Shown one piece after another: positions 1-64,000 of a stretch of DNA of 64,000 nucleotides. Position 1 is the first letter of the stretch. Each line of letters opens with the position of its first letter. The DNA is taken from the NCBI GenBank assembly GCA_002917775.1, contig KZ627158.1:468578-532577 (forward strand), read 5' to 3'. The notes beneath the pieces are model-generated. The model saw only the letters and a program-made list of their open reading frames with translations, did not search any database and was not told the DNA's origin. The translations under genes were made by a program, and so were the position numbers. The stretch is from Glaciozyma antarctica PI12 (Eukaryota > Basidiomycota > Microbotryomycetes > Kriegeriales > Camptobasidiaceae).

Positions 1-298
1 AATCCCCGAGCAGCGGATACACATGAAGCAGCCCAAGTTCGTCGACGCCCACCTCGGATCTGTCCCCGCCCATCCAGGTCAGCACCTCTCCCCTTAGTCC
101 CTCTTCCGTGCTCACCATTCCTCTTGCAATCCGCGCACAGCTGCGAGAGAACCGGAGCAGGGTCAGCGCGTCACCCTTTGTTCCTCCCACCCTCAGCCCA
201 AGTGTACGCACCTTGTTCTCAGGCCGCTTGAGCATATCCCTCAAGATCTGACTATGCTTAGCCGCCTCGCTCTTGCTCTGCGTATAGCGCGCGCTCAT
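1..298 (-). CDS. ArfGAP-domain protein, 5' part (runs off the window)
   Basis: Minus-strand gene cut by the window edge. Visible exons are 212-298, 116-140 and 1-59, joined across introns with GTGCGT/GTGAGC donors. The start is the ATG at 298. The spliced frame begins MSARYTQSKSEAAKHSQ and reaches KLCADCKRNDPRWAST followed by LGCFMCIRCSGI. This is the start of the ArfGAP zinc finger (C-x2-C-x16-C-x2-C) with the following W-A-S-x-N-L-G signature. Such proteins trigger GTP hydrolysis on Arf GTPases during Golgi and endosomal vesicle traffic. The short N-terminus before the finger resembles the SMAP/Age2/Gts1 class, but the C-terminus is outside the window, so the subfamily is open. Confidence 0.85.
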   Translation of the reverse strand, partial: MSARYTQSKSEAAKHSQILRDMLKRPENKVRTLGLRVGGTKGDALTLLRFSRSCARIARGMVSTEEGLRGEVLTWMGGDRSEVGVDELGLLHVYPLLGD

Positions 299-1967
299 CG
301 TGGCCGGGTACGTGGGCGTTCCTCGAGGTTCGTCGAGGGGTTGGGGCGCGGATGGGGCGGTTGGGCGAGGTTGGGAAGCTGCGGTGCGGGGCTTTGGAGG
401 TTGTTTAGCTCCGCGTGGAGGTGTGGGAGGTGGGTGGGGAACTGCTGAGCGAGGAGGAGGGAGGGGGGTCCGCGCTGAGCTGGACACGTTGATCCCAAAT
501 CTCGCTACCGAACCCTCCCCTCCTCCCTCCCTTCCTTTTGCCGTATCGACTTCAAAACATCGCCCAAAAATCACTGCTGCATCCTCGACCGTTGTCTCTC
601 TTCCTCGATTGCGGCTTCAGCTCCTTCCCGCACCTCCACCTCGCCAAGCTCCCACCTCTGCGCTACTCAAAGCTTCTCCCCTCGTCACCACCACCCAACG
701 CGGGCATACGCCTTGTGCCCAGGGACCATCTTCGCACTCGTTCGTCTCTATGCTCGCCAAGGAGCGTCCAAGTTGACCGAAACTGGTTCCAGCAAGGCGG
801 GGGATTCCCCGCTCTCAATCCTCCCGATTTATGCATCACCTGATCCTGCGTTGTGCGTTCATCCTGGTTCGTCACCGCTACGATTCTCACGGGAGTCCTG
901 TAATACACGAGATTGCGATCGAGCGATTCGGAGTGTGCCCGCGGAGCGAAATTCTTTGATACCTTGCGAGTTTCGGTCTTCAGGCCGGCGGGGAGCAGGT
1001 TGCAAGGATTGGACGGGAAAGCGAAAGCTGCCTGGAGGGTGATACGAGAGAGAACTTTTTGAGCAGCGAGCGGGACCGAAGCCGAGTGCGAAGCTTTCCA
1101 ATCTTTACGGCGTTCGTGCCAGAGCCGGAGATTCGAGTCTGAGCAGGCACAACAATGGGGCAAGGTGGAGATCGACGCAGGAGAGCAGCGGTTCCGAGGA
1201 CAGTACACCAACGTCCGACTGCACCTTGTCTCTGCAACGACGCTCCTTCGCGTTCGAGCCTTGCGCGTTCGAGCCTCGACGGAGTGATCCGATTATAATA
1301 GGACCGCGTTATCCCTCCTTATCCCAGTTGCCAACGCTGCTTAATTGCTTACCCCGCACCGAATGCGGACAAAGAGCGTCGCCTTTTGGCCGCAGTCGGC
1401 GCAGGGCCGTCCCTTTCAACCACGCGGTGAGCGAGGGCCTGGAACTGCCTGAATTCGAGTCCGCTCTGAGAGCTGAGCCCATCGAGGGCACCCGATACGA
1501 ACGAAGGAGTTCCCTCTATCATGGCGCCAGGACGGGGGGAGGAGGCGCGAGGATTGCATTACCCCAGCTCGGTCGGTACCTTTGGTTGCGATTCGGAATT
1601 TGACTTTTCTGAGTTCGCCCTGGCCGCTCTCGGTCCCTCGCGCGGCTTCTACGGTAACCGTCGAACGACCCGAACACTTCCGCGACTCCTTCGATAGATT
1701 CGGGCAGATGGCCGCAGAACGAATCGGAATTCCAGGCCTGCGCCATTGTTGGGGTTCCTCTGCCCGAGTTCTTACGCTGACCGACGGGCTCTGCGCCGCG
1801 TGCCCAGTGCTGAACGACGTCTAGACCTGAATCCCCAGATCGCAGAGCACGGGGCTCCACACTAGCGCGAGTAGGAGCGTTCTTATTGATCTTCTCGTCG
1901 TCTTGCCCTTCTCTTCAGCAAACCAACCTCGCCTCCTCACCAGTCGTTGTCAACGCTCAACTCCAGC
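299..1967. other. Intergenic region between divergent ArfGAP and transporter genes
   Basis: About 1.67 kb with no coding frame that I can support. Open frames here are short and low-complexity, as expected from high GC. It should hold both promoters. The last 100 bases before 1968 are pyrimidine-rich, as in the 5' leaders of other genes in this window. Confidence 0.6.
1309..1323 (-). promoter_or_regulatory. Paired GATA-factor core sites upstream of the MFS transporter
   Basis: Two copies of TTATC (GATAA on the minus strand) start 10 bp apart, at 1309 and 1319, about 650 bp upstream of the transporter start. Dal5-type transporters are often under nitrogen-catabolite control by GATA factors, so the pair is plausible as a regulatory site. 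Five-base motifs occur by chance, so this is a hint only. Confidence 0.25.
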
Positions 1968-4336
1968 ATGACCAAGCAAGTCAACGACGTTACACCTGAC
2001 TCCATGTCGGAGAAGGTCAGCAAGACCGCCGACGAGCAGTTTGAGACCGCCGAGCTCGGAAACACCATCGAGGGAACGCTCGTTATCCCTGCCAACGTGT
2101 TCAACGCCGCCGAGGAGAGCAGGGTCTACCGCAAGGTACGCACGCATTTTCAGGTTGCTAACGAGCGATAGCTAACAGTTGTTCACTACACCAGATCGAT
2201 ATCCGAATCATGCCCGTACGAATTCTTCTCGCTCGCCGATCGACTTGTCAAGCTAATGCTGTCTGCCCGCAGATCCTCGCCATTCTCTACCTCCTCTCGT
2301 TCATGGATCGTGGTAACATTGGGAACGCCAGGCTCGCCAACCTCGAGGTCGACCTGTGAGCTTCTCTCTCCTTTGGTCGATTAGTTCCTCCTCTGAATGT
2401 TCTCGCAGCAACATGACGGGAATGGACTTCAACATTGCTGTCACGGCGTTCTTCCTAACCTACTGCTTCGCTGAAGGTGTGTGATGGGTTGGGAGGAGAG
2501 ACGAGCGGGAGCTGACGGTCCTTCGCAGTCCCGGCCAACATTATTCTTAAGAAGCTCCGCCCTTCCATCTGTTCGACCTCGCCTCCTCGCTCTCCTCGCC
2601 ACTTTCTAACGCTCTACGCAGGGCTCGCATCCATCACTCTGGCCTGGGGACTTTCGATGACTTGCATGGGACTCGTCAAGGTGAGTTTGCAGCTTCTCCT
2701 ACTCGCGCTCCTCGCTGATCGTCCTCCCTTCAGACCTACCCCCAACTCATTGTCTGCCGTCTGCCGTTCGGCGTGACTGAGGCGAGTATCTTTTAAATAC
2801 TACTCGACTGGGCATATCTAATACAGGTTACAGGCTGGATTGTTCCCAGGAGTCGTGCTCTACCTCTCCATCTGGTACCCTCGCCACCTGTACCAATTCC
2901 GCGTCGCTCTCTTCTTCTCCGCCGCCACCCTCGCCGGCGCGTTCTCTGGAATCCTCGCCTACCTTATCGGCCTCATGGACGGTGTTGGAGGATACTCGGG
3001 ATGGAGGTGGATCTTCGTACGTTTCTCTCGCCGTCTCGCTTTCTCGCCTCGCTGACGCCTCCTCAGATCTTGGAAGGACTCCTAACGATGGTCGCTGGTG
3101 GGGTTGCTTTCTGGGCTATTGCCGACTTTCCTGAGACTGTGACCTTCCTTACGGAGGACGAGCGCGCATGGGTCATCTACCGCAAGGCCAGCGACAACAG
3201 TACCGTCGGCGAGGCGGAGTCCGTCTCCAAGAAGTGCGTTTCTCCGTCTTTCGCTGCATGAGCTCCTCTAACGCCTTCGCAGGTACGTCTGGCAGGCTCT
3301 TACCGACTGGCAGGTGTGGATCTCCACGGCGTACTACATGGGAATGCGAGTCTTTTTCTTGATTTCGACAGAAAACTCGCTAACATTGTCCTCCAGTGTC
3401 TGCCCCCTCTTCTCGATGTCGCTCTTCATGCCTACAATTATCAACTCGTTCGGAAAGTACACCCGACGTAAGTACTCGCATCCTTCCGAGCAGCCATCCT
3501 TCCGAGCTTCGCTGACCTCTCTCCCTCGTTCAGCCCAAGTTCAGCTCCTCACCGTCCCCGTCTACCTCTTCGCCTGCATCTGGGTTATCACATCCGCCTT
3601 CTGGTAAGCGCGAATTTAATTGCGCGAGATCTCGCATGAAACCTGACGACGACGACTTCTTCAGGTCCGACAAGATTCTCAAGCGTTTCCGCTTCGTCCT
3701 CTTCAACCAGCTCCTCTGCCTCGCTGGCTTCACCATCAACATCTCCCCCGCTCCCAACGGCGTCAAGCTCGTTGGACTCTTCCTCGCCACCGCCGGAGCC
3801 TGTGCGTTTTTTTTCTCCCCCAAGTCCTCGCGATTCGCCACTAACAGACATTCTTCGCAGACGGTGGACTTCCCTCGGTCGTCTCGTGGCTCGGAGGTAA
3901 CCTCAGTGGACAGACCAAGCGTGGTGTCGGAATGGCTACCCAGATTGGGTAGGTTGACCTCGTCCATCCTGCCGTGCCGAAGTTCATCGATTCTCTCCTC
4001 CCCAGAATCGGAAACCTCTCCGCCATCGTCTCCTCCAACGTCTGTGCGTAGCAGTTCCTCTTCCTTCTCAGCCCGCAAACTGACGCCTCCTCTCCTACAG
4101 ACCGCAAGGTCGATGCGCCTCGCTACGTCTTCGGCCACGCCATCGTGCTCGGCCTCATCGGCATGGGACTCTTCTTCTCCCCCCTCTACGCCTACCTCCT
4201 TCACCGTGAGAACAACAAGAAGGACGCCTGGAACGCCGCGCAGGCTGCCCTTCCCGAGCACGAGCGCACGGTTTACACCGTCCAGGAGATTCGCGACATG
4301 GGTGATCGCGCTCCTTCCTTCCGCTACACGATTTAG
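1968..4336 (+). CDS. MFS transporter, Dal5/allantoate permease-like (anion:cation symporter family)
   Basis: Encodes 513 residues in 16 exons: 1968-2135, 2195-2215, 2273-2355, 2409-2476, 2529-2570, 2622-2680, 2734-2781, 2834-3016, 3067-3233, 3283-3345, 3397-3467, 3534-3603, 3665-3801, 3861-3948, 4006-4043, 4101-4336. The spliced protein has about 12 hydrophobic segments. Family marks are SFMDRGNIGNARL after TM1, the R-x-P-F-G-V-T-E-A-G-x-F-P-G loop, and SGWRWIFILEG before the central loop. These place it with plasma-membrane importers of allantoate, ureidosuccinate, nicotinate or similar organic anions; the substrate cannot be told. Two introns (2782 and 3346) start with GCGAGT, so they are GC-AG. 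The upstream TTG-led reading was rejected in favour of ATG 1968. Confidence 0.9.
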
Positions 4337-4619
4337 GCCGGCTACATCTCTTAGGGTGTATTAGTATTGGGTACCGACGAAGGCACAGCAAGAGGTTGAT
4401 TTTGCAAAACGATACTGCATCGCACATTCATCATATTGGCTTGGGACTTTTCGACGAGAGCCTTGAGAACCAGGATTGCGACCGAGAAATAATCGTAACG
4501 CGTCCTCGCCACTTTCAGCACACACTGCTTGCGCAGACTTGCTCCTCCTCGCTCTGCAAATCTAACCATCTTCCAGAGCTCAGCAGGGCCATCGTTCGCA
4601 ACGTTGCCGCCCTCTCAAA

Positions 4620-5514
4620 TCACGCCCGCAACTTTAAAATCGCGTTGGACTTGCTCGGTGGCTGGCGAGTACCAGACGAGGAGCTGGTGGCGTGCGCGAC
4701 GGCGAAGATCTTGCAATGCACCGGCATTCGCTGGTTCTGAAAGAGCAGAGCCAGCAAGTCAGGGTTAGCGAGATGCGAGGCCGAAGGCAAGGGACCGACC
4801 TCGAGATTTGGCGACGACAGAATCGAGGTCGGTGTTAAAGGATGCAGGACCAACAAGAAATTAAAATGACTGCTGGCCCTTGATGCCGCCCACCAGGCCA
4901 TTCCTGAGCTCAAAAGCGAGCCGTTGAAGATAATGCGAAAATTCGCATCGCTCTGCGAAGGGTGCGACGAACGCGCCATCGTGTCCCGTCCCAGCCTCAT
5001 TCTCCCGCAGAACAAAATTCAAAAATATTACTGTGACTCTAAGGTGCCTTGGTGGACAGCCCACCTCGGCAGTCATGGCGAAGCTGCTCGTGTTGAAGGC
5101 CGAGAAGAAGGGTCGGTAGGCGACCTGGAAGTGTGCGAGCTTCGTGGTGCTGTCGTTCGCAAAGTTTTCGAGAGCTTCACAAGTAAGAGAAAAAGGGCGC
5201 CTTCAGCGACTATCAGGGAAGAGAGGTTGGGAAGAACCAGCTGAAAAAGTCCTCCACAACACGCTGTTTTCGGCTCCTGCGAGCGACGGGCAAAAATATC
5301 TGTGGTCCTGATGCGAGTCTGCAAAGTACCAGACGTGATTGAAGATGTTGGGACTGGGTGCGTTGATCAAGGAGGCGTAGATTGTGTTGAGGACGTGCGT
5401 ATCAATCTGGGAGGAAGCTGCGAAGCAAAGCGAGCAAGGCCGACATTCTGAACGCGGTCTTCCAAGACTCAAGTAGGTCATACGGAAAGGAATTAAGACC
5501 AAGAACGAGGGGCT
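4620..5514 (-). pseudogene. Possible decayed minus-strand gene of unknown family
   Basis: Between the transporter and its partial copy, the minus strand holds protein-like stretches that change frame several times. Examples are THVLNTIYASLINAP then NIFNHVWYFADSHQDH (about 5310-5410), a stretch rich in F and W near 5240, and KLAHFQVAYRPFFSAF (about 5085-5140). No single model with normal introns joins them. I do not recognise the family. The composition looks more like a decayed gene than random GC-rich sequence, but an intact gene with unusual splicing is not excluded. Confidence 0.3.
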
Positions 5515-5516
5515 TA

Positions 5517-5778
5517 CCATCTGGTACCCTTGCCACCTGTACCAATTCCGCGTCGCTCTCTTCTTCTCCGCCGTTACCCTCGCCGGCGCCTTCTCTGGAA
5601 TCCTCGCCTACGTTATTGGCCAGATGGACGGTATCGGAGGATACTCTGGATGGAGGTGGATTTTCGTACGTCCCTCTCGCCCTCTCGCTTCAATCTCGCC
5701 TCGCTGACCCCTCCTCTCAGATCTTGGAGGGACTCCTAATGAACGCGGATGGTGTGGTCGCTTTCTGGGCTATCTCCG
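5517..5778 (+). pseudogene. Partial duplicate of the MFS transporter (exons 8-9 and the intron between)
   Basis: This stretch closely repeats 2870-3128 of the upstream transporter. It covers the end of exon 8 (from the W-Y-P-x-H-L-Y-Q-F-R-V-A-L-F-F segment through GWRWIF), the following short intron with its GTACGT donor and CTGAC branch region, and the start of exon 9 to the W-A-I motif. The copy has scattered substitutions and stops abruptly on both sides without the rest of the gene. Retention of the intron shows DNA-level duplication, not retrocopying. There is no start, no stop and no flanking exons, so it cannot make a transporter. Confidence 0.85.
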
Positions 5779-6568
5779 ACAGGTTCGGGAAGCTCCTCGC
5801 CCGTCGACTACCAGTCGAAGTCTCCATCCCCTCGGCGTCCTCACCCCACCACTTTACGCTTGATCAACAAAAGTCCATCCCTCCTTCATCCGACCTTCAT
5901 AGCCCGTCTTAGCTTAGAAGCTGTCTAGGTGAGGGTTTTAGATGGGGTTTATCGAGCTTATCAACCTTCCTCACCGTGGACCACCCTTCACGGCCGCTAC
6001 TCGAGCTTCGCAAGCGTCGCTCACTTTCGCAACTGGACCTCGCCCCTCCTGCTTTGCAACTTGACCTCGCTGGGCTCAAAACCCCCTCTCTGCGGATGGT
6101 TTTCACTCTTTCAGCAAGCAAGACAAAGGAAGCACCACTATATCAGGCTTCGCCCCACCGGGGATTCGAAAGCCCCTATCCTTCTCCATCCTTTCCCCAC
6201 CGTCTCGCTCATCGACACCATCTTGGTGATTCTAAAAGATCCAGAGAAGCCCGGACGAGGTTCTCAAGCCATGCAATGAGGAGGACGCTCTCACGAGGAA
6301 TGAAGGCGCTTAGGAGGCTCGCTCTTGTGCGAGGGAAGAAAGGTTGAAGGTAGCGGTTCTGCGGCCCTTGACGGCGAACTTGAAAGGGAGAAGGAGGACT
6401 TCAAAGGGAGGAGGAAAGGGAGAGAGAAAGGACGCCGCGGAGAGCGGAGTCGCCCAACTCCGCGCGGGCTGGCCAGCGCTGGCGACCTCGCGGCGCCCTA
6501 TCTCGACGCGAGCAGGCGTTCTCCCTCTTGCGAACCACGACCCAGCTCTTCCATATACCCCATTCGCC
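5779..6568. other. Intergenic region upstream of the molybdenum cofactor gene
   Basis: No supported gene. Open frames here are short and overlap each other. The region presumably contains the promoter of the following gene. A T-arm-like string near 6153-6170 was examined as a tRNA and rejected. Confidence 0.5.
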
Positions 6569-8925
6569 ATGCAACGTATCCCTCGCGCCTCCACCTCTCT
6601 CCTGCCGTCCACAAGACGAGTCTCCCGCCGACCTTTCTCCTCCACCTTCCCCGCCTCCGAACCGGCTGCGTACGCCTCAGCCTCCTCCTCAACCGCCTCT
6701 CCAGCGCCTCCCGAGCTGGTACGGGATCGTGTGATGGTGAGCTGCTCAAACAGGTCGAACAAGGGCGGGGGCGCAAGCTGACGGTTCGTGCCGGGCTCAG
6801 GAGCGTATCGCCAAGGTCGAGCGCAAGTCGGGCTCGGTGTCTCCCTTCCTGACCGATAGCTTTGGGAGGAAGCACGATTACTTGCGGATCAGCTTGACGG
6901 AGAAGTGCAACTTGCGCTGTGAGTACGAGCGCGGGGGAGCTCTGGGCCGTCAACGGATGCTGATTCATTGGATCCCAGGCACGTATTGCATGCCAGCTCA
7001 GGGCGTCCCTCTCCTTCCTTCCTCTAATCTCCTTACCACCCCGGAGATCGACCGCGTCGCGCGCATGTTTGTTACGGAGGGCGTCACGAAGATCCGATTG
7101 ACTGGAGGGGAGCCGACGGTGCGGAAGGACCTGCTTGATGTTGTCGGTGCGTCGCCTTTGAGAGCATAGGCAGGATCAGAAGCTGACCGGATATCACGTC
7201 TACCAGAGCGATTGGGGAAGCTCGGCTTGGATTCGCTGGGGATGACCTCGAACGGCATCGCACTCAAGCGGAAGCTCCCAGCGCTCGTCCAGGCTGGCCT
7301 CACGCATCTCAACATATCGCTCGACACGCTGGATCCGTTCAAGTACGAGCTTATCACGCGGAGGAGGGGATTTGAGGCCGTCATGGATGCGTTGGAGGTT
7401 GCGAGAGGATTAAAGGGGGAGGGGCTCAACACGAAGATCAACTGCGTCGTTATTCGAGGCACGTTCTCACCGAGCTGGTGAAGAGGGACAGGAGCTGACT
7501 GTCTTCCATCCATCAGGCCTTAACGATTCGGAGATCCCAGCCTTTGTCGAGCTCACCAAGCACATGGACATCACCGTTCGGTTCATCGAGTACATGCCTT
7601 TCGAAGGTCCGCACGTCTCACTTGTGCTTCATAAAATGCTGCTAACAGCTTCGCGTACCGTCAGATAACAAATGGTCGACGCAGAAGCTCATCCCGTCTC
7701 AGGATCTCGTCGAAATGATTCGCGAGACCCACCCGCTTTTGGAAAAGCTTGTCGACCAGGCGAGCGACACGACGAGGAGCTGGCGAGTGCCGGGCTACAA
7801 GGGAAAGATTGGGTTCATCAGCAGCATGAGCGATCACTTCTGCGGTGGCTGCTCGCGCCTGCGCGTTGGGGCTGATGGCGGCGTCAAGGTACATTTGTAT
7901 TCATCGTCCTTGCGTCCTCACACGCTGACTTTGCGAGCTCCTAGGTCTGCCTCTTCGGCCCGCCTGTTCTGGCTCTCCGACCTCTACTTCGATCCCTCCC
8001 CGACCACGAGATTCTCCCTCACATTGGGCGCGCGGTTCTCGGCAAGAAGTTCGCGCACGACGGACTTGGAGGTGCGTCGGGTATTGCGGCGAACGGCAAG
8101 AGTGGCCCGATGGTCTCGATTGGAGGCTGAACGCTCATGCCTTGCGCCTTCTTTGCTCGTCGGCGCAGGTGCTTCAAGACGTGAGGCTGCTCCTTCTTGG
8201 CCTGGCGGGTTTGAGGCTGACGTCGTCGAACAGGTCTTACGCCGCGTCCAGTGCGCTCCGCAAGACGCCATCCTCTCATCCCAACGCACCTCTTATCCCG
8301 ACATCTCTACCCCCTACTACATCCACTACTACTCCACTACTCCCAGCCTCACTCATATCGATCCTCTCACCGGCAAAGCCTCGATGGTCTCCGTCTCCTC
8401 CAAGCTCGACACTCTCCGCTCCGCCACCGCCGTCGGAACCGTCTTCCTCACTCCCACCGCCTTTGAACTCATCACCCCTCCCTCGTCATTTTCCGTCGCT
8501 GCGATGCCGACGAAGAAAGGCGACGTCCTCACGATCGCTCAACTCGCTGGGATCATGGGCGCCAAACATACGTCGACGCTCATCCCGCTTTGCCATCCCC
8601 TCTCTCTCACGCATATCTCCGTCACCCTCACGCCTGACTGGTCGAATCATTCGATCGTCGTGACTGCGACGGCGGAGTGCGAGGGGAAGACGGGGGTCGA
8701 GATGGAGGCGCTCACGGGAGCGACGGTCGCGTGCTTGACGGTGTGGGATGTGAGCTGGCTTTCGCTGCTTTCTAAGCTTCGTTGCTAATCTTTTGACGCG
8801 GGTAGATGTGCAAGGCGGTCGCTGGGCGGGAGATGGAGATTGGAGGGATCAAGGTCGTTGCGAAGAGCGGAGGGAAGAGTGGGGATTGGGTGAGGGAGGG
8901 TACGAAGGTCGTGCAGTCGGAATAG
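6569..8925 (+). CDS. MOCS1: MOCS1/cnxABC-type gene: fused GTP 3',8-cyclase (MoaA) and cyclic pyranopterin synthase (MoaC)
   Basis: Two catalytic modules for the first step of molybdenum cofactor synthesis (GTP to cyclic pyranopterin monophosphate), probably mitochondrial. The N-terminus is Arg/Ser-rich and leader-like. The MoaA part shows the radical-SAM triad [28 protein letters not shown], and the second cluster [18 protein letters not shown]. The MoaC part shows [38 protein letters not shown] and WDMCKAV. Exons of the fused form: 6569-6736, 6801-6918, 6979-7146, 7207-7458, 7517-7606, 7665-7888, 7945-8071, 8169-8749, 8806-8925 (615 residues). The intron at 7459 is GC-AG. The first donor could instead be at 6719, also in frame. 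If the intron at 8072 is kept, translation ends at 8130 after Ile-Gly-Gly (see next entry). Confidence 0.92.
8072..8168 (+). other. Optional intron carrying the MoaA Gly-Gly-stop end (isoform switch)
   Basis: When retained, exon 7 reads on to PMVSIGG and a TGA at 8128-8130, giving a 401-residue MoaA alone. When removed (donor GTGCGT at 8072, the commonest donor in this window; acceptor GCGCAG at 8163-8168), codon phase 1 joins to a frame open without a stop through all of MoaC. In animal MOCS1 the A protein must end in a free double glycine, and alternative splicing that removes it fuses A to B. The sequence here has exactly the elements for both products. That both transcripts are made is inference. 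Confidence 0.75.
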
Positions 8926-9077
8926 ACGCCGTTGAGAGGAACTGTTGCATTCGAAAAGGGGGAAAGGCTCAAGACACTCCCCAGATCAGAAGAGTTGTCG
9001 AGCAGTGCCACTCGCAGGCGCAGCTCCCTCTCCGTCTCCCTCGAACCCACAACCCTCTCTCCCTCTCACCACACCTC

Positions 9078-11174
9078 ATGTCGTTCCCTCCTTCAGGGAT
9101 AGGAGCAGGCTTCATCTCCTCAGGCGGGCTACGCGTTCCCCCACTCCGCTACCTCGCCGTACTCGCCTTCACCCTGATCGTCTCCACGCACTTCCTCTTC
9201 AGCTACTCATCCGACACGTACGCCGACCACACCTCCGTGGACGCCGTCAAATCGCGCTTAGGATTCGGAGGAACGGTAGCTCCGTCGACGTGGTCGGGTG
9301 GGAAGAAGGAGCTGGGCTTGTCGCCGTTCACGGAGCACGATGAGGCGACGGCGGGGCACAATGCGAGTAGGCGGGCTAATGCGGCGTTCGTGGTGAGTGC
9401 CAGACGTGCTCTTGCTATGGGGTGTGGGGAAGCAGGATGGAGAAGCGCGCGTTCCCAGGAGATGCGTGCGTGGAGAGGTCCCGCGAGCTGATGCCCGCTG
9501 CTCTCTCTCGCAGATCCTGGCGCGGAATTCGGATGTGTGGGAGATTATCGAATCAATACGTGGAATCGAAGGTGCGCGGGATTCTGCTCTTGCTCGAGGA
9601 CGGAGAGGAGGGTTCGTGGGAGCTGCGTCTGAGGAGGGGAGCTGCGTCTGAGGAGGAAGCGTGCGATGGAGGGATGGGGCACTGACGGCTTTGGAAGGAT
9701 AGATCGCTTTAACACGAGGTACAACTACCCTTACGTCTTCCTCAACGACGAGCCTTTCACAGACGAGTTCAAGAAGTACACCTCCGCAATCGCCTCGTCT
9801 TCCTGCACGTACGGCCAGATTCCCGCCAACCAGTGGAGCGAGCAGCCGGACTGGATCGACCAGGAGAAGGCCAAGGCTGCGCGTATGGAGACAGAGCAGA
9901 AGAAGGTCATTTATGGGGGCTCAGTCTCGTATCGCCAAATGTGTTCGTGCTCTCGCTCGCTGAACGAGGGCGAAGCTGACGCCTTCGACGCGCAGGTCGT
10001 TACCAGTCTGGCTTCTTCTGGCGGCACGAGCTGCTCGACAAGTACGAATACTACTGGAGGATTGAGTGAGTGGCCTCCGCTCTTCGCTGAGGATTCGCGC
10101 TCACCTAGATTCCTCAGGCCGCACGTCAAGTTCTGTATGCCCTGTTCGAAGTGACGCCTCACCTCTTCAACTGCTGACGCCGTACACGCAGTTTGCGATA
10201 TTGACTACGATCCATTCCTGCTGATGGCCGACGGGAAGAAGAAGTACGAGTGTCCGGCTCCTTTTTTGAGCGGCGCTGACCTCGCTTCCGATTCGCAGGT
10301 ACGGATTCACCGTTACGCTTTACGAGTGAGCTGGTCTGAAGATCGTGTAGCCTCCTGCGCTGAACTCTCCCCTTCCAGGTACGCAGAGACGATCGAAACG
10401 CTTTGGAGCACCACCAAGGGTGAGTTTGGCCCCTCCTTTTCAGCTAGTACAAGCGCGCTCACATTCCGGCGTCGCAGAATTCATCAGCGAGAATCCTCAA
10501 TACCTCGCAAAACCGAACCTGATGGACTGGTTGTCGGATGACGGCGGCGAGACCTAATACGTCTCCTCTCGCTTTCTCTGCTCCCATACGTGCTAACGCG
10601 GTCTTCTGTCTCCAATAATTTATGCCATGCGTGGACGAACTTTGAGGTACGCATCTCTCACAGACTCTCACGACATCGCTGACGGTCGTAAACAGATCGC
10701 AAGCCTCGATTTCTGGCGGAGCGAAGCGTACCGAGCCTACTTTGACCATCTCGACCGAGCTGGCGGCTTCTTCTACGAGCGGTGGGGTGATGCACCAGTC
10801 CACTCGATCGCTGTTGGACTGTTCCTCAAACCGGAGGAGGTACATTTCTTCCAGGACATCGGCTGTTCGTTCCTCTCCCTTTTTGTCGCGCAACTTGGAG
10901 CTGATCAAGACTCGCAGACCGTCATGAACCGTTCCAGCATTGCCCTAAAAATCTTCCCGACAAGTGCGCCTGCAACCCGTGAGTCTACCACCGCTGATTC
11001 CCTCGACGCCGACTGACGGCCGCACCTCGCTTCGCAGCGACGATCCCGACAACTTTGGTGCGCGCTTCCTTCCTCACTTCCACTTCCTGAACTAACCTCT
11101 CGACGTGCGCAGAGGACCACTGGTACAGCTGCACGCCTCGCTTCAAGAAGGTCACGGGCTGGAAGGGGAATTGA
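9078..11174 (+). CDS. Alpha-1,2-mannosyltransferase, GT15 (KRE2/MNT1/KTR) family
   Basis: A 415-residue type II Golgi enzyme that adds alpha-1,2-mannose to O- or N-linked glycans. There is one N-terminal membrane anchor (about residues 26-45). GT15 marks are [33 protein letters not shown], the metal/nucleotide loop [25 protein letters not shown] and a Cys-rich C-terminus. Exons: 9078-9392, 9514-9571, 9703-9942, 9996-10065, 10118-10134, 10192-10249, 10299-10325, 10379-10419, 10478-10556, 10616-10646, 10696-10864, 10918-10978, 11038-11057, 11113-11174. Exons of 17, 20 and 27 nt are notable. The intron at 10557 lacks GT-AG ends (separate entry). Intron 2 (131 nt) contains a short tandem duplication near 9617-9655. 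Which KTR paralogue it matches is not determined. Confidence 0.92.
10557..10615 (+). other. Non-canonical intron with AT-AA ends in the GT15 gene
   Basis: Conservation demands G-E-T-Y-N-L-C-H across this point. The only 59-nt removal that restores it starts ATACGT and ends CTCCAA, with a good CTAAC branch near 10592. No AG dinucleotide lies between 10561 and the required junction, so a normal GT-AG intron is impossible. Without splicing the frame meets a TAA at 10555. Apart from the first and last bases it looks like an ordinary GTACGT...AG intron with both terminal G changed to A. Confidence 0.6.
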
Positions 11175-11365
11175 CCTGGAACTAGAGCAGTGAACTGGGA
11201 TCGCTGCGAGACCGACTAGGGATCAAGACCGCCTTTCCAAACGCTTCCATCACGTCTTCTTGCCGTGCGGTGGCACTGCAGGCAAAGTAGAAACCCGCCC
11301 GAGAGCGCGTCCTGAACGCAAGGCGTCGAACGCGCCGCTTCCCTCTTGCTCTCTTCCCCACCACG

Positions 11366-12731
11366 ATGTTACCGTCTATCCTCCTGGGAGTACTCCTCCC
11401 TTCCCTGGCGCTTGCCCGCTCCAGCGCCTCGTCAAATCTCGACAGGTTCCGCGCTCTCGCCAAGCAGAACAACGGCATCGTCCCTCTCAACTCGGCTCTC
11501 TACGACGAGCTCACGGACGGCCCTCGCGACTACAGTGTCAGCGTGCTGTTAACCGCCATGGCACCACAGTTCAAATGTGCTCCTTGCCAGTGCGTAGCTC
11601 GCTCACGGGGAGAGGAGGGCAGGCTGCTGACGACGTGGACGGTGCGTCCTCAGGACGTTTGCGCCGGAGCATGCGCTGGTGGCCAAGCAGTGGGCCAAGC
11701 AGCAAGGGAAAGAGGAGCATTTCTTTGCGGTGCTGGACTTCTCGGACGGACAGTCAATATTCCAGAGGGTGAGTAGGACGTGCTCGCGGAGAGGGAGGGA
11801 GAGAGCTGATGGAGCTGGGTCTGCAGCTGGGCCTCACGTCTGCGCCGACTTTCCAGCTCTTCAAGCCCACGACTGGACCTCGGAAGAGCACCAAGGTCGG
11901 CTTCGAAAGCTTCGACTTCGGGAAGAGGTGAGGAGCTCGTCCCGTCGGGCCTGGCGCGTTGCGTGCTGATACCTGGCCGTGATTGCAGTGGATTCAAGGC
12001 GGAAAGTTTGGCGGCCTACATGAAGGCGAACGCAGAGATCCCGCTCAAGTTCTCGCGACCGGTCGACAAGATGAAGCTTCTCCTGACGGGCGCGATGTTG
12101 GGAGGCAGCATTGTGGGAGGCGTGACGATGTGGCCGATGCTCAAGAAGGGGCTCACGTCGACCTTTATCTGGTCTTCACTGACGATGGTACGTTTCGTTG
12201 GAGGGAGCGGCGAGGACGAAGCTGATGCTGGGTCCTTCGCAGTTCATCATCCTGTTGATGACTTCGGGCTACATGTGGAACCAGATCCGACACCCACCGT
12301 ATGTCCAGCAGGCTAGCAACGGGCGAGTCAACTACATTGCGTCGGGCTACTCGAACCAGCTCGGAGCGGAGACGCACCTCATCTCGGTCGTTTGTACGTC
12401 GACACTTTCCCTTTCCTTCCCCATGCCACCGTTCCTGCTCGAATTATCAGCTCGAATCGCTTCTCTCCGCTGTAGTGGACGCGCTGACAAGCTTTCTACA
12501 AGATGGAATTCTGGCGTTCTCGGCCTACACGCTCGCCTACATCATCCCCAAGCTCCGAGACCCCGTTCGTCAACGACTAGGAGTCTACGTGTGGACTGGA
12601 ATTTCGGTCGTCATGCTCGGAGTGTTGATGAACATCTTCACGATCAAGCAGGGAGGATGTGCGTCTTTCCGAGCTCTCGTTGCGAGCGAAGCTGATGGCG
12701 CACCGCTGCAGACCCGTTCCGGTTGTTTTGA
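11366..12731 (+). CDS. OST3: Oligosaccharyltransferase subunit OST3/OST6 (MagT1/TUSC3 homologue)
   Basis: A 330-residue ER membrane protein: signal peptide (about residues 1-17), lumenal thioredoxin-like domain with the redox motif CAPC (residues about 71-74, after QFK), then four hydrophobic segments. The family assists N-glycosylation by holding substrate cysteines in mixed disulphides. Exons: 11366-11589, 11654-11768, 11827-11927, 11989-12187, 12243-12393, 12476-12658, 12712-12731. The lumenal part includes FAPEHALVAKQWAKQQ and LGLTSAPTFQLFKP; the membrane part includes MTSGYMWNQIRHPP and INYIASGYSNQ-type residues typical of the family. The intact CxxC motif indicates an active oxidoreductase subunit. 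Confidence 0.92.
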
Positions 12732-13638
12732 TGAGAGAAAAGGCAAAGCAATTGCATCGTTTGCGATTCAAGGTTTCCTCGAGAGAGCTGGAGGAGAGAC
12801 TGGGCCAGGAGACGAGTTGAAGGAGCTCCGCCGCTGGGGGAATGCTCCGGTGGAAACTCCTTTCAGCGGCTCTCCGAGCGTCGTCCTGTGGCATTCTTGC
12901 TGCCCTACGAAGCCACATCCTATACCCAGCCAAAGGGCCTGCTCCATTCTTATTCTGAGTGAGAGTCGTTCGCTCCGCCCAAAGGTCGCGGCTTGCTGTT
13001 TGCGTTGCTTGTCAACCTTCCTCCCTTTCCTCCCACATCCAACACTTCAGCGACTCTTCAGAGCGATCTTGGACACGGATCAGGCCGACGCAGCTGCACG
13101 CGAAAGCCCTCGACGAGCTCGACGCCTCCTCCCGCTCTCGCTCCTCCCGCAACTCATCTCCGGCACTCGGCCCTCGCAACGACCTCACTCCCTCGCCCTC
13201 TCCTGTCCGCACGCAACTGCCGCTACGCTCGTTGCAGTAACATTAACAGCTGAGACGAGGATCTGGCGCCGGCACTCGCCTTTGAGGACGTCTCAGAGCG
13301 GAGGAACGCAAACTACAGCTGCGGACAACACACCAGCGTCCTGCGCGAGGTAGCCTACACACGTAGCTAGGTGAGTAGCGTACAGGTGCAACGGTGCATT
13401 CCAGAGTGTTCTGTGAATACGAGGAAGGACGACGGGATCGGACGAGGGGGAACGGGCGTGCTGTTGCTTTCCCCTGCAGCAGTCTCCGCGCGCGCGAGTG
13501 AGCTACCCGTCCTTGGGGATCTTTACGAGAGGGGCAGCGGTGTAGGAGCGAGCTCGGCGTGCTGACTGATTGGCATCTTGAGCAGCACACTCGACCTCGC
13601 CGCCTCCACCTCCGGACGGGCTGGTCCCCTCCCTTGCC
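12732..13638. other. Intergenic region between OST3 and SOG2
   Basis: About 0.9 kb without a gene that I can support. It must hold the OST3 3' end and the SOG2 promoter. The long open frame overlapping OST3 on the plus strand is an out-of-frame shadow. Confidence 0.5.
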
Positions 13639-16600
13639 ATGCATTCGACCTATGCTTCCAGCTCACCCACCGCTCCACGCAACACCTCCCTACCTCCTTT
13701 TCGATCCAACCCTCCCAGCCCTGTCGCCCCTTTCCAGCCGTCGCTGCCGTTCGCGTTCCCCCGACCTCACACCTCTTCAATCGCACCCTACCTGTCCTCG
13801 AACGAAGTCGAGGTATCACCCATAACACCAGCCTCCTCGACTCTCCGCTTCCACGAAGCTCTCGCCGGAATCCCATCGCGCCATCGCCCCACCTCCTCCT
13901 CATCCTCCGCTGCCTCCTCCGCCAGCTCCTCCTCCGCCTTCCGCTTCCCACCCGACTCGGCAAGCCCGACTGGCGATACGGTGTTTGGGACGCTTCAGAA
14001 AGAGCTCGGGGGCGGCTCGGGGATTGTGGGACTTGGGCTTGCGGAAGGAGTGTTTGGATCACGAGGGCCTAGTCCATCCTTTGGGAGGCATGGGGGAGCA
14101 ACGCAGGATGGGAGACTCTTTGAGGAGCCAGAGCAGCTTGAGGAATATACGGGAGCCTACGGAGAATCTCCGAGGAGGAGGGGAGAACCGTCGGGGGGCG
14201 ACGAGTTCGGTTTGGACGAGGAGCTGGACGATTTCGAGGGCGCGACGAACGCTGGGATGGGAGGAGGGATCGGAAGGCCAGCGTCGATGGACATGGGAGG
14301 CGATTCAGAGACGAGCTTCGACTTCCTCCTGTCCCCTCCTCCCTCCTTCGACCCTTCGACTTCGACGACGCGGCAATTCGCCGCTGCGGCTTCGGACACG
14401 CCTAGGCCAAAGGAGAGGAGCAGAACGTTCCCTGCTCCTCTCCTGCTCAAGGGAGATCGTTCTTTTGGCGGATCGGGCGCCCCAGTACCTTCTGCCTCTA
14501 TCCCTCCCCTTCGCAAGGCGACGGTCGGCTCCGTCCCCTCCGGCAACAACCTCCCTTCGACGCAACCACCTCCGCGTCAATGGGCACCTCACATCTCCAC
14601 CGTCTTCCCTCCTCCACCAGTCGACCTAGATCGCGCCAACGCTTCTTTCCAGCGCCACCGCTGCCAACACTCGCCCAACTCCTCCCTCACCCAACTCTCC
14701 ACCTCGCAATCCTCGACAACCTACTCCCACACTTCTTCGGCCTCGGCCTCGTCGTCTTCCGTCCCCACCGCGTCTTCGTCGATCAGCAGCCTCTCCACCG
14801 CCCCGACTTCCGTCTCCAACAGCACCTCGTCGAGCATCGTCGAACCTCCGATCGCGCCTCAGGCCCTCCTACTCTACATCCTCTCCCTCCGCTCGGCGTT
14901 GCACCCGATGTCGCTCTCCCAGTCACAAGGTCCCGCGTCAAGGTCCGGCATCCCCCTCTTCAGCGCCCCCTCGCACCAGCGCATCAGGTCTGCAGGCTCC
15001 GCCTCCTCGGACAACGAGGACTCAAATACGCCTCCCAGATCGTCCAGTACCGGAAGGCTCGACACGGTCGACTTGAGCCACAAGCGCATCGCCGAAGTAC
15101 CAATCGAGGTCGTCGAGGAGCTGCGAGACGAGGTCGAGAAGCTCGCGCTGGGGTACAACCTCCTCCGGGGTCTACCTCCGCAGTTCTCGGCGCTTGGTAG
15201 CAAGCTGAAGTACCTGAACGTACGCGTCAACATGTTGACGGTGTTCCCTCAAGTGGTGAGTGCGGGTTTTGTTCGATTTCTGCACGTCGCTGATCATCCT
15301 TCACGCGCAGCTTTGCGAGATGCCATCGCTGGAGATCCTCGACATTAGTCGAAACAAGATCAAGTTCCTCCCGACCGTTCCAGGAACGCTCATGAACCTC
15401 AAGGTACGCACTTTCGCACAGCTGCTCGGTCCGGTCCGCTCACTACTTGCCTACCAGGTCTTCTCCATCGCGAAGAATCGCATCAAGCGTCTTCCGACCT
15501 ACCTCGCTCAGATGGCGCACCTCAAGGTTCTCAAGATCGACCACAACCCACTCGAGTGGCCTCCAAAGGAGATCACCGTTTTCCCGACAGCGGGTTCGGG
15601 AGGCGGCAGCGCGCTGGTTGACGTGGATGCGCGTCGAACGGGGGGCAGCCGAGTTGAGGATGCGGAAGAAATGGCGAGGTGGCTTCCGAGTCTCGTCCGC
15701 TGGATCCGCGAGAATGGAGATGGGGAGTCGAAACTCCCTGAATTCTTCGACGCTGTTATTAACGATTCCTACCCATTAGCAGACCGCCGGGTAGAACGAC
15801 CCCCTCACTCTGCGGAGCAAACGAGGTCGGTGGCAGCAGCTCTTTCGTTTGCGCTTGCTGACGACGTTCTCACCTCGCCGCAGCGACGAAGACCGTCCGA
15901 GCGCGCAAGACCATGACCGAACGCCCAGGGCGGAGAATGGACGACTCTTTTCAGCCACCGCCAACCCCGCGTTCGCCGGAACTCGACCTCTTCGCATCGC
16001 CACCTCCTCTCAGCCAGGTCTCCGCTCTCCCCTCGAGCCACCTTCCCTCGACCCACCTTCCCCTCTCGACGACGACCAATCCCTTCGGATCCACGGCCGG
16101 AACGCCTCGCACTCGACCATGCAGTCGTTGGAGCCCGAGAAGCGACCTGGCCTCAAATCGAAGAAGTCCCTCCCCGACCTTCGACTCAGTCACGCCGATA
16201 TCCTCGCCGAGCGCCGGACGGGGACAGGTGCCGAGGACGAGGGGAGGGCGACGATGCCGAGCGTAGCTTCTGCCTTGCGGCGTCTGAAGGAGGATCGACG
16301 ACCCGGCGTCGTTCACGCCAACTCCGCCCGCGCCGCCCTCCCGACTCAACTTGCTCACGCCAGCAGCGCGCCGGCTTCTAGCGCTCCCTCGACACCCAGC
16401 GCCGCTCCACGGTCGCAGAGTGCGAGGGCGGTCCCGACGACGTTGACGAGATCGACTGGCGTCCGACCGACACCTCCTTATTCGAGCGCCACTCGGGCTG
16501 GCTTCGAGCCGCAGAGCAAGATGAAGAGAGGCGCGGTCGACACGAACGCGAACGGCTTGGATCGCAACAGCGGCGCCTACTTCCGTCGCCTCTCGATGCT

Positions 16601-18285
16601 GCCCACGTCCACCATCTCGAAGGCGGTGCCGGTGACGGTCACGGAGTTCGCCGACGCCATTCGAGGAATCCTCTTCTCCCTGTCCCAAATCTACACCGCC
16701 CTTCGCCAATTCGTCGTCTTCGCCTCGCAAGATCGTCTCCCCGCACCGCTGGCGCGGCTGATGGGAACGGCGGACGGATCGATGAGTCTTCTCATCAACG
16801 CGCTCGATCGATTCGACTCCCTCTCCCGCCGAGGAACGCCTAATCCGACCATCGTTCGCGACATCTTCGTCACCTGCCGCGACAACGTCGTCACGTTTAG
16901 CAAGCTCGTCACGGCGTTGGGACCTCAACTCAAGGCGCTCGTCGCAACGGCGGACGTGCGGTACACGCGAACGTTGCTCCTCATGCTGTACGGCTCGATG
17001 GGGGAGATCGCCAAGTCGTGGAACGCCGTCTCTCCCCTCCTCGAAGAGATGACGGTTCTGAACGAAGACCCGTCTCTCGCGACCCTCATCCTCCAACCTC
17101 CTACGCCATCCCCCACCTCCCTATCGAGCAGCACCTCCTCTCGACCTGGACCTGCCGGCGTAGGCTCGCTGTACCGAGCTCGCTCAAAGTCTCGGCGGCA
17201 TGCTGGGTCGTTCAGCGTCGAGGACGTTCAGCTCGGCGCCGTCATTCCTCCCGCCCCCTTCCCACCACCTACGCCTACCCTCCCCTCTTACCCTCCCGAC
17301 CTCTCCACGGGCCCGCTCTCCGCTGGCTCAGCCTCGGCGTCGTCGCTGCCGAACGACCCATGGGCCGAGGGCACGATCAAGGTTCGACCTGGCAAGTCCT
17401 CTCGAACGCCCGTACCTCCTTCAATCCCGATGCCGTCGCAGCCGGGGTATCGCGACCTGGTTCTCAACGCTTTCGACCATCCTATGACGCCAAGCGGAAC
17501 AGCGTTGATGCTGAGCGACACTCCCGACGATCTCATGTCGGCGTCGACGTACGCCAGCTTCAACCTCGGCTCAACGCTGCCACTACCGCCCAACTCGGCT
17601 CCAAGTCGAACGGAAACCTTCGCCGTACCTCGAAGCGAAGGCCTTCGGAACGGCTCCACCGCGAACGCCGATGAGCTTTTCCTCAACCTCGTCGAAGCGA
17701 CGACGAGCATCGCTTTCGACGTCTACGGGATGCTGCTCAACAGCTTCGACGAGGACGCGGATGGCGACGACGATGAGGGAGCGGGCGTTCTCATGCGGGA
17801 TCTCGGGCCGCGAAGGACGAAGGAGCTCACCGACATGTGCATCCTCGGGAACGAGACGACGACGAAGCTGCGCGGAGCATTGGGACGAGTGAGAGGACCG
17901 GAGGGGATGCATGGGTCGCTGTCGTTCTCTCCGGCGGATGCGAAACGTCTCGGCGACGAGTCGTATGCCTTCGTCCAGGTCAGTCCGCTCGCTCTCTCAG
18001 TTTAAGGTCGTTGCTGACGTTCTCGCGCACACAGACCGTCATTCGCTTCGCCAAGCTCGTCAAAGCCACCTCAGTCGAGCACGGCTTTGCTCCTCGCATC
18101 CGCGAGGGCGTGGGCCAGCTCACCATCGCAACGCGCGAGGCGAGTTCCTTTTGGCGCCTTGCTCGTCGTTTCGCTGACTGTTCTCACTCTCGCAGTTTGC
18201 AAAGCACCTTTCGCACACGGCCACCTCCTTCCGCCCAGCAGCACCCAGCGTGTTCTCCGGCGGTGGCGCCGTCCTTCGCTCTTGA
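13639..18285 (+). CDS. SOG2: SOG2-like leucine-rich repeat protein of the RAM/MOR signalling network
   Basis: A 1455-residue protein in six exons: 13639-15255, 15311-15403, 15458-15825, 15884-17978, 18035-18139, 18196-18285. The Ser/Pro-rich N-terminus is disordered. Leucine-rich repeats occupy about residues 476-605 (VDLSHKRIAEVP, YLNVRVNMLTVFP, ILDISRNKIKFLP, VFSIAKNRIKRLP). The SOG2 helical region follows (about 939-1095: TEFADAIRGILFSLSQIY, LINALDRFDSLSRRG, VTFSKLVTALGPQL) and continues to the C-terminus. Sog2 scaffolds the NDR kinase Cbk1 pathway controlling polarity and cell separation. The last intron (18140) is GC-AG with a GCGAGT donor. Two undetermined bases at 18294-18295 lie just after the stop. 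Confidence 0.9.
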
Positions 18286-18472
18286 CTGCCCCCNNTCCTC
18301 TCTGCACTCTCCTTCTCACTTAGTAGCCTTAGCCCCATCGTTTATTTCTCCGCAAGGGACTCTACATTCGCGAACAGCAGTGCCAGGACTATTTCAGAGT
18401 CGGCGAGCTCGGCACGCGAAGGTGTTCCCCACGTCTGCCCCTCTCGCTTCGGCTCTCATGCTGACGCTGAAG

Positions 18473-19638
18473 ATGGACGCGATCTCTCTCAAGAATGCGC
18501 CTTCTCCTAACATTCGCATCGTTCGCCTCCTGACAGCTGCTCTGCCGCTGGTGGTGCCGGGCCACCCCGCGCGCGCTCTCCTCGAGGAAGCTCTTCAGCA
18601 GGCTCCCCCTCGCCGCTCTCGATGCCACATCGCTAACGTCACTTATCGCAGCACTGCTGAAGGCCTGGATCCGTACCTGGAGATGAGCTCCAGCTCGCTC
18701 ATCGTTCCAGTCACGCACGGGGTTCCAGAGGCGGAGGTTCAAGCCGTGTGGTCCGAATTGCTGCTCGCAACGGAGGAGGAGGACTGGAAAGCTCTTTACC
18801 AAGCTGGCAAGACCAAGTGGGAGCTCAGCAAGGCGATGGTGAGGGCGGCACTTGCTCCGCGGATGGTGCGTAAGCTGATTTCGAGTTTTGCAGTGCTCGG
18901 GAGCGTACGAGGCGACCTTCTTGCAGAGTATCGCGACAATTGCGGGATCAACTCGCTGCTTGGAGATCGGTCTTTTCACTGGGACGTCTACGGTGCGTGC
19001 GTCTGCTCGGGCGAAGGGAACCTGGGCTGAAGACCACCGGCTCGCAGCTCGCTCTCGCTCTTCTACCCAAGATTCAGAGCATCGTGGCCCTCGATATCGA
19101 GCCGATTCTGGAGGACTACGACAGGCCGTGAGTAGCTCCTTTCCTTTGCAACACAACTTGACCTCACACCCTTCCTCAGGTACTGGAAGCGCGCCGGCGT
19201 CTCGGACAAGATCGAAACGATCATCGCACCTGCCACCGATTCACTCAGGAAGCTCAAAGCAGACGGAGCGAAGCCCTTCGACCTCGTCTTTATCGACGCC
19301 GATAAGCCCTCCTACGCGACCTACGTCTCGCTCCTCCTCGAACTCGACCTTCTCACGCAGGACGGCATCATCCTCGCCGACAACACGCTCTACAAAGGCT
19401 ACGTCTACGCTCACTCGGACGTCCCTCTCACTCCTGCGACGGAAACGCACTCGAACAACCAGAGTCACGACGTTGCGACGAAAGGGATCGTCGAGTGCGT
19501 CTTGTTTTGCGCTTCTCTTTTTTTCCGTACTGACTCGCTTTTTTCAGTTTTAATGCATACGTACGTGAGGACCCTCGCTTGCACGTTATCATGCTCCCCG
19601 TGCGAGATGGCGTGTCCATCATCAGCAGGAAGATTTGA
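18473..19638 (+). CDS. SAM-dependent O-methyltransferase, caffeoyl-CoA OMT/COMT-like (class I)
   Basis: A small cytosolic methyltransferase. Motifs: MCSGAYEATFLQ, LEIGLFTGTSTLALAL (SAM-binding motif I), VALDIEPI, FDLVFIDADKPSY (metal-binding Asp), ILADNTLYKGYVY and the terminal PVRDGVSIISRK. These are diagnostic of the divalent-metal-dependent OMT_3 family, which methylates catechol-type substrates; the fungal substrate is unknown. Exons after the first: 18894-18992, 19048-19127, 19180-19494, 19548-19638. The first coding stretch runs to 18838. ATG 18473 has A at -3 and G at +4 and is preferred over ATG 18458. A CTAAC...CGCAG string ending near 18650 might mark another intron, but no matching GT donor in phase was found, so read-through is assumed. 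Confidence 0.8.
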
Positions 19639-20030
19639 GCGGAAGGAGCGGTGCGAAGTGGAATGTGAATAGCCAATTATTCTCGCCGTCGCTCGCTGGG
19701 AGCTGCCAGCAATCGCCAGCTCTTTAAACACTCTATTCTGCACGATCCTGGTTGAAGAAAGAGAAGGAGAACGACGAGCATCTGTGACAGCATCTCGCGT
19801 TCGCTCCCTCGGCCGCCTGAGACGCGCTAGCGTCTCTCTTTTGTTCTCCATCCCAAACACCACTCGTTGACTTGCTGGATCACTTTAACCTTCACGTCGT
19901 CCTCTGCAACGCGATCTGACCCACTCTACTCGGTCCTCCTCCTTTTCTGACCCACCAAGCACGAACCTCTCTCTCCTCTCCTCCTCCTACCGCCGCCCGT
20001 CGCCGCTCTTCCTTTCCAACGCCACCCAAG

Positions 20031-21084
20031 ATGGCCTCCACCGCCGCCGAAGAGCAAGCTTATATCGATGGCACGCATCCCGCTCTCGCCGGTAACGCAG
20101 CTGCCATGAGCGAGATGCGCTCGACCTCTCCAACGCGTTCCATCTCTCCCACCCCGTCCGACGACGAATCCCCTCGCTTCACCGCCATCGACTCGGACCC
20201 TCCCACCTCCCTTCCCCCACCCCCGATTCCTCCAGCTCGCAACGGAGGAGCCAGCAACACGGGACCCAAGGGGGTCCTAGCGGACTGGAAAGCGAGGAAC
20301 CAAGCTGGCGCGAGCAACACCGGGCCCAAGGGCGTCTTGGCCGACTTTAGGGGGAGCCAGGCGGCGGCGGCGAGTAGTGCTATGGAGAGCTTGAGCTTGG
20401 CGTCGGGGCTGCGTCCGCTGGAAGGGGAGCTCGAGAGCGACGACGAGGGAGAGGCCGGCGCGATTGAGGCGTACAGGGCCAAGAGGCTTGCGGAGCTCAG
20501 TGGGAGTGGGGAGAGGGGACCGGGGAGGGGTAGGAAGGTGTTTGGGCACCTGAGGGAGATTGGGATGGAGCAGTTTCTCGGAGCTGTGGATGAGGAGGAC
20601 GCAGAGGTGGCCGTCGTGCTGCACCTCTACGAGGCTGTGAGTTGGCGCTCTCGAGTTCAGCTACCGTTCAGAGCTGATGGAAGTGCGCGTCACAGGATAT
20701 CGCCGCCTGCCTGGTGCTGAACCACCACCTCGCGTCCATCGCACGCGCCTACCCTCACACCAAATTCATTCGCGCCCTCGCTACCGAGATGGAGTTTGCC
20801 GCCGACGCAGAGGACGACACGCTACCTACGCTGCTAGTTTACCGCGGAGGCGAGCTCGAGACGACGCTCGTCCGCATGGATCGCGACTGGGGAGCGGGCT
20901 CGCGCCAGGAGATCCTCAACATGCTCATTCGGTCCGTCCGTTCCTCCACCGGACTCTCGAGTGAATGCTGAACGACGACCTCGCCCGCAGTAGCAAAGCC
21001 GTTTCGGGTCCAGCGTCGGCTCCTCTCAACACCACGGGTGGCAGGAGCAAGTACGTCGACAGCGATTCTGGCGACGACGAGTGA
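20031..21084 (+). CDS. Phosducin-like protein (thioredoxin-fold G-beta-gamma/CCT co-factor)
   Basis: 311 residues; exons 20031-20636, 20696-20931, 20991-21084. The C-terminal half is the phosducin thioredoxin-like domain (FGHLREIGMEQFLGAVDEE, VVLHLYEADIAACLVLN, LPTLLVYRGGELETTLVRMD) and ends in an acidic SDSGDDE tail, as in PhLP1. Members help the CCT chaperonin fold G-beta subunits and assemble G-beta-gamma. The family's N-terminal helix motif, N-T-G-P-K-G-V-L-A-D-W, occurs twice in tandem (residues about 73-87 and 93-106), where normally one copy is present. The 400 bp upstream is a pyrimidine-rich leader. Confidence 0.9.
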
Positions 21085-21555
21085 CTTCATCTTCTCCTCC
21101 CAGCCTTATGCACCTCGACACTGTACCACCCATCGTATCGTCACATATTCGACCCCCTCGCAGAGCCCCCCCTTCGTTTTGGACTCCCTCCGCAGCCTTG
21201 TACCCTTCGCAATTCAATCGCAGGCGACTTTCCAGTTTCTCTCTCGTGCGTCCAGCCATTCATGTGCCCACCGAACGAATAGCGCAACCTACGAGCCTTG
21301 CAAAAGAACGGGCGAAAGAACACCTAAACTAAAACCTCCCCCGCAACGAAGGGTCCGACCAATCCGACCTCCTCCTCGACATTACTCTCGCCACCGCTCT
21401 AAAGCCTTGCCTCAGCGGACGGGCGACGGGCTTCCAGGCGTAGGCCCCGTAAGCGAGTTGCGTGGCGAGCTAGGGCTTCGAGGGCTTTCGCTCCCAGACG
21501 CGACTCGGTCGGCTAGTTCCTCTGCAAAAGACGCGACGTTAGCGACCACGAAGCC
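21085..21555. other. Convergent intergenic region
   Basis: Lies between the stop codons of the phosducin-like gene (plus) and calcineurin A (minus). It presumably contains both 3' ends. Nothing else is recognisable. Confidence 0.6.
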
Positions 21556-24313
<2,758 letters not shown>

Positions 24314-24653
24314 CAGACGTCGCCAAGGGGTTTGAGAGGAGGGGGGAGGCGGGGAGGAGGAGGAAGGGGAACTTTAGGGCGCAGCTCTGGCCCCCCTGCT
24401 CTGTCGGCTGAGAGGGGGGTTTCGGTCGCCTTCTCTCTCTGCTTTGCTTGTTTGACCGCTGCCTAAAGGAATACGAAAGCTAGCAATGGCTTGCTGAGCT
24501 GGCTGCACTGTAAACCGATCACCCACCCCAGCAAGTTTAATTCGGCGTCGTAGCGAGGGAACACTCCTCCCTGTCTCTCTCTCCAGGGGAAGGGGGACGG
24601 CTGCAGTGGATAATACAACAAGAGTCCAACAAACTTCCAGCACAACCTCCTCC
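24314..24653. other. Short region between calcineurin A and OMA1
   Basis: Holds the calcineurin A promoter and the OMA1 3' end. It contains purine-rich runs (about 24333-24375). No gene seen. Confidence 0.5.
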
Positions 24654-26930
24654 TCAGCAGCTTTCCTCGTCCTTCGCCTCCGAGCCTGCCACCACCTCGT
24701 TCGAAAGAGGACCAGCCGCTCTCGCCGCTTCGTAAAGCTTCATCGCCGCGGGCAGGAGGGCCTGAATTGCCTTGAAAAAGCGACATTAGAACGAGCACGA
24801 AAGTGAGAGAGGAGGAACGCACTATTAGACGCTGCTCGCCCGTCGGGTGGGTGCGAAGGAGCTCAATGTTGTCGATGATAGGACCGCTTTCGCCGTGCTC
24901 TCGGATGTCAGCCTCCACCTGCAGTAAGAGCCGGATCAGTCTCAAATTGAGGTGAAGAAGAAGCGAGCGTACCTCGTTGAGGATCTCCCAGAGGTCCAGC
25001 GCCGCCCTTGGGTCGAATCCCGCGCGAGCCATCAACTGCTCGACTCAGACCATCAGCGCCGTTCCAGCTCGGCAAGGAAGAAGCAGCGCACCTCCAGTCC
25101 CAGCGCATCCGCCTCCATCTCCAACTTCCTCGAGTACGCCCTCTGCCCGACCTTGCGATCCAAGAAATTGAAGCACGCCGCGAGCGCATCCCCGACCATC
25201 GGGAAGCTAAGCGTAAGAGCCCAGCTCGTTCCCCTCAACACATCAAACACGACCCCACTAAGCGCCAGTGCACCGAGGCTCTCGACTGAATGTCGCTCCG
25301 TGACGTGAGAGATCTCGTGCGCGAGAACTGCGGCGAGGAGATTCTCGTCGTCCTCGACCAGACTGAGGAGACCGGTGTAGACGAAGATGTCCGTGGAGGG
25401 GAGCACGAATGAGTTGAGCTTGGGAGCGTCAATCACGAAGATTCCCCAGGTAAAGGTCGGTATCTGCGAGTACTGTCAGCTTTCGACGCGATGGTCGCGG
25501 CTGGGACGCACGAATTTCTCAGGGTTTGATGACTGCATCAGTGCAGTTGCAGTTATTAGCGAGCGATTCATTCATGAAAGTAGGAANNNNNNNNNNNNNN
25601 NNNNNNNNNNNNNNNNNNNNNNNNNNNNNNNNNNNNNNNNNNNNNNNNNNNNNNNNNNNNNNNNNNNNNNNNNNNNNNNNNNNNNNNNNNNNNNCAGTGC
25701 ACCGAGGCTCTCGACTGAATGTCGCTCCGTGACGTGAGAGATCTCGTGCGCGAGAACTGCGGCATTCTCGTCGTCCTCGACCAGACTACCGGTGTAGACG
25801 AAGATGTCCGTGGAGGGGAGCACGAATGAGTTGAGCTTGGGAGCGTCAATCACGAAGATTCCCCAGGTAAAGGTCGGTATCTGCGAGTACTGTCAGCTTT
25901 CGACGCGATGGTCGCGGCTGGGACGCACGAATTTCTCAGGGTTTGATGACTGCATCAGTGCAGTTGCAGTTATTAGCGAGCGATTCATTCATGAAAGTAG
26001 GAAGGGACGCGCACCTCTGGAAGGAACGGCATCACGGCGGCTTGAGTCCTCGCACTCGGTCGAATCAACTTCCTTCGCTCCGCATCCCGCATTCGCTCCA
26101 TAATCTCCTCGCGCGGAAAGTTGGCGCATGTAATAGGAGATTCATCGTGTAGCGCCTGAACGAGGCGGGTACACACGCTCTGAACGACCTTGACGCGCGG
26201 ATCGTCGGGAGGGACGATGGAGCCAGCTTCGCTCGCCAGGAGCTCCTCGAACCTGCGTCGCTCGCATCGTCAGCTCTCTCCCTCATGGCAGCTACCGGCA
26301 AGACGCACCGTTGATTGCTCCACTCTAGCTCCTCCCGCTCCGTCATAAGCAGCAGTCTCCAGCGTGCCGTCTTCGGACTCTGATTCAGCCCCAACCCCAG
26401 CACGAGACATAGCCTGCGTACACCGATCAGCTCCTTTCACTCCTGCTCGATATCCCGCCTTACGCAATGATAGGAATCTGCCACAGCGTCCTCGAAGCAG
26501 CAGGAAAGCGCTTGAACAGCTTCCATCTCCACGCGAACGGAAGCGCGATGAGGGTGATTCGGGTGAGCGTGAGGAGCGCCTGCTTGATAGCTGGAATGGT
26601 GACGAAGAAGATGTCACGCTGGGAGGGGGAGGAGTGGAATTGGCGAGCTTGGCGCGGCGGCCAGAGAGGTCGGGCGGAGAGGAGGAAGGTGCGGGGATGT
26701 TGGGAGAGTCCGGGGTGTTGTGAGCTGGGTTTGAGAAGGGGCGCTGGGGTGGGCCGTGGTGCGAGTCGGCTGGGTGATGGTGCTGCTCGTGTCGAAGTGC
26801 GGCCTGGCGCCGTGGAGAGCTGCCGGAGCGGGGGAGAGTCCACATGGCGGAGGAGGTGCGGTAGCTTCCGTTGACGGATGAGTAGCGTTCCTCTGGCGTA
26901 ACAGAGGCGAGCTATTCCCCCAGGAATCAT
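24654..26930 (-). CDS. OMA1: OMA1-type mitochondrial inner-membrane metalloprotease (M48)
   Basis: 485 residues when copy 1 of the duplicated stretch is used. Exons: 26464-26930, 26309-26413, 26015-26252, 25092-25463, 24973-25035, 24823-24918, 24654-24770. A long Arg/Pro-rich mitochondrial leader ends near RQFHSSPSQRD, followed by a hydrophobic segment. The M48 core shows TDIFVYTGLLSLVEDDENLL, the zinc motif HEISH in VLAHEISHVTERH, a membrane segment, and the third ligand in SRKLEMEADALGLELMARAG. OMA1 degrades inner-membrane substrates under stress. The start ATG 26930 (MIPGGIARLCYARG) is preferred over an upstream in-frame ATG. The gene is interrupted by a run of N with overlapping contig ends (see next two entries). 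Confidence 0.9.
25266..26003. repeat. Near-identical duplicated contig ends flanking an assembly gap inside OMA1
   Basis: 25266-25586 (321 bases) and 25695-26003 (309 bases) are the same sequence except that the second copy lacks two 6-base GAGGAG units. The run of N lies exactly between them. Each missing unit removes Leu-Leu in the OMA1 frame (TGLLSLV to TGSLV; DENLLAA to DENAA). The copies begin and end at the gap, so this looks like unmerged overlapping contigs, perhaps two alleles or reads with different errors, and not a true tandem duplication. The real intron 3 should therefore be the 134 bases seen at 25881-26014. Confidence 0.85.
25587..25694. other. Assembly gap (run of N)
   Basis: 108 undetermined bases joining two contigs within OMA1. 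Given the duplicated flanks, the true gap is probably zero or negative in length. Confidence 0.95.
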
Positions 26931-27277
26931 TGAGCTCAGAAACGACCCGGAGGAGGGAGGAGGGAGGAAGAGAAGAGACAAAAGACGCACCGCGCGCTCG
27001 TCGACTCTGCTGTCTCCCCGCACCTCCGTCCGACTACGCCGACCCAGCAGGATCCGACAGGAACCCTCTCGTTGCCTCACTCAAGCCCAGAGAGGCACCC
27101 GCTATCGCTCTTGAGGACGAGGAACGCACCTCGCCGTCATCTCGCCGCTGCCTCCCCCGCTCGCCTCTCTTGGGAGCACAGGTAAGGCCCGTCCTTGCGA
27201 GCCTAGCTGAAGCTCCAGCTTACCATCAGCTGCGCAGGCCACGCTCCATCTCCAAGCTCTCCGCGACCGCCAGCTCC
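26931..27277. promoter_or_regulatory. Divergent promoter region of OMA1 and the LRR gene, with a likely 5' UTR intron
   Basis: Both genes start here and point away from each other. On the plus strand, 27182-27237 has a GTAAGG donor, a CTGA-type branch and a GCGCAG acceptor (56 nt). It looks like an intron in the 5' leader of the following gene. Confidence 0.45.
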
Positions 27278-29545
27278 ATGGCAGCACCTTTCGCCAGCCC
27301 CTCCGCTCCGGCAGACGATAGCGTGGATGGCAACCTCTATATCAACGCCCTCGCCTCCTACGTCCGCCAGCACGAATCCAAGCTCGCCGACTTTGTGCGC
27401 CGAGGTCCTCCCCCCACTGCCCCCTCCTGGACGACTCTCCTCACGCTCGGCGTCATCTCGTCCGACGTCCCCATCGAACGCAAGCCTCCCCTGATCCTCC
27501 GGTTCGACCCTCACCACCTGTACTACCTCCTCCTCAAGTTTGATGAGATGGGCGTGGAGGGGATCGGGAGCTTGGACGTCCTGATTGATGGAGGTCCGAG
27601 TCGACCGATGAGCGTCAACTACGGAGGGACGAACCTCTCGTACTGGCAAGGAGGAGCGGGAGGACTGTTGGGAGTGGATTCGGACACGCTCTCGTTGCGG
27701 AGTACGTTCTCGGGCGTGTCGACGTTCTCGCTCGGGTCTGGGTGGTGGGGAGCGTCGGCCCCGCCTCCTGATGTTTCGCTGGACGTCAAGTACCTCTACT
27801 CGAGCTGCACCAAGCTCCCCGCCCTCCGCCTCGTCCCCTTCTCCTTCTCCTCGACCCAACCCTCGAAATCCTCCCACATTCCAACCCTCTCCAAGCCCGT
27901 CAAGGACTTTCAGGACTGCCCTCCTCCCAACACCGCGGTCCCACTCTACGCGTTCAAGAACCTCCAGTCCCTCCTTCTCGAGGACCTCGACCCCCGCGCA
28001 TTCCTTGGATGGGACGTCCTGAGCGCGCAGCTGCGAAGTCTCGAGCTCAAGCGAAGCGGAATCGAGGATCTCGGGGAGCTCATCTGCGACGCCGTGGTGG
28101 AGGACTTTGAGCGGCGGAAGAAGGGACGCGGTGGAGTCGGAATGGAGCGACGATTACGGCAAGGCATCAGTCATGCTTCAGACGAGGACGCAGCAGGTCT
28201 CGCCGACTCGACCTCGTCCATCCCTCCTCCCTCCGCATACCGCGTGCCCCCTCCCTCCGCCTGGCGTCAACTCCGCCACCTCTCCCTCTCCTTCAACTCG
28301 CTCACTTTCCTCCCCTCTCCCCCTCTCGCCCACCTCCAATCCCTCACTTCCCTCGACCTCTCCTCCAACCTCCTCATCGCCGTTCCACCAGGCCTCGCCT
28401 CGCTCCACTCCCTCCGCTCCCTCAACCTCTCCGACAACATGATCGACTCCCTCCAAGGCGTCTCAAAAGCTCTCGGTAACGTCGCCGTCATCAACCTCTC
28501 GAAAAACCGCATCGACAACCTCTCAGGCCTCGACCGCCTCTTCGCACTCCAGCGACTCGACCTGCGCGAGAACCGCCTGGACGAGAGCCTCGAGATCAGT
28601 CGGCTCGTTACCCTCCCCTTTCTCAAAGAGCTATGGATCGAGGGGAATCCGTTCGCGAAGAGCGTGCCCGAGGGAGGCGAGGACAACTACCGCGTCAAGT
28701 GCTTCAACTACTTTGTCAAGGAAGGTCGCGAGGGCCTCAAGCTCGATGGGACTGGTCCGGGGATCTCGGAGCGAAGAGGTCTCGCCCAGCTGGACGAGCG
28801 GGATCGACTCCTCGGGCTCGGGAGGGGAGCGGCTCCGAATGGAGGGAGCGAGGAAGCGCGTTCGGCGGCAGAAGCAAAGGTCGTCGGTCGGCGCGCGGGA
28901 CCTACGCCCTCTGGATCGAAACTCCTCAGCCCTTCTTCCTCTCCACCCACCCTCGCCGCACCTCCTACCACCTCCCCCGTCCACCCGAAGATCGCTAAAC
29001 CTCTCCACCGCCGAAAAGCGCGCCGAATCGTCGACCTCGATGGCGCCGCCCCTTCCTCCTCCCTCGGCGAGCACAGCGGGACCGAAGCGACCGACTCGGA
29101 CATCACTTCCTCCCCCGCTCTTGAGCCCGTTCGCTCCGCCGCCATCGTCGAGGAGGAGAGCCCGAAGCGGCGACATGCGAGGTTCCCGACTGAGGGATCT
29201 CCAGGGACGCGGACGAGAGTGGAGGGAACTGGATCTGCATCCGTCGGACGAGGGGCGGGGAGGAGGGAGAGGGTGACGGGGAGTACGTTTGAAGAACTGA
29301 GGGAGGAGGGGAATTCGGGAGAGGCGTTTAGGAAGAGGATCGAGGCGCTGAGGAACGAGGTGGGTGAGAGCTGGTTGAGCGTGTTGGGGGAGAGGGAGAT
29401 GGTGGCGGAGAGGACGAAGAGTCAGAGTCAGAGTGAGGAGTCGGATGGGGTTAGGAAGGGGCAGGAGCAGGAGGGAGGAGGGGAAGTGAGGGTCAAGGTC
29501 GTGAAGGGGAGGAAGAAGAAGGGGAAGAAGGCGGCGGCGGGGTAG
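27278..29545 (+). CDS. Leucine-rich repeat protein of a conserved fungal family, function unknown
   Basis: 755 residues in one uninterrupted exon, unusual in this intron-dense neighbourhood. The N-terminal domain (NLYINALASYVRQHESKLAD, then LRFDPHHLYYLLLKFDEMG) resembles uncharacterised fungal LRR proteins. Leucine-rich repeats lie at about residues 328-455 (LRHLSLSFNSLTFLP, LTSLDLSSNLLIAVPPGL, LRSLNLSDNMIDSLQGV, VAVINLSKNRIDNLSGL, LQRLDLRENRLDESLE). They are followed by a cap (LWIEGNPFAKSVPE, YRVKCFNYF) and a long disordered tail ending in a Lys-rich KGRKKKGKKAAAG. Start ATG 27278 was chosen as the first in-frame ATG after the probable leader intron. It may be a scaffold; no enzymatic motif is seen. 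Confidence 0.75.
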   Translation: MAAPFASPSAPADDSVDGNLYINALASYVRQHESKLADFVRRGPPPTAPSWTTLLTLGVISSDVPIERKPPLILRFDPHHLYYLLLKFDEMGVEGIGSLDVLIDGGPSRPMSVNYGGTNLSYWQGGAGGLLGVDSDTLSLRSTFSGVSTFSLGSGWWGASAPPPDVSLDVKYLYSSCTKLPALRLVPFSFSSTQPSKSSHIPTLSKPVKDFQDCPPPNTAVPLYAFKNLQSLLLEDLDPRAFLGWDVLSAQLRSLELKRSGIEDLGELICDAVVEDFERRKKGRGGVGMERRLRQGISHASDEDAAGLADSTSSIPPPSAYRVPPPSAWRQLRHLSLSFNSLTFLPSPPLAHLQSLTSLDLSSNLLIAVPPGLASLHSLRSLNLSDNMIDSLQGVSKALGNVAVINLSKNRIDNLSGLDRLFALQRLDLRENRLDESLEISRLVTLPFLKELWIEGNPFAKSVPEGGEDNYRVKCFNYFVKEGREGLKLDGTGPGISERRGLAQLDERDRLLGLGRGAAPNGGSEEARSAAEAKVVGRRAGPTPSGSKLLSPSSSPPTLAAPPTTSPVHPKIAKPLHRRKARRIVDLDGAAPSSSLGEHSGTEATDSDITSSPALEPVRSAAIVEEESPKRRHARFPTEGSPGTRTRVEGTGSASVGRGAGRRERVTGSTFEELREEGNSGEAFRKRIEALRNEVGESWLSVLGEREMVAERTKSQSQSEESDGVRKGQEQEGGGEVRVKVVKGRKKKGKKAAAG

Positions 29546-29962
29546 GGAGGAGCAGTTTAGCATTCGCAGCACGTATACCTCTTTTCAGTAATACCATGGC
29601 TTGGACATTTGCGTCGTCGCAGAAGAAGGATCGATCTCGGCTCCAAGAGCGAGGGAGCGAGCGTCGCTGGCTGACTGAGAACCTCGCTAAGGGCGTTCCA
29701 ACGAGCCTCACCAAGCAGTGTGAACAGTCTCTCGGAAACCTCATAGGATAACACGTTTTTAGCAAACAGAACGCGAGAGGGGAGGGGAGGGGAGGGGAGG
29801 GGAGGGGAGGGGGCACAAAATGGATTCTCGGCGGTTGAGGCCGGGAATGAGGGTAGGTCTACAGGAGGGGAGTCATGCGATAGGAAGGGAACGTAGAAGG
29901 CGAGAACGACAAGGTGGGAAGAGGCGAGTGGGGAGTAGGGCTATGGACGGAGCGCACCGGCT
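29546..29962. other. Convergent intergenic region between the LRR gene and the bZIP gene
   Basis: Contains both 3' ends and the GGGGA repeat listed separately. No gene seen. Confidence 0.6.
29776..29813 (+). repeat. Short tandem repeat (GGGGA)n
   Basis: About seven units of GGGGA in the convergent 3' region. The plus strand is G-rich enough to form a quadruplex in principle. Confidence 0.9.
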
Positions 29963-30961
29963 CTACACGACTATCTCCCCCTCAGCCTTGACCCGCTTCG
30001 CCGCGTGTCCTTGCTCAAGCCCGTCCTTTCTAGCAACGGTACGAGTGGTTAGCTTCACGTTCCCGCCCATAAGAAGCAAAGAAGAACGCACTCCGCCTTG
30101 TCAACCACGATCCCGCGAAGGAACGTATTCTCCGTCCGGAGCGACTCGACCTCTTGCTCGAGCGCCGATACGCGGTCACGAAGCTCCTTGGTAGTCGACT
30201 CCAGAGCTGCCTCGCGCTGCTTCTTCTTGATACGGAATCGCGCTGAGGATCGGAGAAACGTGTTAGCCGCTCCGTCACCTCACGAACGCCCGAGATGGAG
30301 AGGACGCACCCGACGCCGCAGTGTTCCTACGCCTCTTGTCCTCCTCGAGCGCTACTGCGTTCAACTCGTCGTCTCCGCCGAGAACAAGCGCGGGGACCTC
30401 GACCACTTCGGCTGAAGGAGCCGGAGAGCTGGTCGACTGCCTCCTCTTCTTCGCTCCGACTTTGACAGCCTTGGGCTTCTCGACGACAGCGGGTGCGACA
30501 GTCGGTAGAGTGTAGGGTGCGGCGGCGGCGGCGGAGGGGATGGGTGCCGGAAGGGGGAGGGGAAGGAGGTCGGTGGGGACGATCGCGGTGGGATCGTATA
30601 GGCCGTCAAAAGGAAGTGGCGGTAGTCCCATCGACGGATCCGCAAAGAGGGCGTCCAAACTCGTATCTCCTCCTAGGCCATAGCTGAGCCCTCCCTCGCG
30701 CGCACCCGACATCCCGAGAGCGCTGTGGTACTGCGGCCGGCGTTCCTCCTTATCTCTGAAATCGTCCACAAAGTCGTTCCCGCTGTCGAACGAGTCGAAG
30801 CTGACGTTGGTCCATTGCTCAAGTTGGGCCTGGAGGGCGGAGGCGTCGAGGGGGAAGGAGAGAGACGAGTCGTTGCGGTCGCTGTCTGATCCGGGCCCGT
30901 TCAAAGGCGTCGAGTAGGGCGAGACGAGGTTCAAGTTGTCCAAGAAGGCGTAGGACGACAT
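29963..30961 (-). CDS. bZIP transcription factor, Cys3/Met4/ATF4-like
   Basis: 289 residues; exons 30310-30961, 30092-30242, 29963-30029. The long acidic, Ser/Pro-rich N-terminus could be an activation domain. The basic region is EEDKRRRNTAASARFRIKKKQRE, with the N-x-x-A-A-x-x-R-F-R core characteristic of the sulphur regulators Cys-3/MetR and related Met4 factors. A leucine zipper follows (LESTTKELRDRVSALEQEV, then ESLRTENTFLRGIV). The basic region is split by intron 1. Function as a regulator of sulphur amino acid genes is inferred from the basic-region type only; a stress-response ATF/Gcn4-like role is also possible. Confidence 0.85.
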
Positions 30962-31210
30962 TCTAAAAGGGACGGGGAGGGCTGGGGGTGTTCTTGCGGG
31001 TCGGGCGTGGTTCCTCTCGAGTGCTGTGTGTGTCGGTTGTTTCGGGTCAAGTCAAAAGAGTTCTGGAGGCAGCGGCGCCGTTGCTGACTCCGAAATTTAA
31101 TCGAATATTTCAGCTCAAGTCCTGCCAGGTCCGACCTCCACTCTGTAAATAAATTCGAATATTCGAGGACGACTTCGACTTTTTGTCGAGGTTGAAACCG
31201 GACGCCAACA
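30962..31210. promoter_or_regulatory. Short bidirectional promoter of the bZIP gene and UTP13 with an AT-rich palindrome
   Basis: Only 249 bp separate the two start codons. An AT-rich island (about 31090-31180) stands out from the GC-rich surroundings. It contains the perfect palindrome TCGAATATTCGA at 31155-31166 and a second copy of its core, TCGAATATT, at 31101. Two similar sites in so short a shared promoter suggest a factor-binding pair; the factor is unknown. Confidence 0.4.
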
Positions 31211-34200
31211 ATGAGCAGCGGACGCCCAACTAACGCCAACGCACGGCCAAAGCTCAAGACGAGGTAAGGAGCAGCTCACACAGCGAGACTTGGAGCTCTA
31301 CCGCCCAAACACCAGCTCCGAACGAGCTCCTGCATTCAGCTTGATCTCGAGGAACGGCACCGCTGGGGAGGGCAGCGAGGGGGACGCCGATTGGAGCAAC
31401 TGGAGAGCACCAGCACGAGCACCACTAGGCAGGTCGGCGTACCGTGGGAGCTGCTACAGCGGCCGCACCGGCATTTTTAGCTCGACGCAGCTTCTTCCTC
31501 TCGCTCGTCTCCAGAGCACCCAGCAGCTCTCCACCAGGCCGAACAGCTCACTGACCATCTTCTTACATCTTTACAGCTTCAAGGTAGCTCGCACTTACGA
31601 GCCCATCCACACTGGCGGCAAGGTCGCACTCTCCGGAGATGGAACCTGGCTCGTCTCTACTCTCAACGATCAAGCTCTCGTAACGGACGTCTCGACCGGC
31701 CAACGCATCAAGGAGCTCGTTGGGGTAAGGCTCTCGTTTGATTATGCTGTACCGGAGCTAACGCGTACCTCTAGGACACCTCCGCCGTCACGACCCTCAC
31801 CGTTACCTCCCACCCCCGCCTCTCCCCTCTCCGGCGGCTACCTCCTGACCGCCACTCGTTCCCTCGCACTCGAAACCTACTCCCTCCAAACCCACGCCCT
31901 CCACCGCTCCATTCCCAAGGCCCACGAAGCTCCCATCATCACCTGCGCCTCCGACCCCACCGGCACTCTCTTCGCAACCGGCGCAGCAGACGGAATCGTC
32001 AAGGTCTGGGACGCCAACAAGGGACACTGCACGCACGTGTTCAAGGGGCATGGAGGAGTTATCAGCGCGCTCGTGTTCGATATTGCCGACGGAGGGAAGC
32101 GAGCGAGGCTTGTGAGCGGTGCGGACGACTGCAAGATTCGCGTTTGGGACTTGCGGACGCGCGAGTGCCTGCACGTCCTCGATGGGCATGTCAGTGTTGT
32201 GAGGGGATTGGATGTCACGCCGGATGGGAAGACGCTCGTGAGCGGTGGGAGGGACAAGGTCGTGAACGTGTGGGATCTCGACCGAGGAGTTTTGAGGAGG
32301 ACGCTGCCCGTGTTTGAGACGCTGGAGGCGATCGGACTCGTCGAGGTTGCGATCGAGGAGGGGAAGGGGAAGGGGAAGGAGGGAGAGACCAAGTGGGTTG
32401 TCTTCAGCGGAGGAGACAAGGGCATCGTACGCCTGTGGGACCTTGCGACGGGAGAGCCTCTTGACGGAAAGAAGGTTGCGCGGACGACTGGAAAGACTCA
32501 CGAGATTCTCGATGTCATGTGAGTATCTTGCGAGCTTTCGACTGGACCGAATCCTCGCTGACCGCGAATCTTCGCAGCTACACTCCCGCCACCTCCTCCC
32601 TCACCGCTGTCTACGTCGACCAAAACATCATTACCCGCGCCGTCCCCTCTCTTTCCATCACCCGCCAAATCATCGGCTTCAACGACGAAGTCATCGATAC
32701 GGCCTTCCTCACTCTCCCCTCCCCCACTCCCTCTTCCTCCCCCACTCCCGATCCCGACACCCACCTCGCCGTCGCGACCAACTCGGATCTCGTACGCGTC
32801 TATGACATGAACCGGTTCAACACATCGGAAGTCGAAGGGCACACCGACGTCGTCCTCTGCCTCGCCAAGTCAACCGACGGAGCCCTCCTCGTCAGTGGAT
32901 CAAAAGACAAGACCGCGCGCGTATGGCGTTCGACCGCCTCCTCTTCGACCGAGGTATCAGCCACCTGGGAGTGCGTCGGCTCAGCACAAGGTCACGTCGA
33001 GTCGATCGGCGCCGTCGCCGTCTCGAAGAAGGAGCCTACGTTCCTCATCACCGCGTCGCAAGACCGCACCGCCAAAGTCTGGGACCTCGCAGCACTCCTC
33101 GTAGCTCCTTCCACCCCCTCCGTCGACGCGAACGGCGACCCTACCCCTCCCGCCCCTCTTCGCTCCCTCACGACCCAAAAGATTCACGACAAGGATATCA
33201 ACTCGCTCGACATTTCGCCCAACGACAAGCTCCTCGCATCGGGATCGCAGGACCGCACCGCCAAGCTCTTCGCCATCACCCACACCCCCGCTTCGAAGAG
33301 CACTCCTGCGACGGCATCACTCTCCCTCCTCGGCACGTTCAAGGGCCACAAGCGAGGAGTTTGGAGCGTCAAGTTCTCTCCGGCGGATCAGTGCCTCGCG
33401 ACAGCTTCAGGAGATCGCACGGTCAAGCTGTGGAGTCTTGGAGACTTTGCGTGCATCAAGGTGCGTTTTTCGGCGCTTCGCTTTCGCGGTGGGGTGCGAG
33501 ACTGACGTTGGGCTTGATTGCAGACGTTTGAGGGACACTCAAACTCGGTTCTTCGAGTCGACTTCCTTACGAGGGGCATGCAGCTCATCTCCTGCGCTTC
33601 GGATGGACTTGTCAAGGTCTGGAACGTCAAGGACGAGGAGTGCCAGACGACTCTCGACAACCACGAGGAGAAGGTGCGTTCCTCCTTTCTCTCGTTGCGG
33701 CAGCTGCTGACTGCGCTTGAACTAGATATGGGCGCTCGCGATCGGTGCGGAGGAGAAGGTCGTCGTTTCGGGAGGCGCCGACTCGGTCATCACCTTCTGG
33801 GAGGACGTGACTGTCACGGAGGAGCTCGAGCGGATAGCGGAGCACGAGGATCAGGTTCTCAAGTGCGTCTCTTCCTTCCTCTCGCTACGCGTACCTCGCT
33901 GACCGAATTCGTTCGCCAGGGAGCAAGACTTTGAGAACTACCTCAGCATCAACGACTACAGCAACGCCATCCTCCTCGCTCTCTCGATGGACCAACCCCG
34001 TCGTCTCCTCAAGCTCTTCACTCAAGTTCGCGGCGACGCGTCAGAAGACACGACTTCCATCACCGGCTCCACCAGCGTCGACGACGTGATCAAGGGTCTC
34101 TCCCCCTCCGATCTTCGCCAGCTCCTCGTCTACATCAAGGACTGGAACACCGTCTCCCGGACGTCCGAAGTCGCGCAGAGCGTGCTCAACGCCGTCCTGC

Positions 34201-34511
34201 GGTACCACTCCGCCGACGCCGTGTTGGCGTGCTTGGAGCCGCCGCAGGAGAAGGAGGAGGAGGTGACGTCGTTTGAGATGGACGAGGACGACGAGGATAA
34301 GCCGAAGAAGAAGAAGAGGGAGGTCAAGGCGGCCGACGTCCTTGGTGCGCTCGTCCCGTATACGGAACGACACTTTGGGCGCGCGGACAAGATGGTTCGA
34401 GAGAGCTTTATTGTCGATCATCTTCTTGGGATGATGGAGTCGTTTGATGAGATTGGAGGCGATATGGATGTGGATGAGGTGGTTGGAGGAGGAGCGCGAG
34501 TAGAGCGATAG
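31211..34511 (+). CDS. UTP13: UTP13/TBL3, WD40 subunit of the U3 snoRNP (small-subunit processome)
   Basis: About 902 residues; exons 31211-31263, 31577-31724, 31775-32518, 32578-33460, 33524-33673, 33726-33862, 33920-34511. Two beta-propellers are built from many WD repeats (IVKVWDANKGHCTHVFKGHG, CKIRVWDLRTRECLHVLDGH, KVVNVWDLDRG, KTARVWRS, RTVKLWSLGDFACIKTFEGH, GLVKVWNVKDEE). They are followed by the Utp13 C-terminal helical domain (DFENYLSINDYSNAILLALS, LRQLLVYIKDWNTVSRTSEV). It acts in the nucleolus in 18S rRNA maturation. Intron 1 is 313 nt, against about 55 nt for most. Exon 3 carries one base too many: the frame changes within the C-rich run at 31811-31832 between SHPRLSPL and SGGYLLTA. 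This is probably a sequencing error. Confidence 0.9.
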
Positions 34512-34664
34512 AGCAATGCCAGCGTTTGGCGGGCCCGATGTTGCGAGAGAGAGGTTGGGTTGCGAAAACGATAACGTTGATTGCTCCTCTGTATACGAGT
34601 ACTTTAGGCCTACAGCACAACAGAGTCGACCTGCGAGTGCGATATCCTCCCCCTCCGTGCGTCC

Positions 34665-37259
34665 TCACAGTCGCTGACTCTCCCGACTCTCCCGCGAATC
34701 AAGCGCCCTTCCTCCCATCCAATCTCCGTCGTCGCTCTCCGAGTCCCTGCTCACAAGCCGAATCGACTCCAGCGCATCAACGTCCGCCGGTCCACTCGGG
34801 TGCACCGCACGAGGACCGTCTCTCGACGGCGTACGCGGGAAAGAAGGGAGGTTGAACCTCGACCTCGTGCTCGGCGAAACCGGCGCGCGAGTATCCATCG
34901 TGTCGCTGAACTCGGGCGTCGAGCTTGCGAAATGCTGCGAGAGGACAGAGGCGAGCTTGGGGCCCAACGCGCCGCGAGGGAGGGTTTTCGAGCGAGCGTC
35001 CTGGTTGAATGGGTCGAAATAGGCCGACGAAGTCGGAGGAGGATAGCTGGAGGAGGGGGAGGGGGATGGGAAGGAGCTAGCGATGTCGGCGGAGGGAGGG
35101 GCCGAGTGCTGGTGCGCCGGGTCGTCACGCGTTCGCGTCGAGTGCATCGCTTCTCCGCCGGAGGACATGGGCGAGTAGATGTGCATGGTATCGGCTGGGG
35201 CGAAAGTGACAGACGAGCTCCTTTCGCGACCGTCGTTGGCGAAGCGAGGCTGAGGGGAACCGAGGCCCGAATGCAGCGAGATCTTGTCGTGTGCGTCGTT
35301 GCTGAAGGCGAAAAGAGTCGTCAGCTGGCTGTGCGACCTGCGTGAAAGTGCTGATAGCACGCACGGCATGGGGTTGTCGTAGAGTTGGTGGCGAATGGCC
35401 ATTCCGTGCTCGGACGCGGCGTCCGTACTTGCGGCGCTCCTTCTCCTCAAGCTGCAGGGATGCCTGAGATCAACTCCGTCGAGAAAGACAGCACAGAGAG
35501 GAAGAGACTCACACGTCCGAAGGGTCGAACCTCCCCTCTCTCCTCATACTCCTCCTCGCGCTCATCGCCCGGTGTATCGATCCAATCGCTCCGAAGCCTC
35601 CTCTGAGCGCGTCCATGCCAGGATCCTCCTCGTCGAGCGGGTTCTTCTCCATGTCGTCGTCCTGATTGACCTCGGAGCGAGCGGCTGAGAGGAGGATAGT
35701 CGAGCGTCGGTCGAGCTTGCTCTTGATCTCGACTGGGTTGACCTTGGAGAGCTGCAAGAGCGTGATTCCACAGCAGATGACGAGGAAGCCGAGGACTGCT
35801 GAAATGATGTCGGCGACCGATGCTTTAAAGCCCTGGTCTGAGGGCAGCTAGTCGTAAGCTCGGTCAAAGATCGCTGGGTGGAAGGAGCGCACAGAGGATA
35901 ACGCTCGTAATCAACGTCGCGCCCGTGAACAAAACGTAGTAGGTTGGCGTGACCTGCAGAATGGGAATGAGTGAGCGTACGTCGGGAGGAGCGAAGCTAG
36001 CGAAGCTAGCGAAGGCTGACCATCGCAGTGTTGAAGAGCTCCAAAGCCTTGTTGAGGTACACGACCTCGGTAAGGAGCGTGACAATGACGAAGGCGAGGA
36101 GGAAGTACATGAACTGAGAATGGGAGGTTAGAAGCCTGTCCCGTTGAGCTGGAAAGCGACATACCCAGTGATTGAACTGGTTCTCGCCGCGAATGGAAGT
36201 GAGGATCGACGATCCCAGTCCTTGCGTGCAGGCTACCGAGAGGCCGCCGATGAGGGAGCAGATGGAAATCTGCGCAATAGGGAAGTCAATTCAAGCAAAA
36301 AAGAGCAACCGGCTTTCGCACGTAAACGAGCATGTGCGTCTTTCCCCACCTCGGAACGGCGAAGACGATGAGAGCGAGACTTGAGAGAATGACTAGACTT
36401 CCGAAGACCAAAAAGCCAGGCGAGAGGAAGAGCGCCTGGAACTCCTTGATGGTCGACGTCGACTGCTCCGCCGGTCCGTTGAGAGCGATGATGACAGCGC
36501 CTAGGATACAAAGCAGGCATCCGATCTTGAGAGAGCGAGTCGGTGAGCTTCCCTGGCAGCGAGAGTAGTGAACAGTCTCCGCACCTTTCCAAAGAACGTG
36601 AGCTTCTCCTTTAAAAAGATCGAGGAGAGGATAGCGCTGTAGCGAGTAGGTCAGTCGAGGTCCAGCTCGTGTTGAAGACGCAAAAACTCACCATATAACC
36701 ACGCTGAGAGCGCCGATGAGGGAGATGACGAGTATAGCAGGGGCGAACGCGTAAGCCTGACTCTGCGGTAAGTCCCGGCTCCTTCAGGGCGAAGGAATGG
36801 AAAGTGAACATACCACGAAGTTGAGGATCTCTCCCACAATCACTGGGCGGTAGATCTCGTTAGCTGCATGCTCCCACAACGCATCCGCTGCTACTCACTC
36901 ATGCTCATGCCCGTCCACCACAACGCACTCTTGAGGTAGCTCATCCCCTCTCCCGCCGCCGCATTCGACTTTGCCCGCGCGCTGAGTAGTCCCCTGGGAA
37001 GCCGAACGTCAGCTCCCAGTCCTGACCATCCGCCATCCGAGAACGCACCTTCTTCTTGACAACAAACGAAGCTCCGCTGCCGATCGACGCGCCGTTAGCT
37101 GATGATCTTCAACCCCGCTCTCGTCCCAGCTCACATAAACACTCCGCTACCCACCGCGAGCAGGATACCGACCAGCTTGAAGACCGGCGGCTGAGAAGCG
37201 CCGGTGGCTTCGGCAGCAGCTGAAGTCGCTTCCGCAACGGCGGCAGTGATGGAGCTCAT
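34665..37259 (-). CDS. NIPA-type magnesium transporter
   Basis: About 634 residues in 13 exons: 37135-37259, 37049-37076, 36899-36993, 36814-36842, 36692-36756, 36585-36636, 36322-36525, 36165-36269, 36021-36113, 35893-35953, 35513-35837, 35365-35451, 34665-35301. Nine or so membrane segments with family motifs: VFIGASFVVKKKGLL, MSYLKSALWWTGM, MIVGEILNFVAYAFAPAIL, LSVVICAILSSIFLKEKL, FGKIGCLLCILGAVIIALN, VYLNKALELFNTAMVTPTYY. A cytosolic Ser-rich tail of about 270 residues follows. NIPA proteins carry Mg2+ across plasma or endosomal membranes. Exon 36899-36993 has one base more than the frame allows, at the run of four C (36991-36994) on its acceptor. This is most likely an error in the sequence. 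Confidence 0.88.
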
Positions 37260-38106
37260 GCCAACGGCGGAGTTAAGAGAACGTTAGAGTGCTGTTGCGA
37301 GGGGTACGGACTGGCGGGAGGAGTGGGTCGAGATGAGGTCGGGCGCCGTCGAGAGGGGGGATTCTGGGGTGTTGCTTTCCCGCAGGAGAGGAGAGGAGGG
37401 AGCTGGGATGGATGGCGGAGGACGTGCGGTGAGGAGAGTGGAGCTGGCGACGCGCTTGAAGCACGCTGGAGGACGAAGGACGAGCCCGACGCAGACCGGC
37501 GCTGAGTGGCAAAGAGGCTCGAGTGCTGCGCAAGGCGATGTCGGCCGCGCACCAGATCCAAAAAAGGAACGGTTTCCAAAGGCTACGCGCGAGGAAATCC
37601 AGGATACGGAACGCACTGGGATACGAGCCTGGAGAGCCGGGGAGCTGCACCAAAAAAGAGGGGAAAAGGAGCGAAGGGGAGGCCGAGCCGCAACGCACGG
37701 GGGAGCGCGCAGCGGTTGCGACGTTGGCGTTTCCAAGCCAGCAGCGAAGAGGAAGTATCGTTTAAGGTATTGGATTGAGCTCGAACAGCGTAGGCGAACG
37801 AAACGGGAAGAGAAGTACCCAGCGAGGGCTGAACAGCGAGAGAGCGATGGCAAACGGTGATCTCGCTCTTGCAGACCTCGAGACCTGAGGCCTGAGAGAC
37901 GCTGTTCAACAGCTTCCCTATGCTCGAATACAGGCAGTCGAAACGTCAAAGCCTGCATCGAGGCGAAAGAACCCCGCACAGCGATCTCGGAAGAAGACCT
38001 CCACGTCCTCGGACCTTCCTTCCTCTCCACGATCTTCCCAGCTCGAGTACGTATGCGACATATAATGCAATCTATCAAACAAACAGCTCTATCCACCCCC
38101 CACTCC
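37260..38106. other. Region upstream of the NIPA gene and downstream of AOX
   Basis: About 850 bp with only overlapping low-complexity frames. It should contain the NIPA promoter and the AOX terminator. No gene supported. Confidence 0.5.
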
Positions 38107-39667
38107 CTACTTCAGCGGCTCATCCTTGTGCGCGAGCATATCCTGCTTCACCTTCTCCGCCCATTCCAGCGACTGCTCGCGCGTAAACCCAGGGACGGTC
38201 CCCTGAACCTCCGCACTCGCTTGCTTCAGGCCGAACGGGTTCATGTCGCTGGCCTCCTCGAGATTCGCCAGAGTGTGGTTCAAAAAGCTGCGCGAAGATG
38301 GTCAGGACGAGCGAAGATGGTCAGGAGGAGCGACGAAGGGCGTACCGATGGGTGGCTTCGTCAGCGCGAACGGCGAGGATGAGGTCGAGCATTGTGGAGT
38401 CGGCAGGTAGGCGCCAGTAGTCCTTCGCGATTTGAGGGACTGCTTGAGCTCCAGCTTCCCATTCGGGGAGGTGACCGCGCTTCATCTCGTCAATGATTTG
38501 GGTGTAGGTCACGCACTGCCAAAGGAAAGTTAGCGATGCAGACGACGAGTGGAGAGGAGAGAACTCACGGCTTCCTCCTCGAGGTATCCAACGAAACGAT
38601 GTGCGGCGCGAGGCGAGATCAAGTAGCTCATGAAGAAAAGGTTGTAGAAAATGCTGGGAGGCAAGATGATGAGCGACGTTTGCGAGGAGTGCGATAACTA
38701 GCACTCACCCTTGAACAGCGAGGACGACGAGACGGAAAGCAGGTGTCGGTGACCGAATCTTCATGAAGGTGAGGAGGTGCATCTACCGATTCAACCGTGT
38801 TAGCCTTTGCCCTGACGAACGAAAAGAAACGACGCACCCGCTCATTCTCAGCCTCTTCGAGCAGCGTGTGAATCCATCCACCATCCCGCTTCATCAGCCG
38901 CAGCGAACGCAGGTGACGAACCGTCGCCGCCACCATCCCCGGCACACCAGCGATCGACTCGAGCAGTAGGATCCGAGAGAGCCATTGCGCCTCCGACATG
39001 ATGAATCCCTGCGCCTTGAGCTCCTCGAGGCTGAGGCTCGACTTGCCCGACTTCTTGATCGCAGCGAGGGCGGCTTCGGGAGAGGAGTGCTGCGAAGCGG
39101 TTCAGTCAGTTCAGGCTGGTGAATACGAGACGAGTGATGAGCGGCGGACCTTGTAGCGGGTGACGACGTCGAAGCCCCAGCGTGCGAAGGCGACGAGGCC
39201 GGAGGCAACCTTGTCGGTGATGGTGACTCGAGTGTGGCGAACGATCTTGACTGCGTTGACCTCGGCAGCGGTGTAGACGGGGTCTGCGAAGTGAGGAGCT
39301 GTTAGTGAGACTCGAAGAGATCGTAGAGATTGATGAGCGTACGCATCAAGACCCAGTCGTGGTAAGGCTTGGAAGTAAGATTGGAGATAACCCCGACGAG
39401 TGCAGCATCAGCCTGACGAGGCATGAGATCTATGGCGTGTGATTAGTGCGAGATCCAGCTACGAGCTGCGAAAGACTTGCCGGCAGGGTGAGGAGCGGCG
39501 ACGGCCTGCTTCTTGCTGCAGGTCGCCATGGAGCAGGGCTTGGAAGGCGAGCTGGAGCACATCTTGGAAGGGGTAGCGAGTCCACGAGCGCTGCCAAAGA
39601 CGCTGTTGACGAGCATGACATGGCGGAGTGCCGAGGGAGAGGCGTGGCGAGCGAGGAGCAAGGACAT
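38107..39667 (-). CDS. AOX1: Alternative oxidase, mitochondrial
   Basis: 389 residues; exons 39481-39667, 39343-39429, 39150-39283, 38838-39089, 38709-38782, 38569-38653, 38346-38515, 38107-38287. This is the cyanide-resistant ubiquinol oxidase of the inner membrane. Di-iron ligands lie in [40 protein letters not shown] and [17 protein letters not shown]. The leader contains four Cys in a short stretch ([19 protein letters not shown]), an unusual composition for a targeting peptide. The first intron (39430-39480) is GC-AG with the classical GCAAGT donor. The last intron carries a small tandem duplication (about 38293-38330). Confidence 0.95.
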
Positions 39668-41134
39668 TGTTGGGTGTTTGGGCGTTGGAGGAGCTGAAGG
39701 AAGAGAGAGGGCAGAGCAGAGTCTTTTAACCAGCAGGGTTCCGGTCGGTATGGACCGATCAACGAACGAAGGCGCAGGAAAGGAGCTCGGGTCAAGCGAA
39801 AAGCCCGAGAGGACGCAAAACACCGAGAGAGAAAGGGAACCAGCGGGCCCAGTTCCGCGCTCTGCAGTCTCAGACGTCCGATCCGCATATCAGTGCCATC
39901 TCGTCTTGCACCTTCGGTACGCCGCCGAGAGCAGCGACGAAGCAAGGGCGTGAGCTGAAAAAGGCCTTTTGTTCGTTCGAGGCCGGGAGTAGAGTTTCCT
40001 TCTCGCACGTTCGTTCGAGGTAAAGGAGAGCGACCGGAGGTGCGGAGGTGCAAAAAGAAAGGGAGAATGCACTTGAAATCACGCTGTCGTCCTCAGGAGA
40101 AGTCGAGCGAGGGGCCTCGAGCTCGAGGTCCGTCAGTCGAAGTGGAGAAGTGTTGTCGCGCCGTCCAAGAACAGGTCGGAGGATCGACTTGAGCTGTGCG
40201 GGAAGCGGTCCTGGTCAACCAGGCGATTCGGCGTCACCAGACATCCTGTGAGGGGAGCGACACAAGCTGGGGCAGTCGGGAGGGGAGCAGGTGGCTGAGT
40301 CGGCGGCGAGGTGTTGAGCTGGCGGACGTCCTGGCGTGGCCGTGTGGACACCAGTGGAGCCCCTCGTGGAAAAGGCGTCCCATCAGCTGTCCTCCCGAGT
40401 CTTGCAGCGCGATCGTCGGCGCTCCCAACCACCTTGCTCCCCGGACCATTGGCGTCGGCCGGACAATCTCCAAGCCGCCACTTGCTGCCGACGAACTCTG
40501 CGTACACTAGAGCGCACTCCTTGTCGCCGGTGACAATTGAGCTGTTGGCGAGGAGAGAGGCGGGAGAGGGCGGCGGGAGAGGGAGGAGTGAGGAGCTGGT
40601 CGAGGAGGGAGCGCGGTTCGTGTAGGTTCGTGTCGGTGGTTCGTGTGGCAGCGAGGGGTGGCTCTTCGTAGCTGAGCGTGGCTGCAGTTAAGCTGGCGTG
40701 GTGTCCGGCCGGAAGGAGTGGGGTCAAAAGTAGGGCTGAGTGCGGTGCGGGCCAGACCTCCTCCTCGCGCGCCTCCTCTGCTGCTCTCGATCTCAACCTT
40801 TAACTTTCTTCGTTCCGTCCTCCGTTAAGTAAGGCTCACTTCGACTGTTCCCCTGCTGGACCAGCTCTAGCTCGTATCGCAAGGGACCAGCCGCCGACTC
40901 CGAACTGTGAGAGCTCCCCTCCGTGTGAGCTCCGTTCGTTCACTGACCACTTTCTTTCCAGTCTACGCGCGACGCAGGTTCCTAGCTCTAGCAGCACTTT
41001 CTTCGCCTCAGCGCCCTTGCTCCTCCTTCGCCACGTCCCCCAACCTCAATTCCAACTCGCCGCCGCCGCAGCCTACTCCTCTCCCCTATCTTTCCACCTC
41101 CCCGCCTCTACCGGCCGACTGCTCAGGGCAGAGA
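39668..41134. promoter_or_regulatory. Divergent promoter region of AOX and the TBC gene
   Basis: 1.47 kb between the two start codons with no supported gene. AOX genes are commonly stress-induced, so regulatory sites are expected, but I cannot name any from sequence. Confidence 0.4.
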
Positions 41135-43511
41135 ATGGTCGCCAACACACCTAGGAACCGCTCGGATCCAACGCTGCATCTGCCGGAGAGTGTTGGAGTC
41201 TCCTCGCCTGGACCACGCAGCGAGCTGCTTCCTGGGGTAGCTGCGGGTTTCGACGGATCGCTAGTGGGAGACGGCGAGGAGAGGAGCGGATTGGGAGCTG
41301 AGACGACTCCACGAGCTGCATTCCAGGCGCGGAACGGGCAGGCGGCTCCCCTCAACGGCGTAGAGGTTGTCAACCCTCCCGCTCGGACGTCCTCCCGCCG
41401 CCAGTCCAGCAGCCAAGGCCCCTCCCCCTCCAGCGACTGCGCCTCTCCACGACCTTCGCACGAAGACCCTTGCCGTCCCAGCACGTCGAGCTCCAACACT
41501 CCATTCGGCCCTCATCTCAGCCCCCCGTCGAACGGCAGCTCCTGCAACCTTACCAAAGCCCTCCCATCGCCCCCTCCTTCCAGCCTTCCGACCCCTCATC
41601 TCACCTCCCCCAGCTCAAGCTTTCTCTCCACTCCACCCAATCCCGCCTCCAGCCTCCGCACCTCCACCGCCTCCGCCGCCACCTCCAACTCCTCTTGCAT
41701 CCCACCTGCCTCTCGCACCCACGTTTCCGCCAATCCCTCCTCTTCCTCAGCAGCACTACAAGAGCTCGACCCTACGGCCGGTCTTATTTGGAAGCTCTAC
41801 GCTCGGCTCGACGCTCAGGGCGTTCCGGGAGACGGATGGGATGAGGGGATGGAGCGCAGTCGCGATGGGATCATCAATCGCGACGTCGCTGAAGGCATTT
41901 TGACGGTCGGGAGGGTCGACAAGGGAAAGGGACCTGCGATTGAGGATCCAGAAGATTTCGAGAGGAGGAGATCAACAGATCAAGCGAAGAGCAGATCTTG
42001 CGAAGGGTCGACCGGTTCGTCCTCTCGCTGTCCCTGTCCTGGCAAAGAGCTGACACGGGTTTACGACAGGTACGGCTTCTTCTCACGCTCCCATCCTGCC
42101 GCTCTCGCATCCCAATACAACCGTCTCGCCACTCTCCCCGCCGCGCCTTTCGAGGTCCTCCCCGGCACGTCCAAGCGCCACTCCAGCCTCTTCTCTCCAA
42201 AACCCAAGCCCGTCCCCGACAGGCGCCAAAAAACTCTCCAGCATCGCTCATCTACCGCCTCCCTCCTCTCGACTCTTACGACCGCCGACATGGCGCTCGA
42301 GACGAAGCGGATCGACAAATGGGCCGGGATGCTCACCGTCGCCGTGCGGGACAGCGGGGGTAATGTGGAGGAGTGGAAAGTAGCTTCGGGGTGGTGGGAG
42401 GGGCGAACGAATGGTGGAGGGAAGTACAGGAAGCTGCAGAGGAGGGTGTTCAAGGGCGTACCGGATCGATGGCGGAGAGCGGTGTGGGGGTTGGAGATTG
42501 AGAAGGTTGCGGAGGAGGCGAAGAGGTTTGGGAGAGTGCGGACGTTGGAGGAGTTGACGAGGGAGTACGAGGTGCGTTTCTCGCGGGCTGGGTTCTCAGC
42601 GTCGTTGGCTGACGCTTTTCGCTCTCAGACTCTCATCGCCTTCCCGTCAAATCAAGACATCCAAATCGACCTTGACGTACCTCGAACGATCAGCGGGCAC
42701 GTCCTCTTCCATACGCGCTACGGGCAGGGGCAGCGAGCTCTCTTCCACGTCCTGCACGCTTTCGGACTCCACTGCGAGGAGATGGGAGGATATTGCCAAG
42801 GCATGGGACCGATTGCCGCGACGTTCTTGTCGTACTTTGAACCCGAGGTGAGCTCCTTCTCGTTCTCCGTCGGGGACACGAAGCTGACCGATTTCGCAGC
42901 GAGCGTACGCCTGCCTCGTGCGGCTCTTCGACCAGTACGGCTTGCGACATATCTTCGAGCCCGGGTTTCCAGGTCTTGTCGAGGCGTTTTACGTTCAGGA
43001 GAAGCTCGTTCAGTTCCTCATGCCCGACGTTCACGCCGCTTTTGTGAGCTTCCCGCTCCTCGCGCGCGTGTGCTTCGCTGACGACGCTTGCAGACGACAC
43101 ACGGCATCTCCACCTCTTCCTACGCAACAAAATGGTACATCACCCTCTTCGCCAACTCCGTTCCGTTCGGCACTCAGCTCCGCCTCTGGGACGGCCTCCT
43201 CCTCGAAGGCGTCGACTTCCTCGTCGCCACCGCCGTCGCGATCGTCTGGTGTTTTAAAGGTGCGTCCTTCCCACCTCATACCTTCCACACGCTAACGCAT
43301 TCGAGCAGAACAATTCGCCGCACCCAACGCCAGCTTCGAATCAATCCTCTCCGTCCTATCGTCGTACTTCCTCGTCGAATCGGACGACGCGCTCCTGCGG
43401 TGGATCCGCAAGTTTCTCAGAAGGACGGACCTAAGGGACAAGATGCGGGAGTGGCGGAGGGAGTGGACGGGGTTCGTCGAGGATGGTTCGGCGGCGAACC
43501 GAGTGACATGA
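41135..43511 (+). CDS. TBC-domain Rab GTPase-activating protein
   Basis: About 704 residues; exons 41135-42014, 42070-42571, 42629-42847, 42900-43043, 43094-43259, 43309-43511. After a Ser/Pro-rich N-terminus, the TBC domain spans roughly residues 415-690: VFKGVPDRWRRAVWGLEI, arginine finger in IDLDVPRTISGHVLF, glutamine finger in GGYCQGMGPIAATFL, then LVRLFDQYGLRHIFEPGF and SYATKWYITLFANSVPF. Both catalytic fingers are present, so it should be an active GAP. The Rab target is unknown. Exon 1 is one base short: the frame must change near 41957-41968 (GA-rich run) to reach SEEQILRRVDRYGFF across the intron at 42015. Without that splice and shift, a continuous but less conserved reading is also open. 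Confidence 0.85.
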
Positions 43512-43608
43512 GAAGGAGGCTACAGTATTTAATCGTTCGCAATACACTTTCTCGTCGCACCGCATTCCTCGGTGCAAGCTATCTATATTGCTGTTCTTCT
43601 ATCGTCGT

Positions 43609-44560
43609 CTAGCAAATGGCCTTCTGTCCACTCGGACTCCCGTTCCTCATCTCCTTCTGGCGTCCCGACTCAAGGTACGCCTTGATGCCCTTGCGCGCGT
43701 TCATCTTCTCCCTCCACGCCGCCAGCAGCGGGAATTCGGCAAGAATATCAGGGCGAAGGGTGTTAATGTTCTCCACGTTGTAGAGGACGTGGAACTCGGC
43801 GAACGAGGGCTGAGAGGAGGGTCAGCTTCGCGTCCTCGAGGAGGGAGGGGAGGGCGTACGTAGGCGTAGACAAAGTATCCCTCGGCACTTCCCTTCTTGA
43901 GGAGGTGCTCAAACTGGCGGAAGACCTTGGGAGCCTGAGCCTGGACGAACGCGGCGAGGAGGTCGGGCTGTGGACGAGAGGGTGAGCTGGCCGTTTGGCG
44001 TGAGTTGGCGGAGGGAGAGCGCACGGCGTCGGGGGAGTAGATGCACTTCAGGTACGCGCTCATGAGGTCCTCAGTCGCGAGAGCGAGCATCGAGACGCGC
44101 GTATCCTCGAGGATATCGCCAGAGCCAGCGCGGCCTACTCAGCAAGCGGCGTTAGCTCGTCCTCCCTCCTCCCTCGAGCTGTAAACGCACCAGTCGCAGC
44201 TGCCATGTAGCGTAGGATGGCGTCCTGCTGAGCAAGAACCTGTACCCCGCACTTCGTTAGCTCTCACTCGCCTCCCCTTGGCGCCTTCGTGCTTACCATG
44301 CCATCGACGCGCATGCAGGGCAGCTGGTTGAACGGGTACTTGTCGCAATCCATGCGGTTGTCGTCGAACGAAACCGTGTTGCTCTCCTCAGCGTACGCGA
44401 TCCTGACGACGAGAGGTCAGCTCCTTGCCTTGAGTGGGGTGGAGGGAAACTCGGAGAGTCGGAGAGGAGCTCACCCTGCGTCCTCGAGGAAGAAGCGGAG
44501 AGGCTCTGCGCGACCCTGGATCTCAAAGTACTCGATCGTGATGTTCTGGAGGAGCGACAT
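43609..44560 (-). CDS. Glutathione S-transferase (sigma/prostaglandin-D-synthase-like)
   Basis: 219 residues; exons 44475-44560, 44297-44402, 44191-44239, 44025-44134, 43860-43967, 43609-43809. The N-terminal thioredoxin-fold domain (ITIEYFEIQGRAEPLRFFLE, with the catalytic Tyr early in the strand, then YPFNQLPCMRVDGMVLAQQ, including the cis-Pro of the glutathione site, and the Q-x-A/D-I-L-R-Y signature) is followed by an all-helical domain. This is typical of cytosolic GSTs that conjugate glutathione to electrophiles. It is convergent with the TBC gene, with only about 100 bp between the stops. Confidence 0.9.
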
Positions 44561-44886
44561 GTTGGCGTAGGAGGTGGAGGAGAGAGAAGCAGAGAGCTGA
44601 ACGCTGAGCAAGCAGTCGGAGGAGTTTGAATTGGAACGGCTCGACCGGCAGCCTGCATGAGGAGGATAGTTGTGCGATGGCTTCGAGAGCAGCGGCAAGC
44701 AGTAAAGCAGAAGTGAAAGGTAAGAAGAACAAAGTCAGGAGAGAGCAGCGCCAAAGATCAACCACCTCAGGCTCGGCGTCCGGAGCGAAGGCGTGCTCGT
44801 CCGGGGCGAGGGCAGGCGCACAAGAGTGATAGGGTATCAAACGAGACTCTTTGCAAACACATAAGAACGACCAAACCACAACCCTC
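44561..44886. other. Region between GST and VPS26
   Basis: Holds the GST promoter and the VPS26 3' end. No gene seen. Confidence 0.5.
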
Positions 44887-46276
44887 CTACTGCTCCACCG
44901 GCGGCATCACGCGATCCGTCTCGAGTTTCTGTCCCAACTCAGCGGGTGCTGGCGCTCCGATCTGTTCGCGCGTATCTTGCCGATACACCGTGATTTCCTG
45001 CTGCCTGTTTGCGGGAGATGCGTCAGCTTCCTTCCATAGCGTAGGGACTGAGGAGCGGGACGCACTTGAAGTAGCGACGGTTCTCCTCGTCGATGAGGAC
45101 GAGGTTGAGGTAGTAGCGCGTGCTGAACTTCTTGTTGACGTCGCGGAAGGTCGGAGTGAGCTCAAAGCCACCGAGGAAGAGTCGAATCGGTATAGTCTCT
45201 CCTGCGCGAAATTTAGGATCAGCGAGGATTTGGAAGGAGGACCGAGAAGACGAACCTCGCACGGGAGCGCCGTCCATGATTTCAAACTTGGTGATGGTTT
45301 CGGATTCGTTGTATTGATTAGGTGCTGCAGTGCGAGGCGTCAGCAGCAGCGCGGGGGAGGAGACTTGGAGAGGGAAAGGGGACTCACCTGCACCGGTTGT
45401 TTCTCGCCGAATGATGGACAACTCCATGTGCTTGATCTTGATCCGTACGAGGAGGAAGTAGATCTTGCCGACGATAACGTCCTTGAGGTGGTACCTGGAA
45501 TGAACGAGCTCAGCACCGCACCAAGGCAAACAGAGAGGGGGGGGGACGCACTTGGACTTGTTATACTCGAACTCAATGTGCAAGCAGTCCTCGATTCCGA
45601 CCTCCATCTTGATAGAGTTATTCGAGTCCGGTGGCATGCGGAACGAGTGCACCCAGATATCCTTCTCCTTGACAACGTCGGCCATCCTTCGCGAGACCGT
45701 CACCCGCACAAAGTAGCTGCTCGCGTCGCGTCAGCTCCGCTCTCGCGTTTCATAGCGCACCCCAAGTTCCAAACACGCACCGAAGCTTGACGTTGATCCC
45801 GTGGTAGCTCTCGTACTGCTTCTCCACGTTCTTGAACTCGAAGTCGAACGTCTGAGCCGACCTCATCTCCCCAGGCGTCGCCAGCTCCTGCACGAGCGAT
45901 AAGAACTCGTAGTGGTTCCCTCGGTCATAGAATAGCTCTGCATCCACCGCCCTGAATCAGCTGGGTCCCCCACAAGGCGTGCGACACGGAGTACGTACCG
46001 ATAGACCCCACGAACTCGACCTTGATCCCATCATGCTTGACGCCCTTGCCATCCCGTACTCGCACCACCGCCTGCACGCCCAGTCAGCCACCACTCCAGC
46101 CCCGCGCGGTCCGTCGAACGCACCTGTCCTCGCACTGACTCGCCATCAAAGTAGACGGGACACTTCTCCTTGCGGTCCTTGTCGCCGAGCTTGACGTCGA
46201 CCTGCTGCCGTTCGTCCTCGTTCTCTAGGCGAACGTCGATATCGAGAGGGGAGGAGAAGGAGAAGAAGGACGCCAT
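44887..46276 (-). CDS. VPS26: VPS26, arrestin-fold subunit of retromer
   Basis: 331 residues; exons 46124-46276, 45995-46071, 45781-45951, 45552-45716, 45388-45494, 45256-45324, 45066-45201, 44887-45004. Conserved stretches: PVYFDGESVRGQAVVRV, HDGIKVEFVGSI, RGNHYEFLSLVQELATPGEM, FEFKNVEKQYESYHGINVKL, YHLKDVIVGKIYFLLVRIKI, IPIRLFLGGFELTPTFRDVN, KFSTRYYLNLVLIDEENRRY. VPS26 acts on endosomes in retrieval of cargo to the Golgi. The exon ending at 45995 uses the second of two adjacent GTAC donors; only that one keeps frame. Confidence 0.95.
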
Positions 46277-46551
46277 CCAGGCTGTGGGGAGGAGGGGAGG
46301 GAGGTCGGGGACAGGTGCGAATTCGCTGTAGTTTGGATGAGGTACTGGGGTGTGCTGAAAGAGAGCTGTGGAGGTTGCTGCTGAGCTTGCCTAGACGTTC
46401 GTGTTGTAGTTTGAGCCTGAGTTGAGCTCGTCGAGCGAGGTGACGGCGGCGTGGACGCAAGGCGCTTCGAGGGGGTCCGGTTGGCAGGAGCTCTGCTCTT
46501 GACCGTACGCTCCCCTACTCAAGCTGCTTCTGTTCAGATCAAGCCCTGCTG
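46277..46551. promoter_or_regulatory. Divergent promoter region of VPS26 and the membrane-protein gene
   Basis: Short shared upstream region with no gene. The exact start of the plus-strand gene is uncertain. Confidence 0.4.
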
Positions 46552-48596
46552 ATGCTTCGTAGCCAACGAAACACCTTCAGCCTCTGCGGACAAACCTCCG
46601 CGGCTTTGACCTCCTCTGCGCTAGCGGAGAGTTCCCTCTTGCAGATCCTCTCCTTTGTGCCTCCTCTCCTGCTTCATTTCGCTCTAGCGAGAATCAGACC
46701 TGGAGTTCTCCTCATCTTCTTCCTTCCAGGCGAAGTCTCCTGGCTTTCCCCTCTTCCTCCACCTCTCTGCAACTCCTCAAAGTCCCCATCGCACACCGCT
46801 CCAATGCAGTGGGTCCCGCCCCCGAAGTGTTGACTCCCTGACGCTGACGAGATCCCTCTTGCAGCTTCTCCCCCCAAGTTGCTCTCTTCCAATCGCTCAG
46901 CTGCGCTGGCCTCGTCGCGTTCCTTGTGGTGCACCTCTGGTTTGTCTCGCTCCCCGGCGGTCATCTCGACGATCACGGAGCAATCCTTGGGCAGGCGTTA
47001 CGATCACTTTCAGTGCTTGCGGTTCTTCAGGACGGCGCGGCCTGCCGACGCGCGTAGGCTCAGGTTCAAGCAGGTGCGACCTCTTCGCTCGCGAGCTCAG
47101 CAGACGTCGATGAACTCTTCTCCTGACTGCCAGGTCATGGTGCTGCTGCAAGTCTACTGGCGCGATGATACGTGTATGCACTTGTAACTCCTCCTCGCAG
47201 GTACGTTATGGGACCACTCTCCTTCGCAGTCCACGGTAAGCTCATCCCAATCTCCTTGCGAACTTTGCTGAGCTGACGAGATCTCACAGGAGGCATTTCC
47301 GCCTGGATCAAGGTGCGTTGCGGAAGGCTTCCGCTAGATCGAATGGCTAACCTCCTCCGCACGGTCCAGGACACCTTTGGCGCCGTCTCGGGCTTGCCTG
47401 TGCCTGCGACGTCCTGGCCGCCACAGTTTCAACGATGGATCTTTCGTAGGTCGCGACTAGAGCGAAGAAGATAGAAGCTGATGACAGGCATCCAGCTCGT
47501 CAGCTGCTGAACACCTTTGCGTGGTCTTGCGAAAGTGCGTCTGCATCATTCCTGTGATTCGCGCTGCCTCGCTGACCCTTATTCGCAGTCGTTGTGCACC
47601 TTGAGGAGCTCCTCTTCTTCCTCCACTTTGTCAATCTCTCGTCTTGCTCGGCGGCATGGTTAAAGAGCCTTTACTTTGGTAGGGCGTATCTCGCGCTTTG
47701 CGGACATCGCTAACCGTCTTGCCGCACGAGAAATCGGTGTGGTGGGAGCGGTGATGGCGACTCGACTTCTCTTTACCGTCGTTTGCGCTTGCAAGGTCTT
47801 TCCGGCTCTTAGCGAAGGTGAGATCTACCTGCATGCCGTTTCGAACGCGCTGACTCGCTTCTCAGCCTCGCTGTACTTGATGGGAGCATCTTTCGTTCTC
47901 GCATTCAACTCTGCAATCCTTCGCATCGTCTGCGTCCTCCCGAAGGTAACATACTTTGACTCTGTGACTATCACCGCTGACCATCCTTCGCTCAGCTCCT
48001 CTCCAACCTCCGCAACAGTGGCGGATCCCGCAAAACCGTCGACCGCCTTCGCACGTTCTCCGAGCTCAGCAAGGTCCGCAACGCTTCTTCCCTACCATAC
48101 CCCTCTCACCCAATCTGTCCTCTTAGATTCGCATCCCTGTTCGCTTCATCTTCGCGGTCTCTCTGCTCGTCCTCTCCGTCAACGCCCTCACCTCCGCTCC
48201 CCTCGATTCCTCGCTCCCGACCTCAGACGCGCTTCTCCTCCTCTCTCTCCAAGCCTACAGTCAGTTCCTCTCTATCCTCATTCCTCTCTAAACTAACCCA
48301 CATCACCAGCCCTGCAATCCCTCCTAACCCTCTTCATCCTCCTCCCTGTCCCCTCCTCCCACCTTCGCTCAGCACTCTCCTTCGCTTGCTCCGGTCCTCC
48401 CTCTTCTCTCCCCACCAAACACACCACAACCTTCCCTCCTCCGACCGCCCAATCTGGATTCAGTCGCGGGACGAGACTGACATTCGCACCGGTCGAAGAT
48501 GGCGGGGAGTACGAGTTTGGGAGGGCGCATTTGGTAGGGCGGAGTAGGATAGAGGTAGATGAGGGGAGAGGTGAGGGGGTTCATTTCGCCGCTTGA
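46552..48596 (+). CDS. Predicted multi-pass membrane protein, unassigned
   Basis: A plus-strand gene with many short introns, only partly resolved. Protein-like exons include RRYDHFQCLRFFRTARP ending at about 47080, VMVLLQVYWR (47135), a hydrophobic exon around 47735-47800, ASLYLMGASFVLAFNSAILR (about 47865-47945), LLSNLRNSGGSRKTVDRLRT (about 47996-48075), IRIPVRFIFAVSLLVLSVNA (from 48127), and a C-terminal exon from about 48310 to the TGA at 48594-48596. The hydrophobic spacing, and the charged L-R-x-S-x-x-x-x-K-x-x-D-x-L loop before the penultimate segment, recall the basidiomycete DUF6534 membrane family, but I am not sure. The start is provisional: ATG 46552 opens a hydrophobic frame. Confidence 0.45.
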
Positions 48597-48647
48597 TATC
48601 GTTTGAGCTGGGGAGGTGTCTGTAATTGTTTCGGTTCGGTGTTGCTG

Positions 48648-48698
48648 AGAGCAGCAGAGAGAGAGCAGCAGAGAGAGCAGCAGAGAGAGCAGAGAGAG
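48648..48698 (+). repeat. Imperfect (GA/GCA)-rich tandem repeat
   Basis: Repeats of AGCAGAGAGAG and shorter forms in the convergent 3' region before the OTC gene. Confidence 0.8.
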
Positions 48699-48775
48699 TG
48701 AGGGTCGCAGCGAGACCAAGCTGATTCCTGTCTACTTTCAATTGAACTGCGCCATACAACCCTTGAACCCTCCGT

Positions 48776-50150
48776 CTACACCTTCCACTTGCCAATGAAC
48801 TGCGCGCACAAAATCAGCTTCCTCTCTCAAGCGTAAAGCGGGAAGAACGCACCGCATCGAAGCACGCCAAAATGGTCCACTTGCGGTTCTCAGCCTCCTG
48901 GAAGACGACCGACGAAGGACCGTGGAACACGTCGTCGTCAACTTCGTACGAATGGCGAGGAAGGCAGTGCATGAAGATGCAATCGGCGTTCGCTCCGCCG
49001 CGCTTGAGCATGTCGTTCGTAATCTGGTACCCCGCGAAATCGGCCAGTCGCTTCGCCGTCTCCTCCTCTTGTCCCATTGAGATCCTGCGAAGAGGTTAGC
49101 GAGAAAGGGAGGAGAGGAGGAACGCGTACCAGGTGTCGGTGGTCACGACGTCGGCTCCCTTGACCGCTTCTTCCGGACTGTGAGTGTGGATGATCTTTCC
49201 CGTTCCTCCCTCCTGCTCCAATCCCAACCGTGCGCGCTCCATCACCTCCGGATCCAGCTCGTATCCCTTTGGCGTAGCGATTTGGAGGTTGATGCCCAGC
49301 CGAGGGTACGTGACGATCATCTCGTTGAGGATGTTGTTCGAGTCGCCGATCCAGGAGATCGTGAGGCCCTGGAGGGAGGAGAGCGAGTCGGAGAAGGGCG
49401 TGCGGACTTCGAGGAGGGTTTGAATGTCGGCGAGGATTTGAGTGGGGTGGTAGAGGTGCGAGAGGGCGTTGATGACGGGGACGGATGAGTTGGCAGCGAG
49501 CGTCTAGAGGAATGTGTAGGGTTAGAGCGGGCAGGGGAGAGCGTAGGAAGGGAGCGCACCTCGACTTCCGAGTGGTGCCCGACGCGAGCCATGATTCCGT
49601 CGACCATGGAGCTCACGACGCGAGAGGTGTCGTACAAGCTCTCGTTGACGCCAAGCTGAATGTCGGTTGAGCCAAGGAACATAGGGTGGCCGCCTGGAGG
49701 ACCCTCGCACCGTCAGCTCCAGCTTCCCAGCTCCAGAGAGCAGGACAAGAACTCACCGAGCAGGTGCACCGCCGTCTCACTCGCCACGCGCGTGCGCGTA
49801 CTCCGCTTGCTAAACATAAGCGCCACCGTCTTGTTGTCCAGGCTCTTCAACGCGAGCTTCGCGGACGCATCTCCCTTCTCAAGCGCCTTGGGGTTGACTC
49901 CCTCGCCACTCTTTCCAGCGACCGGAATTTCCTGCGCCTTGTAGTGGCGTTTAAAAGCGATAGCAGAGCTGATGAGGTTCTGGATCTGGTCCACTTTGAG
50001 GTCGGCGAGGGTGAGGAGATGGGGAGGGCGAAGGCCGGATTCTGAGGGGTGGAGAGTCGGGGCGGGCGCGGTGGAGAGAGTGCGGGAGAGGGCGAGTGGG
50101 CTGGAGAGGCGGTGGCTCAGAGAGCGGGAGCTGCGAACGAGCAGGCTCAT
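48776..50150 (-). CDS. ARG3: Ornithine carbamoyltransferase, mitochondrial
   Basis: 385 residues; exons 49757-50150, 49560-49693, 49130-49503, 48853-49084, 48776-48799. It makes citrulline from ornithine and carbamoyl phosphate. Motifs: mitochondrial leader ([15 protein letters not shown]), carbamoyl-phosphate loop [57 protein letters not shown], and FMHCLPRH with the catalytic Cys. An in-frame upstream ATG at 50183 would add 11 residues; the inner start gives the better leader. The final exon is only 24 nt. Confidence 0.95.
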
Positions 50151-50582
50151 CTTGTCGAATGTGGGAGGAGTCAAGAGAGACACCGACTCAGAAAAGCAGC
50201 GGAGTCCCGCCGACCGAGCCTAAGCTCAGGTAGGGCGCAAAGCGAGCGAGCTAGGCGTATAAGAGGGAGGAAGGAGCAGCGCGTACAATAAGGTGCTTAG
50301 TTCAAGCTTCAGCTGCCGAGGAAGTGTGCAATCTCGAGACAGCGGACTCCGCGCTTTCGGTTCTTCTGCTCCTGTTCTCTCGTTCAGGCCTCGAGCCTTT
50401 GGCTTGATTGTAGGGATGTAAAGGAAGAAGAGGATTCGCGAGGCCACATTCAAAACTGCGCCTCGCTGAGATCTGAGAAGTGCGAAGGACATAGTTCGAG
50501 CAGTCCCGAAGCGAGCGGAAGCGTTTGTGCAGATGTGGAGTGCTCATTGCATCGCCACGTTCTCTCCATCAAAGCGTAGAGC
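50151..50582. other. Region between OTC and FKBP genes
   Basis: Holds the OTC promoter and the FKBP 3' end. No gene supported. Confidence 0.5.
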
Positions 50583-51532
50583 TTAGTTGATCTTGAGGAG
50601 CTCGACCTCGAACTTGAGGGTCGAGTTCGCGGGGATGACTCTGTGCTCGCAAAGGCGTTAGCGATGCTCGTGTCCTCCTTCAGCGAACGCCTTACCCGCC
50701 AACGGCGCGGTCTCCGTACGCAAAGTCGGGCGTGCAGGTGAGGATGGCCTGCGAACGCCAGCTGGATTAGCTTTCCTCCTTCGATGACAGCAGCATGCGA
50801 GGGCTCACCTTCTCGCCGAGCGAGAGCTGGGGGACTCCCTCGTCCCATCCACGGATGACCTGTCCGACTCCGATCTTGGTGGTGAAGGGAGCTCCGCGGT
50901 CGCGGGACGAGTCGAACTTGGCTCCGGACAGGAGGGTTCTGTGAGGTCGCCGTCAGCTTCGAGTCGATGAGGGGAGGGGAAGGGAGCAGGTTTGGGTGGA
51001 AAGGGAGGGAGGAGTGGAGAGGAGGGGGAAGGAGGAGGGGGACGTACCCGACGTAGTGCATGTGGACTGTGGGTCATCCGACATCGTCAGCACGAGGCTC
51101 CGGAGGGCAAGGGAAGCAGGGCACACCAGTGTCGCCCTTCTTAGGGAAGGATACGCCGTCTCCAGGCGACAAACTCTCGACAGTTACTCTGTGAATAGCG
51201 AGGACGAGGAGAGGGAAGTTGAAGCGAGTCGAGGTGACGTGTTGAGGAAGGGCGACGTTTGTGGAATCGAGTGGAGTGGGCGTAGGATAGGGAGCAGGAG
51301 AGTATTCGAATGGAGTAACAGGCAGGGCAGGCGAGGAGGGAGGGGGAGGAGGGGGGAGGAGGGGGGGGGGGGGAGGGAGGGGGAGGAGGGGGAGGGAGGG
51401 GGAGGGAGAGGGGAGCGTCAGCGGAGCTTCGAAGGCGTTGGAGGAACGGTGAACGCACCCCATGATTTTAGCGGTGGTAGAGAAGGCTCTGCACGATGCG
51501 CGAAGGGCTTGTGAGCTTCGGGAGAGGAGCAT
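50583..51532 (-). CDS. FPR1: FKBP12-type peptidyl-prolyl isomerase with optional mitochondrial leader
   Basis: 131 residues from ATG 51532; exons 51459-51532, 51127-51188, 51048-51066, 50809-50938, 50696-50748, 50583-50640. Residues 1-23 ([20 protein letters not shown] and so on) look like a mitochondrial presequence. A second ATG at 51463 starts a 108-residue protein, the usual FKBP12 length, beginning [13 protein letters not shown]. The fold is complete: [73 protein letters not shown]. The FK506/rapamycin pocket residues Y, F, D, W and Y are in place. Cytosolic FKBP12 is the receptor through which FK506 blocks calcineurin. Intron 1 is 270 nt and holds a long G/C run. Confidence 0.92.
51329..51415 (+). 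repeat. Purine (G/GGA) run inside FKBP intron 1
   Basis: An almost uninterrupted G and GGA/GGGA tract, including a block of about 14 G. On the transcribed (minus) strand it is a C-rich pyrimidine tract. It accounts for much of the unusual length of this intron. Confidence 0.85.
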
Positions 51533-52372
51533 GGAGCCTTGAGACGCACGGGGTAGGAGGAGGGCGGTGGTAGAAGGTCAAGAGGGGAAGCTTCGACCGA
51601 CTTCGACTTGGCCTTCTCACAGGACTGCTCATCTCGTCTTCTGGGACCGATGGTACTCTCTCTAGTTATTCTTGAACCACTGAAAACGGAGCCAGAGAAC
51701 CTCGCGAGCTCGAAGCTCTTTGAGGTCAGGACCGTCAGGCCCGCGACTCTGTCCCCGCTGCCCGCTCCTGTCTCTGCCAACTCTGTGCGCTGCTGGAGGT
51801 AAACAGACTTGCTTGTGAGCTCAGGAGGATCTACTGCCAGTCCGAGCCAACGAGGGAAAGCCTGAGAGCAAATTCCCGCTCAGGAATGGCTCCCCTCCTC
51901 ACAGCGCTGCTCTCGCTCTCCTCTCTCGAGTTGACTCCCAGGGCTTAGGGTCGCACGAAGCATACGAGGACCACCGCCTGCCTGTCAGCAGGCGCTTGTC
52001 CTCGCCAATCCCGAGCAAGCCCTCAGCCTGGGCGGTCTACGCCTGACGAGAGAAGAGGCGACCGCGACCGCTTCATCTTGAGCAAAGAGCCTCGGCAAGA
52101 CGCACAACACCTACCTCTCAACAACTGCATGGCGCCAAGAGATCAGCAGTGCAGGAGAAGCAGTGAAGACCTCGTCGAGAGCAGAGGGTCAAGCGAGCGA
52201 CCACCCAAGCGACCCAGCGATCCGCCACTTCCCTCGACGCGCAAACAGAGCAGAGTAGGACAGAGCAGCTTCAACACACACGCAGCTCGCAGTCCCATAT
52301 CCTGTAAGCTCGTCCTATAACAACCTTCCCCACGCTCTTGTGCTCCCTTCACTCGCGACCGTCCGTCCTCCT
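51533..52372. other. Intergenic region upstream of FKBP
   Basis: About 840 bp with no supported gene. It contains the FKBP promoter and the 3' end of the complex I gene. Confidence 0.5.
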
Positions 52373-53062
52373 CTACTCGGCCTTTGCAAAGTCCTCCTTC
52401 TCCGACTTGATCCTCAGGTGGCTAAGATCCGCCTGTGACCCGACCGGAATCGCATTCGGACTCGCCTGCTCGAACGTCCTGCGTCACCCGAATCAGCTCC
52501 CTCCCTTCTCCCAGTCGCGGCCCAACTCACCCAAGGTACCTCATGCGCCTAACTTTAGGCCTCTCGGCCTCCTGGAACAAGAGCTTGTCCTCGGCCGCCG
52601 CCTTGGCGAGCTCAAGGTGCTTCTCGTTGCGCGCCTTCCAGAGTCCAGCGGCGGGCATGTGGTGGGCGAGGTACCGCGTGAGGAAGGGCTCCTCGGATTC
52701 GGAAGAGGCGGAGAGAGGGGTCGAGGGGGCGATGCGGTAGTAGAGGACAACGGCGAGGGTGAGGAGGATCCCGTTGCGCCAGACTGGGCTGGAGAAACCT
52801 GTTCGAGAGGAAGGGGAGGGGCGGGTTAGCGCGGGTTCCGGAACCAGCAGGTGAAGAGGATTGGGAGGACGGAGTGGGCTGAACAGCAGGCGAGGACGTA
52901 CTCTCTACAGGGTACTGATACTCAGATGCGGAGGCGAGATGGGTATGCGTGAGGGTGTGAGTAGCTCGTCGTCGCGAGCTGGAGGGAAGCGAGGGGGAGT
53001 GCCGTGGGCCGCTGGCGACCAAGTAGAGAAGCGCCTCTGCTGAACGAAAGTCGTGACTGCAT
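52373..53062 (-). CDS. Small mitochondrial complex I (NADH:ubiquinone oxidoreductase) accessory subunit, 17.8 kDa-like
   Basis: Exons seen with confidence: 52531-52798 (FSSPVWRNGILLTLAVVLYY, then LTRYLAHHMPAAGLWKARNE, LLFQEAERPKVRRMRYLG) and 52373-52478 (TFEQASPNAIPVGSQADLSH). One membrane helix is followed by a matrix or intermembrane tail; the RPxxRRMRY...FEQASP signature resembles the Neurospora 17.8 kDa complex I subunit. The first exon (52902-53062) starts MQSRLSFSRGASLLGRQR, a good mitochondrial leader, but its frame does not reach the ASEYQYPVE end needed to join exon 2. A one-base offset, or a different first exon, must be involved. Assignment is by memory of the family and moderately sure. 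Confidence 0.65.
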
Positions 53063-53343
53063 CGCTTGAGGGAGTGTAGCGGGGAGGATCCACTCTCGAG
53101 GAAGCGATTCGGGCTAAGTCGAACGTCGACTGCGTCCCCCTGGCTGAAGAGCCGAGATGTCGATCAAGCTTCGCAATCTCTCTTTCGCCTCGTTCCTCGA
53201 AGTAGGAGAGCAGGATAAGGTCAAAGGCAAAGAGTGCTACCCAGCCTGAGAGAGCTGCCCGACGCCGTGGAACAAAAGCTTTCAAGATTCACATCAATCG
53301 CCGGCAGACGGTACCAGCTCCCTCGCTCCCCTCACTACACGCA

Positions 53344-55370
53344 TTACACGGGCCAGGACATCTCCTCACTGATGTTGTGGTGAACAGATTTGATCTGCCG
53401 AGGTAGAGGTGAGCTACAGCGAGAAACGCGGCAAAAAACGAACGAACGGTCGTGTACTCATGAACACCAGCTCCTCCGAGCTCCCTTCCAATTCCCGACT
53501 GCTTGAAGCCGCCGAACGGAACGGAAGCATGGAGGATGCCGTATTGGTTGACCCAGACTGAGCCAGCTTGTAGCTCGCCCGAAACACGCATCGCCTGCTT
53601 CGCATCGCCTGGAAAAACAAACGAAATCAGCGCCGGTCTTGCGGAAAGTCACGTCTGACTCACCAGTGAAGACAGCAGCGCCGAGTCCGTAAGTTGATCC
53701 GTTCGCAAGCTTGAGGACCTCCTCCTCACTCGAGAACTTGCTAACGACAAGGACGGGGCCGAAAATCTCCTCGCAGACGACCCTCATCTTGGGAGTGCAG
53801 TCGACGAGCACGGTCGGTTCGACGTAGTAGCCCGTCGAGTTGGCCCACTTCTTGCCGCCTGTAGCAATCTTGGCACCCTCCGCAACGCCAGACGCGACGT
53901 AGCCGAGGACCTTGTCACGCTGAGCTGCGGAGATGAGAGGACCGAACGAGGTCGCTTCGTCCCATGGCTACGAGAGCAAAGCAAAGTTAGCTACGTTTGG
54001 CGAGAGGGTGAGGAACGAACGCACGTCTCCGATAGCGCAGGCCTCCGCTTGAGCGATGAGCATGGGGAGGAACTCGTCGTAGATCTTCTCGTCGACGTAT
54101 AGGCGGGTACCAGCGCAGCACTGCAGGAGAGGCGCGGATTAGAGAGAGCCTCACAGCATGAGCGAGAGGCGCACGTCTTGACCCGAGTTGTAGAACACGC
54201 CCATCGCGGTCCAGGCAGCAGCCTGCTCGAGATCCGCAGATCCAAAAATGATGCTGGGAGACTGAAGCGGAACCGAATGGGTCAGCTCTCCATTTCTTCT
54301 ACAGCGAGCAAGTCTAAGAGGAAGCTCACCTTTCCACCGAGCTCGAGCGTGACCTTCTTGAGGTTCGACTGAGCAGCCGCCACCATGATACGACGACCAG
54401 TGATGACCGATCCGGTGAAGGCAATCTTGTCGATATCCATGTGCGAAGAGATGGCAGCTCCCGTCGTGGCTCCGAGACCCGGGACGACATTAACAACTCC
54501 GGCAGGGAAGCCAGCCTCGACGATGAGGTCGCAGAGGGCAAGAGCGCTGAGTGGGGTCAGTTCGCTGGGCTTGAGGACGATGGTGCAGCCGGCTGTGAGT
54601 GCGAGATCGTTAGGAAAATGAGTTCGACGGTTGAGGGAGAAGAGCAAACGTACCGGCGAGCGCAGGACCCAACTTCCAGGCCATCATGAGGAGCGGGTAG
54701 TTCCAGGGAATAATCTGGCCACAAACGCCGATAGGTTCGGCGATGGTGTAGACCTGGAGGAGGGTCAGCGAGAGTGACCGAGAGGACTAGCGCCCCACTA
54801 CGCACCATCTTGGTCTTCGGCGAGACGTCGATCGTCTCTCCCGAGATCTTCGAATCCGCCCACCCTGAGTAGTAACGTCTGCGAGTCGTTTTCAGGTCAG
54901 GAGGGAGCGGGGAAGGAAGAGATAGGCCGCACAGGCAAGCAACGCAGTCTCCGAGATCGAAATCGCGAGCGACCCGAAGGCCCTTGCCAGACTGGACGGT
55001 CTCAAGCTCTCCGAGATGCTGAGCATCGCGCTCCATGAGGTCCGCAAGCTTGAGGAGGACTATCAAGCAAGCACGAGAGGTGGTCAGCGCGCTTATCGAC
55101 CAGGGGGTCACGCGGCCTCCACGTACGACGAGCGCGCTCGCCAGGAAGGCTGTTGCGTCCCCAGGTCGTGTTGAACGCAGTGCGAGCAGCCTTGACCGCA
55201 TCGTCCACGTCCGCGGTCGTGGCGTGCGCGAAGTCGAGGAGGTGTTCCCCAGTTGCGGGGTTGACCGTCGAGAAAGTTCCTCCGTCAGACGCCTTGCGCC
55301 ACTCGTTGTTGATGAAGAGGCCGGTAGGGACGGTGGCTTTGCGGCCGTTGAGGAGCGTGATGTTGGACAT
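53344..55370 (-). CDS. NAD(P)+-dependent aldehyde dehydrogenase
   Basis: 501 residues; exons 55127-55370, 54933-55059, 54806-54878, 54654-54753, 54330-54592, 54175-54261, 54025-54120, 53664-53967, 53448-53608, 53344-53394. All ALDH marks are present: [47 protein letters not shown] (Rossmann loop), LELGGKSPSIIF (catalytic Glu), [18 protein letters not shown] (catalytic Cys), [13 protein letters not shown] and [11 protein letters not shown] at the end. It oxidises aldehydes to acids, for example acetaldehyde, and is probably cytosolic since no leader is seen. The last intron has a GTTCG donor. Confidence 0.95.
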
Positions 55371-55664
55371 GGTGAGGTTGTGGAGGAAGGACAAGAGGGA
55401 CGGTCGTGAGGCGCTCCCACTCGAGCACGGATATTCTTCAGGATCCGGCCCTCTTCCCAACCTCTTCCCCTCTTATCTAGCCCCGACTTGTCGAGCCCAG
55501 GGACCAGCTAAAGAGGTCCACACGCTCTCAAGACGCGGTAGCCCTCTCCAAAGTCCTCCGCGATTGTTCTGAATCGCGCGACGCGAACCGAGTTATCTTC
55601 GAGCTCAATCGCTCGTCCCTTGCAATCCCAAATCCCAACACCTCCCAGAACCAAACCAAAATAC
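55371..55664. other. Short region between the ALDH gene and the permease remnant
   Basis: Contains the ALDH promoter and the permease 3' end. No gene seen. Confidence 0.5.
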
Positions 55665-57103
55665 CTAAGCCGTCGGAGCCGTACTAACAGCCGACGTCAA
55701 CGGCGCCCCCGCCTTCTCCTCCTTCTCCTCGCTGAGCGAATCCCCCCTCGCCATCGGCGCACCTGGCTCCATTCCCGCCCCCTCCAGCGCCTGACGAGGG
55801 CCCTTGAACCACTTGTTCGCCCAGAGGAACCAGCTTCCGAAAGTGTAGAGGGTGACGATGCCTACGGCGACGGGTGTGTAGTTCTGCCGTTGCGGAGTTA
55901 GTGAGGAATGATGAGGCGAAGGGAGGGACGAACGAGGGTTTGGGTCGTGACGGGGTTGGCGGTGGGGAGGCAGAAGAAGATGGTGATGCAGGAGGTCCAG
56001 GCGACTGCAACACCGCTGACGAAGCTGCGAAAGAGGACAGGTCGGGTGCGAAGAGCGGGACGAGGTTGAGCGTAGGTACCGAGAGGCTCGACCCAGGTGG
56101 AAAGGTCCTCGGGTAAAGTTCTTGTTGTTGAAGAAGAGGATTCCAATGGGAAGAGCGTACGAGATGTACAGCTACAGCAACAGCTGCGAGAGTCAGCAAG
56201 CCATTCCTGCGTGAGAAAAGACAGGACTCACGCCGATGGTTGCGATCGAGGTGCAAGCAGCAAATCTGCGAGGAGTTTCGTTAGCTCTTAAGCTCGTTGC
56301 GAACGCAAGAAAGCTCCACTGACGCAACGCTGCTTCCGAGGGAGGGGAGGGCGAGAATAAACGCCAGAGCGACCGCAAGCCAAACTACCACGGTGGGATA
56401 ATCAGCTCGCCATCAATAAAAATAGAAACAGCAGCACGCACCAGTCCTGGTGGGAGACTGGTAGCGGTGGTCGACGTGATCGAAGAACGCAGGCAGTGCA
56501 CCGTCGCGCGAGAACTAGAAAAATCACAGCGTTCAGTCGCGCGCCCATTTCGTCGTACGCTCAAAGAGTCACGTACGGCGTACATCATGCGCAAGTTTGA
56601 CGTGATGGAGAACAGTCCGCAGTGCCAGACGCAGATGATGATCTGGGGTTGACGAACCGTCAGCTCGGTCCTGATTTCGCGTTCTCGTGCGAATGCTCAC
56701 CAAACTCATCAACGCGGTGGCGCCGCTCTGGCCGAGAATGTCGTCAAGGATCTTGAGGACCGGCTGGCTGGAGGCGACGGTGGTTTCGAAATCTTGGATG
56801 CTGAAGAGGAGCGGACCAGGCGGCGTTGTGAGTTTCCTCCTGCGAAGGCGATGGGTGAGCAAAGCCCAAATGATGCCCGAGAATGAGATACTCACACTCA
56901 TGCGGGCACTCGCATCAAAGCCAGTGATGGTTTACTGACTGAGCAGGATGCCGAACGAAAGTCAGCTGAGGGTCGATTTTCGAGATCGCCGAAACGAGCG
57001 TACCTTGTGTGTAGCCTAGCTCTGCGAGACGAGCCTCGTCGGCTGCTTGACCGGGGCTGGGGTGGTGCAGCTCGGGGTGGACGTCGATATTGGCGTTTGG
57101 CAT
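55665..57103 (-). pseudogene. Truncated APC-family permease (GABA/choline-type) lacking its N-terminal half
   Basis: Exon 1 (57004-57103) encodes the family's cytosolic start and ends at ARLAELGYTQ. After one short intron the sequence jumps straight to the mid-protein motif ITGFDASARM (around 56890-56935), in a frame preceded by a stop. The roughly 200-250 residues that normally lie between (first five or six membrane spans) are absent. Downstream exons are well preserved: a loop and span around 56700-56860, IIICVWHCGLFSITSNLRMM, FSRDGALPAFFDHVDHRYQS, VWLAVALAFILALPSLGSS, LYISYALPIGILFFNNKNF, FFCLPTANPVTTQTLNYTPV, ending at 55665. It is either a recent deletion pseudogene or a local assembly collapse. 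The intact parent would be an amino-acid/GABA or choline importer. Confidence 0.75.
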
Positions 57104-57762
57104 CGCTCGATAAGGAGTTGGTGCGGGGAAGCGCTGAGGAACGCGTGGGTTTCTGTGAGATGCTGTCGACGTTTGCTGGTCGCTTAGTGCGTGAATAGAC
57201 TGCTGCTAGGCGCTGAGTGAACGCGCTGGTCTCTGAGAAGGGGGCGGGGGAGTGTAAAGCCTACGTGATTCAAAAGAAGAAGAAGAAGTTCCGCGACTAG
57301 CTATAATAGGCGGCCCTATCGCGAGGAACGGCCGAAGGCCGTGACCCGCACTCATGCGCGTGGGTACTGGGGCCCAGTGCGCAGGCAGGCAGCTTCCGTT
57401 GATCTACGTATCGTAGAGTGGTCAGGCGATAGGAGAGGAAAGGAGCGAGCAGAGAGAGAGAACGTCGCACGATCGTGCGAAGCGAGTTTCGCTCCCCCGG
57501 CCTCAGCGACCGAATCGCGCAGAAGACGGTAGTCCAACTTGAGGTGTCTGCTTGCTTTTGGGTAGCGAGCCGCTCGTCGAAGGGAAGAAGCATGCAGCGA
57601 CGCAGAGGGCCGAAGCGGGGAAAGCCCAATCTCTCGAATCTGAGCGACCTGCAGTGACATCGTTACACGTGCACGCCTGCTCAAGTACTTCTCTCCTCCT
57701 CCTCCTCCTCCAGTTCTCGCAACTCTAGCTCCAGCTTTTGATATCTCCGACTCGTCGTTCGT
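57104..57762. other. Intergenic region between permease remnant and OSCP gene
   Basis: About 660 bp with no supported gene; includes the upstream side of the permease remnant. Confidence 0.5.
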
Positions 57763-58779
57763 CTAGATCGGCTCTGCGGATGGCGAAGATGGCGGGCGAG
57801 GGAAATGATGGTGGGGTGGAGTGTGACGATGGCGTGGAATGAAAGGGGAAGGAGGGGAAGCGGTCGAGGTGGGTGGAGGGTGGGGCGTAGGGAGGCGGAG
57901 AGGGAGAGACGGGGAAGAGAACGAGGCGCGAGGAGAGGAGAAGACGGTCAGCTCTTGAATCCTGCAACACAAACAACTCGCGAACGCACCTTGGAGGGAA
58001 GCGTTGAGCTTGTTGACCTTGCTGGCAACGCTGAGGTCGAGAGTCCTTCCGTCGCCCATGTCAACGACGAGTCCTCCCATAATGCCCTCCGAGACCTTGT
58101 TCTCGATGATCAAGGTCTTTCCGGCGCCAGCGAGGGCACTGCCCTTGAGCGAGTCCTCGATGCGCTTCTGCAAGTCCTTCTCCAGGGGCTGCGCGGTGGT
58201 GATGGTGACCTTGACCTCTCCGCGGTGGGCGCTCATGATCTCGAGGAAGTCGGCCATGACCTTCTCCGCCTCGTAAAGACGCCCGTTCTCGGCGAGGACC
58301 TCGAAGAAGTTCTTGCTGATCTCCGAGTGTCCCTTGGGGGAGGCCTTCTTGAGGAGAGCCTCGATGCCGGCCGACTTGTCCTTGGAGGAGAGGACGGGGT
58401 TGGTGAGGAACTCCTGGATGGAGGGCTCGGCGGTGATGGCGGTGCGGACGCCAGCAAGGTCGGCCTCGACCTGCTTGAGGGTAGCGGGGCTCTTCTTGAG
58501 GGCGGCGGTGAAGAGTGCTCCTGCGTACTTTCCGGCGAGGCCTGCAAAACATCCCCAAGTCGACTCGTCAGCTCCCTCGTTCCCTAAACCGTTCCATCGT
58601 TCCCAAGCATACCGTGGAGCTGGATCGGGGGAGCCTGAAAGAGGGGTAAAGGGTCAGCGCTTGGCCTGGGCTGAAGAAGCGGTTGGGTCGTCGTCTCCCA
58701 GCTTCCAACTTACGGTCGACGCGCTGGCGGTGGCGTACGTTCGGGCTTGGCGAGCGACCTGGCGAGCGGCGGAGAACAT
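57763..58779 (-). CDS. ATP5: ATP synthase subunit OSCP (ATP5/delta family), mitochondrial
   Basis: 216 residues; exons 58714-58779, 58613-58634, 57990-58541, 57763-57773. The leader MFSAARQVARQARTYATAS is followed by APPIQLHGLAGKYAGALFTA, the signature GLAGKYAxAL-F of OSCP, then long helices and the C-terminal domain (VKVTITTAQPLEKDLQKRIE, LIIENKVSEGIMGGLVVDMG, LDLSVASKVNKLNASLQ). OSCP joins F1 to the peripheral stalk. The last exon is only 11 nt (completing Glu, then Pro-Ile-stop) after a 216-nt intron. This end was chosen because reading through the intron adds a long Pro/Ser tail not seen in the family. Confidence 0.92.
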
Positions 58780-58977
58780 GACTTGAGGGGAGGAAAGGGG
58801 AGGATGGGGGAGACTCAGTAACGAGGAGAGGGAGGAACCGGAGCTCTCTTTTTGACGCCTCGAGTCGAGGTCGAAGATTTCGCAGAGGGTCCAACTCGTC
58901 GTTTGAGCTCTCCTTGTTCAGCAGCCGCCTTCTCCATCCGACAGCTCTCAGTTCCCAAAACCGACCTTACAGCAAAT
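58780..58977. promoter_or_regulatory. Short divergent promoter of OSCP and eIF3c
   Basis: About 200 bp between the OSCP start and the proposed split start codon of eIF3c. It includes the eIF3c 5' leader up to 58977. No gene seen. Confidence 0.4.
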
Positions 58978-61900
58978 AGTGAGTAACGCGATACTCTAGC
59001 ACGCCCTGGACGACGATCAGGCGAACGAAGAACCAGTTGCCGCACCACACTTCGACCTTGAAAGGAAAAAGTCGTGGCCGCCTTTGTCTGCAGTCGCAGA
59101 GGCCTTGGACTCGACGGGCTTTTTGGCAGCGAGTCGGGGGAGGGGGTGAACCAGTCGGCGCGGTGGACAAATGGCGGGCGGGCGGCAAGGGGAGGGAGGG
59201 GGAGGGAGGCAAGAGACGAGCACCAACGCGCTCAGCTCGTGTGCTCTTCCAGCGGCGCCTCAGGGATCCCCAGAGCCGCCACAAGCGCCACTGAACTTAG
59301 GACAGAGCTAACGGTCGCTACCCCCACGCAGTGTCGTCCTTCTTCCGCTCCGTCAGCGACTCCGACGACTCGTCCTCTGACGAGGAGGAGGCCCTCTCCG
59401 ACTCTGGAGACGACTCTGGAATCGAGGGCAAGGTCACCAAGAAGACCAAGAAGGCCAAAGGATCCGATTCTGACTCGGACAGCGACGACAGCGACGAATC
59501 CGACTCGGATGCGGAGGAGAAGAAGGAGGCCGCTGGAGGCGTCAAGAAGAGTCGGTTCTTGAAGGGGGCTGGGAGTGACAGCGACGAGAGCGATGATGAG
59601 AGGACCAAGGTCGTCAAGAGTGCGAAGAGCAAGAGGATTGACGAGGTCGAGGGCAGCGTCAAGGCTATCGAGAACGCTGGACGGATCAACGACTGGCATG
59701 CCATCTCCAACGGTGCGTTCATTTCCCTTCACGCGCATTTTAGGTGGATGGACGACGTGAAGGGAGCGTGTGTTTAGAGCGGGAGCTGACGTGCCTCCCC
59801 ATCACCAGAGTTCGACAAGCTCGTCCGCCTCATCTCTCGCCAGGCTACCGTCGCCGAGGCTATCCCCACCGGCTTCTTCAAGGCTATCGTCTCGCTCGAC
59901 GAGATGCTCGTCTCTGCTCAGGCTGCGAAGAAGAAGATGAACGCCACGAACGCCAAGGCTCTCAACTCGATGAAGCAGAAGCTCAAGAAGACTCAGCGCG
60001 AGTACGAGGCGACCCTCGCAAAGTACAAGGAGGTGCGTTCATCGTCCCACCGCACAAAGGAGCACCGCTGATGCTGTGCCGCGCTCGCAGGATCCCGAGG
60101 CTTTCGAGCGCGAGGCGCTGGCCGAGGACACTCCCGCACCTGCACCCGCTAAGGCTGGCAAGAAGAAGGGACCTCTCGTCGTCGATGCCGAGGACGAGGA
60201 CTTCCAGACTGTCGGCGTCAAGGGCAAGACGATTACCATCTCCTCCGAGGGCATCTTCAAGGCTCTCGCGCAGGTTCTCGAGGCCCGTGGACGCAAGGTG
60301 CGCTCGCTTCTCCGCTCTTTCCAGCGACACGACTGACTCGCCAAGCATTGCCTGTAGAACACCGACCGTTCGGAGCAGACCAAGATCCTCGAGAAGCTCC
60401 TCACCGTCGCCGTCACTCCCTACCAGCGCATTCGCGTCCTCCTCGCCCTCATCTCCGCCCTCCTCGACTACAACCCCTCGATCAACACGCACATGCCCAT
60501 CGACTCCTGGGCCAGCGCCCGCACCAACCTCGACCTCCTCCTCGAAACTCTCACTCTGGAGCGCGCCTACGTTGTGCGCGAGGAGGCCGGCGACTACGAC
60601 GACCTCGACGAGCGTGCGCCCAGCCCCAAGGAGCCTACGATCGTCGTTCGCGGCAGCGTTATCAGTTTGGTCGACCGATTGGACGACGAGTTCACCAAGA
60701 GCCTGCAGAACATCGACCCTCACACTGGCGAGTACATCGATCGCCTCAAGGACGAGAAGAAGATCTACGAGACCGTCGTCAAGGCGCAGATCTACTTTGA
60801 GCAGGTTCAGCTGCGTGAGCACCTCGACCGAGTCCTCATGCGTCGCCTCGAGCATATCTACTGCAAGGTGCGTCTCGTTCCTCGTCGTTTGGGCGACATT
60901 CGACTGACTTGCCATCGCTCGCACAGCCCGACGCCGTCATCGAGGCTCTCGAGACCGCCCTCCCTCAGCTCGCCACCCAGTCGAGCATCTGGCCCATCAA
61001 AACCGGCGCTTCCTCCGCCGACACCTCCTTCTCCGCCCTCGCCCTCGTCCGCGCGCTGTGCATCCACCTCTACAAGACGGACAACTCCCTCCTCCGCACA
61101 CGCGCGATGCTCTCCCACATCTACCACTACGCCCTCCACGACAACTACTACACGGCGCGCGACATGCTCCTCATGTCCCATCTCCAGGACACGGTCGGCG
61201 GCGCGGACGTCGGAACCCAGATCCTCTACAACCGGACCGTCGTCCAGGTCGGCCTCTGCGCCTTCCGCCTCGGCCTCATCCGCGAGTCCCAATCGACCCT
61301 CCAGGAGATCTTCGCCACTCAGCGCGTCAAGGAGCTCCTCGCGCAGGGAGTCCAGGCGCAGCGATACTCGGCCCTGACGCCCGAGCAGGACAAGATCGAG
61401 CGCCAACGTCAACTCCCCTTCCACATGCACATCAACCTCGAGCTCCTCGAGTGCGCGTATCTCGTCTCGTCGATGCTCCTCGAGGTCCCCCTCATGGCGC
61501 AGGCCGGCAACGACCCCGAGATGAAGAAGAAGGTCATCTCGCGTACGTTCCGCCGCATGCTCGACTACGCGAACCGCCAGGTCTTCACCGGACCTCCCGA
61601 GAACAAGCGCGATCACGTCATGCAGGCGACCAAGGCGCTCCAGGCGGGAGACTGGCAGAAGTGTGTCGAGCTCGTTCACAGCATCAAGGTGTGGAACCTG
61701 ATGCCGAGCGAGAAGGCTGTCAAGGACATGTTGACGAGGTGCGTTCTTTCGCTTCGTCGTTCGAGGAGCAATCGCTGATCCTCTTCGTGCGCGTTCGCAG
61801 GAAGATCCAGGAGGAGGGACTCCGAACGTACCTCTTCACGTACGCCCCCTTCTACTCGACCATCTCCCTCGCCCACCTCGCCTCGACCTTCTCCCTCCCC

Positions 61901-62318
61901 CTCTCTACCGCGACCTCTCTCGTCTCCAAGATGATCTGGAACGAGGAGCTCGACGCCTCGCTCGATCAAGTCGTCGGCGTCGTCGTCCTCCAGTCGACCG
62001 AGCTCTCCCAGCTCCAGCGTCTCGCCCTCACTCTCGCGGATAAGGCGAGTCAGATGGCCGATAACTCGGAGAGGTACCTCGATAGCAAGATTAGCAATGG
62101 CGAGCAGAGGGCCGATGGAGTGAGGAGCGAAAGGACCGAGAGGGGCGAAGGTGGACGCGAGCGACGAGGTGGAGGACGGGGCCGAGGTGCGTTTTCTTCT
62201 TTTTCTTTCGGCTTCGTTGAGTGGGCGCTGATGGGTTTCTGTTGATGTAGGAGCACCGAGGGGAGGACGCGGGTCGAGGCAGTTCCAGGCGACCCTGGGG
62301 CGGACAGTTCAGGCGTAG
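58978..62318 (+). CDS. NIP1: Translation initiation factor eIF3 subunit c (NIP1)
   Basis: 862 residues. Main exons: 59332-59712, 59809-60032, 60091-60297, 60358-60867, 60927-61738, 61801-62186, 62251-62318. The protein has an acidic Ser/Asp N-terminus ([19 protein letters not shown]), the eIF3c core ([95 protein letters not shown]), the PCI domain ([20 protein letters not shown]) and an RGG tail. It scaffolds the 43S preinitiation complex. The first in-frame codon after the acceptor at 59331 lacks its first base. The strong GTGAGTAA donor at 58979 follows an A, so the start codon is read as A (58978) plus TG (59332-59333), split by a 353-nt intron. Total length then divides exactly by three. 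Confidence 0.92.
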
Positions 62319-62533
62319 ACGTGTTTGATACCGCAGGCTGTAAATCCAATTTCCTGAAATAGCGAAGCTTGTTCAGAGAGGAGCGGGAGTGTTGTGCGAG
62401 TCTTGGTGCGAGGGGATGAGGACGCGGCGAGGGACTTGGCGAGGTTGCTCTTAAGCTTCTTCCCCTTCCTCTCCTGCACCCACCCAGCTACGTGACACAG
62501 CTTCACAAGGAGCTCGTTACGCTCTCAAACGGC
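62319..62533. other. Short intergenic region between eIF3c and the START-domain gene
   Basis: Very short for tandem genes. A CACCCAG acceptor-like site at 62481-62487 precedes the open frame, so part of this may be an intron with a first exon I could not place. Confidence 0.4.
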
Positions 62534-64000
62534 ATGACGAGCCTTCTCGCAGGAGGATCAGCTCGTAGCAGCCCTCCTCCACTCGCCGACGACCTCCCCT
62601 CTCCCCCCGTCTCACAAGCTCCCTCCGAGCTCCCCTCCTTCTCCTCTCCCTGCGACGCCCCTTCCAACCCTCCACCATGCTCTGCCTTCATCCCTACTCC
62701 CCACCGGCACTCGCGCCACGCCCAACACGCTCTCCGAACGCTCGCGACTCTCGCGGAGCAAGCGACCTCCCCTCCCCCCGGCTCAAGCGGCACCCACGGT
62801 ATCACTCACAACCTTGAATCTCACGGCTGGCTCTTCCATGGCGTGACGTCGGGCGTACGAATCTTTTCGATGGAGGACGAGGAGATGGAGGGGAGCGTGG
62901 ATCGCGCCGAGACGACGGGGGGGACGGAGATGAAGATGAGAGTTGGGCAGGGGATTAGGGAGAGTGAATCGTTGCCTTGGTTTAGGGGGGAGGGGTGGGT
63001 GGATGGAGCGTGGAGGGTTGAGGATGTCGCGGCGACGGTGCGGAGCCAGGGAGCTCGAGCGATTTGTGAGTCTTCGCCGAAGTGTGGGGAGTGGGGGAGG
63101 GAACGCTCAAGTGGATGCTGGTGTAGGGGATAGTCGGTTCGATGCGCTGCAGTCGTATGTGGTCGCGGCACTCTCGGAGACGGACTTGCTGTCGCACCTT
63201 CACATCAAGGGATCCTTTCCAGTCGGTGATCGCGACGCGAGTGTCCTGTCCACCTTTGCGTGCGACGCTAGCAAGCGCCTGGCGTACGTCGCGACGGTCA
63301 GCGTCGATGATCCACTCATTCCGGTGAGCAGTCTCGCTCGCGAACTCAGGACGCTACTACCCTGACCGCGCCCTCGCTCACAGAAAACCGGCACGCGGAC
63401 GACAGTGCATCTCAACGGAGTCGTATTGCGCCCCTTACCTCGGTCACCTCACTTCGAGCCCCCTCCTCCCGTCGAAGAACCCGCGATCGAACACCCAGTC
63501 CGACCCTCTCACCGGCGAACAAAGTCGAGCATCTCCCTCGTCCATGGGAACCCGGCTCCAGTACCATCCCCACCTCCCGTCCCACCCCTCCCCGCAATCA
63601 TATCTCGCGGATCATCGATCCATTCCGCCATTCCCGCCATTCCCAGCATCAGCGGCTACGCGCGTCGCGCTCGTGAAGCTCGCGCCCTGGCATATGGCGC
63701 ACCTCCCGCATCGACACCCTCTACTCTCCCCTCCCTCGATTCCCTCCCACTCTACACCCTCAACTCGCACGACCCTTCTGCTTCGACGTCGAACGGCGCC
63801 GAACCTCCCTCGCAACAACCTGGCATGCACGTTTCCTTGATCGTGCGAGCTTCTCCCGGCGGGAATCTACCGCAAACTTATGTGTGAGTCGACCTGCCTC
63901 CGTTTCTTGCGACGAAAGCTAACGCCACCGACAGCAACGCCCTCTCCCTCTCGATACCTCTCAACATCTTCAGCCTCAATCGCTACCTCGCCTCGCACGG
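62534..64000 (+). CDS. START-domain lipid-binding protein (fungal DUF3074-like), 5' part
   Basis: Runs off the window. Exons: up to 63065, 63127-63323, 63384-63883, 63935-64000. The frame is open from about 62488 (TQLHKELVTLSNGMTSLL); ATG 62534 is the first in-frame start, but the conserved-looking residues before it suggest a further upstream exon. The START-like core reads PWFRGEGWVDGAWRVEDVAA, then WDSRFDALQSYVVAALSETD, HLHIKGSFPVGDRDASVL, RLAYVATVSVDDPLIP and TTVHLNGVVLRPLP. The last is followed by a Pro-rich insert and MHVSLIVRASPGGNLPQTY, then IPLNIFSLNRYLASHG. Such domains bind sterols or phospholipids in a hydrophobic pocket; the ligand and role here are unknown. Confidence 0.75.

Follow-up and report, generated by a model that had tools for sequence, protein, structure and literature searches.

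A candidate retained-intron switch between MoaA and a MoaA-MoaC fusion in the yeast Glaciozyma antarctica

A single gene of Glaciozyma antarctica PI12, carrying one inefficiently spliced intron, quite probably supplies the two enzymes with which molybdenum cofactor synthesis begins. The intron, at positions 8072-8168 of the window (the whole 64,000-nt stretch of DNA analysed here), encodes a Gly-Gly-stop in frame with MoaA, and its removal joins MoaA to MoaC in frame. If it is kept in the mRNA, translation would end at the Gly-Gly-stop and yield MoaA (GTP 3',8-cyclase) with a free tail; if it is removed, both tail and stop would be lost and translation would continue into MoaC, producing a MoaA-MoaC fusion. 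Judged from the sequence, this reading of two products and one optional intron is well supported and was rated above each of the alternatives considered below, because each predicted product matches its domains in full and a canonical MoaA tail is encoded in the intron. The device as such is known, having been shown in Neurospora, and the gene described here appears to be a well-built instance of it with a differently placed intron.

Results

Gene structure and predicted products

Removal of all eight introns leaves nine exons in the MoaA-MoaC gene (Table 1). Intron 4 was read as GC-AG because the MoaA frame (RG-LNDSEI) needs it, while the optional intron interrupts codon 383 in phase 1. The initial annotation of this DNA had proposed that retention of this intron gives MVSIGG followed by a stop at 8128-8130, and direct reading of the frame bore this out, the product being a 401-residue MoaA that ends in PMVSIGG before a TGA codon. 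Its further proposal, that excision of the intron (GTGCGT donor, GCGCAG acceptor, phase 1) joins the MoaC frame, was likewise upheld: the result is an in-frame fusion of 615 residues with its stop at 8923-8925. The C-terminal double glycine is present in the retained form and absent from the fusion.

When compared with the TIGR02666 model, the retained form scored 326.4 bits (cut-off 284.05) and matched the complete profile (positions 1-336 of 336, residues 73-401), and the fusion scored 322.7 bits with a match ending at profile position 312, so that the tail adds just 3.7 bits to the score. The Pfam domains Radical_SAM and Mob_synth_C were found in both forms and MoaC in the fusion only, where it is complete (PF01967, 1-136 of 136, 162.3 bits versus a cut-off of 27). 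The fusion was also above the cut-offs of the NCBIfam models NF006870 and TIGR00581. Solved MoaA structures were uninformative on the tail, since the best chains align only up to residue 346.

The N-terminus of the protein is rich in arginine, has no Asp or Glu among its first 30 residues and includes the motif RRPFSST; as judged from the translation, this stretch may have a role in mitochondrial targeting.

Downstream of the gene, a neighbour on the + strand (9633-10151) matches Glyco_transf_15 (Glycolipid 2-alpha-mannosyltransferase, E 1.5e-25).

Table 1. Features of the MoaA-MoaC gene in window coordinates, and the position of the nitrate reductase-like series on its own contig
Feature	Position	Strand	Evidence or remark
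MoaA-MoaC gene, ATG to fusion stop	6569..8925	+	gene model, translation, Pfam/NCBIfam matches
N-terminal stretch resembling a mitochondrial presequence	6569..6664	+	read from translation
Introns 1-3	6737-6800, 6919-6978, 7147-7206	+	gene model
Intron 4, GC-AG (GCACGT...CATCAG), CTGAC branch site	7459-7516	+	gene model
Introns 5-6	7607-7664, 7889-7944	+	gene model
Exon 7, final exon of MoaA upstream of the optional intron, phase 1 end in a Gly codon (G/GT)	7945..8071	+	
Optional intron, 97 nt, donor GTGCGT, acceptor GCGCAG, without CTRAY branch site	8072..8168	+	
Coding part of the retained intron, matching the canonical MoaA C-terminus	8072..8130	+	TIGR02666, bacterial tails, chance tests
CTGAA, sole CTRA branch-like site of the optional intron	8127..8131	+	putative branch point
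Exon 8, with an open MoaC frame, encoding the 72-residue linker and the greater part of MoaC	8169..8749	+	
Look-alike intron (GTGAGG...CTGAC...AACAG) in the linker	8181..8233	+	
First MoaC-frame ATG past the optional intron (Met455), possible internal start for lone MoaC	8384..8386	+	
Last intron, within MoaC, downstream of the GG-stop	8750..8805	+	
Nitrate reductase-like domain series (L052)	contig C8, 880500-888500	minus	

The double-glycine tail compared with chance

A scan of genome contigs with the protein produced 38 relative loci, every one of them with a prokaryotic record title, and a scan of viral contigs produced none. A terminal GG is present in 36 of the 38 relatives, in 35 cases as M..IGG; locus L039, which runs off its contig, and locus L006, with six residues in the frame used, gave no usable C-terminus. 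Bacterial MoaA and MoaC consist of the same domains as the yeast gene products, and the tail of the yeast retained form matches the bacterial M..IGG tails, whereas the bacterial MoaA reading frames, in the relatives read, are without introns, unlike the yeast gene.

A profile of the last eight residues of 36 bacterial MoaA proteins was used to score the yeast tail, which obtained 12.06. This value was reached by five of 200,000 random sequences having the dinucleotide make-up of the intron (99,965 of them with an in-frame stop) and by two of 200,000 having that of the window (113,215 with a stop). Among 200,000 random sequences the pattern M..[ILV]GG-stop did not occur once, whereas a bare GG-stop is fairly frequent, with 1386 occurrences per 200,000. 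Retention would introduce an in-frame stop in 76 of the 114 introns that a crude gene finder predicted in the window and a GG-stop in two, namely the optional intron and one other that lacks M..IGG. A local HMM of 30-residue tails failed to separate the real tail (score 2.0) from shuffled ones, of which 1554 of 20,000 did equally well and the best reached 10.4. This outcome counts against the tail, yet was given little weight because the test held the upstream exon residues fixed and, allowing partial matches, did not require the end of the profile. It is unlikely that the PMVSIGG tail arose by chance.

Genome context and nitrate

One PF01967 place and one PF06463 (Mob_synth_C) place were found in the 20.0-Mb genome (18 contigs), and the gene at 6569-8925 should therefore supply both activities. 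On contig C8, the domains Oxidored_molyb, Mo-co_dimer, Cyt-b5 and FAD_binding_6 follow one another in this order on one strand within ~2.4 kb, which we take to be the layout of an assimilatory nitrate reductase. The genome therefore likely holds a nitrate-linked user of the cofactor, and the presence of this nitrate reductase-like gene makes nitrate control of the optional intron plausible.

A second pair of Cyt-b5 and FAD_binding_6 domains lies ~6 kb away on the opposite strand, outside L052.

Splice signals of the optional intron

The donor of the optional intron scored 7.28, the highest value among the GT sites scored in 7945-8299, compared with 2.5 or less for the other donors in 7945-8130. 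Intron 3 of the gene has the same GTGCGT donor, which also heads the list of donors in the 84 short introns predicted in the window (24/84, both strands, versus 11/84 for GTGAGT), a set that includes false introns and is not fully independent of the gene because of the seeding and errors of the gene finder. The latter is crude and blind to branch sites, was seeded with the codons and splice sites of the MoaA-MoaC gene, splits that gene in two while joining the parts to neighbours, and returns five of its eight drawn introns (those starting at 7147, 7607, 7889, 8072 and 8750). Thirty-five single GT-AG introns could fuse the two domains in frame (length 40-350 nt, donors 7945-8299, acceptors 8000-8379), with 8072-8168 the best at 9.99 versus 6.95 for the next.

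The branch region presents a different picture. Each of the seven other introns of the gene (56-64 nt) has a CTRAY motif 15-20 nt before the AG, and the same motif is found 10-26 nt before the AG in 70 of the 84 short predicted introns (45-72 nt) and in nine of 29 longer ones, many of which are probably false. A search of the 97-nt optional intron for CTRAY found none. If its CTGAA were used, the branch A would be the final base of the TGA stop (8130), at a distance of 38 nt from the AG, and a looser branch-like site, CTCAT, was noted by eye at 8134-8138. The missing branch site suggests that splicing of this intron may be slower. RNA folding of 8040-8200 was unremarkable (z -1.42; 20 of 200 shuffles folded equally well).

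The look-alike intron in the linker was rejected, since its removal, with or without that of the optional intron, loses the fusion. It has CTGAC 13 nt before its AG, and is possibly a product of chance or a decoy.

Because its donor is strong, the optional intron might be removed nearly always. Taken to the limit, with removal invariable, only the fusion would be made, and the GG-stop would be a relic from an ancestor with a separate MoaA. The donor score and a usable acceptor agree with such a history, as does the gene finder, which splices out 8072-8168 with no use of branch sites; a relic should decay, however, and here the tail still fits and the stop is still in place. Invariable removal would also leave the yeast with no GG-ended MoaA from this gene, and no other MoaA locus was found. 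We consider this explanation improbable.

Comparison with known systems

The initial annotation had described a switch of the MOCS1 type with two products from one optional intron. The sequence supports the two products well, but the annotation had overlooked the precedent of the same device in nit-7 of Neurospora crassa. In human MOCS1, splicing of one gene gives either MOCS1A or a MOCS1AB fusion, which is cut to release MOCS1B, and all MOCS1AB forms reach mitochondria via an internal signal (PMC9607355). The human choice consists in alternative splicing in exon 9, whereas the simplest choice in the yeast gene is retention of a whole intron.

For nit-7, experimental evidence is reported that the unspliced form gives NIT-7A, with its GG encoded by the intron, and that the spliced form gives NIT-7AB, which sheds its A part once imported into mitochondria and so releases NIT-7B (PMC7232280). 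In the same study, the A domain of the NIT-7AB fusion is reported inactive, heterokaryons required both NIT-7A and NIT-7AB to grow on nitrate, no significant growth was seen in a strain whose nit-7 cannot yield the spliced form, and unspliced nit-7 was the only one of the transcripts measured to rise significantly upon nitrate induction (PMC7232280). The suggestion that intron retention would set the ratio of the two enzymes thus has to be modified: by analogy with the inactive A domain in Neurospora, the yeast fusion would be a delivery form of MoaC and not an enzyme with two activities.

Like the yeast gene, nit-7 as described there is one gene in which the unspliced intron gives a GG-stop and splicing fuses A to B, and the donor is in phase 1 in both, as calculated for nit-7 from the construct numbers (PMC7232280). 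The two differ in that nit-7 has one intron (1460-1696) and the yeast gene eight. In nit-7 the donor (1460) interrupts the first of the two Gly codons, with the NIT-7A construct spanning 1-1467 and the stop ending at 1467 (PMC7232280), so that donor and stop are two codons apart compared with 19 in the yeast gene, and the position is not shared. Intron position was not counted as essential to how the switch works. The GG-stop is beside the branch region in the yeast gene and beside the donor in nit-7, and the yeast gene, unlike nit-7, has another intron (8750-8805) after the GG-stop. These differences are compatible with a possible independent origin of the yeast switch. Among the literature matches listed (titles and starts of abstracts, with few subscription journals), there was no report of the same device in a basidiomycete.

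Aspergillus nidulans cnxABC, a fungal homologue of nit-7, is discussed as one transcript for both domains, with separate translation as one of the options considered (PMC7232280). A rival account of the yeast gene is that 8072-8168 is not an intron at all, and that a single mRNA gives MoaA-GG and, starting from ATG 8384 either internally or by reinitiation, MoaC. The earlier observation that any other MoaC start would have to be internal was confirmed, as this ATG is the first in the MoaC frame past the intron, and its Met455 coincides with the start of the Pfam MoaC match; a human MOCS1 patient allele moreover is described as giving trace MOCS1B via reinitiation (PMC9607355). The longer NCBIfam MoaC models, however, begin upstream of Met455, at residues 440 and 444, and 72 residues of open MoaC frame lie between the acceptor and Met455, a stretch that would be superfluous for a lone MoaC. 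The phase of the intron fits, 253 nt and an ATG in another frame (8137) separate the GG-stop from ATG 8384, and a lone MoaC starting there would lose the presequence-like N-terminus. In Neurospora, NIT-7B made on its own from a comparable Met did not localise to mitochondria, and together with NIT-7A it did not support wild-type-like growth (PMC7232280). We therefore place translation from an unspliced mRNA below invariable intron removal, as an improbable account of how MoaC is made.

Discussion

Under the preferred reading of two products from one optional intron, the fusion would serve to deliver MoaC (cyclic pyranopterin monophosphate synthase), by way of the shared N-terminus, to the mitochondria, where MoaC would probably be cut free; import and cleavage are both proposed by analogy with Neurospora nit-7. 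The poor branch region may set the ratio of the two products, both mRNAs would be expected to exist, and their balance may be linked to nitrate demand. In the MoaA-only mRNA, intron 8750-8805 puts an exon junction 619 nt past the GG-stop, and this mRNA could therefore undergo nonsense-mediated decay. Alternatively, the MoaA-only form might arise by early cleavage and polyadenylation in or just past the intron, in competition with splicing. The protein pair would be unchanged and a long 3' tail avoided, but this route is very unlikely in our judgement, its weak point being that AATAAA, ATTAAA, AATATA and TATGTA are all absent from 8131-8400, itself a weak argument because fungal poly(A) signals are loose.

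A more far-reaching version of the two-product reading is that of a second retained-intron switch, placed independently and found beyond the ascomycetes, whose weak branch site is formed by the Gly-stop codons (GGC TGA) themselves. We offer this version only tentatively and think it rather doubtful. One short stretch would then both end an active enzyme and tune how often that end is spliced out, and the intron after the GG-stop would act as a second control by exposing the MoaA mRNA to nonsense-mediated decay.

Conclusions

To our knowledge, introns that serve as a working protein tail if kept and as a fusion switch if removed are uncommon. Annotation of such a gene with the spliced form alone would be expected to miss the active MoaA. 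A case in which the intron is placed differently would make it possible to ask if the Neurospora switch is an ancestral trait of fungi or has arisen repeatedly, and, if the more far-reaching version above holds, fungi would have converged at least two times on an unspliced intron that supplies the catalytic tail of an enzyme. The yeast gene would also provide a clear test of how, under nitrate demand, a weak branch site could determine the proportions of two products.
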